The notes under the pieces are model-generated. The model saw only the letters and a list, made by a program, of their open reading frames with translations. It was not told the DNA's origin and did not search any database. From Thermaerobacter sp. FW80 (lineage in GTDB: Bacteria; Bacillota; Sulfobacillia; Thermaerobacterales; Thermaerobacteraceae): a stretch of 64,000 nt of DNA. Position 1 is the first letter of the stretch, and every line of letters starts with the position of its first letter. The translations under genes were made by a program, and so were the position numbers. This document shows positions 1-64,000 of this stretch, one piece after another. The stretch spans positions 1,153,245-1,217,244 of the forward strand of contig NZ_CP037895.1 in the NCBI RefSeq assembly GCF_004634385.1, in the 5' to 3' direction.

Positions 1-1
1 C

Positions 2-385
2 GCCCTGAAGCCGGGCAAGCCGACGCTGTTCGCCATGGCGGGGCGCAAGCCCGTCTTCGGCTTGCCGGGCAACCCCGTGTCCGCCCTGGTGGTCTATCGC
101 TTGCTGGTGCGGCCGGTGGTGTTCCGCTGGCTCGGCCTCGAGCCGCCGGCGGGACCCGGCCCACGGATCCGCGCCCGCCTGGAGACCGCCCTGCGGCGCC
201 CGGCCGGCCGCGAGGAGTACGTCCCCGTCGCCCTGCTCTGGCGCGGTGGGGAGTATGCCGCGCGGCCGCAACCGCGCAAGTCCGGGTTGATCACCGCCCT
301 GACCGGGGCCCAGGGGCTGGTGCACCTGCCCATGGCCATCGACGAGCTGCCGGCCGGCGCCGAGGTGGAGGTGATCCCCTGGTGA
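2..385 (+). CDS. moeA: Molybdopterin molybdenumtransferase MoeA, C-terminal part (5' end outside window)
   Basis: MoeA inserts molybdate into adenylylated molybdopterin in the last step of molybdenum-cofactor synthesis, in the cytoplasm. Only the last 127 codons are present and the frame is open at the window edge. The segment starts with the conserved KPGKP...FG.......[10 protein letters not shown] block, which belongs to the MoeA/MogA-fold domain. The rest is the small C-terminal beta-barrel domain, ending in VEVIPW. The stop codon overlaps the GTG start of moaC, so the two genes are probably translationally coupled. Identification rests on the GLPGNPVS motif and on the moaC and moaB neighbours. 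Confidence in the family is high, but the fold of the missing part cannot be checked. Confidence 0.93.
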
Positions 386-1107
386 GGCAGCGAGCCCGTC
401 CCTCCGACCGGGCCGGGGGACCGGAGGGGGACCGCCCGGCGGGGGCGTCCGCCGGAGGGGAGCCGGCGCCCGCCGCACCGGAGGCGCGGGGCGAGGACGC
501 CGGTGGCCGGCGGGTCGTACCCTCTCCGGCGGAGGAACCGGCCGCGCCGGTCCCGTCCGGGGCGCCGGCGTGGACGCACCTGGACGCCGCAGGCCGGGCG
601 CAGATGGTCGACACCAGCGGGAAGGCGGTGACGGTGCGGGAGGCGGTGGCGCGGGGCCGGGTGCGCATGGCGCCGACCACCCTGGCCCGCCTGCGGGCCG
701 GCGACGTGCCCAAGGGCGACGTGTGGGCCGTCGCCCGGGTGGCGGGGATCCTGGCGGCCAAGGAGACCGGCCGGCTGATCCCCCTGTGTCACCCGCTGCC
801 CCTGGACACCGTCGCCGTCGACTTCCGGCTGACGCAGGACGCGGTGGAGATCCAGGCGACGGTGCGCACCGCGGCGCGCACGGGGGTGGAGATGGAAGCC
901 CTGACGGCCGTGGCGGTGGCCGCCCTGACGCTGGTCGACATGGGCAAGGCCCTGGACAAGGGGATGGTCGTCGAGGGGATCCGCCTGGTGCGCAAGACGG
1001 GGGGGCGCAGCGGCGACTATTGGCGGGCCGGCGAACCGCCTTGGGAGGCGGTGGGCGAGCCCGTCCGGCCCGAAGCCACCCGGGCGGAGGGCGGCAGGTC
1101 CCGCTGA
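382..1107 (+). CDS. moaC: Cyclic pyranopterin monophosphate synthase MoaC, with N-terminal extension
   Basis: MoaC converts the 3',8-cyclo-GTP made by MoaA into cyclic pyranopterin monophosphate. The conserved domain begins near residue 65 ([16 protein letters not shown]). It contains [19 protein letters not shown], the PLCHPLPL motif (Cys136-His137) and [19 protein letters not shown] followed by KALDKGM, all typical of the family. The first 60 or so residues are a Pro/Ala/Gly-rich stretch not found in usual MoaC proteins of about 160 residues. The GTG start overlaps the moeA stop. A later start would remove most of the extension, but I see no better ribosome site. The gene lies in an operon with moeA and moaB. 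Confidence 0.93.
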
Positions 1108-1199
1108 CGGGGCTCGCCGGCGGACCCAGGGGAGCGCGGAGGCGCGTGTCGCGGCCCGCAGCCGCGCGGGGCGGCGCGGCGTCGGAACGGGAGGGGGCG

Positions 1200-1760
1200 T
1201 TGGCCGTGCGGGTGGCGATCCTCACCGTCAGCGACGGGGTCAGCCAGGGTTGGCGCCGGGACGCGAGCGGGGACTATCTGGCGCGATGGGCCACAGAGCG
1301 CGGGTTCGCGGTGGTGGCCCGCGGCGTGGTGCCCGACGACCGCCGGGCCATCGCCCGCTGGCTGGCCGCGGTGGCCGACGGGCGGGGAGCGGCGGCTGCC
1401 CGCGACGGGGACGACGGGTCGGAGCGGACCGCATCGCAGCAGGGTGCCGCCTCCATCCCCGACCTGATCCTGACTACGGGCGGCACGGGCCTCGGCCCCC
1501 GGGACGTCACCCCCGAGGCGACGCTGGACGTGGTGGAGCGGGTCGTCCCGGGCCTTCCCGAGCGCATGCGGGCGGCGACGGGGGCGGCCAATGTGATGGC
1601 CTACCTCTCCCGGGCGGTGGCGGGCATCCGGGGGCGCACCCTGATCGTCAACCTGCCGGGCAGCCCGCGGGGCGTGGCCGAGTGCCTCGAGGTCCTCGCA
1701 CCGCTGCTGGACCACGCCGTCGCCATCCTCCACGGCGGCGGGCATCGCGACGCCCGTTGA
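1200..1760 (+). CDS. moaB: Molybdopterin adenylyltransferase-type protein (MoaB/MogA family)
   Basis: Proteins of this family bind molybdopterin and, in the MogA branch, adenylylate it before molybdate insertion. The protein starts [15 protein letters not shown], as family members do. It carries [21 protein letters not shown], the conserved glycine-rich substrate loop, and later [16 protein letters not shown]. There is a non-conserved insert at about residues 60-82 ([18 protein letters not shown]). I chose TTG at 1200 because GGAGG at 1190-1194 is correctly spaced; GTG at 1206 is the alternative. It is the last gene of the moeA-moaC cluster. MoaB and MogA cannot be separated from sequence alone. 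Confidence 0.88.
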
Positions 1761-1867
1761 GATCCGCCGACCGCTGCACCCATCGCCGCACCCGTCGCCG
1801 ACGCGTGGGAACCTACGGGCGCCTCGCGAGGCGTCGGGGTCCTTCGCCGTCGGGAGGGGGGCGCCGA

Positions 1868-1879
1868 GCCGGTTCGTCC
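1868..1879 (+). repeat. 12-bp dispersed word GCCGGTTCGTCC, copy 1
   Basis: Exact copy in the moaB-groES intergenic region, about 90 bp before the groES promoter and outside any gene. Confidence 0.8.
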
Positions 1880-1972
1880 GCACCGGCGTGCCGGCGCACG
1901 CGGCGCATAATCCGGCGCCGAGCGGGGCAGAAGCAATAGCGGCAAGCATGGGAGCGGCGGCCAATTCGGGGG

Positions 1973-2001
1973 TTGACGACCGTTTCTGGCCGCCTTACCA
2001 T
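1973..2001 (+). promoter_or_regulatory. Housekeeping promoter of groESL
   Basis: TTGACG at 1973-1978 and TACCAT at 1996-2001 are separated by 17 bp, a good sigma-A arrangement. The CIRCE operator starts 10 bp after the -10 box, so the predicted transcription start falls at or just before the operator. The rest of the 449-bp gap between moaB and groES is leader sequence with no further gene that I can see. Confidence 0.8.
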
Positions 2002-2011
2002 AGTCGATGGC

Positions 2012-2038
2012 TTAGCACTCTCCGACGGGGAGTGCTAA
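2012..2038 (+). promoter_or_regulatory. CIRCE operator (HrcA binding site)
   Basis: A perfect inverted repeat, TTAGCACTC then nine bases then GAGTGCTAA, matches the CIRCE consensus exactly. HrcA binds this element and represses groESL until heat stress. No hrcA gene lies in the window. Confidence 0.97.
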
Positions 2039-2208
2039 CAGGACAGGAGTCCCGCGGCTCGGGGGCTCGGGCCCGCCGGGCAGCGATCCTGCCAGATCCG
2101 ATCACGGCACCATTCGACCGCTGTGGCCGGGCGCCCCGGAGCCGAACCCTCAGCGCACCAGGGAGGTGGACGGCGGTGAGCGTTCAGCCGCAGCCCAAGG
2201 GAGGGACC

Positions 2209-2502
2209 GTGTCGGTGAAGCTGCGCCCTCTCGGCGACCGGGTGGTCGTCAAGGTGATCGAGGAGGAGGAGCGGACCAAGGGCGGGATCATCCTGCCGGA
2301 CACGGCCAAGGAGAAGCCGCAGCAGGGTGAGGTCCTGGCCGTGGGCACGGGCCGCATCCTCGAGAACGGCCAGAAGGTCCCCCTCGAGGTCAAGGAAGGC
2401 GACCGGGTGATCTTCTCCAAGTACGCCGGCACCGAGGTCAAGCTGGATGACGAGGAGCTGCTGATCCTCAGCGAGCGCGACATCCTGGCGGTCATCCAGT
2501 GA
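2209..2502 (+). CDS. groES: Co-chaperonin GroES (Hsp10)
   Basis: GroES forms the seven-membered lid of the GroEL folding chamber. The protein reads [19 protein letters not shown], then a mobile loop ([17 protein letters not shown]), then [34 protein letters not shown]. It has the usual length of 95-97 residues. Two close GTG starts (2209 and 2215) follow GGAGG at 2200-2204; I took 2209. An upstream GTG at 2176 with its own GGAGG would add eleven atypical residues and is less likely. The gene is controlled by the CIRCE element upstream and is followed 28 bp later by groEL. Confidence 0.97.
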
Positions 2503-2512
2503 GCGTTCGTGA

Positions 2513-4150
<1,638 letters not shown>

Positions 4151-4175
4151 GTCCGTCGCCCGCTGGGCCGTGGCC

Positions 4176-4222
4176 GGGGCGGGGTGCCCGCGCGGGAGGC
4201 GCGGGCACCCCGCCCCTGTTTG
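4176..4222 (+). terminator. Rho-independent terminator after groEL
   Basis: A perfect 18-bp GC-rich stem (4176-4193 with 4199-4216) encloses the loop GGGAG and is followed by TGTTTG. It lies 26 bp after the groEL stop. The remaining gap to guaA (about 480 bp) holds one dispersed 12-bp word and an AT-rich block near 4541-4571; I see no gene in it. Confidence 0.88.
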
Positions 4223-4256
4223 CTCAAGCGGGGCTACTGCCCTTCGCTGGCGCGGC

Positions 4257-4268
4257 GGACGAACCGGC
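4257..4268 (-). repeat. 12-bp dispersed word, copy 2 (reverse orientation)
   Basis: Exact reverse complement, GGACGAACCGGC. It is intergenic, 40 bp after the groEL terminator. Confidence 0.8.
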
Positions 4269-4540
4269 CGGGGCGCCGCGGGCCGCAGGGCATCGCCCCG
4301 CGGCCCGCGGCGGCGGCTTGGCATGTTCCAGAACTGCCGCGGCGTCCTCCGGTTCATCGGGCGTCAGGAACGACGAGGACGCCGGTGTCGGAGCCCACGA
4401 TCCGCTCCTTCATGCCAACAAATCGCTGGGAACGTGCACCGTCAAGGACTGACGGCCTTCCGCCACCGCAATCCCTCCCCGCTCCGGCCATCCCGGGTTG
4501 GCGGCCAACCCGCCCATGGACCTGTTCAAAACGCATCGTC

Positions 4541-4571
4541 TTGCTACGATATCATGTTAAGATATCACGTT
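4541..4571 (+). promoter_or_regulatory. AT-rich direct repeat and possible promoter upstream of guaA
   Basis: An AT-rich island in GC-rich surroundings carries GATATCATGTT (4548-4558) and GATATCACGTT (4561-4571), a near-identical direct repeat with 13-bp periodicity. TTGCTA at 4541-4546 could be a -35 box, with TATCAC at 4563 as a weak -10. It could be the guaA promoter, a regulator site, or both. No purine-riboswitch fold was recognisable. Confidence 0.4.
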
Positions 4572-4705
4572 GTGACATCGATCGACGCTACGCCGGCGAC
4601 CTCGAGTCGTCTCTGCCCCCGGTCCGCGGCCCGCGGGAACCGGCCGCGGTCCCGGTACCTGCGTCTCACCCTTGCGCTCCGCCCGTACCGGGCAGGAAGG
4701 GAGCG

Positions 4706-6286
4706 ATGGCCATGGTCGGGATGGAAGGGGAGCCGTCTCTGGTGGAACCGGAAGAGCGCGTGGTGATCCTCGACTTCGGTTCGCAGTACGGTCACCTGAT
4801 CGCCCGGCGGGTGCGGGAGCTCGGGGTGTACTCGGTGGTCCTGCCCCACCACACCCCCCTGGCTGCGATCCTCCGCCACCGCCCGCGGGGGGTGATCCTC
4901 TCCGGCGGTCCCGCCAGCGTCTACGAGCCGGGGGCACCGCAATGCGACCCCGAGCTCTGGCAGGCCGGGGTGCCGGTCCTCGGCATCTGCTACGGCATGC
5001 AGCTGATGGTCCACCAGCTCGGGGGCCGGGTCGTCCCGGCGGCACGGCGGGAGTACGGCCCCGCCACCCTCCACGTGGACGAACCCGGCCGCCTGCTGGC
5101 GGGCCTCGGCGCGCGGGTGGACGTCTGGATGAGCCACGCCGATCGGGTCGAGGTGCTGCCGCCCGGCTTCACCGTGTTGGCGCACACCGCGGATGCGCCC
5201 TACGCGGCCATCGAGGGGGGCGACGGGCGCTGGCTCGGCGTCCAGTTCCACCCCGAGGTCGCCCACACGCCGCGGGGCCGGGACATCCTGGCCAACTTCC
5301 TCTTCCGGGTCTGCGGCTGCCGGGGCGGCTGGTCCATGGCCGACTTCGTCGAGCGGGCCGTGACGGCCCTGCGGCGGCGGCTCGACGGGGCCCGTGCCCT
5401 GTGCGCGCTGAGCGGCGGCGTCGACTCGGCCGTGGCGGCCGCGCTGGTGCATCGCGCCATCGGCTCGCGGCTGGTCGCCGTGTTCGTCGACACCGGTCTC
5501 CTGCGGGAGGGCGAGGTCGAGGAGGTCCGATCCACCTTCTCCGGGCTCGGCATGGACCTGCGGGTGGTCGACGCGCGGGACCGGTTCCTCGATGCGCTCG
5601 CCGGCCTGGTCGACCCCGAGGCCAAGCGCAAGGCCGTGGGGGAGACCTTCATCCGCGTGTTCGAGGAACAGGCCCGACGCCTCGCCGCCGAGCTGGGGCC
5701 GATCCCCTACCTGGTCCAGGGGACGACCTATCCGGACGTGATCGAGAGCGGCGGCGGGGCGGCCGCCACCATCAAGAGCCACCACAACGTGGGCGGGTTG
5801 CCGCCCGACCTGGACTTCGAGCTGGTGGAACCGCTGCGCGACCTGTTCAAGGACGAGGTGCGGGAGGTCGGGCGCCGGCTCGGGCTGCCGACGGCCCTCA
5901 TCGAGCGCCATCCCTTCCCGGGACCGGGGCTCGCCATCCGGACCGTGGGCGCCGTCACCGCCGAACGCCTCCGGCGCCTGCGGGCGTGCGACCGGATCGT
6001 GCGCGAGGAGATCCGCCGGGCAGGGCTGGAGGGCTCGGTCTGGCAGGCCTTCGCCGTCCTGACGGGGGCCCGCACGGTGGGGGTCATGGGCGATCGTCGC
6101 ACCTACGGCGAGGCGGTCGCCGTGCGGGTGGTGGCCTCGGACGACGGGATGACCGCGGACTGGGTGCGGTTGCCCCACGAGGTGCTCGACCGCATCGCGC
6201 GCCGGCTGGTCAACGAGGTGGAGGGCGTCAACCGCGTGGTCTACGACATCACCTCCAAGCCCCCCGCCACCATCGAGTGGGAGTGA
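4706..6286 (+). CDS. guaA: GMP synthase (glutamine-hydrolysing)
   Basis: Converts XMP to GMP using glutamine and ATP. The N-terminal class I glutamine amidotransferase domain contains [21 protein letters not shown], the nucleophile Cys95 in LGICYGMQ, and VQFHPEV. The ATP-pyrophosphatase domain starts near residue 220 with the PP-loop [12 protein letters not shown]. The C-terminal dimerisation domain has [12 protein letters not shown] and ends KPPATIEWE, the standard GuaA ending. The ATG at 4706 follows GGAAGGGAG and gives 526 residues, close to the usual 510-525. It stands alone between the groESL terminator and a repeat-rich gap. Confidence 0.97.
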
Positions 6287-6296
6287 CGGGGACCCC

Positions 6297-6308
6297 GGAC
6301 GAACCGGC
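6297..6308 (-). repeat. 12-bp dispersed word, copy 3 (reverse orientation)
   Basis: Exact reverse complement, 10 bp after the guaA stop codon, in non-coding DNA. Confidence 0.8.
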
Positions 6309-6460
6309 GGGGCCGCCCGGCTTGCCGCCGCGGTCCCAGACAGGTTTCGCCATCGGATGGCGAGTCCATGACCGGGACGCCGACGACCGTCGAGAAGACG
6401 GCAGAGGCTCGGGGGATTCACCGGCGCGACCGTTGGCTTGAGCGCGAATTTTGTCGAAAA

Positions 6461-6540
6461 CCATCACTTTCTGGTCCTATTCTTTCGGAATCTAGGAGGA
6501 CCATCACTTTCTGGTCCTATTCTTTCGGAATCTAGGAGGA
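6461..6540 (+). repeat. Two perfect tandem copies of a 40-bp unit
   Basis: Positions 6461-6500 and 6501-6540 are identical. The unit begins CCATCACTTTCTGGTCC and ends TCTAGGAGGA, so each copy carries a ribosome-site-like AGGAGGA but no start codon at a suitable distance. It also contains TTTCGGAATC and is markedly richer in A and T than the surroundings. It lies in the 371-bp non-coding gap between guaA and the 29-codon gene. Possible roles are tandem protein-binding sites, a leader RNA element or a recent slippage duplication. Confidence 0.9.
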
Positions 6541-6595
6541 ATCGTCGAGATCGTGTCGTAGGCAGGGGGTGAAAGGGCCGGGAAAGCCTGGCAAG

Positions 6596-6631
6596 GCCGG
6601 TGCCGCCCGCGGGTGGGCGGGCGGCACCGGC
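6596..6631 (+). other. Perfect 15-bp hairpin before the small membrane-peptide gene
   Basis: GCCGGTGCCGCCCGC (6596-6610) pairs perfectly with 6617-6631 around a six-base GGGTGG loop. No T tract follows. It ends 14 bp before the ribosome site of the 29-codon gene, so it could stabilise the leader or regulate translation. Confidence 0.6.
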
Positions 6632-6657
6632 CGGGTGGAAGGATGGGAGGTGAAGCC

Positions 6658-6747
6658 ATGCTGTACCGTCTCGCCATGGCTGCGGCCAGCATCCTGACCG
6701 GCGTGGTCGTCGCCCTCGCTGCGCAGACCAGCTGGCCCATCGGCTAG
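6658..6747 (+). CDS. Small 29-residue single-pass membrane peptide, unknown function
   Basis: ATG at 6658 is preceded by GGGAGGTGAAGCC, a strong ribosome site with 7-nt spacing. The peptide starts MLYRLAMAAASILTGVV and ends QTSWPIG. A hydrophobic segment from residue 5 to 21 could span or enter the membrane, leaving a short polar tail. It lies after the tandem 40-bp repeats and the hairpin, and before the membrane histidine kinase. I do not recognise a family. The last five residues, SWPIG, would fit a five-membered lactone ring closed by Ser, but the usual AgrD C-terminal segment is absent, so a signalling-peptide role is only a guess. A chance ORF is possible. Confidence 0.5.
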   Translation: MLYRLAMAAASILTGVVVALAAQTSWPIG

Positions 6748-6999
6748 CGTCGTGGCCGGAGGCCGGTGCCGGCTCGTGGCTCCACCCCACCCGTTAGGCA
6801 GACCGGTTTCATCGAAGCACACGTCGTGGTGGGGTGTAAAGGGGCAGATGCCCACCCGGCCCGGGCGGGCCGGCACCGGTCATCTGGCATTGGCATGTTG
6901 ACCGAGTTGGGGCCGCCTTCTGACCCGTCCGCGATCGATCGACGACCGGATGCGTAGCGGATCACCAGCGGTCGGGGACCACCGCGAAGGACCCCGTTC

Positions 7000-7030
7000 A
7001 AGGCCGCGTTCTTGAGGAGAACGCGGCCTT
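7000..7030 (+). other. Perfect 13-bp inverted repeat upstream of the histidine kinase
   Basis: AAGGCCGCGTTCT (7000-7012) and its exact complement (7018-7030) flank the loop TGAGG. There is no T run, so it is not a standard terminator. The 391-bp gap from 6748 to 7138 otherwise contains no gene I can support. Confidence 0.55.
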
Positions 7031-7138
7031 CATCGTGGTTGAACCCCTTGAGCAACGGCACCTTCGGGGGGTCAGGCTGCCACATGGAGCCAGCGGGCGC
7101 GAGGGTCGGCGCCCCTCGGTGCCGGGGAGGGTTGCACG

Positions 7139-10069
7139 GTGCCCCAGCGAAGTGGAGTCCCCATGAAACCCTCAGGGGTCGTGGCTCGCTACATGGCAGG
7201 CGTCGCGGCGGCGGGTCTTCTCGGACTGGTGATCCTCGTCGTCTCCACCAGTGCACCCCCTCCCGCACTGGCGGTGCTGCTGGGTGGCGCCCTGCTGGTG
7301 GCGGAGCTGTACCAGGTCGTTTCCGCGAGCGGCGAGGCCGTCTCGATCGGCGCCCTGGTGGTGCTGGTATCCCTGTGGCTGCTCGGCCCCGCGGTGCCGA
7401 TGTGGGCGGAGGTCGTGGGTTGGTGCTTCGCCGCCTTGTGGCGGCGTCCGCCCTTCCTCGTCACCGCGTTCAATGTGGGTCAGACGATCCTGGCCGTGCT
7501 GACGGCGGCCGCCATCTTCCGCGTCAGCGGCGGCGAGTGGGGACAGCCCCTGGACGGATGGGACCCGATCATCCCGTACCTGGCGAGTGCCGCGGGCTTC
7601 GGCCTGGTCAACACGGGCTTGGTGGCGGCCGCCCTGGCTCTGTACAAGCGCATCCCGTTCCGTCAGCAGTGGCAGACCTACGTGATCGAGGACAGTTGGC
7701 GACTGATGGTCTCCTGGCTGCTTGCGGTGGGGGTGTACGTGCTCTTCACCCGGTACGACTACCCGCCCGGGGCCCTTGCCGCATTCCCCTTTCTCGCCCT
7801 GGCCCATCACTTCGGGACGTCGATCTGGACGCGGAGCCTCCGCCAACGAGCCGTGGAGCGATTCCTGCGCGCGCTGCACGCCGACCCGAAGGCGCTGCGT
7901 CGCGCCGAGCACCTCGTGCGCCTGGTGACGGAGATGGCCGAGGGCCTGGAGGTGCGGGGTCGCGATCTGGACAACCTGCGGCAGGCCGCCCTGTTGCACG
8001 AAGCAGGGGGACCGCGACCGCCCGGTGTGGGCGACGGCGATCCGTCGCCGGAACAGCTGGTGCGGCACGCCCTGGTGTCGGCGCGGGAGGTCGCCCGCAT
8101 CGCGGTGCTGGAGCCGGTGGCGCGGATCCTGCGCCACCACCACGAGCACTGGGACGGCACCGGCGGTCCCGACGGACTGGCGGGAACCGTCATTCCCCTC
8201 GCCAGTCGCATCCTGGCGGTGGCCGAGGCCTACCTGTTCGCGCTGCAGCGCTGGGGGGACCCGGAGATGGCGTGGGAGGCGGTGCGGTCCCGCGCGGGCA
8301 GCCGGTACGATCCCGACGCCGTCGCCGCCCTGGCCAGGGTGCGGTCGGTGGTGGGCGAATTCGGAGAGCCCCTGGTGACCGTCGCCGGGGAGCTGGCCGC
8401 GGCCGCCGACCAGCTGCGCCGGTTCGTCCGGGAGGAGGGGCGCGACGCCCAGGGCCGGCCCGCCGCCTTCCACGACGACCAGCTGCTGCGGCAGGCGGTG
8501 GGCGGGGTCGTGGCCCTGTCCCACTTCGCGCGGGTGATCAACGCCACCCTGCGGCCCGACGAGGTGGCGGAGCGGGTCGTCGACACCTTCTTCGAGGTGC
8601 TCGGGGGCCGGGTCTTCTGGCTGGTGCCGGCCTCGGCCCCCGGCGTCCTGCGCGTCGGCACGCTGCGCAACGCGCCGCCCGGCCTGGTGGGGCGGGAGCT
8701 CGGCCTGCACCGGCCGCCCTTCCACCGCCTGGTGGAGGAACGCCGCACGGTGGTGGCGCGCCTCGAGCCGGAGCAGGGACCGGATTGGCTGCTGGGTGGT
8801 CACCGACGCTGGGTGCTGGCGGTGCCCCTGGTGGCCCGCGACCAGCTGCTGGCGGCGGTGGCGGTGGTGCGCGACCAGCCGCCACCCTACTCCTTCGCCG
8901 ATGGGGGCCTGATCGACGTCCTCGCCAGCCAGGCCGCCTTGAGCCTGGACAACGCCCGCCTCTTCGAGCAGGCGCAGGTGCGGCTGCAGGAGTTGACCGC
9001 CCTCAAGCGCTTCCAGGACCTGATCCTCCAGCAGGTGGGGACCGGCATCGTGGCGGCCGACGCCGCAGGCACCCTGACGCTGGCCAACTGCACGGCGGTC
9101 GAGCTGTTGCGTCGCGCCGGCTTTCCCGACGACGCGCTGCAGCCGCCGCGTCCTTTGGGCAGTGACACCCCGTGTGATAGCATGCTGCTGGAGCAGCTGG
9201 CCGCGGACGATCCCCTGCCGCCCCGCCTGTGGGAGTTCGCGACGCGGGAGGGCGCGCCCCTCCTGGTCACGGCGCAGGCGTTCCCCCTGGTCGGTTCCGA
9301 GGGGGAGCGCGCCGGGGCCATCGTCCTCCTGCGCGACGTGACCCAGGAGCGGGAGCTGGAGATGCGGGCCCGACGCTCGGAGCGCCTCGCGGCGGTGGGG
9401 CAGCTGGCCGCCGGCGCGGCCCACGAGATCCGCAACCCCCTCACCGCCATCAAGGGCTTCATGCAGCTGATCGGGCGCCGGGTGGAGGGGGAGCTGGCGG
9501 GCTACATCGACATCGTCCTGCAGGAGATCGAGCGCATCGAGGGCATCGTCAACGACCTGCTGCTGCTGGCCCGCCCGCCCAAGCCGCGGCTGCGGCCGGT
9601 GGATGTGGGCGCCCTGCTGCGGCGACTGGTGGACATGGTCCGCATGGACGAGGTGGCCCGCGGGTGCTCCGTGGAACTGCGGGTCGTGGAACCGCTGCCG
9701 CCGGTGACCGCGGATGAGGCCCAGCTGCGCCAGGTCTTCCTCAACCTGATGCGCAACGGCCTGGACGCCATGCCGGGCGGCGGCGTCTTGCGGCTGCGGG
9801 CCTCCCACGACCCCGCGGCGGGGACCGTCCTGGTGGAGGTGGAGGACCGCGGGACGGGCATGCCGCCCGAGCACCTGAATCGCATCTTCGATCCCTTCTT
9901 CTCCACCAAGGAGGGCGGCACCGGCCTGGGGTTGGCCGTCAGCTACGGCATCGTCCGCAACCACGGGGGGCACATCGACGTCGACAGCGAGGTGGGCCGC
10001 GGCACGCGCATGCGGGTGGTGCTGCCGGTGGCGGGACCCCGGGACGAAGCCGACGGGGAGGGCCCGTGA
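7139..10069 (+). CDS. Membrane sensor histidine kinase with degenerate HD-GYP, GAF and PAS domains
   Basis: Residues 10-230 hold about six hydrophobic helices, a membrane sensor region. Residues 235-400 resemble an HD-GYP domain, but the HD pair is His287-Glu288 (LLHEAGG) and the GYP motif reads HHHEHWDGTGGP, so cyclic-di-GMP hydrolysis looks lost. A GAF-like region (about 460-620) and a PAS region (about 625-745) follow. The kinase core has the phosphoacceptor His762 in GAAHEIRNPLTAIKGF, then N-box NLMRNGLDAM, DRGTGMP, DPFFSTKEGGTGLGLAV. GTG at 7139 has GGGGAGGG upstream; ATG at 7163 is the alternative. No response regulator is adjacent, so the partner is elsewhere. Family calls are firm for the kinase core and moderate for GAF and PAS. 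Confidence 0.88.
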   Translation: MPQRSGVPMKPSGVVARYMAGVAAAGLLGLVILVVSTSAPPPALAVLLGGALLVAELYQVVSASGEAVSIGALVVLVSLWLLGPAVPMWAEVVGWCFAALWRRPPFLVTAFNVGQTILAVLTAAAIFRVSGGEWGQPLDGWDPIIPYLASAAGFGLVNTGLVAAALALYKRIPFRQQWQTYVIEDSWRLMVSWLLAVGVYVLFTRYDYPPGALAAFPFLALAHHFGTSIWTRSLRQRAVERFLRALHADPKALRRAEHLVRLVTEMAEGLEVRGRDLDNLRQAALLHEAGGPRPPGVGDGDPSPEQLVRHALVSAREVARIAVLEPVARILRHHHEHWDGTGGPDGLAGTVIPLASRILAVAEAYLFALQRWGDPEMAWEAVRSRAGSRYDPDAVAALARVRSVVGEFGEPLVTVAGELAAAADQLRRFVREEGRDAQGRPAAFHDDQLLRQAVGGVVALSHFARVINATLRPDEVAERVVDTFFEVLGGRVFWLVPASAPGVLRVGTLRNAPPGLVGRELGLHRPPFHRLVEERRTVVARLEPEQGPDWLLGGHRRWVLAVPLVARDQLLAAVAVVRDQPPPYSFADGGLIDVLASQAALSLDNARLFEQAQVRLQELTALKRFQDLILQQVGTGIVAADAAGTLTLANCTAVELLRRAGFPDDALQPPRPLGSDTPCDSMLLEQLAADDPLPPRLWEFATREGAPLLVTAQAFPLVGSEGERAGAIVLLRDVTQERELEMRARRSERLAAVGQLAAGAAHEIRNPLTAIKGFMQLIGRRVEGELAGYIDIVLQEIERIEGIVNDLLLLARPPKPRLRPVDVGALLRRLVDMVRMDEVARGCSVELRVVEPLPPVTADEAQLRQVFLNLMRNGLDAMPGGGVLRLRASHDPAAGTVLVEVEDRGTGMPPEHLNRIFDPFFSTKEGGTGLGLAVSYGIVRNHGGHIDVDSEVGRGTRMRVVLPVAGPRDEADGEGP
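8418..8429 (+). repeat. 12-bp dispersed word, copy 4
   Basis: Exact copy inside the histidine kinase gene, read as R-F-V (CGG TTC GTC), in the region joining the HD-like and GAF-like parts. Confidence 0.8.
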
Positions 10070-10354
10070 CCGGGGGTCGGGGCACGGTGCCCTGGCCCGG
10101 TGCCGGCGGCGACGGACCCGTCGCCACCGGGCCGCCGCGGCGACGTATCCGGTCCGGACGGGAATCGCCGCCGTCGTCGGGGACGGGCCTTGGCGGGGCG
10201 GGGTGGATGGCACGCCAGCTGGGGTCGTCGGCGGCGGGGGCGGTCCGCGAGGCCGTGTCCCGGCGGGCGGCCCTCGCCGCCAGGCCGGGTGGCCGGCACC
10301 GGCACGGCCGGTCCTCGGAGAGGCAGGCCGTGCGGCGGACGGGAGGTACGCGAC

Positions 10355-15110
<4,756 letters not shown>

Positions 15111-15249
15111 CCGGGCAACCCGGCCCGCGCCCTGCACGGGCCGGCCGGTGCGCCGCTGGCGGCCCGTCCCGCGGGACGGTGCCCGGCCGAGTTCGGGCGC
15201 GGGCGCGGGTGACCGGGCAGGACCCGCGGCAACGGTGGCGAACTCTTCG

Positions 15250-15278
15250 TGAAAACCGTTGATTTTTGATGGTATATT
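15250..15278 (+). promoter_or_regulatory. Possible promoter of the first ABC ATPase pair
   Basis: In the 276-bp gap after ligA, an AT-rich patch holds TATATT (15273-15278) with TGAAAA 17 bp upstream. The -10 is good and the -35 is weak. The leader would be about 100 nt. Confidence 0.4.
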
Positions 15279-15386
15279 GTCGAGTCCCGGCATCCGATTC
15301 CCCGTTGAGGGCTTCGAATCGGAGCCGGGCTTGCACCGGGTGGCCGCCGGCCCCGCCGGCGGCCACCGTCCCAGGAGGAGCCATCC

Positions 15387-16424
15387 TTGAGCACCACCCG
15401 CCGGCCGTTGCTGGAGGTCCGCGACTTGCGCACCGAGTTCGCCACCGACGAGGGGCGCTTCGCCGCCGTCGACGGGGTGAGCTTCACCATCGACCGGGGC
15501 GAGACCGTGGGCCTGGTGGGCGAGTCGGGCTCGGGCAAGAGCGTGACCTCCCTCTCCATCCTGCGCCTGGTACCCTCGCCGCCGGGGCGAATCGCCGGCG
15601 GCCAGATCCTGTTCGAGGGGCAGGACCTGTTGCGCCTCAGCGAGGCCCGGATGCGGCGCATCCGGGGCAACCGGATCGCCATGATCTTTCAGGAGCCCAT
15701 GACCTCACTGAACCCCGTGTACCCCGTGGGGGCCCAGATCGCCGAGTCCTTGCGGCTGCACCAGCGGCTGCCGCGCCGGGAGGCCTTCGCCCGGGCCGTG
15801 GAGCTGCTGCGCCTGGTGGGCATCCCCGACCCGGAGACGCGGGCGCGCCAGTATCCCCACCAGATGTCGGGCGGCATGCGGCAGCGGGTGATGATCGCCA
15901 TGGCGGTCTCGTGCAACCCCCAGCTGCTCATCGCCGACGAGCCCACCACGGCCCTGGACGTCACGGTCCAGGCCCAGATCCTGGACCTGATGAAGTCCTT
16001 GCGGCGGCGCACGGGGACGGCCATCCTGCTGATCACCCACGACCTGGGCGTGATCGCCGACATGGCCGACCGGGTGCTGGTCATGTACGCGGGCAAGATC
16101 GTCGAGGTCGCCGGGGTGGACGAGCTGTTCGCCCGGCCCCTGCACCCCTACACCGAGGGCCTGCTGGCCTCGCTGCCCCAGCTCCACAGGCGGCGGCAGC
16201 GCCTGCACGTGATCCCCGGCCAGGTGCCCAACCCGGCCCGGCTGCCCGGCGGCTGCCGGTTCCACCCGCGCTGCCCGCACGCGAGCGATCTCTGCCGCCG
16301 GCAGGAGCCCGAGCTGCGTCCCGCCGGCGCCGGGCGCTGGGTTGCCTGCTGGTTGCGGGAAGAAGACGGGGCGGCGGCCGGCGGCGATGCACCGGGCACC
16401 CCGCGAGGGGAGGTGGCGGGATGA
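15387..16424 (+). CDS. oppD: Peptide ABC transporter ATP-binding protein (OppD/DppD type), first set
   Basis: Cytoplasmic ATPase that powers peptide import. It has Walker A GESGSGKS, the Q-loop [10 protein letters not shown], signature MSGGMRQRV, Walker [13 protein letters not shown] and H-loop ITHDLGV. The C-terminal oligopeptide-transporter extension has the Cys cluster [14 protein letters not shown], which in relatives binds an Fe-S cluster. At 345 residues it is typical. TTG at 15387 follows AGGAGGAG. The stop overlaps the ATG of the next ATPase. A second D/F pair lies at 21764-23824, so this pair either serves the same permeases or an unseen one. Confidence 0.9.
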
Positions 16425-17506
16425 CGCAGTCCCGCGAACCGGAAGTGCGCGCGGCCGCCCCGCAAGCGCGCGCAGGCGCCTCAACGGGAGCGGGCCGGGT
16501 GCTGGTCGAGGTCCGCGGGCTCAAGAAATACTTCCCCACCGGCGGCGGCTGGCTCGGCCGGCCCAGGGGTTGGGTGCGGGCCGTGGACGGCATCGACCTG
16601 GACATCTACGAGGGGGAGACCCTGGGCCTGGTGGGCGAGTCGGGCTGCGGCAAGACCACCACGGGCCGCTTGATCCTGCGCTTGCTGGAGCCAACGGCAG
16701 GCAGGGTGCGCTTCGTCGGGAAGGACATCTTCCGCCTGCCGCCGCGGGAGCTGCGCAGGTTGCGCCGGGATATGCAGATCATCTTCCAGGATCCCTTCGG
16801 CTCCCTCAACCCGCGGCTGACGGTGGGAGAGATCGTCGGCGAGGCCCTGGCGGTGCACGGCGTGGCCCGGGGCCGGGCCCTGAAGCAGCGGGTGGCCGAA
16901 CTGCTCGAGGTGGTGGGGCTGTCCCCCGACCATGCCCGCCGCTACCCTCACGAGTTCTCGGGGGGCCAGCGGCAGCGCATCGGCATCGCCCGCGCCCTGG
17001 CCCTGAACCCCCGGTTCGTGGTCTGTGACGAGCCGGTCTCGGCCCTGGACGTGTCCATCCAGTCCCAGGTGATCAACCTGCTGGAGGACCTGCAGGCGCG
17101 GTTCGGCCTGACCTACCTCTTCATCGCTCACGACCTTTCGGTGGTCCGGCACATCAGTGACCGGGTCGGGGTCATGTACCTGGGCCGGCTGGTGGAACTG
17201 GCGGAAACCGAAGAGCTCTTCCGCCGGCCGCTCCACCCCTACACTCAAGCGCTGCTCTCCGCGGTGCCCCTGCCCGATCCGCCCCGGCAGCGGCAGCGGG
17301 AGCGGATCGTGCTCCAGGGCGACGTACCCTCGCCGGCCAACCCGCCTCGAGGCTGCCGCTTCCACACCCGCTGCCCCTTCGCCGAGGCGGTCTGCCGGGA
17401 GCAGGAGCCCGAGCTGCGGGCCATGGGCGACGGGCACCGGGTGGCCTGCCACCTGGCCGAGAAACTGCCGCCGGTGCCCGCATGGGATGTGGCGGCCGGG
17501 GCGTGA
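16421..17506 (+). CDS. oppF: Peptide ABC transporter ATP-binding protein (OppF/DppF type), first set
   Basis: Second ATPase of the heterodimer. After about 20 non-conserved residues comes [16 protein letters not shown], then Walker [31 protein letters not shown], signature [15 protein letters not shown], Walker [13 protein letters not shown] and [16 protein letters not shown]. The C-terminal extension contains [17 protein letters not shown] at 16421 overlaps the oppD stop (ATGA), so translation is coupled. It ends 376 bp before the binding-protein gene; that gap contains a promoter, so the binding protein may be independently transcribed. Confidence 0.9.
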
Positions 17507-17759
17507 GGGGCCGGCGCTGCGGGTGGTCCCGGGCAGCAGCGGGCCCGCCCGGGCCGGAGCGCACCGGCGCTTGACGATGCCACCCGGCGCACTCCGCGCA
17601 GCGACCGTCGCGGGCGCCCGGTGCACCCCGGGGCCGTCCCGGCCCCGCCCCGCAAGGCCAGAACGCGCAACCGGCGCCGGCAGGCGGCGCCCTCCTGGTG
17701 CTGCGCGCGCCGGTTTTTCCCTGGCTACCGGGTCGCAAGTCAGGAGGAAATTCGGTGCC

Positions 17760-17787
17760 TTGCGAGAACCATCCATCGGTGTATCAT
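17760..17787 (+). promoter_or_regulatory. Probable promoter of the peptide-binding protein gene
   Basis: TTGCGA (17760-17765) and TATCAT (17782-17787) are 16 bp apart, about 95 bp before the start codon. The rest of the 376-bp gap is GC-rich and shows nothing recognisable. Confidence 0.55.
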
Positions 17788-17882
17788 GCATAATCGAAAA
17801 CATGACCGGCGGCAGGAGGTGAAGGTGCGTCGAGACGGTCCGGCGCGGGGAGCGCCAACCTGGATCAGGGGGGGTACTTACG

Positions 17883-19658
17883 TTGAATCGCACGCGGAAG
17901 TGGTTTGCTTTATTCAGCATCCTCGTGGTGGCCTCGCTGGTCCTGGCTGCCTGCAGCAACGGTGGCACCACGAGCCAGCAGCCGGGGCAGGGTCAGCAGG
18001 CGAGCGGTGTTGACAGCCCCAGCTACTTGAAGTTGAATCTGGGCGATGAACCGCCGAGCCTGGATCCCCAGCTCGCGACCGATAGCGTATCCTTTGAAGT
18101 GCTTGGAGCGGCCTACGAAGGTTTGGTTCGCCGAGATCCGAATGGCGAGATCAAGCAGGGAAGTGGCATGGCTGAGAGCTGGGAGGTTTCCGAGGACGGT
18201 CTGACCTATACCTTCCATCTGCGTGACGCCAAATGGAGCGATGGGAAGCCGGTGACGGCCAACGACTTCGCTTACGCATGGAAGCGGGCGATGGACCCTC
18301 GGACAGCCTCGCAGTATAGTTACATGGTGTATCGATGGATCAAGGGCGGTCATGAGGTTGCGACTGCATGTGACAACGATGGGGAACTGGGTAACGAAGA
18401 CGACGCTTGCGAAAACGATCAAGAAATAGCCAAACTCGAAGAGGCTCTCGACAACGTCGGTATCGAGGTTGTCGATGAGAAGACGCTCAAGGTAACTGTG
18501 ACAGAAAACCTGAGCCAAAACCAGGGCCTTTTCCTGAGCCTGCTCACGTTCCCAACCTGGTATCCGGTACGGCAGGATATCGTTGAACAATTTGGAGATC
18601 AGTTCGCCAGCGACGCTGACAAGGCAGTCTACAATGGTCCGTTCGTGATCAAGGAATGGGAGCACGGGAACTCCCTGCGGCTCGAAAAGAACCCCAATTA
18701 TTGGGACGCGCAGACGGTCAAACTCGACTACATTGACTTCGTGATGGTGCCAGATGCGGCCGCATATATCAACGCCTATGAGGCAGGGGAACTCGACATT
18801 ACGGGTGTGCCAGGCGAATACAAGGAACAGTTCGAGCGAGATCACGCCAACGAGCTCGGTACCTACGAGGATGGCGGGACGTTCTACCTGGTCTTGAACC
18901 AAACGAAGAAGCCGTGGAACAATCCCAAGGCGCGCCAGGCCATCGCGCTGGCCTTCGACCGGGAAACCTATATCCAGGCTCTCCTCAAGGGGATTGGTAT
19001 CCCCGCGACTAGTTACGTCAACCCCGTGATTACAGCTCCGGGCGAGGAGCCGGGTAACAGCTTTGCCAAGAAGTACGTGGATCCGTTGAAGCTGCTCCCG
19101 ACGAAGGCGGATCCCGAGAGGGCCAAGCAACTGTGGCAAGAGGCGCTTCAGGAAGAGGGCCTCACTGAGGTGCCGACAATCGAGTTCGTGGGCGATGACG
19201 GTGACGTCGTCAAGACACGGCTGGAGTTCTTCCAGCAGCAGTTCAAGCAGAATCTGGGCATCGACCTTCAGATTGTCCAGGTGCCTTTCCAAGAACGCTT
19301 GGAGCGGCAGCGGACCGGGAAGTTCGACATCATCTTTGCCGGGTGGGGCCCGGACTATGACCATCCGCTGACCTACCTGGACCTGTGGGTATGCAATGGG
19401 CCATACAACGATGGTAAGTACTGCAACGCCGAGTACGATCGTCTCGTGGAGCAACTCCAAAACGAGCCCGATCCTGAAAAGCAGCGCGAGATCGCTATCG
19501 AGCTGGAGAAGTTGATCGCCAAGGACCTGCCCATGGTGCCGGTCTATCACCGCGTGGTTCAATATGCTCAGCGGCCTTTCGTGAAGGGCCTTGTTCGCCG
19601 GGCTGTTGGCTATAGCCCCGAATTCAAGTGGGCCTACACGCAGGGTCGCCAGCAATGA
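17883..19658 (+). CDS. oppA: Peptide-binding lipoprotein of ABC importer (SBP family 5, OppA-like)
   Basis: Membrane-anchored extracellular receptor for peptides. The signal peptide has NRTRK at the start, a hydrophobic core and the lipobox LAAC with Cys24 as the lipidated residue. A Gln/Gly/Ser linker follows. The SBP_bac_5 domain shows LNLGDEPPSLDPQLATDS, GMAESWEVSEDGLTYTFHLRD, ANDFAYAWKRAMDPRTAS and LAFDRETYIQAL. At 591 residues it is normal for OppA. The start is TTG at 17883 after GGGGGGG. Its codon use is visibly less GC-rich than its neighbours. A strong hairpin after the gene could reduce read-through into the permeases, giving excess receptor. Confidence 0.93.
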   Translation: MNRTRKWFALFSILVVASLVLAACSNGGTTSQQPGQGQQASGVDSPSYLKLNLGDEPPSLDPQLATDSVSFEVLGAAYEGLVRRDPNGEIKQGSGMAESWEVSEDGLTYTFHLRDAKWSDGKPVTANDFAYAWKRAMDPRTASQYSYMVYRWIKGGHEVATACDNDGELGNEDDACENDQEIAKLEEALDNVGIEVVDEKTLKVTVTENLSQNQGLFLSLLTFPTWYPVRQDIVEQFGDQFASDADKAVYNGPFVIKEWEHGNSLRLEKNPNYWDAQTVKLDYIDFVMVPDAAAYINAYEAGELDITGVPGEYKEQFERDHANELGTYEDGGTFYLVLNQTKKPWNNPKARQAIALAFDRETYIQALLKGIGIPATSYVNPVITAPGEEPGNSFAKKYVDPLKLLPTKADPERAKQLWQEALQEEGLTEVPTIEFVGDDGDVVKTRLEFFQQQFKQNLGIDLQIVQVPFQERLERQRTGKFDIIFAGWGPDYDHPLTYLDLWVCNGPYNDGKYCNAEYDRLVEQLQNEPDPEKQREIAIELEKLIAKDLPMVPVYHRVVQYAQRPFVKGLVRRAVGYSPEFKWAYTQGRQQ

Positions 19659-19760
19659 CCAAACGCGAGGGGATGGCGGACCGGCTGGAGAGCAAGGCCT
19701 AAGCCTCTGATTCAGGGGACTAGGCAGGTGTAACGCAGTCAGGCGTAAGCGGCGATTGAG

Positions 19761-19797
19761 GGGACGAGATCCCGGCCGAGCGCCGGGATCTCGTCCC
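19761..19797 (+). terminator. Strong hairpin between binding protein and permease genes (terminator or attenuator)
   Basis: A perfect 16-bp stem (19761-19776 with 19782-19797) with loop CGAGC is followed by GTCTAAAT, a poor T tract. It ends 48 bp before the permease start, so partial termination is more likely than a full stop. Confidence 0.65.
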
Positions 19798-19845
19798 GTC
19801 TAAATGGTCCCGCCTAAGGACCGGTGTCCGGGGAGGGGGGAAGGA

Positions 19846-20775
19846 ATGCGTCGTTACCTCTTGCAGCGGTTGCTACTGATGTTGGTGTCCATTTGGGCAG
19901 TCGTAACGGTCACGTTCATCCTTATGCATGCGATTCCGGGCAACCCCTTCTCAGATCCCAGATTGCGCCCCGAAATTCTGGTTCTGATGATGGAGAAGTA
20001 CGGCCTCAATGACCCCCTGTGGGAGCAGTACCTCCGTTACTGGAACAATCTGCTGCACGGCGACCTCGGCGTGTCGCTGAAGAACATCGGCCAGAGCGTC
20101 AACCGCATGATCGCCGAAGGCTTCCCGGAGTCCGCTTGGGTCGGCATCCAGGCGCTACTCTTTGCGTTGGTGGTCGGCTTGTCGATGGGGATTGTGGCTG
20201 CCCTCAACCGAAACCGCTGGCCGGACTACCTGGCAATGGTGATCGCGGTGCTGGGCGTATCGGTGCCCAGTTTCGTGATCGCGGTCTTTGGCCAGTGGTT
20301 GTTTGCCGTCAAGCTGAACTGGGTACCTGTGCTGTGGAACGGGCGTTGGGAAACGTCGGTCATACCCTCGCTGGCTCTGGGTGGGACCATGCTGGCGACA
20401 CTGGTACGCATGATGCGTACCCAGATGTTGGATGTGCTTAACCAGGATTACATCAACACCGCTCGGGCGAAGGGCCTGTCACAACGGGAGGTGGTGTGGC
20501 GCCACGCGGTGCGCAACGCCATCCTACCCATCGTCACCTTGCTGGGCCCGCTGGTGGCCGGCGTCATCACCGGGACAGTGGTGATCGAATCCATTTTTGG
20601 AATTCCGGGCCTTGGCAAGTACTACGTTGAGAGCGTCTATGAGCGGGACTATCCCTTGATCCTGGGGACCACTCTCTTCTACTTCATCTTTTTGATCGTG
20701 GCCAACTTCTTGGTTGACATGTCCTACGGCTTGATCGATCCGCGCATCCGGCTGACGAACCGGGCCAGGGGGTGA
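19846..20775 (+). CDS. oppB: Peptide ABC transporter permease (OppB/DppB type)
   Basis: Inner-membrane channel subunit. It begins RRYLLQRLLLMLVSIWAVVTVTFILMHAIPGNPF, the standard OppB N-terminal helix. It has about six membrane helices and the ATPase-coupling EAA loop near residue 205 (DYINTARAKGLSQREVVWRHAVRNAILPIV). ATG at 19846 follows GGGGAGGGGGGAAGGA and gives 309 residues, the usual length. Base composition in the 5' half is lower in GC than in most of the window. oppC follows 4 bp later. Confidence 0.93.
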   Translation: MRRYLLQRLLLMLVSIWAVVTVTFILMHAIPGNPFSDPRLRPEILVLMMEKYGLNDPLWEQYLRYWNNLLHGDLGVSLKNIGQSVNRMIAEGFPESAWVGIQALLFALVVGLSMGIVAALNRNRWPDYLAMVIAVLGVSVPSFVIAVFGQWLFAVKLNWVPVLWNGRWETSVIPSLALGGTMLATLVRMMRTQMLDVLNQDYINTARAKGLSQREVVWRHAVRNAILPIVTLLGPLVAGVITGTVVIESIFGIPGLGKYYVESVYERDYPLILGTTLFYFIFLIVANFLVDMSYGLIDPRIRLTNRARG

Positions 20776-20779
20776 GTGC

Positions 20780-21748
20780 ATGGCAGTGAACCGGGCGGCT
20801 TCCGCTGACGCGTCGCCGCCGCCGCTAACACCGGACCTGTTCGAGCCGGCACGCATGACCGCCGGCGAGGCGGAGGCCATCGTCCGCCCCAGCCTGACCT
20901 TCTGGCAGGACGCCTGGGTCCGTTTCCGGGCCAACAAGTTGGCCATGCTGGGGCTGGTGCTCCTGATCTTGATGACGGCGGCTGCCCTTCTGGGCCCTGT
21001 GATCTCATACCATGTACATGGCCATACCTTCGACTACCAGGACTACGCCAGCATCAATCAACCGCCGTCGGCCAAGTTCTGGTTCGGCACCGACCAGATC
21101 GGGCGCGACCTGTTCACCCGGGTCTGGATGGGCGGGCGCATCTCGCTGTTCATCGGCATCGTCGCCGCCCTGCTGGAGCTGGTGATCGGTGTGCTGTACG
21201 GCGGCATCGCCGGGTACCTGGGCGGCCGGGTCGATGAGATCATGATGCGCATCGTCGACGTGCTCTACGGCATCCCCTACCTGCTGCTGGTGATCCTGCT
21301 GCTGGTGGTGATGCAGCCGGGGTTGCCGACCATCATCCTGGCGATGGGCATCACCGGCTGGGTGGGGATGGCGCGCCTGGTGCGCGGCCAGATCCTCCAG
21401 CTGCGCGAGATGGAGTTCGTCCTGGCGGCGCGGGTGCTGGGCGTGCCGACCCTGCAGCTGATCCTGCGGCACCTGATCCCCAACGTCATGGGGCCGATCA
21501 TCGTCAGCCTGACGCTGACGGTGCCGGGGGCGATCTTCGGCGAGGCGTTCCTGAGCTTCATCGGCCTGGGCGTGCCGCCGCCGATGGCCAGCTGGGGCAC
21601 GCTGATCAACGAGGCCTATACGGTGATGCGCATCCGGCCGTGGCAGTTCGCCTTTCCGGCCCTGGCCCTGAGCATCACCATGTTCGCCTTCAACGCCGTG
21701 GGCGACGGCCTGCGGGACGCGCTGGATCCGCGCCTGCGGGCCCGCTAG
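20780..21748 (+). CDS. oppC: Peptide ABC transporter permease (OppC/DppC type)
   Basis: Second channel subunit. It has a cytoplasmic N-terminal stretch of about 50 residues, a first helix (LAMLGLVLLILMTAAALLGPVI), then FWFGTDQIGRDLFTRVWMGGRISLFIG. The latter is the hallmark OppC segment (GTDxxGRD). The EAA loop is near residue 215 (EFVLAARVLGVPTLQLILRHLIPNVMGPI). 322 residues. It is tightly linked to oppB (4-bp gap) and to the ATPase gene 15 bp downstream. Confidence 0.93.
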   Translation: MAVNRAASADASPPPLTPDLFEPARMTAGEAEAIVRPSLTFWQDAWVRFRANKLAMLGLVLLILMTAAALLGPVISYHVHGHTFDYQDYASINQPPSAKFWFGTDQIGRDLFTRVWMGGRISLFIGIVAALLELVIGVLYGGIAGYLGGRVDEIMMRIVDVLYGIPYLLLVILLLVVMQPGLPTIILAMGITGWVGMARLVRGQILQLREMEFVLAARVLGVPTLQLILRHLIPNVMGPIIVSLTLTVPGAIFGEAFLSFIGLGVPPPMASWGTLINEAYTVMRIRPWQFAFPALALSITMFAFNAVGDGLRDALDPRLRAR

Positions 21749-21763
21749 GAAAGGACGAAGCCT

Positions 21764-22774
21764 ATGGAGAAGCTGCTGGAAGTCCGCGACCTGCGAGTCC
21801 ACTTCCGCACCCACGGCGGCGAGGTGCAGGCGGTCCGGGGTGTCTCCTTCGACCTGCACAAGGGCGAGACCCTGTGCATCGTCGGGGAGTCGGGCTCCGG
21901 GAAGTCGGTGACGGCCCAGACCATCATGCGCCTGATCCCCATGCCGCCGGGGCGGATCGTCAGCGGCTCCATCCTCTTCCAGGGCAAGGACATCGTGCAG
22001 TTGCCCGAGCGCGAGATGCAGAAGATCCGGGGACGCTCGATGGGCATGATCTTTCAGGATCCCATGACCTCCCTCAACCCGACCATGACCATCGGGCGCC
22101 AGATCGCGGAGCCGCTGATCAAGCACCAGGGCATGCGACCCGACCAGGCGCGGGCGCGCGCCATCGAGCTGCTGCGGATGGTGGGGATCCCCAACCCCGA
22201 GGAGCGCGTGCGCCAGTACCCCCACCAGTTCTCCGGCGGCATGCGCCAGCGGGCGATGATCGCCATCGCCCTGGCCTGCAACCCGGCGCTGCTCATCGCC
22301 GACGAGCCCACCACGGCCCTGGACGTCACCATCCAGGCGCAGATCCTCGAGCTCATGCAGGATCTCAAGCGGCGCCTGGGAACGGCGATCATCCTGATCA
22401 CCCACGACTTGGGCGTGGTGGCGCGCATGGCCGACCGCATCGCGGTGATGTACGCCGGGCAGATCGTCGAGCAGGGGACGGCGGAGGAGATCTTCCACCA
22501 TCCCAAGCACCCGTACACCGAGGCGCTGCTGCGCTCCATCCCGCGCCTGGACGACCGGCGGGAGCGGCTCCAGGCGATCCCGGGAACGCCGCCGGACCTG
22601 TTCGCGCCGCCGGCGGGGTGCGCCTTCGCCGCCCGCTGCCCGTACACCATGCGCGTCTGTCACACGTACGATCCGCAGCTGGAGGAGATCCGGCCCGGCC
22701 ATCTGGCCAAGTGCTGGCTGCACCATCCCTACGCGCCGGTGGTGGGCCTCAACGCCGAGGAAAGGGGGGCGTGA
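21764..22774 (+). CDS. oppD: Peptide ABC transporter ATP-binding protein (OppD type), second set
   Basis: ATPase subunit with [31 protein letters not shown], signature FSGGMRQRAMIAIAL, Walker [16 protein letters not shown] and ITHDLGVVARMADR. The C-terminal extension has CAFAARCPYTMRVC. 336 residues, start ATG at 21764 after AAAGGACG. Because it directly follows oppBC, this is the most likely native ATPase for these permeases. Confidence 0.92.
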   Translation: MEKLLEVRDLRVHFRTHGGEVQAVRGVSFDLHKGETLCIVGESGSGKSVTAQTIMRLIPMPPGRIVSGSILFQGKDIVQLPEREMQKIRGRSMGMIFQDPMTSLNPTMTIGRQIAEPLIKHQGMRPDQARARAIELLRMVGIPNPEERVRQYPHQFSGGMRQRAMIAIALACNPALLIADEPTTALDVTIQAQILELMQDLKRRLGTAIILITHDLGVVARMADRIAVMYAGQIVEQGTAEEIFHHPKHPYTEALLRSIPRLDDRRERLQAIPGTPPDLFAPPAGCAFAARCPYTMRVCHTYDPQLEEIRPGHLAKCWLHHPYAPVVGLNAEERGA

Positions 22775-22777
22775 GCC

Positions 22778-23824
22778 GTGGCCAAGGGCGGAGCCACGAC
22801 GGCCGAGGCGGTCCGCGACGCCGGCGGCGACCAGGACGCCGCGACCCCGGGCGAGCAGCCGCTTTTGGAGGTGCGCGACCTCAAGCGGTACTTCGACGTG
22901 GGGCGGGGTGCCGTCCTCAAGGCGGTGGACGGCGTCAGCTTCACCCTGCGGCGCGGCGAGGTGCTCGGCCTGGTGGGCGAGTCGGGGTGCGGCAAGTCCA
23001 CCGTGGGCCGCACCATCGTCCGGCTGTACGAGCCCACCGCAGGCCAGGTGCTGTTCGACGGCCAGGATGTGCACAAGCTGACCGGCAAGGACCTGATGCG
23101 CTTCCGCCGTCGCGCCCAGATGATCTTCCAGGACCCCTACGCCTCCCTGAACCCCCGCATGCTGGTGTCGGAGATCATCGGCGAGGCCCTGGACCTGCAC
23201 GGGATGGTGAAGAGCCGCAAGGAGCGGACGGAGCGCATCCACGAGCTCCTCAACCTGGTGGGCCTGAACCGCGAGCACGCCGGCCGCTTCCCCCACGAGT
23301 TCTCCGGCGGCCAACGCCAGCGCATCGGGATCGCCCGCGCCCTGGCGGTCAACCCGGAGTTCATCGTCGCCGACGAGCCCATCTCCGCCCTGGACGTGTC
23401 CATCCAGGCCCAGATCGTCAACCTGATGACGGACCTCCAGGAGCAGTTCGGGCTGACGTACATCTTCATCGCCCACGACCTGTCCATGGTGAAGCACATC
23501 AGCGACCGGGTGGCGGTGATGTACCTGGGGCAGATCATGGAGCTGGCGCCCAGCGACGAGCTCTACCTGCGGCCCCAGCACCCCTACACCCAGGCGCTGC
23601 TCTCGGCCGTGCCCATCCCCGACCCGGCCGTCGAGCGGACCCGAGAGCGGATCGTGCTCAAGGGCGACGTGCCCAGCCCGCTGGATCCGCCGCGGGGGTG
23701 TCCCTTCAGCACCCGCTGCCCGCTGGCGGAGCAGGTGTGCCGGGAGGTGCGACCGCCGCTGGAGGAGATCGCGCCCGGCCACTGGGCGGCCTGCCACCTG
23801 GTCAAGGGGACGAACGCGGCCTGA
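22778..23824 (+). CDS. oppF: Peptide ABC transporter ATP-binding protein (OppF type), second set
   Basis: Partner of the preceding ATPase. [27 protein letters not shown], Walker [72 protein letters not shown] and [14 protein letters not shown] are all intact. GTG at 22778 lies 3 bp after the oppD stop. 348 residues. It ends at a hairpin terminator, closing the transporter operon. Confidence 0.92.
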
Positions 23825-23886
23825 CCCTCGCAGGCCCCGACCCCTCCCGGCCCGGATGCGACGACCACCCCATGGCTTTTGAGCCG

Positions 23887-23912
23887 AGGGCCCCGCAGTG
23901 GCGGGGCCCTTT
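23887..23912 (+). terminator. Terminator after oppF
   Basis: AGGGCCCCGC (23887-23896) pairs with GCGGGGCCCT (23901-23910) across AGTG and is followed by TTGG. The rest of the 461-bp gap up to 24285 holds no gene; its last 100 bp are AT-rich and probably belong to the left end of the IS607 element. Confidence 0.75.
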
Positions 23913-24285
23913 GGCGTTGCGCGGCTCCTCGCCATCGGCCGTGGCCGGCGCGACGCCGGGCGGTTCCCGGCCGCGATCGGTCATGCCGGTGAGGCGTCGC
24001 GCATAGCCTGGCGATGGACGAGCCGGTGCGGCGCCATCCCATGGTGCGCTGCGGGGGGCCCGCACCGGCGAGCCGCGGCACCCCGGCCCGCAGGTCTCGA
24101 CGGCCGCCGCGCGAGGGGACGCGATCCAGCCCAAATCCTTGGAAAAGCATCCAGTTCGATGGAAGGAACTCCGGCACGGGCGTGGTATAGCTGTCCACAA
24201 CCGACTGTCACAGATCGGAGGGGGCCGTTAACAGCTTGCCGAAATATAGTCAGACATAGGCAAACATCTGTGCTACATTTCCAAG

Positions 24286-24858
24286 ATGAAGCTCTCCGAG
24301 TGGGCCAAGCGTGAAGGAATCAGTTCCATCACCGCCTGGCGTTGGTGGAAGGCGGGGCGGTTGCCCGTTCCCGCCCGGCAGGCCCCATCCGGGACCATTC
24401 TCGTGGACCTTCCGGCTCCGGCGAAAGGGGAGACGGTGGTCTGCGCTTGCGTTTCCTCGCACGACCAGAAGAACGATCTCGACCGCCAAGTTGCCCGGGT
24501 CACGGCATGGGCAACGGAACACGGGTTTCCTGTGGACCAAGTGGTGACGGAAATCGGGTCCGGGCTGAATGGGAAACGGGCGAAGTTTCGCCGGCTTCTG
24601 GCCGACGCATCGGTTGCCACCATTGTGGTGGAACACCGCGATCGGTTGGCCCGCTTTGGGGTGGAGTACCTGGAAGCCGCTCTCGCGGCCCAGGGGCGGC
24701 GCATCGTCGTCGTGGATCCGAGCGAATCAACAGAGGACCTTGTGCGCGACATGATTGAAGTGCTGACCTCCTTCTGCGCTCGGCTGGATGGCCGACGGGG
24801 AGCGCGGAATCGGGCCATGCGGGCCCTGGCTGCAGCCCGCCGGGGCGATGCCGAATGA
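24286..24858 (+). CDS. tnpA: IS607-family serine recombinase TnpA, likely inactivated
   Basis: The N-terminal 45 residues form a MerR-like helix-turn-helix (LSEWAKREGISSITAWRWWKAGRLP). The resolvase-like catalytic domain follows: VSSHDQKNDLDRQVARV with nucleophile Ser57, VTEIGSGLNGKRAKFRRLL, VEHRDRLARFGVEYLEAAL. Family members read Tyr-Ala-Arg-Val-Ser before the nucleophile, and the second copy in this window does so. Here the same positions are Cys53-Ala-Cys55-Val-Ser57. Loss of the active-site Arg should abolish or badly impair strand exchange. Full length (190 residues). The stop overlaps the tnpB start. Confidence 0.9.
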   Translation: MKLSEWAKREGISSITAWRWWKAGRLPVPARQAPSGTILVDLPAPAKGETVVCACVSSHDQKNDLDRQVARVTAWATEHGFPVDQVVTEIGSGLNGKRAKFRRLLADASVATIVVEHRDRLARFGVEYLEAALAAQGRRIVVVDPSESTEDLVRDMIEVLTSFCARLDGRRGARNRAMRALAAARRGDAE

Positions 24859-26123
24859 AGGTTCTTCAAGCGTACCGCTTCGCCCTGGACCCCACACCCC
24901 GCCAGGAACGGGCGCTGGCCTCCCACGTGGGCGCCCGCCGCTTCGCCTTCAACTGGGGCTTGGCCCTGGTGAAGGAGCGCCTGGAAGCCCGCGCCCGGGG
25001 CGAGGACGTGGAGGTGCCATGGACCCTTCCCGCCCTGCGGCGGGAGTGGAACCGGCAAAAGCACCTCGTCGCCCCCTGGTGGCGGGAGAACTCGAAGGAG
25101 GCCTACTCCTCCGGGCTGGACGGGCTGGCCCGGGCCCTACAGAACTGGTCCAAAAGCCGCAAAGGTGAACGTAAGGGACGCCGGGTGGGGTTCCCCCGGT
25201 TCCGGAAGAAGGGCCGCGGGCGGGAGTCGGTGCGGTTCACCACCGGCGCGATCCGGGTGGACGACAAGAGCCACGTCGTCCTGCCCCGGATCGGGCGGGT
25301 GAAGACCCACGAGCCGACCACGGCCCTGCTCCGACGCATCGAAGCGGGAACGGCCCGCATTCTGTCCGCCACGGTCGCCCGGGAAGGGGGCCGGTGGTTC
25401 GTCAGCTTCACCTGCGAGGTGGAGCGGCAGACGGGCCAGCCCCGGTTCCCCTGGCGGGTGGTGGGCGTGGACGCGGGGGTGAAGCACCTGGCGGTCCTTT
25501 CGACGGGTGAGAAGTGGCCGAACCCCCGGTCCCTTGAAAAAGTGCTCCGGAAGATCGCCCGGTCCAGCCGCGCCCTGGCCCGCCGGCAGAAGGGCAGCCG
25601 GGGGTGGCAAAAGGCCCGCCGCCGGCTGGCCCGGCTCCATGCGCGAGCCCGAAACCTCCGCCAGGATGCCCTTCACAAGCTGACCCACCACCTGGCGAGC
25701 ACCTACGGTGTGGTGGTCGTCGAACAGCTGCACGTGGCGGGCATGCTGAAGAACCGGCGGCTGGCCCGGGTGCTGGCCGATGCGGCCCTGGCGGAGATCC
25801 GCCGCCAGCTCAGCTATAAGTGTCCCTGGCACGGCGCGGTCCTGGTCGAAGCGCCGCCCTTCTATCCCAGCAGTAAGCGCTGCTCACGGTGCGGCGCGGT
25901 CAAGCCGTCGCTGCCGCTTTCGCAGCGCGTTTTCCGCTGTGAGGAATGCGGGCTCGTGCTTGACCGGGACGAAAACGCGGCCCGGAATCTCGCGGCCCTT
26001 GTGGCCGCCGTCGCCGGGAGTGGCCCGGAGACGAGAAACGCCCGTGGACGGGATGGAAGACCTACCGCAAGGCAGGCGATCCCGGAGGAAGCGGGAAGCC
26101 GGCACCGGCGCATGGTCGGGTAA
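24855..26123 (+). CDS. tnpB: TnpB, RNA-guided nuclease of IS607 element
   Basis: TnpB proteins are RuvC nucleases guided by an RNA from the element's right end; they cut the empty donor site. The protein has an N-terminal helix-turn-helix region (VLQAYRFALDPTPRQERAL). RuvC-I is VVGVDAGVKHLAVLSTG, RuvC-II VVVEQLHVAGM, then a zinc finger with CSRCGAVKP and CEECG, then RuvC-III LDRDENAARNLAAL. All three acidic residues and the four Cys are present, so it looks catalytically intact. 422 residues. It differs from the other copy at scattered positions, for example RKIARSSRALARR against KRLARWNRALARR. Confidence 0.93.
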   Translation: MKVLQAYRFALDPTPRQERALASHVGARRFAFNWGLALVKERLEARARGEDVEVPWTLPALRREWNRQKHLVAPWWRENSKEAYSSGLDGLARALQNWSKSRKGERKGRRVGFPRFRKKGRGRESVRFTTGAIRVDDKSHVVLPRIGRVKTHEPTTALLRRIEAGTARILSATVAREGGRWFVSFTCEVERQTGQPRFPWRVVGVDAGVKHLAVLSTGEKWPNPRSLEKVLRKIARSSRALARRQKGSRGWQKARRRLARLHARARNLRQDALHKLTHHLASTYGVVVVEQLHVAGMLKNRRLARVLADAALAEIRRQLSYKCPWHGAVLVEAPPFYPSSKRCSRCGAVKPSLPLSQRVFRCEECGLVLDRDENAARNLAALVAAVAGSGPETRNARGRDGRPTARQAIPEEAGSRHRRMVG

Positions 26124-26206
26124 GACCGGCACCGCCGATCCGCAAGGATCGGCTGCCTGAAAACAGATGACGATGTTTCAGGTAACGGTGAGGATGCCGG
26201 GGTGGC
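26124..26206 (+). ncRNA. Predicted guide RNA (omega RNA) 3' end of IS607 copy 1 with flanking guide
   Basis: Directly after the tnpB stop there is a hairpin GCCGATCC-GCAA-GGATCGGC (26134-26153, GNRA loop). A second stem, CCTGAAA (26156-26162) with TTTCAGG (26176-26182), follows, then GTAACGGTG at the element end. The same structure is conserved in copy 2. In characterised TnpB systems the RNA overlaps the end of tnpB and its guide is the host sequence just past the right end. Here that would begin AGGATGCCGGGGTGGC. The 5' end and the exact guide start are inferred. Confidence 0.55.
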
Positions 26207-26278
26207 GCGTTGGGGGCCGCAGGCGATCGCCGGGCGGGGTGCCGCCCGTTTCGGTCGCCGTCGCGCCCCGCGAGGGCA

Positions 26279-26290
26279 GCCGGTTCGTCC
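26279..26290 (+). repeat. 12-bp dispersed word, copy 8
   Basis: Exact copy in the 171-bp non-coding strip between the IS607 right end and the truncated oppF relic. Confidence 0.8.
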
Positions 26291-26361
26291 ATCGCTGGAA
26301 GTCGGTCCCGGAGCGTAGGGCACCGGGACGGGAGGCCCGGACGCGAAGGGGGTCGGAGTGA

Positions 26362-27222
26362 GTGCTTCGAAAGGGCCGACGCAGCGGCCTGGTGGGCGAA
26401 TCGGGCTGCGGCAAGTCGACCCTGGCGCGGCTGATCCTGCGGCTGATCCCGCCCACCGCCGGGCGGATCTGGTTCGACGGCCAGGACCTGCTGGCGCTGC
26501 CGCCGGCGGCCATGCGCAGGATGCGCCGCCAGATGCAGATCATCTTCCAGGACCCCTTCGGCTCCCTGAACCCGCGCTTCACCGTGGCCGACATCATCGG
26601 CGAGCCCCTGCGGGTGCACGGGATGCGCCGGCGGGAGGAGCGGGAGCGGCGGGTGGCGGAGCTGATGGAGCTGGTCGGCCTCAACCCCGCCTGGCGGCAC
26701 CGCTTCCCGCACCAGTTCTCCGGCGGCCAGCGTCAGCGCATCGGCATCGCCCGGGCGATCGCCCTCAACCCCCGGTTCGTCGTGGCCGACGAGGCCGTCT
26801 CGTCGCTGGACGTCTCGGTCCAGGCCCAGATCCTGAACCTGCTGGCCGACCTGCAGGAGCGGCTGGGATTGACCTATCTGTTCATCGCCCACGGCCTCAA
26901 CGTGGTGCGCCACGTCTCGACCCGCGTCGGCGTGATGTACCTCGGCCAGCTGGTGGAGGTGGCGCCGGTGGACGAGCTCTTCGGCCACCCGGCCCATCCC
27001 TACACGGCGGCCCTGCTCTCGGCGGTGCCCGTCCCGCATCCGCGCCGGCGCCGGGAGCGCATCGTCCTGCAGGGTGACGTGCCCTCGCCCGCGAATCCGC
27101 CGGCGGGGTGCCGGTTCCACCCCCGCTGTCCCTTCGCCCAGCCGCGGTGCCGGGAGGAGCCGCCGGTGCTGCGGCCGGTGGCGCCGGGGCACGCGGTGGC
27201 CTGCCACTTCCCGTTGGAATAG
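26362..27222 (+). pseudogene. 5'-truncated OppF-type ATPase relic
   Basis: The reading frame begins almost exactly at [15 protein letters not shown], so about 50 N-terminal residues with the first beta-strands and the adenine-stacking loop are missing. A stop codon lies directly upstream in frame (26359-26361). The remainder aligns with opp[44 protein letters not shown]. Two conserved positions are changed: Walker B flank DEAVSSLD instead of DEPVSALD, and the H-loop [10 protein letters not shown] instead of [10 protein letters not shown]. The truncated end lies 171 bp from the IS607 right end, suggesting a deletion linked to the element. It could still be translated from GTG at 26362, but is unlikely to be a working ATPase. 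Confidence 0.75.
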
Positions 27223-27288
27223 GCCGGCCGGTCGCGTGGCGGTGCCGCTTCCCCCCACACCGATCGATCGCCGAGAGGAGGGACCGCC

Positions 27289-28644
27289 GTGCAACGTGCC
27301 CTGGAATACGCCCGCACCCACCGGGAGGCGGCCCTGGAGGATCTGCGGACCCTGTTGCGCCAGCCGTCGGTGGCGGCCCAGAACCTGGGCATGGAGGCCT
27401 GCGCGGAGCAGGTGGCGGCGATGCTCGAGGCCCTGGGGGCGAAGGTGGAGGTGGTGCCCCTGGAGGGCGGCTTCCCCGTGGTCTATGGCGAGATCGACGC
27501 GGGGGCGCCCCGCACCCTGCTGTTCTACAACCACTACGACGTGCAGCCGCCGGAGCCGCTGGAGGAATGGGAGGTCGACCCCTTCGCGGCCGCCATCCGC
27601 GACGGGCGGCTGATCGCCCGCGGCGTGGCGGACAACAAGGGCAACCTGATGACGCGCATCAAGGCGGTGGAGGCGTGGCTCCAGGGCGAGGGGCGCCTGC
27701 CGGTCAACGTCAAGTTCGTCGTCGAGGGGGAGGAGGAGATCGGCAGCGTCCACCTGGACCAGTTCATGCAGCGCTACCGCGATCGCCTGGCCGCCGACGG
27801 GGTCGTGTGGGAGTCAGGTGGCAAGGACGCCCGCGGCCGGCCGGTGATCTCCGCGGGGTGCAAGGGGATCCTGTACGTCGAGCTGGTGGCCCGGGCGGCC
27901 AACCAGGACCTCCACTCCAGCCTGGCGGCCATCGTGCCCAACCCGGCCTGGCGGCTGGTCCAGGCCCTGGCCACCCTCAAGGACGTGGACACCGACCGGG
28001 TGCGCATCGACGGCTTCTACGACGACGTGCGCGGCCCCACCCCGGCCGAGCGGCGGCTCCTGGAGCGGTACCCGCTGGAAGAGGAGGAGATGCTGCGCAG
28101 CTGGGGGCTGCGGCAGTTCATCGGCGGGCTGCGGGGGCCGGCGCTGCAGGAGAAGCTGCTCTACGCCCCCACCTGCACCATCTGCGGCCTGGTGTCCGGC
28201 TACACCGGCCCCGGCACGAAGACGGTGCTGCCCCGGGAGGCGCGGGCCAAGATCGACTTCCGGCTGGTGCCGGATCAGCGGGCCGACGACATCCTCGCCA
28301 AGCTGCGGGCCCACCTGGCGCGGCACGGCTTCGACGACCTGGAGATCGTCGTCCTGGGGCCGGAGGACCCGGCCCAGACCGATCCGGAGCATCCCCTGGT
28401 GGGGGTCATCCGCGACACGGCCCAGGAGGTGTACGGCGTCGAACCCGTGGTGCGCCCCCGCACGGCGGGGACGGGACCGATGTTCCTGTTCCACCGCATC
28501 GGGCTCACCGCCACCGTGGACGGGGTGGGCATCGGCCACCACGGCTCGCTGGTCCATGCGCCCAACGAGAACGTCTACGTGGACGACTACTACCGGGGCA
28601 TCGAGCACGTGATCCGCATCCTCGACCGATTCGCCCGGACGTAG
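27289..28644 (+). CDS. M20-family dipeptidase/peptidase
   Basis: Zinc-dependent exopeptidase of the carnosinase/PepV/DapE superfamily. Metal and catalytic motifs are visible: TLLFYNHYDVQPP (His and Asp), GVADNKGNLMTRI, VKFVVEGEEEIGS (catalytic Glu pair), a dimerisation lid domain in the middle and HHGSLVHAPNENV near the end. 451 residues, normal for dipeptidases of this type. GTG at 27289 follows GAGAGGAGGGA. It sits next to peptide import genes, so cytoplasmic hydrolysis of imported peptides is the natural inference. The substrate cannot be deduced. Confidence 0.88.
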   Translation: MQRALEYARTHREAALEDLRTLLRQPSVAAQNLGMEACAEQVAAMLEALGAKVEVVPLEGGFPVVYGEIDAGAPRTLLFYNHYDVQPPEPLEEWEVDPFAAAIRDGRLIARGVADNKGNLMTRIKAVEAWLQGEGRLPVNVKFVVEGEEEIGSVHLDQFMQRYRDRLAADGVVWESGGKDARGRPVISAGCKGILYVELVARAANQDLHSSLAAIVPNPAWRLVQALATLKDVDTDRVRIDGFYDDVRGPTPAERRLLERYPLEEEEMLRSWGLRQFIGGLRGPALQEKLLYAPTCTICGLVSGYTGPGTKTVLPREARAKIDFRLVPDQRADDILAKLRAHLARHGFDDLEIVVLGPEDPAQTDPEHPLVGVIRDTAQEVYGVEPVVRPRTAGTGPMFLFHRIGLTATVDGVGIGHHGSLVHAPNENVYVDDYYRGIEHVIRILDRFART

Positions 28645-28794
28645 GCCCGCGGCACGGCGTGCCGTGGTGCGGCGAGCGCTGCGGGCCACAGCGCGGGATG
28701 GGGTGCGGTCGCAGGGCCCCCTCGGGGCGCACCCCTTGTCGTGGTCTCCGGAGCGGCTCGCGAGGCGCGATGGGCAGGAGGTGCCGGACCGCCA

Positions 28795-29793
28795 ATGGAA
28801 TCCGTGGCCCGATGGAGCCGCTTCGTCGGCGACACCTTCGCCGTGTGGGTGCTGCTCTTCGCCTTCCTCGGCTATGCCTTTCCGGGCGCCTTCCGGGAGC
28901 TCTCGGCGTACATCGTGCCGCTGCTGGGCGTGGTTATGTTCGGCATGGGCCTGACCCTGTCGGCGGCGGACTTCCGGGCGGTGCTCCGCCGTCCGCGGGA
29001 GGTCGCCATCGGCGTGCTGGCCCAGTACCTGATCATGCCGCTGGTCGGCTACGCCCTGGCGCGGCTGCTGAACCTGCCGCCGGAGATCGCCGTCGGCGTC
29101 ATCCTGGTGGGCTCCTGTCCGGGGGGCACGGCCTCCAACGTCATGACCTACCTGGCGCGGGGCGACGTGGCCCTGTCCGTGGCCATGACCACGGCCAGCA
29201 CGCTGCTGGCGCCCTTCCTCACGCCGCTGTGGGTGCTCCTCCTGGCCAGCCGCTGGATCCCCGTCAACGCCGCGTCGCTGTTCTGGTCCATCGTCAACGT
29301 GGTCATCTTGCCGGTGGTGGCCGGCCTGATCGTAAAGGGGCTCTTCCGCCGGCCGGCCGAGGCGGCGGTCAAGGCCCTCCCGCTGGTCTCGGTGGCCGCC
29401 ATCGTCACCATCGTGGCGGCGGTGGTGGCCGCCAACCGCGACCCGCTGGCGACCAGCGGGCTGTCCATCATCCTGGTCGTGATCCTGCACAACCTCTTCG
29501 GCCTGGCGCTCGGCTACCTGGCGGCGCGGTCGGTGGGCTTGACCCTGTCCAAGCGCAAGGCGCTGGCCATCGAGGTGGGCATGCAGAACTCCGGCCTCGG
29601 GGCCGCCCTGGCGGCCGCCCACTTCACGCCCCTGGTGGCCGTGCCCAGCGCCATCTTCAGCGTCTGGCACAACCTGTCGGGGGCTCTCCTGGCGTACGTC
29701 TTCCGCCGCATGGAGGAAGCCCCGGCCGACGCGCCAGCCGCCGGGCCGGCCGCGGCCCGCGCCGATGCGCCGTCGGTGCCCCCGCGCGGCTGA
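28795..29793 (+). CDS. Bile acid:sodium symporter (BASS) family transporter
   Basis: Integral membrane protein with nine to ten helices. It opens with SRFVGDTFAVWVLLFAFLGYAFP, then PLLGVVMFGMGLTLSAADF. The Na-binding motif region is VILVGSCPGGTASNVMTYLARGDVALSVAMT, the best family marker, with EVGMQNSGLGAALAA near the end. Bacterial members import bile acids, pantoate, pyruvate or other organic anions with sodium; the substrate here is unknown. The tail of about 30 residues is Ala/Pro-rich. ATG at 28795 is preceded by AGGAGGTG, slightly far away (12 nt). 332 residues. Confidence 0.85.
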   Translation: MESVARWSRFVGDTFAVWVLLFAFLGYAFPGAFRELSAYIVPLLGVVMFGMGLTLSAADFRAVLRRPREVAIGVLAQYLIMPLVGYALARLLNLPPEIAVGVILVGSCPGGTASNVMTYLARGDVALSVAMTTASTLLAPFLTPLWVLLLASRWIPVNAASLFWSIVNVVILPVVAGLIVKGLFRRPAEAAVKALPLVSVAAIVTIVAAVVAANRDPLATSGLSIILVVILHNLFGLALGYLAARSVGLTLSKRKALAIEVGMQNSGLGAALAAAHFTPLVAVPSAIFSVWHNLSGALLAYVFRRMEEAPADAPAAGPAAARADAPSVPPRG

Positions 29794-29927
29794 GGGGCGC
29801 GCCCCATCGGACGAATCGGGGACTGCGGGTGTGGGCCCCGGACCGACCCAGCGGCGGCGACCGGCGGGCGGCCGACGGCCTCAACCCGGCCGCCGCGCCG
29901 GCGTCCCGGATCGGGGGAGGCGGGACG

Positions 29928-31106
29928 ATGTGGCGGATCAGCGACCCGGAGCTCCAGCGCCGCCGTCGGCGCGTGCTGGAGGAGGCGAGCCGGCGGGGCG
30001 CCGCCGCCTTCGTCGCGTACAGCCCGACGTCGATCTTCTACCTGACCAACTTCCACTTCATCCCCACGGAGCGCCCCATCGCCCTGGTGCTCGAGGAGAG
30101 CGGCCGCTGCGGGCTGTTGGTCCCGCGCCTGGAACGCGAGCACGCCCAGATGGCGGCGCGCGTCGACGAGGTCCGCGACTACCCGGAGTACCCGGGGGAC
30201 GTCCACCCCATGGAGCACCTGGCGCGGTGGCTGCGGGACCGCGGCCTGGCCCGGGCCCACCTCCTGGCCGAGGCCGCGGGCTACGCCTCGGCGTGGGGAT
30301 ACCAGGGCCCGCCCCTGGCCGAGCTCTTGCCGGACGCTCGGATCACCGTGGACACCCGTCTGATCGAGCGGCACCGGATGGTGAAGTCGGCCGAGGAGAT
30401 CGCCCTGATCCGGGAGAGCTGCCGCTGGGCGGGGCGCGCCCACCGGCTGCTCCAGGAATACGCGGCCGCTGGCGCCAGCGAGGTGGCGATCAGCCACCGC
30501 GCCTCCCACGAGGCCACCATGGCGATGCTCCAGGCGTGCGGGGAGGCCAGGCCGGTGGTCCCGCCCTCGGCCCACGCCGGCTTCCGCGGGCAGGTGGGGC
30601 CGAACAGCGCCCTGCCCCACGCCGTCACCATCAACGCCGTGCTCCGGCCGGGCGACGTGCTGGTGACGGGGGCCACCGCCCACGTGGGCGGGTACTGCAG
30701 CGAGCTGGAGCGCACCATGTTCGTCGGCGAGCCGAGCCCCGAGCAGGCCCGGTTCTTCCGGCACATGGTGGCGCTGCAGGAGGTCGCCTTCGCCGCCATC
30801 AAGCCGGGCGTCCCCTGCGCCGCCGTGGACCGGGAGGTGCGCCGGTACTACGACGAACACGGCCTCTGGCCCTACTGGCGCCACCACGTGGGCCACAACA
30901 TCGGGCTGCTGGGCCACGAGCCGCCCTTCCTGGACGTGGGCGACGAGACCGTGATCGAGCCCGGCATGCTGTTCACGGTGGAGCCCGGCCTCTACGTGCC
31001 GGGCATGGGCGGCTTCCGCCACTCGGACACGGTGCTGGTCACGGACAAGGGCATCGAGATCCTGACCGACTACCCGCGGGACCTGGAGAGCCTGATCTGC
31101 GGCTAG
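29928..31106 (+). CDS. M24-fold (Xaa-Pro peptidase/creatinase-like) protein lacking canonical metal ligands
   Basis: The N-terminal creatinase-type domain (residues 1-150) is followed by a pita-bread domain: LIERHRMVKSAEEIALIRESC, GPNSALPHAVTINAVLRPGDVLVT, HHVGHNIGLLGHEPPFL, EPGMLFTVEPGLYVPGMGGFRHSDTVLVT. Canonical M24 metallopeptidases use two Asp, one His and two Glu. Here the first Asp region reads VTGATAHVGGYCSELERT: the first Asp is missing and the second is Glu. The last Glu (usually RIED) is Ser in RHSD. It may therefore be a metal-independent creatinase/ectoine-hydrolase-like enzyme rather than an aminopeptidase. ATG at 29928 follows GGGGGAGG. 392 residues. Confidence 0.8.
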   Translation: MWRISDPELQRRRRRVLEEASRRGAAAFVAYSPTSIFYLTNFHFIPTERPIALVLEESGRCGLLVPRLEREHAQMAARVDEVRDYPEYPGDVHPMEHLARWLRDRGLARAHLLAEAAGYASAWGYQGPPLAELLPDARITVDTRLIERHRMVKSAEEIALIRESCRWAGRAHRLLQEYAAAGASEVAISHRASHEATMAMLQACGEARPVVPPSAHAGFRGQVGPNSALPHAVTINAVLRPGDVLVTGATAHVGGYCSELERTMFVGEPSPEQARFFRHMVALQEVAFAAIKPGVPCAAVDREVRRYYDEHGLWPYWRHHVGHNIGLLGHEPPFLDVGDETVIEPGMLFTVEPGLYVPGMGGFRHSDTVLVTDKGIEILTDYPRDLESLICG

Positions 31107-31320
31107 GCCTCGGTCGGCCGCTCGGCCGCCCGCTCGCCCCCGCCCACCCCGAACCCCGTCGCCCCTCGCCACCGGCGCCCCTGTCCGCGGTGGGCCGGCT
31201 TCGTCGGGGCGGGAGGCCGCGACCACGTCGCGACCGTCGCCCCGGCGGGAGCCGACTCGCCCCGGCGCGGGCCGCGCCGGTCCTGGGCGGTCGGCTGCCC
31301 GCCCGTTCATTGAGGGGGAT

Positions 31321-31332
31321 GCCGGTTCGTCC
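31321..31332 (+). repeat. 12-bp dispersed word, copy 9
   Basis: Exact copy in the gatC upstream region, ending 21 bp before the -10 box, so it may overlap the promoter's upstream half. Confidence 0.8.
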
Positions 31333-31353
31333 GGGGTGGGGGAGCCTTTGGTG

Positions 31354-31359
31354 TATAAT
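31354..31359 (+). promoter_or_regulatory. Consensus -10 box of gatCAB promoter
   Basis: TATAAT lies 23 bp before the gatC start, in the sequence TTGGTGTATAAT. No good -35 is present at 16-18 bp. The leader would be only about 17 nt. The remainder of the 276-bp gap from 31107 is GC-rich and empty. Confidence 0.65.
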
Positions 31360-31382
31360 GGCCGCACGAGAGGAGGACGAGC

Positions 31383-31676
31383 ATGGCCGAGATCACGCGG
31401 GAGGAGGTGCGGCGGATCGCCGCCCTGGCCCGGCTGGGCCTCGATCCCGCCGAGGAGGAGCGCCTGGCCGCCCAGATGGAGCGGATCGTCGAGGCCATGG
31501 CCCGCCTGCGCCGGGTCGACGTCGGCGACGCGGCGCCGCTAACCCACGTCCTGGCGAGCCTCGCCAACGTGACCCGACCCGATGAGCCGCGGCCGGGCAC
31601 GGACCGCGAGGCCCTGCTGGCCGCCGCCCCCGACCGCAGCGGGCCGTTCCTGCGCGTTCCCCGGGTGATCGAGTGA
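31383..31676 (+). CDS. gatC: Asp/Glu-tRNA amidotransferase subunit C
   Basis: GatC is the small chaperone-like subunit that holds GatA and GatB together. [44 protein letters not shown] and the end FLRVPRVIE match the family over its whole 97-residue length. ATG at 31383 is preceded by GAGAGGAGGA. It is first in gatC-gatA-gatB; its stop overlaps the gatA start. Confidence 0.95.
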
Positions 31677-33142
31677 TGGACGAACTCTGCTACGAACCGG
31701 TCCACCGCCTGGCCCAGCGCCTGGCGGCCGGCGAGGTCAGCGCCCGCGAGCTGACGCAGGCCTTCCTCGACCGCATCCAGGCGCTGGACGGCACCGTGGG
31801 CGCCTATCTGACGGTGACCGCGGAGCTGGCGCTCCGCCAGGCCCGCGAGGAAGACGAGAGGCGCCGTCGGGGCGAGCCCGTGGGACCGCTGTCGGGCATC
31901 CCGGTCGCCGTCAAGGACAACCTCTGCATCCAGGGCGTGCCGACCACCGCCGCCTCGCGGCTGCTGGCCGGCTACCGCCCGCCCTACACCGCCACCGCCG
32001 TCCAGCGGCTGCGCCGCGCTGGCGCGGTGATCCTCGGCAAGACCAACATGGACGAGTTCGCCATGGGCTCGTCCACCGAGAACTCCGCCTTCCGCACGAC
32101 CCGCAACCCGTGGGACCTGGAGCGGGTCCCGGGCGGATCCAGCGGCGGGTCGGCCGCCGCCGTGGCGGCAGGGGAGGCGGCCGCCGCGCTGGGCTCGGAC
32201 ACCGGCGGCTCCATCCGCCAGCCGGCGGCCTTCTGCGGCGTGGTGGGTCTGAAGCCCACCTACGGCCGGGTCTCGCGCTACGGGCTGATCGCCTTCGCCT
32301 CGTCCCTGGACCAGATCGGCCCGCTGACCCGGGACGTCACCGACGCGGCCCTGGTGCTGGAGGCCATCGCGGGCCCGGACCCCGCCGACGCCACCTCCGC
32401 GCCGGTGCCGGTGCCCTCGTGGCGGGAGTCGCTGACGGGCGAGGTGAAGGGGCTGCGCATCGGGCTGCCCCGGGAGTTCTTCGGCGACGCCGTGGAGGCG
32501 GCGGTGGCGGGGGCCGTGCGCGCGGCGGTGGAGCGGCTGGTCGCCGACGGCGCCACGGCCGAGGAAACCTCCCTGCCCTCGGCCGAGCACGCCCTGCCGG
32601 CCTACTATCTCATCGCGACCGCGGAGGCGTCGTCCAACCTGGCGCGGTACGACGGGGTGCGCTACGGCTACCGCGCCGACGCCGACACCGTGGAGGGGAT
32701 GTACCTCGAGACCCGCAAGCAGTTCGGCGCGGAGGTCAAGCGGCGCATCCTGCTGGGCACCTTCGCCCTGCGGGAGGGCTACGCCGACGCCTACTACCGC
32801 AAGGCGCTCCAGGTGCGCCGCCTGATCAAGGACGACTTCGACCGCCTGTTCGCAACCTTCGACGTGCTGATCACCCCCACGTCGCCCGGGGTCGCCTTCC
32901 CGCTGGGCGCCCGGACCGAGGACCCCCTGGCCATGTACGCCGCCGACATCTGCACACTGCCCGTCAACCTGGCGGGCCTGCCGGCGGTGTCGGTCCCCTG
33001 CGGCTTCGTCGACGGGCTGCCCGTGGGCCTGCAGGTGATCGGGCGGCCCTTCGCGGAGGACACCGTGCTGCGGGTGGCCTACGCCATCGAGCAGCGGCTG
33101 CGGCTGGACCTGCGGCCGCCTGTGGGGAGGGTTGCCGCATGA
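31676..33142 (+). CDS. gatA: Asp/Glu-tRNA amidotransferase subunit A
   Basis: Amidase that releases ammonia from glutamine to convert Glu-tRNA(Gln) and Asp-tRNA(Asn) to their amide forms. The amidase signature holds the Ser-Ser-Lys triad: the Lys in [10 protein letters not shown] (near residue 80), and the two Ser in [36 protein letters not shown]. It closes with [25 protein letters not shown]. 488 residues, usual length. Start ATG at 31676 overlaps the gatC stop (TGATG); its own stop overlaps the gatB ATG. Confidence 0.97.
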
Positions 33143-34779
33143 CGGGGACGGCGGGAGCCCATCGCCCCCGCGACGCCGCGGCGATGCCGTCCCGGGCCGC
33201 CACGGCAAAGGCCCCGGCGACCGCGGACGCGGTTCGCGACACTGCCGCGGGGCAGGCCGTCGCGACCCCCGCCTCCGGCGGCCCGCGGCCTGCGGCCGGT
33301 TCGTCCGCGGAACCGTGGCAGGAGCGGGACGGCCTGCGCTACCGGGTGATCGTGGGCTTGGAGGTCCACGTGGAGCTGCGGACGCGCACCAAGATCTTCT
33401 GCAACTGCCCGAACCAGTTCGGCGCCGAGCCCAACACCCACGTCTGCCCGGTGTGCATGGGCCTGCCCGGCACCCTGCCGGTGCTCAACCAGCAGGCCCT
33501 GGAGTACGCGGCCCTGGCGGCCCTGGCCCTGAACTGCCGCATCGCCCGGGAGACCAAGTTCGACCGGAAGAACTACACCTATCCCGATCTGCCCAAGGGC
33601 TACCAGATCTCCCAGTACGACCAGCCCCTGGCCGGCGGCGGCTGGGTGGAGATCGACACGCCGGCGGGCCCCAAGCGCATCCGCATCCGGCGCCTGCACC
33701 TGGAGGAGGACGCCGGCAAGTCCCTCCACGACCAGGACGCCGCGGGCACCCTGCTGGACTTCAACCGCGCGGGGGTGCCGCTGATCGAGATCGTCACCGA
33801 GCCCGACCTGGCCTCGCCCGAGGAGGCGCGCCTGTTCCTCCAGGAGCTGCGGACCGCGATCCTGTACACGGGCGTCTCCGACGTGCGCATGGAAGAGGGC
33901 TCTCTGCGCTGCGACGCCAACGTCAACGTGGTGGTGGCGGGCGCCGGCCCCGACGGGGGCGAGCTGCGGACGCCCATCACCGAGATCAAGAACCTCAACT
34001 CCTTCCGCTCGGTGGTCCGGGCCCTGGAGTACGAGGTGGCGCGCCACCTGGAGGCGGTGCGCCGGGGCGAGCGGCTCCAGCGGGAGACCCGCCACTGGGA
34101 CGAGGGACGGGGCGTCACCCGGCCCTCCCGGGGCAAGGAGGAGGCCCACGACTACCGCTACTTCCCCGAGCCCGACCTGCCCCGCCTGGTGCTGGACGAG
34201 GCCTGGGTCGAGGGCTTGCGGGCGCGGCTGCCGGAGCTGCCCCGCCAGCGGCGGGCCCGCTACGTGGACGAACTCGGCCTGCCGGCCTACGACGCGGGCG
34301 TCCTCACGGCGGACCCGGCCCTGGCCCGGTTCTTCGAGGACGTGGTGGCGGCCGGGGTGGCGCCCAAGGCGGCCAGCAACTGGATCATGAGCGAGCTCCT
34401 GGCCCACCTCAACGCCACCGGCCGCTCGGTCCAGGACCTGCCCTTCGGTCCCGAGCAGCTGGCGTCGCTGCTCAAGCTCGTGGACAAGGGCACCATCAGC
34501 GGCAAGATCGCCAAGCAGGTCTTCGCCGAGATGCTGGAGACGGGCGGCGACCCCGAGGCCATCGTCCGCGAGCGGGGGCTCGTGCAGATCACCGACGAGG
34601 CCCAACTGGTGCAGTGGGTCGAGCGGGCCATCGCGGAGAACCCCGAGGCGGTGGCGAACTACAAGGGCGGCAAGACCAACGCCCTGGGCTTTTTGGTCGG
34701 CCAGGTGATGCGGTACAGCCAGGGCAAGGCCAACCCGCAGCGGGTGAACCAACTCCTGCGCCAGCGGCTGGACGGGTAG
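33139..34779 (+). CDS. gatB: Asp/Glu-tRNA amidotransferase subunit B, with N-terminal extension
   Basis: GatB binds tRNA and phosphorylates the misacylated Glu or Asp. The conserved region starts near residue 68 ([28 protein letters not shown]). It includes the zinc-site Cys residues ([15 protein letters not shown]), [18 protein letters not shown], and [30 protein letters not shown]. The C-terminal YqeY-like tRNA-binding tail ends [11 protein letters not shown]. The first 65 residues are Ala/Thr/Pro-rich and absent from normal GatB proteins (about 475 residues). They also contain a copy of the 12-bp word, in frame as A-G-S-S. ATG overlaps the gatA stop. Confidence 0.96.
33295..33306 (+). repeat. 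12-bp dispersed word, copy 10
   Basis: Exact copy in the unconserved N-terminal extension of gatB, read as A-G-S-S (GCC GGT TCG TCC). Confidence 0.8.
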
Positions 34780-34813
34780 CCATCAGGACCACAGCGGCGG
34801 CCGCGCTGTAGGA

Positions 34814-34851
34814 GGGTGAACCAGCTGCTGCGCGAGCGGCTGGACGGGTAG
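34814..34851 (+). pseudogene. Relic of a second gatB 3' end
   Basis: These 38 bp repeat the last 38 bp of gatB (34742-34779) with three differences, including the TAG stop. Two differences are synonymous and one gives Gln to Glu, so the relic still reads VNQLLRERLDG followed by stop. The pattern suggests descent from a homologous gatB rather than a simple recent copy. Confidence 0.75.
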
Positions 34852-34972
34852 GCGCCCCCCGGGGCCGCGGGCGAAGGGCCCTGTCCCTCCTGCGTGCCCC
34901 CGGCGGCTGACGGCCCGGGCGGTACCTCGAGCGGGGCCGCGATGGCCGCCTCGGCATGCGGAGCGGGGGGGC

Positions 34973-35107
34973 GCGGTCAGGACCCGGTCGGTGCGTACGC
35001 GGATCGAGCGCCCGCGGCGCGGTCAGGGCCCGGGCAGGCGAACGCGGATCGGGCGCTCGCGGTGCGGTCAGGGCCCGGGGGGCGGACGCGGAGCGGGCGC
35101 CCGCGGA
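34973..35107 (+). repeat. Three tandem degenerate 45-bp repeats
   Basis: Units start at 34973, 35019 and 35064, each with GCGGTCAGGRCCCGG followed by a variable core and an ACGCGGA-type segment, and end with GCGCYCGCGG. They lie in the 404-bp gap between gatB and the RND gene, which also holds the gatB relic and a terminator. No coding function is evident. Confidence 0.7.
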
Positions 35108-35137
35108 TAGGACGGCCAGCGGTGGGCCATCCTGGAG

Positions 35138-35169
35138 ACCGGCGGCGCGGCGGCGCCGCCGGTCCTTTT
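35138..35169 (+). terminator. Terminator between gatCAB region and the RND pump gene
   Basis: ACCGGCGGCG (35138-35147) pairs with CGCCGCCGGT (35154-35163) around CGGCGG and is followed by CCTTTTC. It ends just before the GGGAGGG ribosome site of the pump gene, so it may act as an attenuator for that gene. Confidence 0.75.
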
Positions 35170-35183
35170 CGGGAGGGTCCCCG

Positions 35184-38100
35184 GTGGCCGTCTGGCGTTG
35201 GGCCATCGCCCGGCCCGTGGCGACGGTGATGGCCATGGGCGTCCTGGTGTGGGCCGGCCTCTTCGCCCTGCGCACCCTGCCCGTCGGCCTGCTTCCCGCC
35301 CTGGACCCGCCGGTGCTGACGGTGGTCACCTCCCTCCCCGGCGCCTCGCCCGAGGCCATCGACCAGCTGCTGGGCGAGCCCTTGAGCCAGACCCTGCGCA
35401 CCGTCAGCGGGGTGCAGGAGGTCATCGCCCGCTCCGGCGACGAGATGGCCACGGTGGTCCTCCGCTTCCGCTGGGGCACCGATCTCGAGACGGCGCGGGA
35501 GCAGGTGGTCCAGCGCCTGGACGCGGTCCCCCTGCCCGCCGGCGCCGGCCGGCCGCAGATCCTGCGCTTCGACCCCACGCAGCTGCCGATGATGGAGATC
35601 GGGCTGGCGGGCCCCGGCGACGCGGCCCAGCGCGCCCGCCAGGTGCGGGAGGTGCTGGTGCCGCGGCTGGAGGCGGTGCCCGGCGTGGCCGCCGTCAGCC
35701 TGCGGGGCGCGCCCGCGGAGCGGGTCGAGGTGGTGCTGGACGCGGCGGCCCTGCGCCGGCACGGTTTGGCGCCGGGCCAGGTCCAGGCGGCCGTGGCCGC
35801 GGCGGCGGCCTCCGTGCCGGCGGGTGCCGTCGCCGGGGGCGACGGCACCCGCCGGTGGCCGGTGGAGGTGGAGGGCGGGTTCCACCGGCTGGACGACCTG
35901 CAGCGCGTCGTGGTCGGGCTCTCCTCGCCGGCGACGGTGCTGGCGCCGGCCCCGATGGCGGGCGTCCCCCGGCCCGTCCTCGCCGGCGCCGTCCCGGTCC
36001 GCCTCGCCGACGTGGCCACGGTGCACGTGCGCCGGGACCCGCCGGCGGAGGTGGAGCGGCTCAACGGCCGCGACGGCCTGGGACTCGTGGTCTACCAGGA
36101 GCCGGGGGCTAACACAGTCTCCGTCAGCCGGGCGGTGCGGGCGGCCCTGGACGCCGGCCTGGCGTCGATGCCCGGCTGGGAGGCCACGATCACCTACGAC
36201 GCCGGCCGGATGGTGGAACAGGCGGTGCGCGGCGTCGGCCAGTCGCTGCTGGTGGGCAGCCTGCTGGCGGTCGCCGTCCTCTGGCTCTTCCTCCGCCGCG
36301 GCCGCGCCGTGGCGGTCATCGCCCTGGCCATCCCCATCAGCGCCTGTGCGACCCTGGCGGCGATGCACCTCCTGGGCATGACCCTCAACGTCATGAGCCT
36401 CGGCGGGCTGGCCCTGAGCGCCGGCGTGCTGATCGACCAGGCCATCGTGGTGCTGGAGAGCATCGCCCGCCGCCACCAGGAGGGGCTGCCCGCCCGGCAG
36501 GCCGCCGACCGCGGGACCGCCGACGTGGCCGCCGCCGTGGCCGCCTCGACGGTGACGAACCTGATCGTCTTCCTGCCGGTGCTGTTCCTTGGCGGACTGG
36601 CCGGCCAGCTCTTCCGCGACCTCGCCCTGGCCAACGGCCTGGCCCAGGCGGCATCGCTGCTGGTGGCCGTGACCGTCGTCCCCGCCCTGGCCGCCTGGTG
36701 CCTGGACGAACCGGCCCCCGCGGGGCGGCGCCGGACGCCGTCGCCCGTGGCGGCGGCCGGCACCGGTCCGTGCGGCCCGTCCGATCCCGGCCCGCTGCCG
36801 CTGCCCCGCCCGGTGGAGGCCTGCTTGCGGCGGCCGGCGGCCACGCTGGCGGCGGCGCTGGTGATGGTGCTGGCCTCGCTGCCCGCCGCGGCGCGCCTGG
36901 GGACCGAGTTCCTGCCCGCGGTGGACGAGGGGGCCGTGGACGTGGCGGTGACCCTGCCGGAGGGCAGCGCCCTGCCGGTCACCGCCGAGGCCTTGCAAGC
37001 GGTGGAGCGCGCGGTGCGGGGGCTTCCCGGCGTGGAGACGGTGATCGCCCGCGCCGGCGGCGGCCCGTGGCCCGGCGAGGAGGGCGCGGCCCACCAGGGG
37101 TTGGTGCGGGTGCAGCTGGCGGGCGACGCCGGTTCGTCCACCCGGGCCGCGGAGCGGATCCGGCGCGCCCTGGCGACGGAGGCCCGGGCCGCCCTGGACC
37201 GCCTCGGGGCGCAGGTCCACGTGGAGCCGCGCAACCTCTGGGCCGACGTCGGCGCCGGTGCGCCGGTGGTCGAGCTGGTGGTGCGGGCGCAGGACCCGGT
37301 CACCCTGGCCGAGGCGGCGGCGCGGGCCCGCGAGGCGCTGGCCGCGACGCCCGGGCTGGTCGACGTGGCAGTGGACCTCGACCGCACCGCGCCGCGGCTG
37401 GCGGTCCGGGTGGACCCGGCGGCCGCCGCCCGCTTCGGCCTGGCGCCGGCCCAGGTCGGCCAGCAGCTGCGGCTGGCCCTGGCGGGCGAGGTCGTGGCCC
37501 GCGCCCGGGTGGACGGGCGGTGGTTGCCCGTGGTCCTGCACACCGACCCTGGCACGGAGGCCGCCGGGGCGGCGGCCGGAACCGCCGGGGCACCGGCCGG
37601 GACCGCCGGGGCGCAGGCAGGGACCGCCGAGGCGGCGGCCGGGACCGGCGAGGGGAGGACCGCAGCCGGGGAGGTGGCGACCGGTGCGGGCCTCGCGGGT
37701 CGCGGTGCGGGCGGGGACGCATCCCGCGGAGCGGCAGCCGGCATCCCCCCGGCGCCCGCGGCCGGGGCGGCTCCGCCCAGCGGCGGCCCGCAGCCTGCGC
37801 CGTCCGGGATCGGGGATCGCGCCCGGCCGGCGGCGGGCGGCGTGCTGGCCCGGATGCCCCTGGCCGGCGGCAGCGGCTGGACGCGCCTGGACCAGCTGGC
37901 GGCCCTGCGGCCCGACGCGACGCCGGCCGCGCTGGTCCGCCGGGACGGCTGGCTGGCCGCGACCCTCACCGCGCGGCCGGCGGGCACGGACCTGGGCTCC
38001 GCGGTGGAGCGGGCGCGGCGCCAGGTGGCGGCCGTGCTGCCGCCCGGCGCGGCGGTCGAACCGGCCGGCACCGCCGTGCTCATGCAGGAGGGCTTCGCCA

Positions 38101-38627
38101 CGCTGGGGCCCGCCGCCGCGGGCGCGCTGCTGCTGATCTACATGGCCATGGCGGCCCAGTTCGAATCCCTGGTGCACCCGCTGCTGATGATGGTCACCTT
38201 GCCCCTCGCGCTGGTGGGCGCGGTGGCCGGGCTGGCCGCGGTGGGCCACGCCATCGGCCTGACCGCGGTGATGGGCGGCATCGTCCTCGCCGGGATCGCG
38301 GTCAACAACGGGATCGTCCTGGTGGACGCCGCCCGGCGCCACCGGGCGGCGGGGATGGACGCGGCGGCGGCGATCCGCCTCGCGTGGTGCCGCCGCCTGC
38401 GGCCCGTGCTGATGACGGCGCTCACCACCCTGCTGGGGTCGCTGCCCTTGGTGGTGGCCCCCGGGCGGGGCGGCGAGCTGGAGGTGCCGCTGGCGGCGGT
38501 CCTGGTCGGGGGGCTCTTCACCTCGACGGCCTTGACCCTGGTGGTGCTGCCGTGCGCCTGGCTCTTGGCGGAGGGGCGCTGGCCGGCGCCGGGACGACGG
38601 AGCCCGGGGCCGGCGCGGCCATGGTGA
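35184..38627 (+). CDS. RND-family efflux transporter (AcrB/SwrC-like)
   Basis: Large inner-membrane exporter. The N-terminal helix (AVWRWAIARPVATVMAMGVLVWAGLFAL) is followed by the porter domain PVLTVVTSLPGASPEAIDQLLGEPLSQTL, then TM helices 2-6, a second porter half starting near FLPAVDEGAVDVAVTLPEGSAL, and TM helices 8-12 (GGIVLAGIAVNNGIVLVDAARRH). 1147 residues against about 1030 usual. The excess is an Ala/Gly/Thr-rich insert of about 100 residues in the second periplasmic-type loop (37555-37850). In TM4 the usual Asp-Asp proton pair reads Asp-Gln (VLIDQAIVVLES, near residue 418). GTG at 35184 follows GGGAGGG. No adaptor gene is adjacent. The substrate is unknown. Confidence 0.88.
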   Translation: MAVWRWAIARPVATVMAMGVLVWAGLFALRTLPVGLLPALDPPVLTVVTSLPGASPEAIDQLLGEPLSQTLRTVSGVQEVIARSGDEMATVVLRFRWGTDLETAREQVVQRLDAVPLPAGAGRPQILRFDPTQLPMMEIGLAGPGDAAQRARQVREVLVPRLEAVPGVAAVSLRGAPAERVEVVLDAAALRRHGLAPGQVQAAVAAAAASVPAGAVAGGDGTRRWPVEVEGGFHRLDDLQRVVVGLSSPATVLAPAPMAGVPRPVLAGAVPVRLADVATVHVRRDPPAEVERLNGRDGLGLVVYQEPGANTVSVSRAVRAALDAGLASMPGWEATITYDAGRMVEQAVRGVGQSLLVGSLLAVAVLWLFLRRGRAVAVIALAIPISACATLAAMHLLGMTLNVMSLGGLALSAGVLIDQAIVVLESIARRHQEGLPARQAADRGTADVAAAVAASTVTNLIVFLPVLFLGGLAGQLFRDLALANGLAQAASLLVAVTVVPALAAWCLDEPAPAGRRRTPSPVAAAGTGPCGPSDPGPLPLPRPVEACLRRPAATLAAALVMVLASLPAAARLGTEFLPAVDEGAVDVAVTLPEGSALPVTAEALQAVERAVRGLPGVETVIARAGGGPWPGEEGAAHQGLVRVQLAGDAGSSTRAAERIRRALATEARAALDRLGAQVHVEPRNLWADVGAGAPVVELVVRAQDPVTLAEAAARAREALAATPGLVDVAVDLDRTAPRLAVRVDPAAAARFGLAPAQVGQQLRLALAGEVVARARVDGRWLPVVLHTDPGTEAAGAAAGTAGAPAGTAGAQAGTAEAAAGTGEGRTAAGEVATGAGLAGRGAGGDASRGAAAGIPPAPAAGAAPPSGGPQPAPSGIGDRARPAAGGVLARMPLAGGSGWTRLDQLAALRPDATPAALVRRDGWLAATLTARPAGTDLGSAVERARRQVAAVLPPGAAVEPAGTAVLMQEGFATLGPAAAGALLLIYMAMAAQFESLVHPLLMMVTLPLALVGAVAGLAAVGHAIGLTAVMGGIVLAGIAVNNGIVLVDAARRHRAAGMDAAAAIRLAWCRRLRPVLMTALTTLLGSLPLVVAPGRGGELEVPLAAVLVGGLFTSTALTLVVLPCAWLLAEGRWPAPGRRSPGPARPW
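36704..36715 (-). repeat. 12-bp dispersed word, copy 11 (reverse orientation)
   Basis: Exact reverse complement in a hydrophilic cytoplasmic loop of the RND gene, read as D-E-P-A. Confidence 0.8.
37128..37139 (+). repeat. 12-bp dispersed word, copy 12
   Basis: Exact copy in the second porter domain of the RND gene, read as A-G-S-S. It is only 0.4 kb from the preceding copy and opposite in orientation. Confidence 0.8.
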
Positions 38628-38790
38628 CGGGAACGACGTCTCCCTCCGTCGTGGCAGGGTCTTGCGATACCGGTGCCGAACCCTGGGCGGGCGGCGACGC
38701 CGGCCGCGAGATCGCCGGGAGGGCCCCGGTGGCCGGGCACGCTGCGCCGGTCCCGCCGGTGGCGGCCGGCGCCCGGAGGAGGTGCGCGCC

Positions 38791-39576
38791 ATGGACGGGG
38801 GCGACTGGCGCCGCTGGCGCCATGCGGTCAAGCTGGATCCCGCCCGTCCCATCGCCCCCGAGGTGGTGGGCCGGCTGGCCGCCACCGGCACCGACGCCCT
38901 GATCCTGGGCGGCAGCGACGGCATCCGCCGCGACGCGGTGGTGCGGTTGATGGCGGCGGCCCGGGCCAGCGGGCTGCCGGTGGCCGTGGAGGTCTCGAGC
39001 CCTGAGGCGGTGGTGCCCGGGGCGGACTGGTACCTGATCCCCATGGTCCTCAACGCCGGCGACCCGCGCTGGCTGGTGGGGGCGCACCGCGAGGCCCTCC
39101 AGCGGCTGGACCGCATCGCCCCCGGGATCCCGGTGCCCTGGGACCGGGTGGTGACGGAGGCGTACGTCGTCTGCAACCCGGACGCCACGGTGGCGCGCCT
39201 GACGGCCGCCCGGCCACCCGCCGGGCCGGACGAGGTGGCGGCCTGGGCGACGGTGGCCGAGCGGCTCCTGCGAGCCGACATCGTGTACATTGAGTACAGC
39301 GGCCGGTACGGGGAGCCGGCGTGGGTCCGGGCGGCCGCCGGCGTCCTCAGGCGGGCCCGGCTCTTCTACGGCGGGGGACTCGCCTCCGCCGAGCAGGCGG
39401 CGGCCATGGCCGCCTGGGCCCATACCGTGGTCGTGGGCAACGCCCTGTACCGGCCCGACGGGCTGGAATGCGTCCGGGCCACCGTCGCCGGCGTGCGCCG
39501 GACCGGGTCCGGAGAGGGAGGGGAACCCCTTGCCGCCGGAGGTCGTCTTCCTGAACGGAGGCTTCGTCCCGTATGA
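38791..39576 (+). CDS. pcrB: Heptaprenylglyceryl phosphate synthase PcrB
   Basis: PcrB joins a long prenyl diphosphate to sn-glycerol-1-phosphate, an archaeal-type ether-lipid reaction found in Bacillales. The TIM-barrel protein matches Bacillus PcrB along its length: WRHAVKLDPARPI, GTDALILGGSDGI, VAVEVSSPEAVVPGADWYLIPMVLNAGDPRWLVGAH, YIEYSGRYGEP, LFYGGGLASAEQA, VVVGNALY. The last 26 residues are unconserved and overlap the next gene. ATG at 38791 follows GGAGGAGGT at 8 nt. In Bacillus pcrB precedes pcrA and ligA; here it is 26 kb away from them. Confidence 0.93.
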   Translation: MDGGDWRRWRHAVKLDPARPIAPEVVGRLAATGTDALILGGSDGIRRDAVVRLMAAARASGLPVAVEVSSPEAVVPGADWYLIPMVLNAGDPRWLVGAHREALQRLDRIAPGIPVPWDRVVTEAYVVCNPDATVARLTAARPPAGPDEVAAWATVAERLLRADIVYIEYSGRYGEPAWVRAAAGVLRRARLFYGGGLASAEQAAAMAAWAHTVVVGNALYRPDGLECVRATVAGVRRTGSGEGGEPLAAGGRLPERRLRPV

Positions 39577-40402
39577 CCAGGCCGTGGTGCCCGTGGAAGA
39601 CCGCGGCTTCCTCTTCGCCGACGCGATCTACGAGGTGATCCGCTGCTACGGCGGCCGGTTCTTCCGCCTGGACGACCACCTGGAGCGCCTCGAGCAGAGC
39701 GCGGCCGCCCTGGAGATCCCCCTGCCCTACGACCGCGCCCGCTGGACCCAGGTGCTGGAGGAGCTGATCCGGCGCAACGGGGTGCGGGACGGGTCGGTGT
39801 ACGTCCAGGTCAGCCGCGGGGTGGCGCCCCGCGCCCATGCCTGGCCGGACGGCCTCCAGCCGACCGTGGTGGCCATCGCCCGGCCCGGCGGCACGCCGCC
39901 CGCCGAGGCGGTGCGCCGCGGCGTCAAGGCGATCACCGTACCCGACAACCGGTGGGGCCTGTGTTGGGTCAAGACCACGGGCCTGCTGCCCAACGTGCTG
40001 GCGAAGCAGCGGGCGGCCCGGGCGGGGGCCTACGAGGCTCTGTTCGTCCGCGACGGCCTGCTCACCGAGGGCACGTCGAGCAACGTGTTCGTGGTGCGGG
40101 AGGGCGTCCTCTACACCCATCCGCTGGCCAACATCCTGCCCGGGGTCACCCGCATGGTGGTGCTCGAGGTGGCCCGGGAGGCGGGGATGCCCGTCAGGGA
40201 GCAGGCGATCCCCGTGCAGTGGCTGGAGGGGGCGTCGGAGGTCATCCTCTCGGGCACGAACTCCGAGGTGCTGGCGGTGGTGGAGGTGGACGGCCGGCCG
40301 GTGGGCGACGGCCGCCCGGGGCCGGTCTTCGCCCGGTTGCGGGAAGGCTACCTCGCCCGGGTGGCGGCGGAGACGGGCGCGGCCGTGGACGTCGGCGCCT
40401 GA
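39530..40402 (+). CDS. dat: D-amino-acid aminotransferase (class IV PLP enzyme)
   Basis: Makes D-glutamate from D-alanine and 2-oxoglutarate for peptidoglycan in Bacillus-type bacteria. FLNGGFVPYDQAVVPVEDRGFLFADAIYEVIRCYGGRFFRLDDHLERL is the fold-type IV start. The PLP Lys lies in LCWVKTTGLLPNVLAKQRAA, the D-AAT pattern (KxxxLLPNVLAKQ). EGTSSNVFVV and LSGTNSEVLAV bind the phosphate. 290 residues. TTG at 39530 after GGAGGGG starts inside the pcrB tail, a 47-bp overlap. Branched-chain aminotransferase or aminodeoxychorismate lyase are less likely because of the LLPNVLAKQ motif. Confidence 0.87.
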   Translation: MPPEVVFLNGGFVPYDQAVVPVEDRGFLFADAIYEVIRCYGGRFFRLDDHLERLEQSAAALEIPLPYDRARWTQVLEELIRRNGVRDGSVYVQVSRGVAPRAHAWPDGLQPTVVAIARPGGTPPAEAVRRGVKAITVPDNRWGLCWVKTTGLLPNVLAKQRAARAGAYEALFVRDGLLTEGTSSNVFVVREGVLYTHPLANILPGVTRMVVLEVAREAGMPVREQAIPVQWLEGASEVILSGTNSEVLAVVEVDGRPVGDGRPGPVFARLREGYLARVAAETGAAVDVGA

Positions 40403-40440
40403 TGCGCGGTCCGCGGGGCGAGAGGGGGGAGGCCGGCGCC

Positions 40441-40956
40441 GTGCCGACGAGGGTCCTGGTGCTCTCCGACACCCACCTGCCCGGGCGGGGGCGCTTCCTG
40501 CCGCCGGCCGTGCTGGAGGAGGCCGCGCAGGCGGACCTGGTCGTCCACGCGGGCGACCTGGTGACCCTGGACGTGTACGACGAACTGGCCCTGCTGGCGC
40601 CGGTGGTCGCCGTGCACGGCAACGTGGACGACCCGGAGGCGTGCCGCCGGTTGCCGGCCCGGGCGGTCTTCGAGCGCGACGGGGTGCGGGTCGGGGTGAC
40701 CCACGGGCACCTGGGCCGGGCGCCCACGACCCCGGGGCGCGCGCTGGAGGCCTTCGCCGCGGACGAACCGCGGCCGGCGGTGGTGATCTTCGGGCACAGC
40801 CACCAGCCGCTGATCGAGCGGCGGGAGGGCGTGCTGCTGCTGAACCCGGGTTCGCCGACGGATCCGCGGCGGGCCCCGGCGCCGAGCTACGCGTGGCTGG
40901 AGCTGGATGGCGGCGAGGCCCGGGCGCGGCTGGTCGAGCTGCCGCGGCGGCGCTAG
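40441..40956 (+). CDS. Metallophosphoesterase of YfcE/MJ0936 family
   Basis: Small calcineurin-like phosphodiesterase. The five metal-binding blocks are VLVLSDTHLPG, VVHAGDLV, AVHGNVDD (usual GNHD/GNCD), VGVTHGH and VIFGHSHQP, then LLLNPGSPTDPR. 171 residues from GTG at 40441, which has GGAGG 8 nt upstream. An ATG at 40402 overlapping the dat stop would add 13 residues. Family members cleave simple phosphodiesters in vitro; the physiological substrate is usually unknown. It probably forms an operon with pcrB and dat. Confidence 0.87.
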   Translation: MPTRVLVLSDTHLPGRGRFLPPAVLEEAAQADLVVHAGDLVTLDVYDELALLAPVVAVHGNVDDPEACRRLPARAVFERDGVRVGVTHGHLGRAPTTPGRALEAFAADEPRPAVVIFGHSHQPLIERREGVLLLNPGSPTDPRRAPAPSYAWLELDGGEARARLVELPRRR

Positions 40957-41121
40957 GCGTGGGCCCGCGCCGGCGCGGCCGCATCGGGTCGGTCGGGGCG
41001 GGATCGGCGACGGCGGCGCGCGGCCCGCGCGTCTTGGGCCCGGTCCGCCCTCGCCGGGCGGGGGCCCGGTCCGCCCCGGGAGGGCGCCCGCCCCCGGCCG
41101 TCGCCGCGCCGTCGCGCGTGG

Positions 41122-41133
41122 GCCGGTTCGTCC
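41122..41133 (+). repeat. 12-bp dispersed word, copy 13
   Basis: Exact copy in the non-coding DNA 33 bp before the second binding-protein gene. Confidence 0.8.
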
Positions 41134-41165
41134 CCGGGTTCACCGCAACGGGGAGAGGATGCCGG

Positions 41166-42959
41166 TTGTCCGAGCAGACTCTGAACCTGCGGCGCCGGCT
41201 GGGGGCGGCGCTGATCCTCGCCCTGGTGTTGATCGCCGTGGCCGGCGTGTGGCACGCAGCGGGCCCCGCCCGCCGCACGCCCACGGCGCCCGCCGGGTCG
41301 GCCGCGACGCCGGCGCCGGGCCCGGGCGCGGACCATGGCGCCCCCCAGCTGGTGATCGGCAGCCTCGGTGGCTTCGAGGGCTGGAACCCGCTGCTCACCG
41401 AGCGGCATCCCCTGCAGCCCCTGCTGTTCCGCAGCCTGGTGCGCTACAACGACCGCATGGAGGTCGAACCCGATCTGGCCGCCTCCTGGGAGGTCGGCGA
41501 CGACGGCCGCACCTACACCCTCCACCTGACGGCGGCGACCTGGCAGGACGGCCAGCCGGTGACGGCCGATGACGTGGTATTCTCCCTGACGGCCCGCCTG
41601 CATCCCGCGGCCGATCGGATGGGCGCGTACAACCTGGCGGCCCTGGCGGGCGCGGCGGAGTACCTCGCGGAGCTGGAGCGGCTGGATCGGGAGCGAGAGG
41701 CGGGCCGGATCGATGCGGACGCCTGGGAGGAGCGGGCCCAGGCGGCCTACGCGCGGTGGCTCGCCCAGGGGGCGGTGCGGGCCGCGGATCCGCGCACCGT
41801 CGTGGTGACCTTCGCCGAGCCCTACGCCCCGGCCTTGGAGCTCTTCACCCTCCCGGTGGTGCCGGCCCACGCCTTCGCCAGCCAGGCGGAGGCCCTCGAC
41901 CCCGAACACCCCTTCCACACCGGGGCGCCGGTGGGCTCCGGGCCGTACCGGCTGGAGAGCTGGGTGCCCGGGGTGGAGGCGCGCCTTGTGGCGCGGGACG
42001 ACCTGCCGCCGGCTGCGACGCCGGGCTATCCCGTGGTGGTCGTGCGGTTCTTCCGCGACCAGGACGAGCTGGACCGGGCGATCCTCGACGGGGAGGTGGA
42101 CGCCGGCCGCCTCTCCCCGGAGGCGGCCCGCCAGGCGGTGGAGAGCGGGTCGCCCCTGCGGCTGGTGGAGTTCCCCGACCTCGGCTACACCTATGTGGCC
42201 TACAACCTGCGCGACCCGGTGCTGGCCGACCCGGCGGTGCGCCGGGCCATCGACCTGGCGGTGGACCGACAGGCCCTGGTGGGCGAGCTCTTCGGGCGGT
42301 ATGCCGAGCCCCTGACGTCCCCGGCCCTGCCGGGCACCTGGTGGGCGGGCCCCGCGCCCCTGCCCCGCCACGATCCCCAGGCGGCCCGCGACCTGCTCGC
42401 GGCGGCAGGCTGGCGCGACGTCGACGGCGACGGCATCCGGGAGCGGGACGGCCGGCCCCTGGTGATCGAGCTCCTCACCCACCGGGAGAACCGGTACCGG
42501 GAGCAGGCCGCGGTCATGCTGGCCGACTGGCTGCGGCGGGTGGGGATCGCCGTCGAGGTGCGCCGGCTCGAATGGGGCGAGCTGGTGGCCGCCCTGCGGG
42601 AGGGGCGGTATCAGGCGGCGCTGCTGGGGGTCGGGGTGGGCGTCGACCCCGACGGCTACGCCCTGTGGCACTCGGGCGGCCACCTGAACTTCACCGGCCT
42701 GCACGACGCCGAGCTGGACCGGCTGCTCGAAGCCGGGCGCCGCGGGGGCGACCGCCGTGCCACCTACCGCAAGGTCCAGGAGCGGCTGGTGGAGCTGCAG
42801 CCGGCCCTGTTCCTCTGGCAGGAGATCCAGGTGCTGGCGGTGCGCCCGGAGGTGGCGGGGCCCATCAGCGGCTCGCCGGGCGGGTTCCTCTGGAACGTGG
42901 CGGCCTGGCACCCGGCCGATGCGGGGGACGAACCGGCCGTCGGCGCAGCCGGCGGGTGA
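41166..42959 (+). CDS. Peptide/solute-binding protein (SBP family 5), membrane-anchored, orphan
   Basis: The N-terminus has an uncleaved-looking anchor (RRRLGAALILALVLIAVAGVWHA) and a Pro/Ala/Thr linker; there is no lipobox Cys. The SBP_bac_5 domain reads LVIGSLGGFEGWNPLLTE, DLAASWEVGDDGRTYTLHLTAATWQDGQPVTADDVVFSL, YVAYNLRDPVLADPAVRRAIDLAVDR, and RYQAALLGVGVGVDPDGYALWH. 597 residues. TTG at 41166 follows GGGGAGAGG. No permease or ATPase is nearby, so it may supply the importer at 19.8-23.8 kb or act elsewhere. Composition is as GC-rich as the rest of the window, unlike the first binding protein. Confidence 0.85.
   Translation: MSEQTLNLRRRLGAALILALVLIAVAGVWHAAGPARRTPTAPAGSAATPAPGPGADHGAPQLVIGSLGGFEGWNPLLTERHPLQPLLFRSLVRYNDRMEVEPDLAASWEVGDDGRTYTLHLTAATWQDGQPVTADDVVFSLTARLHPAADRMGAYNLAALAGAAEYLAELERLDREREAGRIDADAWEERAQAAYARWLAQGAVRAADPRTVVVTFAEPYAPALELFTLPVVPAHAFASQAEALDPEHPFHTGAPVGSGPYRLESWVPGVEARLVARDDLPPAATPGYPVVVVRFFRDQDELDRAILDGEVDAGRLSPEAARQAVESGSPLRLVEFPDLGYTYVAYNLRDPVLADPAVRRAIDLAVDRQALVGELFGRYAEPLTSPALPGTWWAGPAPLPRHDPQAARDLLAAAGWRDVDGDGIRERDGRPLVIELLTHRENRYREQAAVMLADWLRRVGIAVEVRRLEWGELVAALREGRYQAALLGVGVGVDPDGYALWHSGGHLNFTGLHDAELDRLLEAGRRGGDRRATYRKVQERLVELQPALFLWQEIQVLAVRPEVAGPISGSPGGFLWNVAAWHPADAGDEPAVGAAGG
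42926..42937 (-). repeat. 12-bp dispersed word, copy 14 (reverse orientation)
   Basis: Exact reverse complement in the last ten codons of the binding-protein gene, read as D-E-P-A. Confidence 0.8.
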
Positions 42960-43298
42960 CGTCGCCAAGGGGCCCGGGTGCCGGGGTCGGTTCCCGACGG
43001 CCCTGCTCCTCGTGGCGCGGAAGCCGGCCGGCGAGCACCGGGTCGTCATCGCCGATCGCCTCGATGGCGTGGCGGGAGCGTGCCCCCGTCGTGCAGGGGG
43101 GCCAGCACCAGGGAGGTCACCATCGCGTCGGGCGTGGGGAACCCCGCGGCGACGGCACCCGGCCGGTCAGGGTGGCGCCGGGAGGGGGTGCACGCGGCGT
43201 CCGGTCGGCGCCGGGACGACACCCCCATGCCGGGCGGGGCGCGTTGCCCGCCGTCCCGGTGGCGCCCCGGGCCCCGGCGGGCGCTGCCGCGCCTTTGG

Positions 43299-43328
43299 TT
43301 GACACCGAATTTTTCTTCTCCATATAAT
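43299..43328 (+). promoter_or_regulatory. Near-consensus promoter of the nuo operon
   Basis: TTGACA (43299-43304) and TATAAT (43323-43328) both match the sigma-A consensus perfectly with an 18-bp spacer, in an AT-rich patch. The predicted leader to the nuoA TTG is about 120 nt. The rest of the 492-bp gap from 42960 has no recognisable gene. Confidence 0.9.
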
Positions 43329-43451
43329 GTGGATGGCTTTCGGGCGGGCTCCGTCATGTTCCGAATTTCACGAAGTCCCGCCCGTCGCCTTTCTATACCG
43401 GTGGCCACCGCCGCGGTGGCGTCCACCGGTGGGGAAACGGGGGGCGGCCAG

Positions 43452-43820
43452 TTGGACTCCCGGGTCTGGATCGACGTCCTGGTCTTCCTCGTCGCCGGGG
43501 TCACGTTCCCGATGGTCAACGTGGCCCTGAGCCGGCTGCTGCGGCGCGACTGGCGCGACCCCAGCAAGCTGACCACCTACGAGACGGGGATTCGCCCCTA
43601 CGGCGACGCCCGCGTGCGCTACAGCATCCACTACTACGTCTTCGCCCTGATCTTCCTGGTGTTCGACGTCGAGGTGGTCTTCCTCTACCCGTGGGCCGTG
43701 CGGTTCCGCGAGCTGGCCCAGATGGGGCCCTTTGCCTTCGTGGAGATGGCCGTGTTCATCGGGATGCTGACGGTGGGCCTGGTCTACGCGTGGAAGAAGA
43801 AGGTGTTACGATGGGCGTGA
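43452..43820 (+). CDS. nuoA: NADH-quinone oxidoreductase subunit A
   Basis: Membrane subunit of complex I with three helices. [31 protein letters not shown] starts the first helix. [41 protein letters not shown] is the diagnostic block. It ends [18 protein letters not shown] at 43452 follows GGGGGG and gives 122 residues, the usual size. ATG at 43356 in the same frame would add 32 atypical residues. First gene of the nuo operon; overlaps nuoB by 10 bp. Confidence 0.93.
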
Positions 43821-44392
43821 GCAACCCGCGGGTCACGGGCCCGTCGGGCATCACCCTGGCCGACGTGGCCTGGGACGAGACGGATCCCGACCGCCTGATC
43901 GACCGCGCCGCGGAGCGCCTGCCGGGCGTGTGGGAGTACCTGCCCGGGGTCATCACCACGAACCTGCAGACCCTGGTCAACTGGGGTCGCAAGAACTCGC
44001 TCTGGTACCTCTTGTTCGGGATCGCGTGCTGCGCCATCGAGATGATGGCGGCGGGCGCCTCGCGCATCGACCTGGACCGGCTCGGCTCGGTGTTCCGGGC
44101 CTCGCCGCGCCAGGCCGACCTGATGATCGTGGCGGGCACGGTCACGGAGAAGATGGCGCCGGTGATCAAGACGCTGTACGACCAGATGGCGGAGCCCAAG
44201 TACGTGATCGCCATGGGGGCCTGCGCCTCCAACGGCGGGCCGTACTACCAGGGCTACAACGTGGTGGACGGCGTCGACAAGATCGTCCCCGTCGACGTGT
44301 ACGTGGCCGGCTGCCCGCCGCGGCCGGAGGCGTTGATCTACGCCATCATGAAACTGCAGGACAAGGTGGCCCGGGCGAACCTGCCGGCCTGA
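43811..44392 (+). CDS. nuoB: NADH-quinone oxidoreductase subunit B
   Basis: Carries cluster N2, the electron donor to quinone. The four Cys ligands are visible in [24 protein letters not shown] and [11 protein letters not shown]. The extra N-terminal 25 residues ([20 protein letters not shown]) are modest. 193 residues. ATG at 43811 lies inside the nuoA end. A 226-bp gap follows before nuoC. Confidence 0.96.
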
Positions 44393-44409
44393 CCAGCGGA
44401 AGACGGCGC

Positions 44410-44437
44410 AGCCCCGCGGGGAGCGGGGCTGGCGTTT
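44410..44437 (+). other. Hairpin between nuoB and nuoC (possible attenuator)
   Basis: AGCCCCGC (44410-44417) pairs with GCGGGGCT (44423-44430) across GGGGA; GGCGTTTG follows. The T tract is weak. Partial termination inside the operon is possible, or it may be an RNA-processing site. Confidence 0.4.
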
Positions 44438-44618
44438 GCCTGGGCGCCGTGACGCGTCGCGCCGGGAGCCCGGGAGCAGGCGCGTTGGGACGCCGGCGGG
44501 CCGACGTCGGCCGCGGCGGCGCCCCTGCGCCCGATGGGCCCCATGGCAAGCCGGCCCCGTCGGCCGCGGGCCGCGAGGACGCCACCAGACCGCGCCGGAA
44601 CGATGGGGGGGAAGACCT

Positions 44619-45275
44619 GTGGCGGAACGCTCCGAGGCGGCGCCCGGGCAAGCCGGGGATGACCGCCCGATCCACATCCACCAGGACGACAAGCCCCTGC
44701 TGGAGGCCCTGCCCCTGCCGGCCGAGGGCACGTTCGTGGACCCCAAGGCGAAGAAGAAGGCGGCGGCCGAGGGCGCGGCGGAGGAACCGGCCACCGACCC
44801 CGTGGTAGCCCGTCTGCGCGAGGCCTTCCCGGACGTGGACTTCGAGCCCGTGGCGGCCACGGCCGACGGCTGCCCCATCGTCACCGTGCCGGTGGACCGG
44901 TGGCTCGAGGTGGCCCGGTTCCTCCGCGACGACCCGCAGCTCGGCTTCGACTACCTCTCGGACCTGTGCGGCGTCGACTACAAGGACGCGCTGCAGGTGG
45001 TGTACCAGCTGCGGGGCGTGGGGCACCGCCGGCGGCTGACGGTCAAGGTCAACGTGGGCAAGGACCACCCCGAGGTCCCCAGCGTGGTCGAGGTCTGGCC
45101 CGGCGCCGGGTGGCACGAGCGGGAGGCCTTCGACATGTTCGGGATCCGCTTCCGCGGCCACCCGGACCTGCGGCGGATCCTGATGCCGCCCTGGACGCCC
45201 GACGACGTCTTCCCGTTGCGCAAGGACTTCGTCGACCGGCGGCCCAAGCGGGAGCGCAAGGTGCGTCCGCGGTGA
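44619..45275 (+). CDS. nuoC: NADH-quinone oxidoreductase subunit C
   Basis: Peripheral-arm subunit joined to NuoD. After an N-terminal stretch of about 65 charged, Ala-rich residues, the conserved 30-kDa domain appears: FDYLSDLCGVDYKDALQVVYQL, then VVEVWPGAGWHEREAFDMFGIRFRGHPDLRRILMPPW. It is separate from NuoD, not fused as in E. coli. GTG at 44619 follows GGGGGGAAG. 218 residues. A 141-bp gap separates it from nuoD. Confidence 0.95.
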   Translation: MAERSEAAPGQAGDDRPIHIHQDDKPLLEALPLPAEGTFVDPKAKKKAAAEGAAEEPATDPVVARLREAFPDVDFEPVAATADGCPIVTVPVDRWLEVARFLRDDPQLGFDYLSDLCGVDYKDALQVVYQLRGVGHRRRLTVKVNVGKDHPEVPSVVEVWPGAGWHEREAFDMFGIRFRGHPDLRRILMPPWTPDDVFPLRKDFVDRRPKRERKVRPR

Positions 45276-45416
45276 GGGCGCGCCGCGGGACGGCGCGGAG
45301 GGAGTCGGGCGCGCCGGGGGGAGGCGAGCGGCGCGGACGGGACCCCCGGTGCCTGCCCGAGGGCGGGCGATGGGGCGACGGTGGGGAGCGGGTGGACGGA
45401 AGGCGAGGTGAGGGCC

Positions 45417-46592
45417 GTGAGCCTGACGCAGGAGCCGGTGCAGCCGCTGGAGCTGGATCCGCGCCTGGGCGACCGGGTGCGGGTCGAGGCCCTGGACGGC
45501 GGGCGCCAGACCATGACCATGAGCATGGGGCCGCAGCACCCCAGCACCCACGGCGTGCTGCGGGTGGTGCTCACCCTGGACGGCGAGCGGGTGGTCGACG
45601 CGCAGCCGGACATCGGCTACCTGCACCGGAACTGGGAGAAGATCGCCGAGTACATGACGTATGCGATGACGGTCCCCTTCTCGGACCGCAACGACTACCT
45701 GGCCGCCATCACCAACGAGCTCGCGCTGGTGCAGGCGGTGGAGAAGCTGACGGGCATCGAGGTCCCCGAGCGCGCCCAGATCCTGCGCGTGATCTTCTCC
45801 GAGCTGCAGCGGATCACCAGCCACCTGCTGTGGTTCGGCACCTTCGGGCTAGACATGGGGGCGGTGACGCCCTTCCTGCACGCCTTCACGGCGCGCGAGT
45901 ACTGCTACAAGCTGTTCGAGCGGGCCACCGGGGCGCGGTTCCTGTACGGATATCTGCGCATCGGCGGCATGCGCAATGACGTCCCCGACGGGTGGCTCGA
46001 CGACCTGCTCGCCTTCCTCGACCAGCTGGAGCGCACCTACTGGCCGGAGTTCATGCGGCTGCTCATCGACAACGCCATCTTCGTCCGCCGGACCAAGGGG
46101 ATCGGCGTGCTCAAGCCGGAGGTGGCCATCGCCTACGGGGCCAGCGGACCGGTCCTGCGCGGCTCGGGCGTCAAGTACGACGTCCGCAAGGTGGACAACT
46201 ACCTGCCCTATGATCGGTTCGAGTTCGACGTCCCGGTGGGCGAGAACGGCGACGTCTACGACCGGGCCGTGGTGCGCATGTACGAGATGCTGGAGAGCGC
46301 GAAGATCATCCGCCAGGCGGTCAAGGAGCTGCCCGACGGCCCGGTGATGGCCAAGGTCCCGCGGGCCATCCGCCCGTACGGCGAGGTCTACCACCGGGTG
46401 GAGGGCCCGCGCGGCGAGGTGGGCGTCTACCTGGTGGCGGCGGGGGACACCAACGCCTACCGGGCCCGCTGGCGGTCGCCCTGCTTCGTCCACCTGCAGC
46501 TGCTGCCCCTCCTGGCGCGGGGGCACCTGGTCGCCGACGTGGTGGCCATCATCGGCAGCATCGACATCGTCCTCGGGGAGGTCGACCGTTGA
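45417..46592 (+). CDS. nuoD: NADH-quinone oxidoreductase subunit D
   Basis: 49-kDa subunit forming the quinone pocket with NuoB. MSMGPQHPSTHGVLR holds the conserved His; GYLHRNWEKIAEYMTY, RIGGMRNDVPDGWL and the C-terminal APSFVHL-like RSPCFVHLQLLPLLARGHLVADVVAIIGSIDIVLGEVDR are typical. GTG at 45417 follows GAGGTGAGGG. 391 residues, usual length. Its stop overlaps the nuoH ATG. Confidence 0.96.
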   Translation: MSLTQEPVQPLELDPRLGDRVRVEALDGGRQTMTMSMGPQHPSTHGVLRVVLTLDGERVVDAQPDIGYLHRNWEKIAEYMTYAMTVPFSDRNDYLAAITNELALVQAVEKLTGIEVPERAQILRVIFSELQRITSHLLWFGTFGLDMGAVTPFLHAFTAREYCYKLFERATGARFLYGYLRIGGMRNDVPDGWLDDLLAFLDQLERTYWPEFMRLLIDNAIFVRRTKGIGVLKPEVAIAYGASGPVLRGSGVKYDVRKVDNYLPYDRFEFDVPVGENGDVYDRAVVRMYEMLESAKIIRQAVKELPDGPVMAKVPRAIRPYGEVYHRVEGPRGEVGVYLVAAGDTNAYRARWRSPCFVHLQLLPLLARGHLVADVVAIIGSIDIVLGEVDR

Positions 46593-47554
46593 TGCCGGAG
46601 GGGCTGGTGGCGGTGCTGTGGGCCATCCTCAAGGCGACCATCGCCCTCGCCTTCATCGGGCTCAACTTCATGTTCCTCGTGTGGCTGGAGCGCAAGGTGT
46701 CGGCGCGCATCCAGTACCGCGTGGGCCCGTACCGCGTGGGCAAGCCCCACGGATGGCTGCAGCTGATCGCCGACGCCATCAAGATGTTCTCCAAGGAGGA
46801 CGTGATGCCGGCCGCGGCCGATCGCTGGGTCTGGGCGGCGGCGCCGGTGGTCGTCTTCGCGCCGGCGGTGCTCTTGTTCGTCATCCTGCCCGTGGGGCCG
46901 GACTTCGGCGTGCAGCCGGACTTCAACCTGGGCCTGCTGTTCTTGAGCGCGGTCTCGTCCTTCACCCTGTTCGGCATCTTCATGGCCGGTTGGGGATCCA
47001 ACAACAAGTACTCGCTGATCGGCGCCATGCGGGCCGCGGCGCAGCTCATGGCCTACGAGATCCCGCTGGTGCTGGCGGTGCTGGGCGTCGTGATGCTGGC
47101 GGGCAGCCTCAGCCTCCAGGACATCGTCGAGGCCCAGCGCACCTACTGGTTCGTGTTCCCGCAGTTCCTCGGCTTCATCGTCTTCTTGATCGCCGCCATC
47201 GCCGAGCTCAACCGCACGCCCTTCGACATGGCGGAGGCCGAGTCGGAGCTGGTGGCGGGCTACTTCACCGAGTACAGCGGCATCCGCTGGGGCATGTTCA
47301 TGTTCGCCGAGTACACGAACCTGTTCACCATGTCGGCCATCGCGGCCAGCCTGTTCTTCGGTGGGTGGAACGGACCCCTGCTGCCGCCGGTGGTGTGGTT
47401 CCTGATCAAGACGTACGCCTTCGTCCTGCTGGCCATGTGGATCCGCTGGACGCTGCCGCGGATCCGCATCGACCAGCTGCTCGACCTGGGCTGGAAGTTC
47501 CTCGTGCCGGTGGGCCTGCTCAACCTGGTGATCACCGGGTTGTTCCTGGTCTGA
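46592..47554 (+). CDS. nuoH: NADH-quinone oxidoreductase subunit H
   Basis: Eight-helix membrane subunit at the quinone site. FIGLNFMFLVWLERKVSARIQYRVGPYRVG is the family hallmark. Further marks are IKMFSKEDVMP, LNRTPFDMAEAESELVAGYFTEYSGIRWGMFMFAEY and WIRWTLPRIRIDQLLDLGWKFLVP. Acidic residues of the E-channel (AELNRTPFDMAEAESEL) are retained. ATG at 46592 overlaps the nuoD stop. 320 residues. Confidence 0.97.
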   Translation: MPEGLVAVLWAILKATIALAFIGLNFMFLVWLERKVSARIQYRVGPYRVGKPHGWLQLIADAIKMFSKEDVMPAAADRWVWAAAPVVVFAPAVLLFVILPVGPDFGVQPDFNLGLLFLSAVSSFTLFGIFMAGWGSNNKYSLIGAMRAAAQLMAYEIPLVLAVLGVVMLAGSLSLQDIVEAQRTYWFVFPQFLGFIVFLIAAIAELNRTPFDMAEAESELVAGYFTEYSGIRWGMFMFAEYTNLFTMSAIAASLFFGGWNGPLLPPVVWFLIKTYAFVLLAMWIRWTLPRIRIDQLLDLGWKFLVPVGLLNLVITGLFLV

Positions 47555-47570
47555 AAGGCGGTGACGGTGG

Positions 47571-48050
47571 GTGAGCATCCTGGCGGAGATCTGGCAGGCG
47601 GCCAAGAGCGTGGTGATCGGGCACGCCGTCACCTGGCGATCGGCCGCCAGGCCGCCGGTGACGGTGAACTACCCCGACGAGCGGCCGGACCTGCCCAAGG
47701 GCTACCGCGGCATCCCGGTGCTGAAGACCAACCTGGAGACCGGCGAGCTCAACTGCACGGCGTGCGGGCTCTGCGCCCGCTCGTGCCCGGTCAACGTCAT
47801 CGAGGTCATCGAGGAGACCGACGAGAAGGGCAAGCGCCTGCGCCGGCCCAAGGTCTTCAACATCGACATGTCGCGGTGCATGGTCTGCAACCTGTGCGTC
47901 GAGGCCTGCCCCTTCGATGCCCTGGAGATGGCGAACCACTTCGAGATCGCGGACTACTCCGTGCCCAACCTGATCTTCAACAAGGAGCAGCTGGCGGAGA
48001 TCTGGAAGCAGTACGACGCCGTCCGGCTGGCCGGGGGCGAGAAGCCATGA
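47571..48050 (+). CDS. nuoI: NADH-quinone oxidoreductase subunit I
   Basis: Carries two 4Fe-4S clusters (N6a and N6b) in motifs CTACGLCARSCPVN and CMVCNLCVEACPFD. 159 residues, start GTG at 47571, 16 bp after nuoH. With NuoEFG absent, NuoI is the outermost Fe-S subunit and a possible docking site for ferredoxin. Confidence 0.96.
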   Translation: MSILAEIWQAAKSVVIGHAVTWRSAARPPVTVNYPDERPDLPKGYRGIPVLKTNLETGELNCTACGLCARSCPVNVIEVIEETDEKGKRLRRPKVFNIDMSRCMVCNLCVEACPFDALEMANHFEIADYSVPNLIFNKEQLAEIWKQYDAVRLAGGEKP

Positions 48051-48775
48051 GCGGCGGCGCCGTGATCTTCGCCATCCTGGCGGCGGTGGTGCTGCTGGGC
48101 GCCTGGCGGGTGGTGACCAGCGAGCAGATCGCCCACAGCGCCCTGTTCCTGGGGCTGACCTTCGTGGGCATGGCGGGGCTGTTCATCCTGCTGCAGGCCC
48201 CGACCTTCGCCCTGCTCCACGTGCTGGTCTACGTCGGCGCCATCCTGACCGTCGTGGTCTTCGCCATCATGCTCTCGGACCCCGAGGAGCTCCGGGGCCC
48301 CGGCGAGCTGCCGCCCGCGGAGCGGTTGCGCCGCCGCCTGCGCTCGCCGTACTACGGGTGGATCCCGGTGGTCGTGGCGGGCGTCCTGGTGGCCGTGGTG
48401 CTGGCCGGCCTGGCGGCGGCCCAGCTGCCGCGGGTGCCGCTGGGTGACCCCGTGGCCGACGACCTGCGCGCCATCGGCGGGGAGATGTTCACCCGCTACG
48501 CGGTGCCCTTCGAGGTGGCCTCGGCGGCCCTGCTGGCCGCCCTGATCGGCGCCATCGGGCTGACGCGGCGCGATGCGGCGGAGGAACGCGGCCGCACCCG
48601 CGGCCGGGTCGCGCCGGCGACCCCCGATGCCGGCGGCGGGGAGGCGTCCCCCGCCGGCCGCGGACGGCCCGCGGCGGAGCCGGCGGCATCCGGTGCGGTG
48701 TCGGGGACGCAGGGGGGCACCTCCGGCGCGGGCGCCGCGGTGGCGGCCGGGACCGCCAGGGAGGTGGGCCGGTGA
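48047..48775 (+). CDS. nuoJ: NADH-quinone oxidoreductase subunit J, with long C-terminal tail
   Basis: Five-helix membrane subunit. IFAILAAVVLLGAWRVVTSEQIAHSALFLGLTFVGMAGLFILLQAPTFALLHVLVYVGAILTVVVFAIML is the core of the family. Residues 180-242 form an Ala/Gly/Arg-rich hydrophilic tail (GRTRGRVAPATPDAGGGEA) with no counterpart in usual NuoJ proteins. ATG at 48047 overlaps the nuoI stop. 242 residues. Confidence 0.94.
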   Translation: MSGGAVIFAILAAVVLLGAWRVVTSEQIAHSALFLGLTFVGMAGLFILLQAPTFALLHVLVYVGAILTVVVFAIMLSDPEELRGPGELPPAERLRRRLRSPYYGWIPVVVAGVLVAVVLAGLAAAQLPRVPLGDPVADDLRAIGGEMFTRYAVPFEVASAALLAALIGAIGLTRRDAAEERGRTRGRVAPATPDAGGGEASPAGRGRPAAEPAASGAVSGTQGGTSGAGAAVAAGTAREVGR

Positions 48776-49089
48776 TGGGCGGCGTTCCGCTGATGGACTA
48801 CCTGGTGGTCGGCACCCTGCTCTTCGGCCTCGGCCTCTGGGGCGCGCTGACCCGCACCAACGCCATCCGGATCCTGATGTGCATCGAGCTCATGCTCAAC
48901 GCCGTGAACCTGAACCTGGTGGCGCTGAACCGGTACCTGGACCCCGGGTCGGTGGAGGGGCAGATCTTCGGCCTGTTCATCATCGCCATCGCCGCCGCGG
49001 AGGCGGCCATCGGCATCGGCATCGTGCTGATGGTGGTCCGGCGGCGCGGCGAGGTGGACATCAACAAGATCCGGTTGATGCGCGGCTGA
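48775..49089 (+). CDS. nuoK: NADH-quinone oxidoreductase subunit K
   Basis: Three-helix subunit of the proton path. DYLVVGTLLFGLGLWGALTRTNAIRILMCIELMLNAVNLNLVAL contains the conserved Glu of helix 2, and IIAIAAAEAAIGIGIVLMVVRRRGEVDINKIRLMRG the second Glu. ATG at 48775 (or GTG at 48772) follows GGGAGGTGGG and overlaps the nuoJ stop. 104 residues, normal. Confidence 0.95.
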   Translation: MGGVPLMDYLVVGTLLFGLGLWGALTRTNAIRILMCIELMLNAVNLNLVALNRYLDPGSVEGQIFGLFIIAIAAAEAAIGIGIVLMVVRRRGEVDINKIRLMRG

Positions 49090-49196
49090 CGCGCTGGGTC
49101 GGCGGATCGCGCGGTGGGGCGGCCGACCGCCCACCGGCGTCGGCGTACCGGCGATGGGCCGATGAGGGCACGGACGGGACTGCGAGGTGAGGCGGC

Positions 49197-51080
49197 GTGG
49201 TGGAGTCGGCCTGGTTGATCCCGCTCTTTCCGCTGGCGGCCTTCGTCCTGACGGTGTTCGTCGGCCGCCGGCTGGGCGAACGGGCGGGCTGGATCGGCGT
49301 CGCGGGGATGCTGGCGGCGACGGCCCTGTCGCTCGGGGTGTTCCGCGATGCCGTGGCGCGGCCGGACGCCTACGAGGCCGCCTGGCGGTGGCTGGCGTTC
49401 GGTTCCTTCGCGCTGGACGTCGGCTTCCGGGTGGACAACCTGGAGGCGGCCCTGCTGCTGATGGTCTCCTTCGTCAGCCTGATGGTGCACGTCTTCTCCC
49501 TGGGCTACATGCACGGCGACGCCCGGTACAACCGGTACTTCGCCCTGATCTCCCTGTTCACCGCGGGCATGCTGGGGCTGGTGATCGCCGACAACGCCGT
49601 GTTCTGGCTGATCTGGTGGGAGATCATGGGCGCCTGCTCCTACCTGCTGATCGGCCACTGGTTCGAGGAGCGGGAGAACCAGGCGGCGGCGTACAAGGCC
49701 TTCATCACCACCCGCATCGGCGACGTGCTGATGATGGCCGGCTTCTGGTACATGTTCCAGCTGACGGGCAGCCTGCGCTTCGCCGACTGGCAGGCGTGGG
49801 TGGAGCAGCAGGCGGGCGCGGGGACGCCCGACTTCACCCGCGCGATGACCGTCGCCGCGCTGCTGATCTTCGGCGGGGCGGTGGGCAAGTCGGCCCAGGC
49901 GCCGCTGCACGTCTGGCTGCCTGACGCCATGGCCGGCCCGACCCCGGTCAGCGCCCTGATCCACGCCGCCACCATGGTCGCGGCGGGCGTGTTCCTCATC
50001 GCCCGGACCTACTTCATCTTCGCCGAGGCGCCCGCGGCGCTGGCCGTGGTGGCGTTCCTCGGCGCGTTCACCGCCTTCCTGGCGGCCACCATCGCCGTGG
50101 TCCAGACGGACATCAAGAAGGTGCTGGCCTACTCGACGGTCAGCCAGCTCGGCTACATGGTGATGGCCCTGGGCGTCGGCGGCTACAGCGCGGCCATGTT
50201 CCACCTGTGGACCCACGGCTTCTTCAAGGCGCTGCTGTTCCTGGGGTCCGGCGCGGTGATCCACGCGGTGCACACGCAGGACATGCGCGAGATGGGCGGC
50301 CTGGGCCGGAAGATGAGGCTGACGGCGCTGACCTTCATCGTCGGCACGCTGGCGCTGGCGGGCATCTGGCCCTTCTCCGGCTTCTACTCCAAGGATGAGA
50401 TCCTGCTGGCCGCCTATCACTCCCGCTATCCGGTGCTGTTCTGGGTCGGTGCCGTGACGGCGGGCCTGACCGCCTTCTACATGACGCGGGCCGTGGTGCT
50501 GACCTTCTTCGGCAGGCCGCGGGACGAGCAGCGGTTCGCCCATGCCCACGAGGGCGGGCCGGAGCTGCGCTGGCCGCTGGTGCTGCTGGCCATCCCCGCC
50601 TTCGCCGCCGGCTTCCTGGCGCCGGCGCTGTTCGGTGCGCCGGTCCACGAGTTCATCACCTTCGGGGAGCACCAGGCCGCCCACGAGCCGGAGTCGCTGG
50701 TGGTCCTGACGGGCACGCTGTTCGCCGTGGCGGGCATCCTGCTGGGGATCGTCGTCTACGGGCTGGGGTGGATCTCGCCGGCGACGCTGCGCAGCGCCCT
50801 GGCGACGCCCTACTTCGTCCTCCAGGAGAAGTGGTTCTTCGACCGGGCCTATGAGGTCGTGGTGCTGGCCGGTTCGTCCTGGGTCGCGCGGCTGGCGGCC
50901 GGGTTCGATCGGCTGGTGATCGACGGGATCGTCAACGGGGTGGCCGGGTTGGTGGCCGGCGTGGGCGAGGTGGTGCGGCGCTGGTCCACCGGCCTGGTCC
51001 AGGGGTACATGCTCACCCTGTTCGCCGGGGTGGTGCTGCTGGCGCTGCTGATCCTGCAACGGACGGGAGGCCTGTGGTGA
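49197..51080 (+). CDS. nuoL: NADH-quinone oxidoreductase subunit L
   Basis: Largest antiporter-like proton-pumping subunit, about 15 helices plus the lateral helix. LMVHVFSLGYMHGDARYNRYFALISLFTAGML, WWEIMGACSYLLIGHWFE, GKSAQAPLHVWLPDAMAGPTPVSALIHAATMVAAGVFL and KVLAYSTVSQLGYMVMALG are diagnostic, with the functional Glu and Lys present. GTG at 49197 (or the next codon) after GAGGTGAGG. 627 residues. Confidence 0.96.
   Translation: MVESAWLIPLFPLAAFVLTVFVGRRLGERAGWIGVAGMLAATALSLGVFRDAVARPDAYEAAWRWLAFGSFALDVGFRVDNLEAALLLMVSFVSLMVHVFSLGYMHGDARYNRYFALISLFTAGMLGLVIADNAVFWLIWWEIMGACSYLLIGHWFEERENQAAAYKAFITTRIGDVLMMAGFWYMFQLTGSLRFADWQAWVEQQAGAGTPDFTRAMTVAALLIFGGAVGKSAQAPLHVWLPDAMAGPTPVSALIHAATMVAAGVFLIARTYFIFAEAPAALAVVAFLGAFTAFLAATIAVVQTDIKKVLAYSTVSQLGYMVMALGVGGYSAAMFHLWTHGFFKALLFLGSGAVIHAVHTQDMREMGGLGRKMRLTALTFIVGTLALAGIWPFSGFYSKDEILLAAYHSRYPVLFWVGAVTAGLTAFYMTRAVVLTFFGRPRDEQRFAHAHEGGPELRWPLVLLAIPAFAAGFLAPALFGAPVHEFITFGEHQAAHEPESLVVLTGTLFAVAGILLGIVVYGLGWISPATLRSALATPYFVLQEKWFFDRAYEVVVLAGSSWVARLAAGFDRLVIDGIVNGVAGLVAGVGEVVRRWSTGLVQGYMLTLFAGVVLLALLILQRTGGLW
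50868..50879 (+). repeat. 12-bp dispersed word, copy 15
   Basis: Exact copy in nuoL, in the variable C-terminal region, read as A-G-S-S. It is the only copy in the 11-kb nuo operon. Confidence 0.8.
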
Positions 51081-52630
51081 TGTCCGCGTCGCTGCCCTAC
51101 CTGAGCCTGATCCTGGGGGTGCCGGCGGCGGGCGCGCTGCTGACCCTGCTGATCCCGCGCGAGAACCACCGGGCCATTCGCCTGGTGGGCACCGTGGCGA
51201 TGGCGGTGCCGCTGCTGCTGGTGGCCGCGGTGTGGGCCGGGTTCGACCCGGCGGCCGGCGGACCCCAGTTCGTGGAGCGCTACCGCTGGATCCCCACCCT
51301 GGGCGCCTGGTACTACCTGGGCGTCGACGGCCTGTCGCTGCCGCTGGTCGCCTTGACCGCGCTGATCGCCCCCATCGCGGCGCTGGCCTCCTGGGGCATC
51401 GAGGTGCGGGTCAAGGAGTACTGGGTGCTGCTGGGGCTCCTGGTCACCGGGATCTTTGGCGTGTTCCTGGCCCTGGACTACCTGCTGTTCTACGTGTTCT
51501 TCGAGCTGTCGCTGATCCCGATGTACTTCCTCATCGGGGTCTGGGGCGGCCCGCGGCGGGACTACGCGTCGCTGAAGTTTTTCATCTACACGCTGGTGGG
51601 CAGCATCGTGCTGATCGTCGGCATCCTCGCACTCTACCTGCTCACCGGCGCCAGCACCTTCGACATGGTGGAGCTGGCGCGGCGCGCCCCGGCGGCGGTG
51701 CCCGAGGCCCTCAAGCTGCCCCTGTTCCTGCTGCTCTTCGTCGGGTTCGCCATCAAGACGCCCATGTGGCCCGTCCATACGTGGCTTCCCGACGCCCACG
51801 TCGAGGCGCCGACGCCCATCAGCGTGATCCTGGCGGCGGTGCTGCTGAAGCTGGGCACCTACGGCATGATGCGGATCACGTGGCCGACGCTGCCCGACGT
51901 GGCCCGCGACCTGGCCGGCGCGCTGGCGACGCTGGCCGTGATCGCCATCCTCTATGGCGCCTTCACCGCCCTGGGGCAGCGGGACTTCAAGCGGCTGGTG
52001 GCCTACTCCTCGGTCAGCCAGATGGGGTTCGTGGTGCTGGCGCTGGCGGCGGCCGCCGCGGCGCCGGGGGTCGCCCAGGCCGCCCAGCTGGCGGGGCGCG
52101 ACCCCCAGGTGATCCTGGAGGCGGGGCAGTCCGCCACCATGGCGGCGGTCTTCATGATGGTGGCCCACGGGCTGGCGTCGGCGCTGCTGTTCCTGCTGGT
52201 CGGCTTCTGGTACGACCGCACCCACACCCGGGACTTCGACCGGCTGGGCGGCATGTTCCGCACCACGCCGGTGGGGGCCACCTTCCTGGGCATCGCCGCC
52301 TTCGCCAACCTGGGCCTGCCCGGGTTCAGCACCTTCATCGGCGAGTTCTTCACGCTGATGGGCACGCTGCCGGTGTTCCCCACCGCGGTCTACGTCGCCC
52401 TGGTCGGGCTGGTCGGGGCGGCGATGTACAACCTGACCATGCTGCAGCGGGTGACCATGGGCGCTCCGAGGCCCGAGTGGAGCGGCCTCCCTGACGTCAC
52501 GCCGCGGGAGTTGGCGACCTTCGTGCCGCTGGTGGCGGCCATGCTGCTGCTGGGGTGGATGCCCGGCCTGTTGACCCAGGTGCTGAGCACGCCCGTCGCC
52601 CAGTTCGTCGCCAAGTTGGGAGGGATGTGA
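51080..52630 (+). CDS. nuoM: NADH-quinone oxidoreductase subunit M
   Basis: Second antiporter-like subunit, 14 helices. GVDGLSLPLVALTALIAPIA, FYVFFELSLIPMYFLIGVWGG (with the conserved Glu), FAIKTPMWPVHTWLPDAHVEAPTPISVILAAVLLKLGTYGMMR and LVAYSSVSQMGFVVLAL are typical. ATG at 51080 overlaps the nuoL stop; GGGAGG lies 9 nt upstream. 516 residues. Confidence 0.96.
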   Translation: MSASLPYLSLILGVPAAGALLTLLIPRENHRAIRLVGTVAMAVPLLLVAAVWAGFDPAAGGPQFVERYRWIPTLGAWYYLGVDGLSLPLVALTALIAPIAALASWGIEVRVKEYWVLLGLLVTGIFGVFLALDYLLFYVFFELSLIPMYFLIGVWGGPRRDYASLKFFIYTLVGSIVLIVGILALYLLTGASTFDMVELARRAPAAVPEALKLPLFLLLFVGFAIKTPMWPVHTWLPDAHVEAPTPISVILAAVLLKLGTYGMMRITWPTLPDVARDLAGALATLAVIAILYGAFTALGQRDFKRLVAYSSVSQMGFVVLALAAAAAAPGVAQAAQLAGRDPQVILEAGQSATMAAVFMMVAHGLASALLFLLVGFWYDRTHTRDFDRLGGMFRTTPVGATFLGIAAFANLGLPGFSTFIGEFFTLMGTLPVFPTAVYVALVGLVGAAMYNLTMLQRVTMGAPRPEWSGLPDVTPRELATFVPLVAAMLLLGWMPGLLTQVLSTPVAQFVAKLGGM

Positions 52631-52632
52631 GC

Positions 52633-54180
52633 ATGCCGGTGCTGTCGGCCGGGGAACTGATCTATCTCCTGCCCGAGATCGTGCTGGCCGTGACGGCCAT
52701 GGTCCTCCTGCTGGCCGACGCCTTCGCCGGCGGGCGCGACGAGGCGGCGGGGCAGGGCGGTGAGACCGGCGCGGCGGCCCCGGGGACGGCCGCAGGGCGC
52801 CGCGACTGGATCGGCTACCTGGCCGTGCTCGGCGTCGTCGTGGCGATGATCGTCATCCGCCGCGACGTCGCCCAGCCGGGTCCCATCCTGGGCGGCATGG
52901 TGTCCAGCGACGGTTACGCCGCGTTCTTCAAGGCGGTGTTCTTGATCGCCACCGCACTGGTGGCGCTGCTGTCCATCGACTACGTGGCCCAGCGCGGCAT
53001 CGCCCCGGGCGAGTACTTCAGCCTGCTGCTGTTGGCGACCACCGGGGCCCTGTTCATGGCGGGGGCGGCCAACCTGCTGACCTTCTACCTGGGGCTGGAG
53101 CTGCTGTCGCTGAGCTCCTACGCCCTGGCGGGGCTGATGCGCACCGACCCGCGCTCCCAGGAGGCGGCGCTGAAGTACTTCCTCAACGGGGCCTTGAGCT
53201 CGGGCATCCTGCTCTTCGGCGTCTCGCTGGTGTACGGTGCCACGGGCACCTTCGACCTGGTCGAGCTGGCGCGCCAGGTCGGTCAGGTGCTGCAGGGCGA
53301 GGCGGCCGCCGCCGTGCCGGTGCCGATGTTGGCCCTGGGGGTCGCCTTCCTGCTGGCGGGGCTGGCCTTCAAGGCCGGCGCCGTGCCCTTCCACCTCTGG
53401 CTGCCGGATGCCTACCAGGGCGCACCCACGCCCATCACCGCCTATCTGGCGGTGGTGTCGGAGGGCGCGGCGTTCGCAGCCATCCTGCGGGTGTTCTACG
53501 GCGGGATGGGCGGAGCCCAGGAGGCTTGGCAGACCGCCTTCGTCGTCCTGGCCGTGCTGACGATGACGGTGGCCAACGTGGCGGCGCTCCGGCAGACCGA
53601 CGTCAAGCGGCTCATGGCCTATTCGTCCATCGCCCAGGCGGGATACATCCTGGCGGCCGTGGCGGCGGCGTCGGAGCTCGGCCGGACCGCCGTGCTGTAC
53701 TACGTGATGGCCTACACCTTCATGAACGTCGGCGCCTTCGCCGTGATCACCGCGCTGCAGGTGCACGGCGAGGGCCGCACGGTGCAGGACTTCACCGGGC
53801 TCGCTCGCCGGGAGCCGCTGCTGGCGGCGCTGCTGGTGGTCTTCCTGGTCTCCCTGGTGGGGCTTCCGTTCACTGCGGGGTTCATGGCGAAGTTCGGCGT
53901 GTTCCGGGCGTTGGTGGCGGCCGGCAACCTGTGGCTGCCGGTGCTGGTGGCGCTCAACAGCGTGATCTCGGTCGGATACTACTACAACCTGGTGCGGCAC
54001 ATGTACGTGGTGCCGGCGGAGAAGGCGCCCGTGCCCGACACGGCGGTGCCGGTGCCCGCCCCGATCTGGACGGTGCTGGCGGTCTGCTTCTTCTTCACCC
54101 TGGTCCTGGGGATCTGGCCCGACGCCTTCATGCGGTGGGCCGAGGTGTCGCTGATGGCCATGGGCCGGGGCGGCATGTAG
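52633..54180 (+). CDS. nuoN: NADH-quinone oxidoreductase subunit N
   Basis: Third antiporter-like subunit and last gene of the operon. LTFYLGLELLSLSSYALAGLMRTDPRSQEAALKYFLNGALSSGILLFG, FKAGAVPFHLWLPDAYQGAPTPITAYLAVVSEGAAFAAILR and DVKRLMAYSSIAQAGYILAAVA are diagnostic. A 25-residue Ala/Gly insert follows the first helix. ATG at 52633 is 2 bp after the nuoM stop. 515 residues. No clear terminator was seen in the 100 bp before the convergent usp gene. Confidence 0.96.
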   Translation: MPVLSAGELIYLLPEIVLAVTAMVLLLADAFAGGRDEAAGQGGETGAAAPGTAAGRRDWIGYLAVLGVVVAMIVIRRDVAQPGPILGGMVSSDGYAAFFKAVFLIATALVALLSIDYVAQRGIAPGEYFSLLLLATTGALFMAGAANLLTFYLGLELLSLSSYALAGLMRTDPRSQEAALKYFLNGALSSGILLFGVSLVYGATGTFDLVELARQVGQVLQGEAAAAVPVPMLALGVAFLLAGLAFKAGAVPFHLWLPDAYQGAPTPITAYLAVVSEGAAFAAILRVFYGGMGGAQEAWQTAFVVLAVLTMTVANVAALRQTDVKRLMAYSSIAQAGYILAAVAAASELGRTAVLYYVMAYTFMNVGAFAVITALQVHGEGRTVQDFTGLARREPLLAALLVVFLVSLVGLPFTAGFMAKFGVFRALVAAGNLWLPVLVALNSVISVGYYYNLVRHMYVVPAEKAPVPDTAVPVPAPIWTVLAVCFFFTLVLGIWPDAFMRWAEVSLMAMGRGGM

Positions 54181-54280
54181 CGCCACCTTCGTCCCGCGCG
54201 GCGGCAGGGGGATGGAGGGGGATGGATGGGATGGGCCGGCCGGGGCCGGTGGGCCGGCAGGGCGGTGCCCGCCTCCCAGC

Positions 54281-54706
54281 TCAATGCACCACCAGCACCG
54301 CCCCGCGCCAGTGTTCCAGCACGTACCCGCTGACACTGCCCAGCAGGGCGGAGGTGACGCGCCCCAACCCGCGCCGGCCCACCACCACCAGGTCGGGGCG
54401 CTGGCGCTCGGCCTCGGCGACGATCTCGCGTCCCGGCTCGCCGCGCCGGAGGACCGTCTCCACAGGCGGCCGCGGTTCGCCGAGACGCCGGGTCGCCGCG
54501 TCCAGGATGGATCGCCCCAGGCGCTCCGACGACTCCTCCAGGTAGCGGTACACCGCATCGGGGCCGACGAACAGGTCGCCGCTCATCCCGGGAACGCAGT
54601 GCACCAGCACCAGCCGCGCCCCCTGGCGGCCCTGGACGAGCCGGGCGGCCAGCTCGAGGGCGCGGCCCGAGGGCGGGGAACCGTCGACCGCGACCAAGAG
54701 CTTCAT
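54281..54706 (-). CDS. Universal stress protein (UspA family)
   Basis: Small ATP-binding-type stress protein. MKLLVAVDGSPPSGRALELAARL and the C-terminal nucleotide loop VVVGRRGLGRVTSALLGSVSGYVLEHWRGAVLVVH (pattern G-x2-G-x9-G-S) are the family signatures. ATG at 54706 is chosen because AGGAGG lies 8 nt upstream on this strand; ATG at 54712 is too close to it. 141 residues. It is convergent with nuoN and follows the antiporter gene. Confidence 0.9.
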   Translation of the reverse strand: MKLLVAVDGSPPSGRALELAARLVQGRQGARLVLVHCVPGMSGDLFVGPDAVYRYLEESSERLGRSILDAATRRLGEPRPPVETVLRRGEPGREIVAEAERQRPDLVVVGRRGLGRVTSALLGSVSGYVLEHWRGAVLVVH

Positions 54707-54866
54707 TGCCATGACCTCCTTCATCACGCCGGTAGGCCGCGTGCGGTGGCCGCGCCGAAGGGCGAGGGGGACGGGAGCGACGGTGCGCCTGGCGCTCCGT
54801 CGCGGCCCCGTTTCGGACTTCGGTCTCGCCGCCGGGAAGTTGGGCACACCCGCCGCTCGCGCTCCC

Positions 54867-56162
54867 TCAATCGGCCTCGCCGGACCGGGCTCCCGGCACC
54901 GGCTGATAGGCGGCGGCCCCCGAGGGCGAATCGGGCGCACGGCCGAAGGACCAGCGCAAGAGGACGGGTGTGACCAGGGTCGTGAACAGGGTCATGACCA
55001 CCATGACGGAGAACACGGGTTGCGAGATCACGCCCTCCTGCAAGCCGATGCCGGCCACGATCAACGCCACCTCGCCCCGGCTGACCATCCCGATGCCAAC
55101 CCGGAGGGCTTCGATCCAGCGGAAGCCGAAGGGACGGACGCCGAGGCTGGAGCCGATGACCTTGCCGAGGACGGCGGCCGCCAGGATCAGGATGAGGAAG
55201 CCGGCGCCGCTTTCGGCCACGGCCGCCACCACGTCGCTCTCCAACCCGATGTTGACGAAGAAGATGGGGACGAAGAAGCCGTAGGCCAGGACGGCCAGCC
55301 GCTCTTCCACGTGGTGCTTGAGATCGGGATGCAAGGTCAACATCACGCCGGCCATGTACGAGCCCGTGATGGCGGCGACGCCGCCGAGCTCTTCCGCGGC
55401 GACGGCCATGAGCAGCCCGGCCACCAGGGCCACGGCGAAGAGCGGCTCCGTCCCAGGCCAGCGGGCGGCCGCGCGGAGCACCGGCGGCAGCAGCCAGCGG
55501 CCGACGGCGAGGGCGGCCAGGAAGAAGGCTGCCATGCGCAGGACGATGGGGAGCAGCGTCGCGATCCCCGCCGCGCCGGCGCCGGGTGCGGTGCCGGGAC
55601 CCTCGCCCAGGCCGGCCTGGTGGAGGGCGACCACGACGGACAGGATGACGATGCCCATCACGTCGTCGATCACGGCGGAGCCCAGGATCGTCGTGCCTTC
55701 CCGGGAGCGCAGGCGCCCGAGCTCCAGCAGGGTCTGGGCGGTGATGCTGACGGAGGTGGCGGTGAGGATGGTCCCGATGAACACGCTCTCGTAGGTGGGG
55801 AAGCCGAAGGCGAGCGCCACCCCGGTGCCGGCCAGGAAGGGCAGGGCGACGCCGCCGACCGCCCCGAAGAAGGCCGCGGTGCCCACCTTGCGCATCTCCG
55901 TCAGGTCCGTCTCCAGACCGGCCAGGAACATCAGGAAGATGACGCCGAGCTCGGCCAGGTCGCGGACCAGCTGCTCGAGGTAGTGGGGGTCGGTGAAGAC
56001 CGGCCAGTGCAGGATGTCCAACAGCGAGGGCCCCAGCAGGATGCCGACCAACAACTCGCCGAACACGGCGGGCTGGCCCAGGCGCTTGGAGAGGGCCCCG
56101 GCGCCCTTGGCGGCGAGGATCACCACGGCGAGCAGCAAGGCCACTTGCAGGAACGAAGGCAT
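54867..56162 (-). CDS. Na+(K+)/H+ antiporter of CPA2 family (KefB/NapA-like), no regulatory C-terminal domain
   Basis: Integral membrane antiporter with 12-13 helices. SFLQVALLLAVVILAAKGAGALSKRLGQPAVFGELLVGILLGPSLL is the typical CPA2 start. ILTATSVSITAQTLLELGRL and the Asp-Asp pair in SAVIDDVMGIVILSVVVAL, which carries the ion-translocating acidic residue, follow. GFFVPIFFVNIGLESDV and GMVSRGEVALIVAGIGLQ are also conserved. It ends after the membrane domain, without TrkA-N or USP domains. ATG at 56162 gives 431 residues. An upstream in-frame ATG at 56285 would add 41 residues that run through the 20-C tract. Confidence 0.9.
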   Translation of the reverse strand: MPSFLQVALLLAVVILAAKGAGALSKRLGQPAVFGELLVGILLGPSLLDILHWPVFTDPHYLEQLVRDLAELGVIFLMFLAGLETDLTEMRKVGTAAFFGAVGGVALPFLAGTGVALAFGFPTYESVFIGTILTATSVSITAQTLLELGRLRSREGTTILGSAVIDDVMGIVILSVVVALHQAGLGEGPGTAPGAGAAGIATLLPIVLRMAAFFLAALAVGRWLLPPVLRAAARWPGTEPLFAVALVAGLLMAVAAEELGGVAAITGSYMAGVMLTLHPDLKHHVEERLAVLAYGFFVPIFFVNIGLESDVVAAVAESGAGFLILILAAAVLGKVIGSSLGVRPFGFRWIEALRVGIGMVSRGEVALIVAGIGLQEGVISQPVFSVMVVMTLFTTLVTPVLLRWSFGRAPDSPSGAAAYQPVPGARSGEAD

Positions 56163-56223
56163 GTCCCACCTCGTCCTCCTTGCAGCGCGCGGCGGCTCCG
56201 GGCGGTGAGGCCCATCCGACGCG

Positions 56224-56243
56224 CCCCCCCCCCCCCCCCCCCC
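56224..56243. repeat. 20-bp homopolymer C tract
   Basis: Twenty consecutive C residues on the plus strand, 61 bp upstream of the antiporter start codon at 56162. On the minus strand it reads as a Gly run in the frame of the antiporter, open back to an ATG at 56285. A tract this long is prone to slippage. The surrounding 386-bp gap (56163-56548) otherwise has one 30-bp direct repeat and no gene. Confidence 0.95.
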
Positions 56244-56460
56244 TCCGGCACGCCCGGCCCCCGGGGCACGGCGCACGCGGGGCATGGGGCATGCGGGCGG
56301 TGCTTGCCAGGCCCACCCGATCCGCGGCCGGCCTCACGCCCGACGGATCCGGGGGAACGCTCCCAGGGGCTTCGGGGCTTCCCCGACGGGATCCCCACGT
56401 CGCGGCCCGCGACCGCAGTGGTGGCTCGGCTTCCCCTGTCCCGGCATCGCAGCCGCGCTG

Positions 56461-56490
56461 CAGCGCCGGCGCCGGTGCTGCGCCTGCAGG
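56461..56490. repeat. 30-bp direct repeat, copy A (copy B at 56550-56579)
   Basis: A 30-bp block starting CAGCGCCGGCGCCGG occurs identically at 56461-56490 and 56550-56579, 89 bp apart. Copy B encodes the last codons (ALQAQHRRR) of the minus-strand gene at 56549; copy A lies just beyond its stop. Confidence 0.85.
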
Positions 56491-56548
56491 TTCGGCTGCC
56501 CCTGGGATGGCCCTGGAGCCGCACACCACCGCCGCCCTCGGTTGCCTC

Positions 56549-57289
56549 TCAGCGCCGGCGCCGGTGCTGCGCCTGCAGGGCCCGCCGGTCATGCCAGGCG
56601 GCCAGGGCCGCGTGCAGGCTGCCGCGGACGCGGGTTGCCGCGCTGCGTTCGTCCAACAACTTGACGAGATGTTCCGGGTTCACCTGCCACACGCCGTACT
56701 CCAGCAGAGGACCGTGGACGGGGCGACGCGTGAGCACCAGCACCGGTGCGGGCTCGGCCGGCCACCGCACGCCGGCCGCCGCCAGCTCTGCGCTCAGGAT
56801 CCGGCTCTCCGCCACCAGGCGATCGGCGGCGGCCACCAGCCGCTTGCGCGCCGCCTTGGGGCGGGCGGAGGCCGACACGTCCAGCGTGCCGATCACCCAG
56901 GCCCGGTCCGCGGTCGCCACCAGCACCTCCGCCCCGCCGCGCCCGCGATGGGCGGCGCCGGGGATGGCCACCTTGACGAACCCGCCGGACAGTCGTTCCA
57001 GCGCCTCGAACAGCCGGCGCCGGCCGTCGACGACCTGCATGGCCGTGAAGAACTGGGCGGCACACAAGCCGGCACCCACCAGGCACCAGAACCCGAACAT
57101 GTCCAGGACGTTGATGCCCAGGAGGGCACGCAGCCGGAACAGGGATCCCGCACCCCACCCCAGGAGCAGGCATGCGATGGCCCAGCTCCACGGAGCCCCG
57201 GGCTGCACTGCGGGCTGGCCGATCCAGCCGGAGCGGGCCAGATCTCTGGGAACCGCCTGCATCGTGACGACCCGTCTCGGTGACGTCAT
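56549..57289 (-). CDS. Two-helix membrane protein of unknown function
   Basis: I do not recognise a family. From ATG at 57289 the protein has two hydrophobic segments (about residues 35-54, WAIACLLLGWGAGSLF, and 62-84, MFGFWCLVGAGLCAAQFF). A soluble domain of about 160 residues follows (GGAEVLVATADRAWVIGTLDVSASARPKAARKRL, then PVLVLTRRPVHGPLLEYGVWQVNPEHLVKLLDE). The alternation of strands ending in a hydrophobic LVLTRRP stretch is faintly like nuclease-related (NERD-type) membrane proteins, but the key residues are not evident. No strong ribosome site decides the start; ATG at 57262 is the alternative. Codon pattern and conserved-looking hydrophobicity support a real gene. Confidence 0.6.
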   Translation of the reverse strand: MTSPRRVVTMQAVPRDLARSGWIGQPAVQPGAPWSWAIACLLLGWGAGSLFRLRALLGINVLDMFGFWCLVGAGLCAAQFFTAMQVVDGRRRLFEALERLSGGFVKVAIPGAAHRGRGGAEVLVATADRAWVIGTLDVSASARPKAARKRLVAAADRLVAESRILSAELAAAGVRWPAEPAPVLVLTRRPVHGPLLEYGVWQVNPEHLVKLLDERSAATRVRGSLHAALAAWHDRRALQAQHRRRR

Positions 57290-57484
57290 GGTCGGTCCGT
57301 GCCTCCGTGCGCTCGGCAGCCACCCACGGCGGTGCTCCCTGGCGGTCGATCCCAGCGCGGGTCCAGGGGCACCGCCGCCGCGGACGAACCCGCAACCGTC
57401 CACGCCATGCCCAGGTCGAGGTGCGGCCCGCGCCGACGGCGAGCGACCGAACGGCTCTGAAGGCGAAGGCCCGGACATGGCACC

Positions 57485-57515
57485 AAGGGGCACCGGCCGC
57501 TCACCGGTGCCCCTT
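57485..57515 (-). terminator. Likely terminator of the bc-complex operon
   Basis: A perfect 12-bp stem (57485-57496 with 57504-57515) with loop CCGCTCA lies 31 bp downstream of the cytochrome c stop on the minus strand. The T tract is weak. The 256-bp gap to the next minus-strand gene contains nothing else recognisable. Confidence 0.6.
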
Positions 57516-57545
57516 CGGACCGCGGCACCCCTGCTCTTGCGATCA

Positions 57546-58586
57546 TCACGAACCCCCGCCGGCGCCCCCGGCGTCGCCACCGCCGCCCTGCTCCGGGCCC
57601 TGGCTGCTCACGCCGGAGGGAGCGGGGAGCGATGCGGCGTTCCGCTTCTCCACGTCGCCAAGACCCATCAGGAAGCGGGCCAGCAGGCGGATCTGCTCCG
57701 GTGACATGGCGTCCTCGTAAGGGGGCATGATGCTGCGGAACTTGTCCTGCTCCTCCCGATAGGTCTCGGTCAGGTCCACCGGCGTGCCCTGCCCGTCCCA
57801 CACCGAGGGCATGCGCTCCCAGGGGGCGAAGTCCTGCGGGTTGGCGATCCACCGCTCGACGAACTCCTGGCTGGGGAGCCACTCGCCGGCCCGGGTCAGG
57901 TTGGGGCCCACGACCCCGCCGTAGCTGCCCAGGGTATGGCACTGGATGCAGTTCATCTCCACGAAGAGCTCCTTGGCCTGCTGGTTCTCCTCCTCCGTCA
58001 ACCCCTTGGCCTGGACGTCCAGGTCCTGGGCGGTGACGGGTCGGGTGCGCTGCTCCTGCGCGCCGGTGTCGGGATTCTGGACGTACTCGGTCACCGTCAG
58101 CCGCGCCACCTCGGGGGCGGCGGCGTGCTTGCTGGGCTCCTGCCAGTCGCCGTACATCAGGAAGGTGACCAGGTCGCGGATCTGCTGCTCGTTGAGCGGG
58201 CCGTTGTCGGCGGTGGACCACGCCGGCATCCGGGTGTAGGAGTGGATCTTGCCGTCCTCCACCAACCAGGTATGGCTGTCGAACCCCGGGCGGCCCCGGG
58301 CGATGGTCTTGGTCAGCGAGTCCTGGATGGTGGCGACCTGCACCGGCGGCTTGCCCTCCGCCCGGAACGCGTCCCGGTTCAACGGCGGCCCGATGATGCC
58401 CTCGCCGACGGGTCCGTGGCAGACCATGCAGTTCTGGGCGTAGAGCTGGGCGCCCCGGGCGGCCTGTTCCTCCCGCGCGGCTTCGGCTGCCCCGGACATC
58501 CGCTGGCCCTCGAAGAGCCAGTAGCCCTGCAGGATCAGGATCAGGGCCCAGAGCAGGCTGAGGGCGACCACTTTCCGCTTGCTCAA
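57546..58586 (-). CDS. Membrane-anchored diheme cytochrome c of the menaquinol oxidase chain
   Basis: Electron carrier with an N-terminal anchor helix (KVVALSLLWALILILQGYWLF) and two c-type haem domains: CMVCH in GAQLYAQNCMVCHGPVGEG, and CIQCH in LFVEMNCIQCHTLGSYGGVVGPNL. Candidate Met ligands are in SYTRMPAW and SIMPPYEDAMSP. The tail is Gly-rich. TTG at 58586 follows AAAGGAG and gives 346 residues. In Bacillus QcrC one cytochrome c domain is fused to subunit IV; here a separate diheme protein is encoded last in the operon. It probably accepts electrons from the Rieske protein and passes them to a terminal oxidase. Confidence 0.9.
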   Translation of the reverse strand: MSKRKVVALSLLWALILILQGYWLFEGQRMSGAAEAAREEQAARGAQLYAQNCMVCHGPVGEGIIGPPLNRDAFRAEGKPPVQVATIQDSLTKTIARGRPGFDSHTWLVEDGKIHSYTRMPAWSTADNGPLNEQQIRDLVTFLMYGDWQEPSKHAAAPEVARLTVTEYVQNPDTGAQEQRTRPVTAQDLDVQAKGLTEEENQQAKELFVEMNCIQCHTLGSYGGVVGPNLTRAGEWLPSQEFVERWIANPQDFAPWERMPSVWDGQGTPVDLTETYREEQDKFRSIMPPYEDAMSPEQIRLLARFLMGLGDVEKRNAASLPAPSGVSSQGPEQGGGGDAGGAGGGS

Positions 58587-58624
58587 GGCTGCGACTCCTT
58601 TCCGCGTGGGTGCGTGGGCGGCCT

Positions 58625-58753
58625 TCACTCGTCCTCGCCCGACGTCTCCAGCGGGCGGCCGGTGAACCGCTCCACGGTATCGACCGCCCAGAGGCAGAGG
58701 AAGATCGTGATCGCCACGGCGAGAAGCTCCACGGACTCGAGGACCTCGAACAC
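58625..58753 (-). CDS. 42-residue single-helix membrane peptide in the bc-complex operon
   Basis: GTG at 58753 is preceded by AGGAGGAGGTGAG, one of the strongest ribosome sites here. The peptide begins MFEVLESVELLAVAITIFL. One membrane helix covers about residues 8-24 (ELLAVAITIFLCLWAV), and the tail DTVERFTGRPLETSGEDE is polar and acidic. It lies between the Rieske and cytochrome c genes with short gaps on both sides. It may be a small accessory subunit of the complex, comparable to the tiny Pet subunits of cytochrome b6f, though I see no sequence match. No assigned family. Confidence 0.65.
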   Translation of the reverse strand: MFEVLESVELLAVAITIFLCLWAVDTVERFTGRPLETSGEDE

Positions 58754-58803
58754 GGCGGCTCACCTCCTCCTGGCCAGGGCGTCGCCGCCGAAGACGCGGG
58801 GCA

Positions 58804-59766
58804 TCACGCCCGCGGCACCGGCGTCAGCTGGTCGGGGCTGAAGGCCGTGCGCTGCTGGACGCGGCCGGTATCCACCCACACGTTGCCCGCCTCGTCGATC
58901 TCGATGGGGAAGTAGTCCATCGGCCGCGGCGCGGGGCCGCCGATCTTCTCGCCCACCTTATTGAACTGGGAGCCGTGGCAGGGACAGCAGAAGCAGCCGC
59001 CGGCGTCCGGCCGCTCCTCCGGCTTCCACGGCACCGTGCAGCCCAGATGGGTGCAGCGCCAGTATAGGGCGATCATGCCCTCCTCGACGTGGACCAGGTA
59101 GAACTTGCCCGCGTCGATCTTGGTCACGGACCCCACCGGGAAGTTGGACGCCGGCCCGATGTTGATCTTCTGGCCGAAGAAGCCCACCTTCCGCGGCCAG
59201 AAGTAGTTGGCGAAGCTGCCGGCGAACAGCCCCAGCCACAGCAACGCCGACCCCCACAGCGCCCAGTGGAGGAAGTCGCGGCGCGTCACCGGTTCGTCCC
59301 GCCGGGCCGCTGCGCCGTGGCCGCCGGCTCGCGCCGCGGGTCGCGCAACGCCCCCTGCCGCCGTCGCGGCCGCCCCGCCACCGGCACCGCCGCCCGCAGC
59401 CTTGGCCGCAGCCGCCCGCGCGGCCGCCGCCTTGGCCGCGGCCAGCTTCTCGGGGTCGACCTTCGACGGGGTGCCCGCGCCGCGATGGCCCTGCGGACCC
59501 GCGGCGCCGGCGGCTGCAGGCCCGGTGCCCCCCGCCGGCGACCCGGCGGCCTGGCGGCCCCCGACGGACGGTGCGGCCGCCGCCGGCCGTTCCGCCCCCG
59601 ACCCCGCGCCGCCGGCCGACTCCGCGCCACCGGCCGCCTCCGCGCCGCCGGAGCGGCCGGCCGAGCCCGCCGGGGCCTCACCGGCAGGCCGTGCATCCTT
59701 GGTATCAGGCTGTCCCGCGCCGGCTCCGCCTTCCGACTCGGGACCCCGTTCCCGATCGTCGGCCAT
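58804..59766 (-). CDS. qcrA: Rieske iron-sulfur subunit of menaquinol:cytochrome c reductase
   Basis: 2Fe-2S protein that transfers electrons from menaquinol to cytochrome c. The core begins TRRDFLHWALWGSALLWLGLFAGSFANYFWP (twin-arginine-like RR and anchor helix). The cluster motifs are WRCTHLGCTVPW and CFCCPCHGSQF, with both His ligands. The first 155 or so residues are a Gly/Ala/Pro-rich, low-complexity stretch (GGAESAGGAGSGAERPA, then KLAAAKAAAARAAAAKAAGGG). This stretch is absent in usual QcrA proteins of about 165-200 residues. ATG at 59766 gives 320 residues; an internal start near the core would give a normal protein but has no obvious ribosome site. Confidence 0.93.
   Translation of the reverse strand: MADDRERGPESEGGAGAGQPDTKDARPAGEAPAGSAGRSGGAEAAGGAESAGGAGSGAERPAAAAPSVGGRQAAGSPAGGTGPAAAGAAGPQGHRGAGTPSKVDPEKLAAAKAAAARAAAAKAAGGGAGGGAAATAAGGVARPAARAGGHGAAARRDEPVTRRDFLHWALWGSALLWLGLFAGSFANYFWPRKVGFFGQKINIGPASNFPVGSVTKIDAGKFYLVHVEEGMIALYWRCTHLGCTVPWKPEERPDAGGCFCCPCHGSQFNKVGEKIGGPAPRPMDYFPIEIDEAGNVWVDTGRVQQRTAFSPDQLTPVPRA
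59288..59299 (+). repeat. 12-bp dispersed word, copy 16 (one change)
   Basis: ACCGGTTCGTCC, first base A instead of G. It lies at the border between the low-complexity N-terminus and the anchor helix of qcrA, read on the minus strand as D-E-P-V. Confidence 0.7.
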
Positions 59767-59856
59767 GCTCCCGATCCCTCCAACGTCCAGCATCGTACGC
59801 AGCCGGATGGACCGGCCGCAAGCGGCCGAACCGCGCCCTCTCCCCGCGGACTCCCC

Positions 59857-60636
59857 TCAGTGGGGCGGCTCGAGCTGCCACGGCCACACCAGGTGCAGGC
59901 TCTCGCCCCGGAAGCCCGTACCGATGATGGTCAGCACGACGTAGGAGGCGACGAAGACCGTGAACAGCGCGATGATGGTCTCGCGGGTATTGGCCTGGTA
60001 CCGCTTGCGGACGATGGCGGCCAGCACGCCGGGCACCGCCGCCATGACGATCAGCGGGATCACCACCCCGGCGATCCACTCGACGAGCTGCGCCTGGGCG
60101 TGGATCGCCTCCGGGCTCATGAACAGCTGCAGGACCGCGGCCACCACGCCCCGCGTGCCGATGTAGTCGACGCCGCCGACGTTGACGGCGAAGAAGGCGT
60201 CGAAGAGCACCAGCCCCACCACGATCAACGCGGTGTAGACGAAGGAGAACTTGAAGATGCGCAGGCCCTTCTCGCCCGAGAACCACACCCCGGTGTCCGA
60301 CGGATCCGTGTCGATGTACGGGATGGCGGCGATCAGCACCAGCACGAGCCCCGGCACGATCACACCGGCCAGGCTGGGATGCATGTGCAGCAGCAGCTCC
60401 TGCAGGTTGAGGAAGTACCAGGGCGCCTTGGCCGGGTTCGGCGTGTGGGTCGGGTTGGCCAGGTCGAGCAGCGGCGCCTTGATCAAGATGGCGAGGATCG
60501 ACAACCCGATGGTGTAGATCAGGGCGCCGACGAACTCGATGAGCAGCAGGTGCGGCCAGACGGTCACCTGCTCCTTGGGATTGGGCCGCTTGGGCTCCTC
60601 GCCGGAAGCGGCCTTGACCGGTTGCGGCTGTGCCAC
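59857..60636 (-). CDS. qcrC: Cytochrome b subunit IV-like subunit of menaquinol:cytochrome c reductase
   Basis: Membrane subunit matching the subunit IV half of Firmicutes QcrC. VTVWPHLLLIEFVGALIYTIGLSIL, then NPAKAPWYFLNLQELLLHMHPSLAGVIVPGLVLVLIAAIPYIDTD, where APWY occupies the PEWY quinone-site position. Later helices are VIPLIVMAAVPGVLAAIV and TIIALFTVFVASYVVLTIIG. There is no haem-binding CxxCH, so the cytochrome c domain normally fused here is missing. 259 residues. GTG at 60636 follows GAGGAGGGA. Confidence 0.85.
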   Translation of the reverse strand: MAQPQPVKAASGEEPKRPNPKEQVTVWPHLLLIEFVGALIYTIGLSILAILIKAPLLDLANPTHTPNPAKAPWYFLNLQELLLHMHPSLAGVIVPGLVLVLIAAIPYIDTDPSDTGVWFSGEKGLRIFKFSFVYTALIVVGLVLFDAFFAVNVGGVDYIGTRGVVAAVLQLFMSPEAIHAQAQLVEWIAGVVIPLIVMAAVPGVLAAIVRKRYQANTRETIIALFTVFVASYVVLTIIGTGFRGESLHLVWPWQLEPPH

Positions 60637-60843
60637 GGAGCTTCCCTCCTCGTGCCCTACCCGTCATGCCGCGCCTCGCGGGAACCGCGGCAGCGCGGGG
60701 CCCGGTGGGGCGCCGCCGCGCTCGTCCGGCCCGGGCCTGCAGATGGCATCGGATCGGGGCCCGGCGGAGCGGCCCCCGGACCCACCGACGGTGACCGGAC
60801 CCGTCGCAGCCGATCCGCCGTCGGGCCTCGCGCCGGCGGCGCG

Positions 60844-61614
60844 CTAGCGGGAGAACCCGTCCTTGCGCACCCGCCAGAAGTGCATGCCCATGAACACGGC
60901 CGCCACCAGGGGCAGGGCGAAGACGTGCAGCGTGTACCACCGGATCAGGGTGTTCTGGTTGATGTCGTATCCGCCGATGAGGAGGAACTTCAGCTTGTCG
61001 CCGACGAACGGCGTGGCGCCGGCCATGTTGGTGCCCACCGTCACCGCCCAGTAGGCCAGCTGGTCCCAGGGGAGCAGGTAGCCCGTGAAGCTCATCAAGA
61101 AGGTCAGGACCAGCAGCACCACGCCGATCACCCAGTTGAACTGCCGCGGCGGCTTGTAGGCTCCGGTGTAGAACACCCGCAGCATGTGCAGGAACACCAG
61201 CAGGACCATGGCGTGGGCGGCCCAGCGGTGGATGTTGCGGAAGAACTGGCCGAAGGCGACGGTGGTCTCCAGCTCCTCGATGCTGAAGTAGGCTTGCGGC
61301 ACGGCCGGAACGTAGTAGAACATGAGGAAGATGCCCGTCACCGTCAGGATGATGAACATGAAGAACGACGTGCCGCCGAGCCCGAAGGTGTAGCGGAACG
61401 TCAGGGCCTGACGGCTGATGCGGCCCGGGTGCAGGTGGAGGAAGAGGCTGTTCAAGACGGCCAGCCCGCGGGTGCGCCGGTCCCGCGGGTAGGGGTTCAT
61501 GTACATCGACTTCCAGAGGGCGCTGTTGAAGATCCAGTCGGCGAGCCGTCCGATCAGCGACTTCCGCCCCCCGGGCGCCGGCGGCTGTTGCTCCGGTGTC
61601 TGGACCCGGCTCAA
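60844..61614 (-). CDS. qcrB: Cytochrome b (b6 type) of menaquinol:cytochrome c reductase
   Basis: Haem-carrying membrane subunit with four helices. [37 protein letters not shown] and [31 protein letters not shown] contain the four His haem ligands. [25 protein letters not shown] is the b6 quinone-site region. The first 30 residues are extra compared with the usual 220-224. TTG at 61614 follows AAGGAGGAG on the minus strand. It is the first gene of the operon qcrB-qcrC-qcrA-peptide-cytochrome c. Confidence 0.95.
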
Positions 61615-61827
61615 CGGGAAGCTCCTCCTTCCGGCCGACGAGTGTCGCCAGCCGCCCCGGGCGCCCGGTGGGGTGCGCCCTGGGGACGGGGTCCCGCCCG
61701 CCACCGGCTTCCGGGCCCTCGAGGTGGCGGCGCAGCTGCGGGGCCGGGGCGAGCTGCCAGCAACGGCCCGCGGCCGCCGGGCGGCGGCGACCGGTTGGCG
61801 GCAGGGGCCCCGCACGTCTACCACTTC

Positions 61828-61857
61828 ACACTACACAAAGAGTCTTTCCACCCGCAA
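61828..61857 (-). promoter_or_regulatory. Possible promoter of the bc-complex operon
   Basis: On the minus strand TTGCGG (61857-61852) and TAGTGT (61833-61828) are 18 bp apart in a locally AT-rich patch. The leader would be about 205 nt. The rest of the 579-bp gap between 61615 and 62193 shows no gene. Confidence 0.45.
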
Positions 61858-62177
61858 GGGTCGTCCACCGGATGTTGCCGGCACGGGCTCGGGCCGTCGA
61901 CCGAGGCGAACCGGGCCGGCCGCCCGCGCCGCCCGCCGCGACGCCGACCGTGGCGCCACCCCCATGGCGCCCGCGCCGTCCGGACCGTACCACCCGGGAC
62001 GGCCACCCGCCGCGACGCCGCTGACGACCACACCCCCGTCGCGCCCGGGCCGACCGGGCCCGCCGCCCGGGTGTGATCCGCCCGTGCCGTGCGCCCGCCG
62101 CGCCGGCGAACCGCCCCACCGGACCGGCGCGGTGAGCCGCGCGGACTGCGTCAGGGGCTGGTGGGCGACGTCTGCGC

Positions 62178-62259
62178 CTTGACCGGGCGCTTGCACCGTT
62201 ACCTGAAACGTCGTCATCTGTTTCAGGCAGCCGATCCTTGCGGATCGGCGGTGCCGGTC
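62178..62259 (-). ncRNA. Predicted guide RNA (omega RNA) 3' end of IS607 copy 2 with flanking guide
   Basis: On the minus strand, after the tnpB stop, the GCCGATCC-GCAA-GGATCGGC hairpin (62249-62230) and the CCTGAAA/TTTCAGG stem repeat those of copy 1. One base is deleted inside the second stem's loop side, and there is one T/C change. The element ends at 62194; the flank that would serve as guide begins CAAGCGCCCGGTCAAG, unrelated to the flank of copy 1. Confidence 0.55.
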
Positions 62260-63528
62260 TTACCCGGCCATGCGCCGGTGCCGGCTTCCCGCTTCCTCCG
62301 GGACCGCCCGCCTTGCGGCAGGTCTTCCATCCCGTCTGCGGGCGTTTAACGTCTCCGGGCCACTCCCGGCGACGGCGGCCACGAGGGCCGCGAGATTCCG
62401 GGCCGCGTTTTCGTCCCGGTCGAGCACGAGCCCGCATTCCTCACAGCGGAAAACACGCTGCGAAAGCGGCAGCGACGGCTTGATCGCGCCGCACTGGGAA
62501 CAACGCTTGCTGCTCGGGTAGAACGGCGGCGCTTCGATCAGCTTCGCTCCGTACCATGAGCGCTTGTAGCTGAGCTGACGGCGGATCTCCGCCAGGGACG
62601 CATCGGCTAGCGCCCGGGCCAGCCGACGGTTCCTCAACATGCCCGCCACATGCAGCTGTTCAACCACCACCACGCCATAGCTGGTCGCCAGCTGGTGCGT
62701 CAGCTTGTGAAGGGCATCCTGGCGGATGTTCCGGGCCCGCGCATGGAGCCGGGCCAGCCGACGCCGGGCCTTTTGCCATCCCCGGCTGCCCTTCTGGCGC
62801 CGGGCCAGGGCGCGGTTCCACCGGGCCAGCCGTTTCAGGTTCTTCTCCAGCGCTCGGGGGTTGGGCACGACCTCCCCCGTGGAGAGCACCGCCAGGTGCT
62901 GGACGCCCGCATCGACGCCGACGACTTTCCAGGGGAACCGGGGCCGGCCCGGCGGCCGCTCCACCTCGCAGGTGAAGCTGACGAACCATCGACCCCCTTC
63001 CCGGGCGACCGTGGCGGACAGGATGCGGGCCGTTCCCGCTTCGATGCGCCGGAGCAGGGCCATGGTCGGCTCGTGGGTCTTCACGCGCCCGATCCGGGGC
63101 AGCACGACGTGGCTCTTGTCGTCCACCCGGATCGCGCCGGTGGTGAACCGCACGGACTCCCGCCCCCGCCCCTTCTTCCGAAAACGCGGGAATCCAACCC
63201 GGCGGCCCTTGCGTTCACCCTGGCGGCTCTTCGACCAGTTCTGCAGGGCCCGGGCGAGTCCGTCCAGACCGGAGGAGTAGGCCTCCTTCGAGTTCTCCCG
63301 CCACCAGGGGGCGACGCGGTGCTTTTGCCGGTTCCACTCCCGCCGCAAGGCGGCGAGGGTCCATGGCACTTCCACGTCTTCACCCCGGGCGCGGGCTTCC
63401 AGGCGCTCCTTCACCAGGGCCAAGCCCCAGTTGAAGGCGAAGCGGCGGGCGCCCACGTGGGAGGCCAGCGCCCGTGCCTGGCGGGGTGTGGGATCCAGGG
63501 CGAAGCGGTACGCTTGAATGACTTTCAT
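62260..63528 (-). CDS. tnpB: TnpB, RNA-guided nuclease of IS607 element, copy 2
   Basis: Same 422-residue length as copy 1. RuvC-I VVGVDAGVQHLAVLSTG, RuvC-II VVVEQLHVAGM, zinc finger CSQCGAIKP with CEECG, and RuvC-III LDRDENAARNLAAL are intact. Differences from copy 1 are scattered (Gln for Lys after DAGV, LKRLARWNRAL for LRKIARSSRAL, SYKRSWYGAKLIEAPP for SYKCPWHGAVLVEAPP). This indicates long separate histories rather than a recent duplication. ATG overlaps the tnpA stop. Confidence 0.93.
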   Translation of the reverse strand: MKVIQAYRFALDPTPRQARALASHVGARRFAFNWGLALVKERLEARARGEDVEVPWTLAALRREWNRQKHRVAPWWRENSKEAYSSGLDGLARALQNWSKSRQGERKGRRVGFPRFRKKGRGRESVRFTTGAIRVDDKSHVVLPRIGRVKTHEPTMALLRRIEAGTARILSATVAREGGRWFVSFTCEVERPPGRPRFPWKVVGVDAGVQHLAVLSTGEVVPNPRALEKNLKRLARWNRALARRQKGSRGWQKARRRLARLHARARNIRQDALHKLTHQLATSYGVVVVEQLHVAGMLRNRRLARALADASLAEIRRQLSYKRSWYGAKLIEAPPFYPSSKRCSQCGAIKPSLPLSQRVFRCEECGLVLDRDENAARNLAALVAAVAGSGPETLNARRRDGRPAARRAVPEEAGSRHRRMAG

Positions 63529-64000
63529 TCGGCATCACCCCTGCGGGCTGCGGCCAAAGCTCGCAGGGCCCGATTGCGCGCTCCCCTCCGGCCATATAAT
63601 CGAGCGCAGAAGGAGGTCAACACTTCAATCATGTCGCGCACAAGGTCATCCGTTGATTCGCTCGGGTCCACGACCACGATCCGCCGTCCCTGGGCTGCGA
63701 GAGCGGCTTCCAGGTACTCCACCCCAAACCGGGCCAACCGATCACGGTGTTCCACCACAATCGTTGCAACCGATGCGTCGGCCAGAAGTCGGCGAAACTT
63801 CGCCCGTTTCCCATTCAGCCCGGACCCGATTTCCGTCACCACTTGGTCCACAGGAAACCCGTGTTCCGTTGCCCATGCCGTGACCCGGGCAACTTGACGG
63901 TCGAGATCGCTCTTCTGGTCGTGAGAGGAAACGCGGGCGTACACCACCGTCTTCCCTTTTGCTGGAGCAGGCAGGTCCACGAGGATGGTCCCGGATGGGG
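63525..64000 (-). CDS. tnpA: IS607-family serine recombinase TnpA, copy 2 (partial, N-terminus outside window)
   Basis: Open to the window edge; the visible frame reads PSGTILVDLPAPAKGKTVVYARVSSHDQKSDLDRQVARV onward, so the helix-turn-helix domain is cut off. The active-site Tyr-Ala-Arg-Val-Ser motif is intact, unlike copy 1. The C-terminal part, VEHRDRLARFGVEYLEAALAAQGRRIVVVDP, is nearly identical to copy 1. If its 5' end is also intact, this copy could supply recombinase to both elements. Confidence 0.9.
   Translation of the reverse strand, partial: PSGTILVDLPAPAKGKTVVYARVSSHDQKSDLDRQVARVTAWATEHGFPVDQVVTEIGSGLNGKRAKFRRLLADASVATIVVEHRDRLARFGVEYLEAALAAQGRRIVVVDPSESTDDLVRDMIEVLTSFCARLYGRRGARNRALRALAAARRGDAE

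What the first reader, a model, noticed from the sequence alone, without database searches (positions are those of the whole stretch)
24286..26206. Two IS607 elements with conserved guide-RNA ends but different flanking guides
Both copies keep the same right-end fold: a GCAA-capped 8-bp hairpin, a second 7-bp stem, and GTAACGGTG at the border. The sequence diverges exactly there. Both TnpB proteins keep the three RuvC acidic residues and the zinc finger. By analogy with characterised TnpB systems, each element should make an RNA whose guide is its own flank (AGGATGCCGGGGTGGC here, CAAGCGCCCGGTCAAG at 62193). The result would be two natural nucleases with different targets.
Basis: partly seen in the sequence, partly recalled or inferred. 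Interest (0 to 1): 0.72.

Follow-up and report, generated by a model that had tools for sequence, protein, structure and literature searches.

The report
IS607 transposons with RNA-guided TnpB nuclease
The two elements are ordinary IS607 jumping genes whose TnpB enzyme is predicted to use an RNA ending in the neighbouring chromosome as a guide to re-cut empty sites; they belong to a ten-copy family of a known kind, some relatives of which may be switched on by DNA damage.

Summary
Both elements are IS607 transposons (tnpA+tnpB) with intact RuvC D206/E290/D370 and a four-Cys zinc finger, and both right ends match Rfam RF03015. The fold covaries across 15 sequences from Firmicutes to Actinobacteria (20 of 28 pairs changed on both sides, 0/500 shuffles). 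The border is off by two bases: sister copies all diverge after ...GGTAACGG, and the two window copies share the next 'TG' by chance. The guides therefore start TGAGGATGCC... (26189) and TGCAAGCGCC... (62195, minus strand). There are not two nucleases. The genome carries about ten distinct full copies with 89-100% identical TnpB and different flanks.

Neither window flank has a preserved empty site in the genus. Three sister copies do: seamless joins after GGG with no duplication. Targets read GGG|guide while right ends read CGG|guide, which predicts a GGG target motif and protection of the occupied site. GGG also fits the known IS607 target preference.

RNA production and cutting are inferred. 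This is a new member of a known kind. A side finding may be newer: tnpB-only sister copies carry a LexA-type box inside the tnpB promoter.

The parts
24220..24224 (+). Left flank of element 1, GGGGG; the last GG is the predicted IS607 core and the last GGG the predicted target-adjacent motif
   Evidence: Left-border comparison of sister copies
24225..26188 (+). Element 1, complete IS607 transposon (about 1964 bp), ending in the core GG
   Evidence: Borders from sister copies; seamless empty sites of sister copies
24244..24270 (+). Left-end motif at positions 20, 30 and 40 from the border, probable TnpA binding repeats
   Evidence: 10-bp phasing found; compare IS1535, PMC6188088
24286..24858 (+). 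tnpA, IS607 serine transposase (190 aa); active-site motif reads CACVSS where YARVSS is usual (Arg to Cys), so activity is doubtful
   Evidence: Pfam Resolvase, NF033518 206.7 bits vs cut-off 110, comparison of copies
24855..26123 (+). tnpB, RNA-guided endonuclease (422 aa), D206/E290/D370, zinc finger C343/C346/C362/C365; start overlaps tnpA stop
   Evidence: Pfam, NF038280 528.8 bits, residue positions
26088..26157 (+). RF03015 'Transposase-2' RNA: predicted omega-RNA scaffold overlapping the tnpB 3' end
   Evidence: cmscan 76.9 bits; covariation
26134..26153 (+). 8-bp hairpin with GCAA loop
   Evidence: Fold, covariation helix 3
26154..26184 (+). Second right-end stem (9-10 bp, one bulged A in this copy)
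   Evidence: Folds
26187..26188 (+). GG core at the right end (AACGG|); C at position -3 where empty targets have G
   Evidence: Right-end table
26189..26208 (+). Predicted guide of element 1, TGAGGATGCCGGGGTGGCGC (chromosomal flank)
   Evidence: Border from sister copies; only perfect match in own genome
62176..62195 (-). Predicted guide of element 2, TGCAAGCGCCCGGTCAAGGC (chromosomal flank)
   Evidence: Border from sister copies; only perfect match in own genome
62196..64000 (-). Element 2, IS607 transposon; its left end lies outside the window, about 158 bp beyond position 64000
62226..62295 (-). RF03015 'Transposase-2' RNA of element 2
   Evidence: cmscan 79.4 bits
62260..63528 (-). tnpB of element 2 (422 aa), same catalytic and zinc residues
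63525..64000 (-). tnpA of element 2 (190 aa, continues beyond the window), YARVSS motif intact

Best explanation
Each element is an IS607 transposon that moves through TnpA, a serine recombinase exchanging DNA at a GG dinucleotide without duplication. tnpB and the element's right end produce a TnpB protein and an omega-RNA: a scaffold (RF03015 plus the last stem, ending ...AACGG) followed by about 16-20 nt of the right flank as guide. When TnpA excises the element, the healed donor site reads GGG|guide and is cut by TnpB; repair from a sister chromosome that still holds the element restores it. The occupied site reads CGG|guide and should be spared. Shown here: element anatomy, borders, covarying RNA fold, intact catalytic residues, purifying selection, and GGG|guide at empty sites of sister copies. 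Inferred: RNA expression, GGG as the cutting motif, cutting, and retention. All copies should share one TnpB pool, because proteins and scaffolds are nearly identical.
For: TnpB scores as IS607 RNA-guided TnpB (528 bits, cut-off 350) and TnpA as IS607 transposase (206.7 and 222.7 bits, cut-off 110). ISDra2 TnpB structures are among the closest solved relatives (8h1j, 8bf8, E about 6e-59), with the RuvC D-E-D positions aligned. RF03015 hits at both right ends and in 9 of 20 related loci from Firmicutes and Actinobacteria. Covariation: 93% of cells paired, 20 of 28 pairs changed on both sides, 0/500 shuffles, sliding control collapses to 24-43%. Sister copies share everything up to CGG and then diverge. 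Empty sites of three sister copies join seamlessly after GGG; two further insertions with local deletions also have GGG before the guide in relatives. tnpB dN/dS about 0.15-0.33 between copies. The guides have no second perfect match in the genome; the two-mismatch near matches of guide 1 lack GGG, and the one inspected near match with GGG (C1:163638) has three mismatches. Published IS607 TnpBs cut RNA-guided with TAM AGGAG or GAGGG (PMC11061315).
Against: No transcript or cleavage data. IS607 TnpA itself prefers (G)GG targets (PMC6188088), so the GGG flank does not prove a TnpB motif. No preserved empty site for either window element. Element 1's TnpA has lost the conserved Arg of the YARVSS motif, so its own excision is doubtful. 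Covariation could partly reflect a DNA hairpin.
Confidence: 0.84

Rival explanations
1. The elements are decaying: the proteins look intact but the system is no longer working, at least for element 1, and the conserved right end only reflects recent copying.
For: Element 1 and copy L009 share CACVSS instead of YARVSS in TnpA. Many truncated copies in the genome. The four copies in G003 each carry a stop in tnpB.
Against: tnpB dN/dS about 0.15-0.33 among copies and all full-length frames open in the own genome. The fold is kept across distant phyla. Two different sites carry the CACVSS variant, so it moved at least once, perhaps in trans.
Confidence: 0.15
2. The right-end hairpins are a DNA feature (TnpA binding or a transcription terminator), not an RNA scaffold, and the flank is not a guide.
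For: Transposon ends often carry inverted repeats (general knowledge); the right-end arms CTGAAACAG/TGTTTCAG resemble the left-end terminus GAACAG.
Against: Several linked helices and a GCAA-type loop kept in most relatives, covarying across distant phyla and matching an Rfam RNA family. IS607 TnpBs with mapped RNAs use exactly this position (PMC11061315, PMC10711439).
Confidence: 0.06
3. TnpB here is a guide-directed binding regulator (TldR-like) rather than a nuclease.
For: TnpB-derived regulators exist (PMC13418256, abstract).
Against: The RuvC D-E-D triad and zinc finger are intact in both window proteins; TnpA is still adjacent; guides match perfectly only the own flank.
Confidence: 0.03

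Closest known systems
IS1535 / IS607-family transposons (Chen et al. 2018, PMC6188088)
   Same: TnpA catalytic domain is closest to IS1535 among solved chains (E 1.2e-58); GG core, no target duplication, (G)GG target preference, phased left-end repeats starting about 20 bp from the border
   Different: Element 1 TnpA has Cys in place of the active-site Arg; many sister copies carry tnpB alone with a different left end
IS607 TnpB with RAGATH-18 reRNA (ISFba1, PMC11061315)
   Same: IS607 TnpB, guide from the right flank, G-rich target motif (GAGGG in 4 of 22 strains)
   Different: The RNA here is RF03015, overlaps the tnpB 3' end, and no RAGATH-18 match was found
ISXfa1 TnpB (PMC10711439)
   Same: IS607 TnpB whose fixed nucleotide after the crossover belongs to the scaffold, so the guide starts after GG
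   Different: Different lineage; target motif not compared here
ISDra2 TnpB (8h1j, 8bf8; PMC8612924)
   Same: Among the closest solved structures by sequence (E about 6e-59), D-E-D triad and zinc finger aligned
   Different: ISDra2 belongs to IS200/IS605, with a Y1 transposase

Membership tests
IS607 transposon family | IS607-type serine transposase | tested here: met
   NF033518 206.7 bits (element 1) and 222.7 bits (element 2), cut-off 110
IS607 transposon family | GG core at both ends, insertion without target duplication | tested here: met
   Border tables; three seamless empty sites of sister copies. Not directly testable at the two window sites
IS607 transposon family | Phased TnpA motifs within the left end | tested here: met
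   Repeats at 20/30/40 bp in elements 1 and 2, compared with PMC6188088
IS607 transposon family | Catalytically intact TnpA | tested here: inconclusive
   Element 2 YARVSS intact; element 1 CACVSS
RNA-guided TnpB nucleases | TnpB sequence family with RuvC D-E-D and zinc finger | tested here: met
   NF038280 above cut-off; residues; PDB alignment
RNA-guided TnpB nucleases | Conserved structured RNA at the right end | tested here: met
   RF03015, covariation
RNA-guided TnpB nucleases | RNA 3' end enters the flank and guides cutting next to a TAM | not testable with these tools
   Empty-site layout GGG|guide is compatible; needs RNA sequencing and cleavage assays
RAGATH-18 reRNA group of IS607 TnpBs | RAGATH-18 RNA next to tnpB | tested here: not met
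   Scan of all Rfam families at gathering threshold gave only RF03015
TldR-type regulators | Loss of the RuvC catalytic triad | tested here: not met
   D206/E290/D370 present

The most novel reading that the evidence does not exclude
The tnpB-only sister elements of this family are under SOS control. A LexA box (GAACANAYGTTC) sits between the -35 and -10 of the tnpB promoter in all 15 copies read plus one remnant, so DNA damage would induce the guide RNA and nuclease. Together with elements that carry tnpA, this gives two architectures sharing one nuclease pool but regulated differently.
Probability: 0.5. Interest if true: 0.6.

Novelty: new member of a known kind. Interest (0 to 1): 0.38.

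Why it matters
It adds a multi-copy IS607 TnpB family from a GC-rich bacterium. It ties the Rfam RNA RF03015, for which no characterisation was found in the held papers, to TnpB guide RNAs by position and covariation, and it gives natural empty sites that predict a GGG motif and a one-base self-protection rule (G versus C at -3). If the LexA box holds, it would link a transposon nuclease to the DNA damage response, a testable idea about when such nucleases are made.

Tried and rejected
Empty sites of the two window elements: joined flanks searched in 40 relatives; only outer gene parts matched, the DNA at the borders is not conserved. Second targets of the guides in the own genome: no perfect match; two-mismatch near matches of guide 1 lack GGG, and one three-mismatch site at C1:163638 does have GGG. 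Domesticated orphan guide RNA at C1:2128353: rejected as a conserved feature because G001 and G002 lack it at the same locus. Trans-mobilisation of tnpB-only copies by the tnpAB transposase: not supported, their left end lacks the phased ACATA repeats. LexA box at recA: none found in G000, G001, G002. No held paper mentions RF03015. A dN/dS value involving the L115 tnpB was discarded because the reading frame was wrongly cut. One right border (L106) was mis-picked; the correct one is and also ends in CGG. Structure prediction was not run because sequence evidence for TnpB was already strong.

Full report
Check of the observation. Element 1 spans 24225-26188 on the plus strand and element 2 runs from 62196 on the minus strand to about 158 bp beyond the window. 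Each holds tnpA and tnpB with overlapping stop and start. Pfam and NCBIfam identify an IS607 transposase and an IS607 RNA-guided TnpB, both above curated cut-offs. The two TnpB proteins are 382/422 identical and keep D206, E290, D370 and four zinc-finger cysteines. Both right ends match Rfam RF03015, and the last 100 nt of element 2 fold with z = -4.8 against shuffles.

Correction of the border. The genome (3.04 Mb, three contigs) holds 11 full tnpB copies and 17 right ends. All intact right ends agree up to ...GGTAACGG and then diverge at once. The two window copies share TG after that point by chance. This agrees with the finding for ISXfa1 that the fixed base after the crossover belongs to the scaffold (PMC10711439).

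Two architectures. Six listed copies (five distinct) carry tnpA and tnpB and are about 1963 bp long. Five copies in this genome, and others in two species of the same genus, carry tnpB alone, are about 1474 bp long, and share the right end but have a different left end. Both kinds start at GGG|NNNNNAACAGC. Two exceptions to the GGG left flank are the copy on contig C2 and the copy in L115; 16 of 18 tabulated copies have GGG, and element 1 and L002 also do.

Empty sites. For the window elements the flanking DNA is not conserved in relatives. For three sister copies the uninterrupted site exists in another species: the flanks join seamlessly, without duplication, and the orthologous empty sites read CGGG|TCATTCAGG, AGGG|ATGGAGCGG and GGGG|GTCCGCCAA. 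Two further insertions in G001 (L102, L105) removed roughly 330 and 480 bp of target between two GGG sites; in relatives the guide sequence is again preceded by GGG. Every tabulated right end in the occupied state reads CGG before the guide. A TnpB that needs G at -3 would cut the empty site and spare the occupied one. The (G)GG preference of IS607 TnpA (PMC6188088) is an alternative source of the GGG.

RNA. RF03015 lies at the same place in 9 of 20 related loci from Firmicutes and Actinobacteria. In a 15-sequence alignment five helices keep 93% of pairs, 20 of 28 pairs show changes on both sides, no shuffle of 500 reaches these values, and sliding the partners destroys the signal. The alignment of the last stem is weak for distant members, but most fold a stem there and all end in AACGG.

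Selection and activity. tnpB dN/dS between copies is about 0.15-0.33. Element 1 and copy L009 share a TnpA with CACVSS in place of YARVSS; the missing Arg corresponds, from my knowledge of serine recombinases, to a conserved active-site residue, so this TnpA may be dead and the element moved by others. TnpB and scaffolds are so alike that I expect exchange between copies; this is inference.

Side finding. In tnpB-only copies a palindrome GAACANAYGTTC lies in the roughly 17-bp spacer of the tnpB promoter, 92-97 bp from the left border in the four copies measured, in all 15 copies read and one remnant. The genome-wide pattern GAACNNNNGTTC occurs 44 times against 14 for a reversed control, six of the 44 being in these elements. 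The same box lies in the promoter of a LysM (YneA-like) gene divergent from lexA, beside a Y-family polymerase gene, and near lexA in G001 and G002 as well. recA lacks it. The box lies outside the zone that TnpA binds in IS1535 (8 to 78 bp, PMC6188088). A LexA site is the best reading, but it is untested. The window elements themselves have only AAACATATGTGC or AAACATCTGTGC there.

Verdict. The finding is a sound reading of a known system with a two-base border error and an undercount of copies. Novelty is that of a new member of a known kind. The LexA lead is the part most worth testing.

Noticed in passing
L004, L005, L008, L010, L011 (G000) and G001/G003 copies, 92-97 bp from the left border: tnpB-only elements carry a LexA-type box GAACANAYGTTC between -35 and -10 of the tnpB promoter; the same box stands near lexA and a Y-family polymerase gene, not at recA.
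   Followed up: partly
L102 and L105 (G001), compared with L215-L217: Two insertions are accompanied by deletion of about 330 and 480 bp of target between two GGG sites; cause unknown (TnpA adjacent deletion, two insertions plus recombination, or cutting and repair).
   Followed up: partly
window 24286-24858 and L009: Two copies share a TnpA with Arg to Cys in the active-site motif (CACVSS), with no synonymous difference between their tnpA genes.
   Followed up: partly
G000 contig C2 (77,620 bp): The start of the contig recurs at 51679 and its end at 25945, so it is probably a circular replicon of about 51.7 kb assembled with redundant ends; its two near-identical IS607 copies are likely one.
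   Followed up: partly
G000 C1:2128353-2128417 (L054): Orphan right end, 97 bp, reduced to the guide-RNA region, between a dapA-like gene and an RNase J-like gene, directly before TATAATAG; absent at this locus in G001 and G002.
   Followed up: yes
window 26362-27222: The ABC transporter ATPase gene right of element 1 seems to lack its usual N-terminal part; relatives keep several kb of extra DNA between the two flanks, so the locus was rearranged.
   Followed up: partly
G003 tnpB copies L093, L103, L106, L109: All four full-length tnpB copies of this species carry one in-frame stop (three TGA, one TAA).
   Followed up: no
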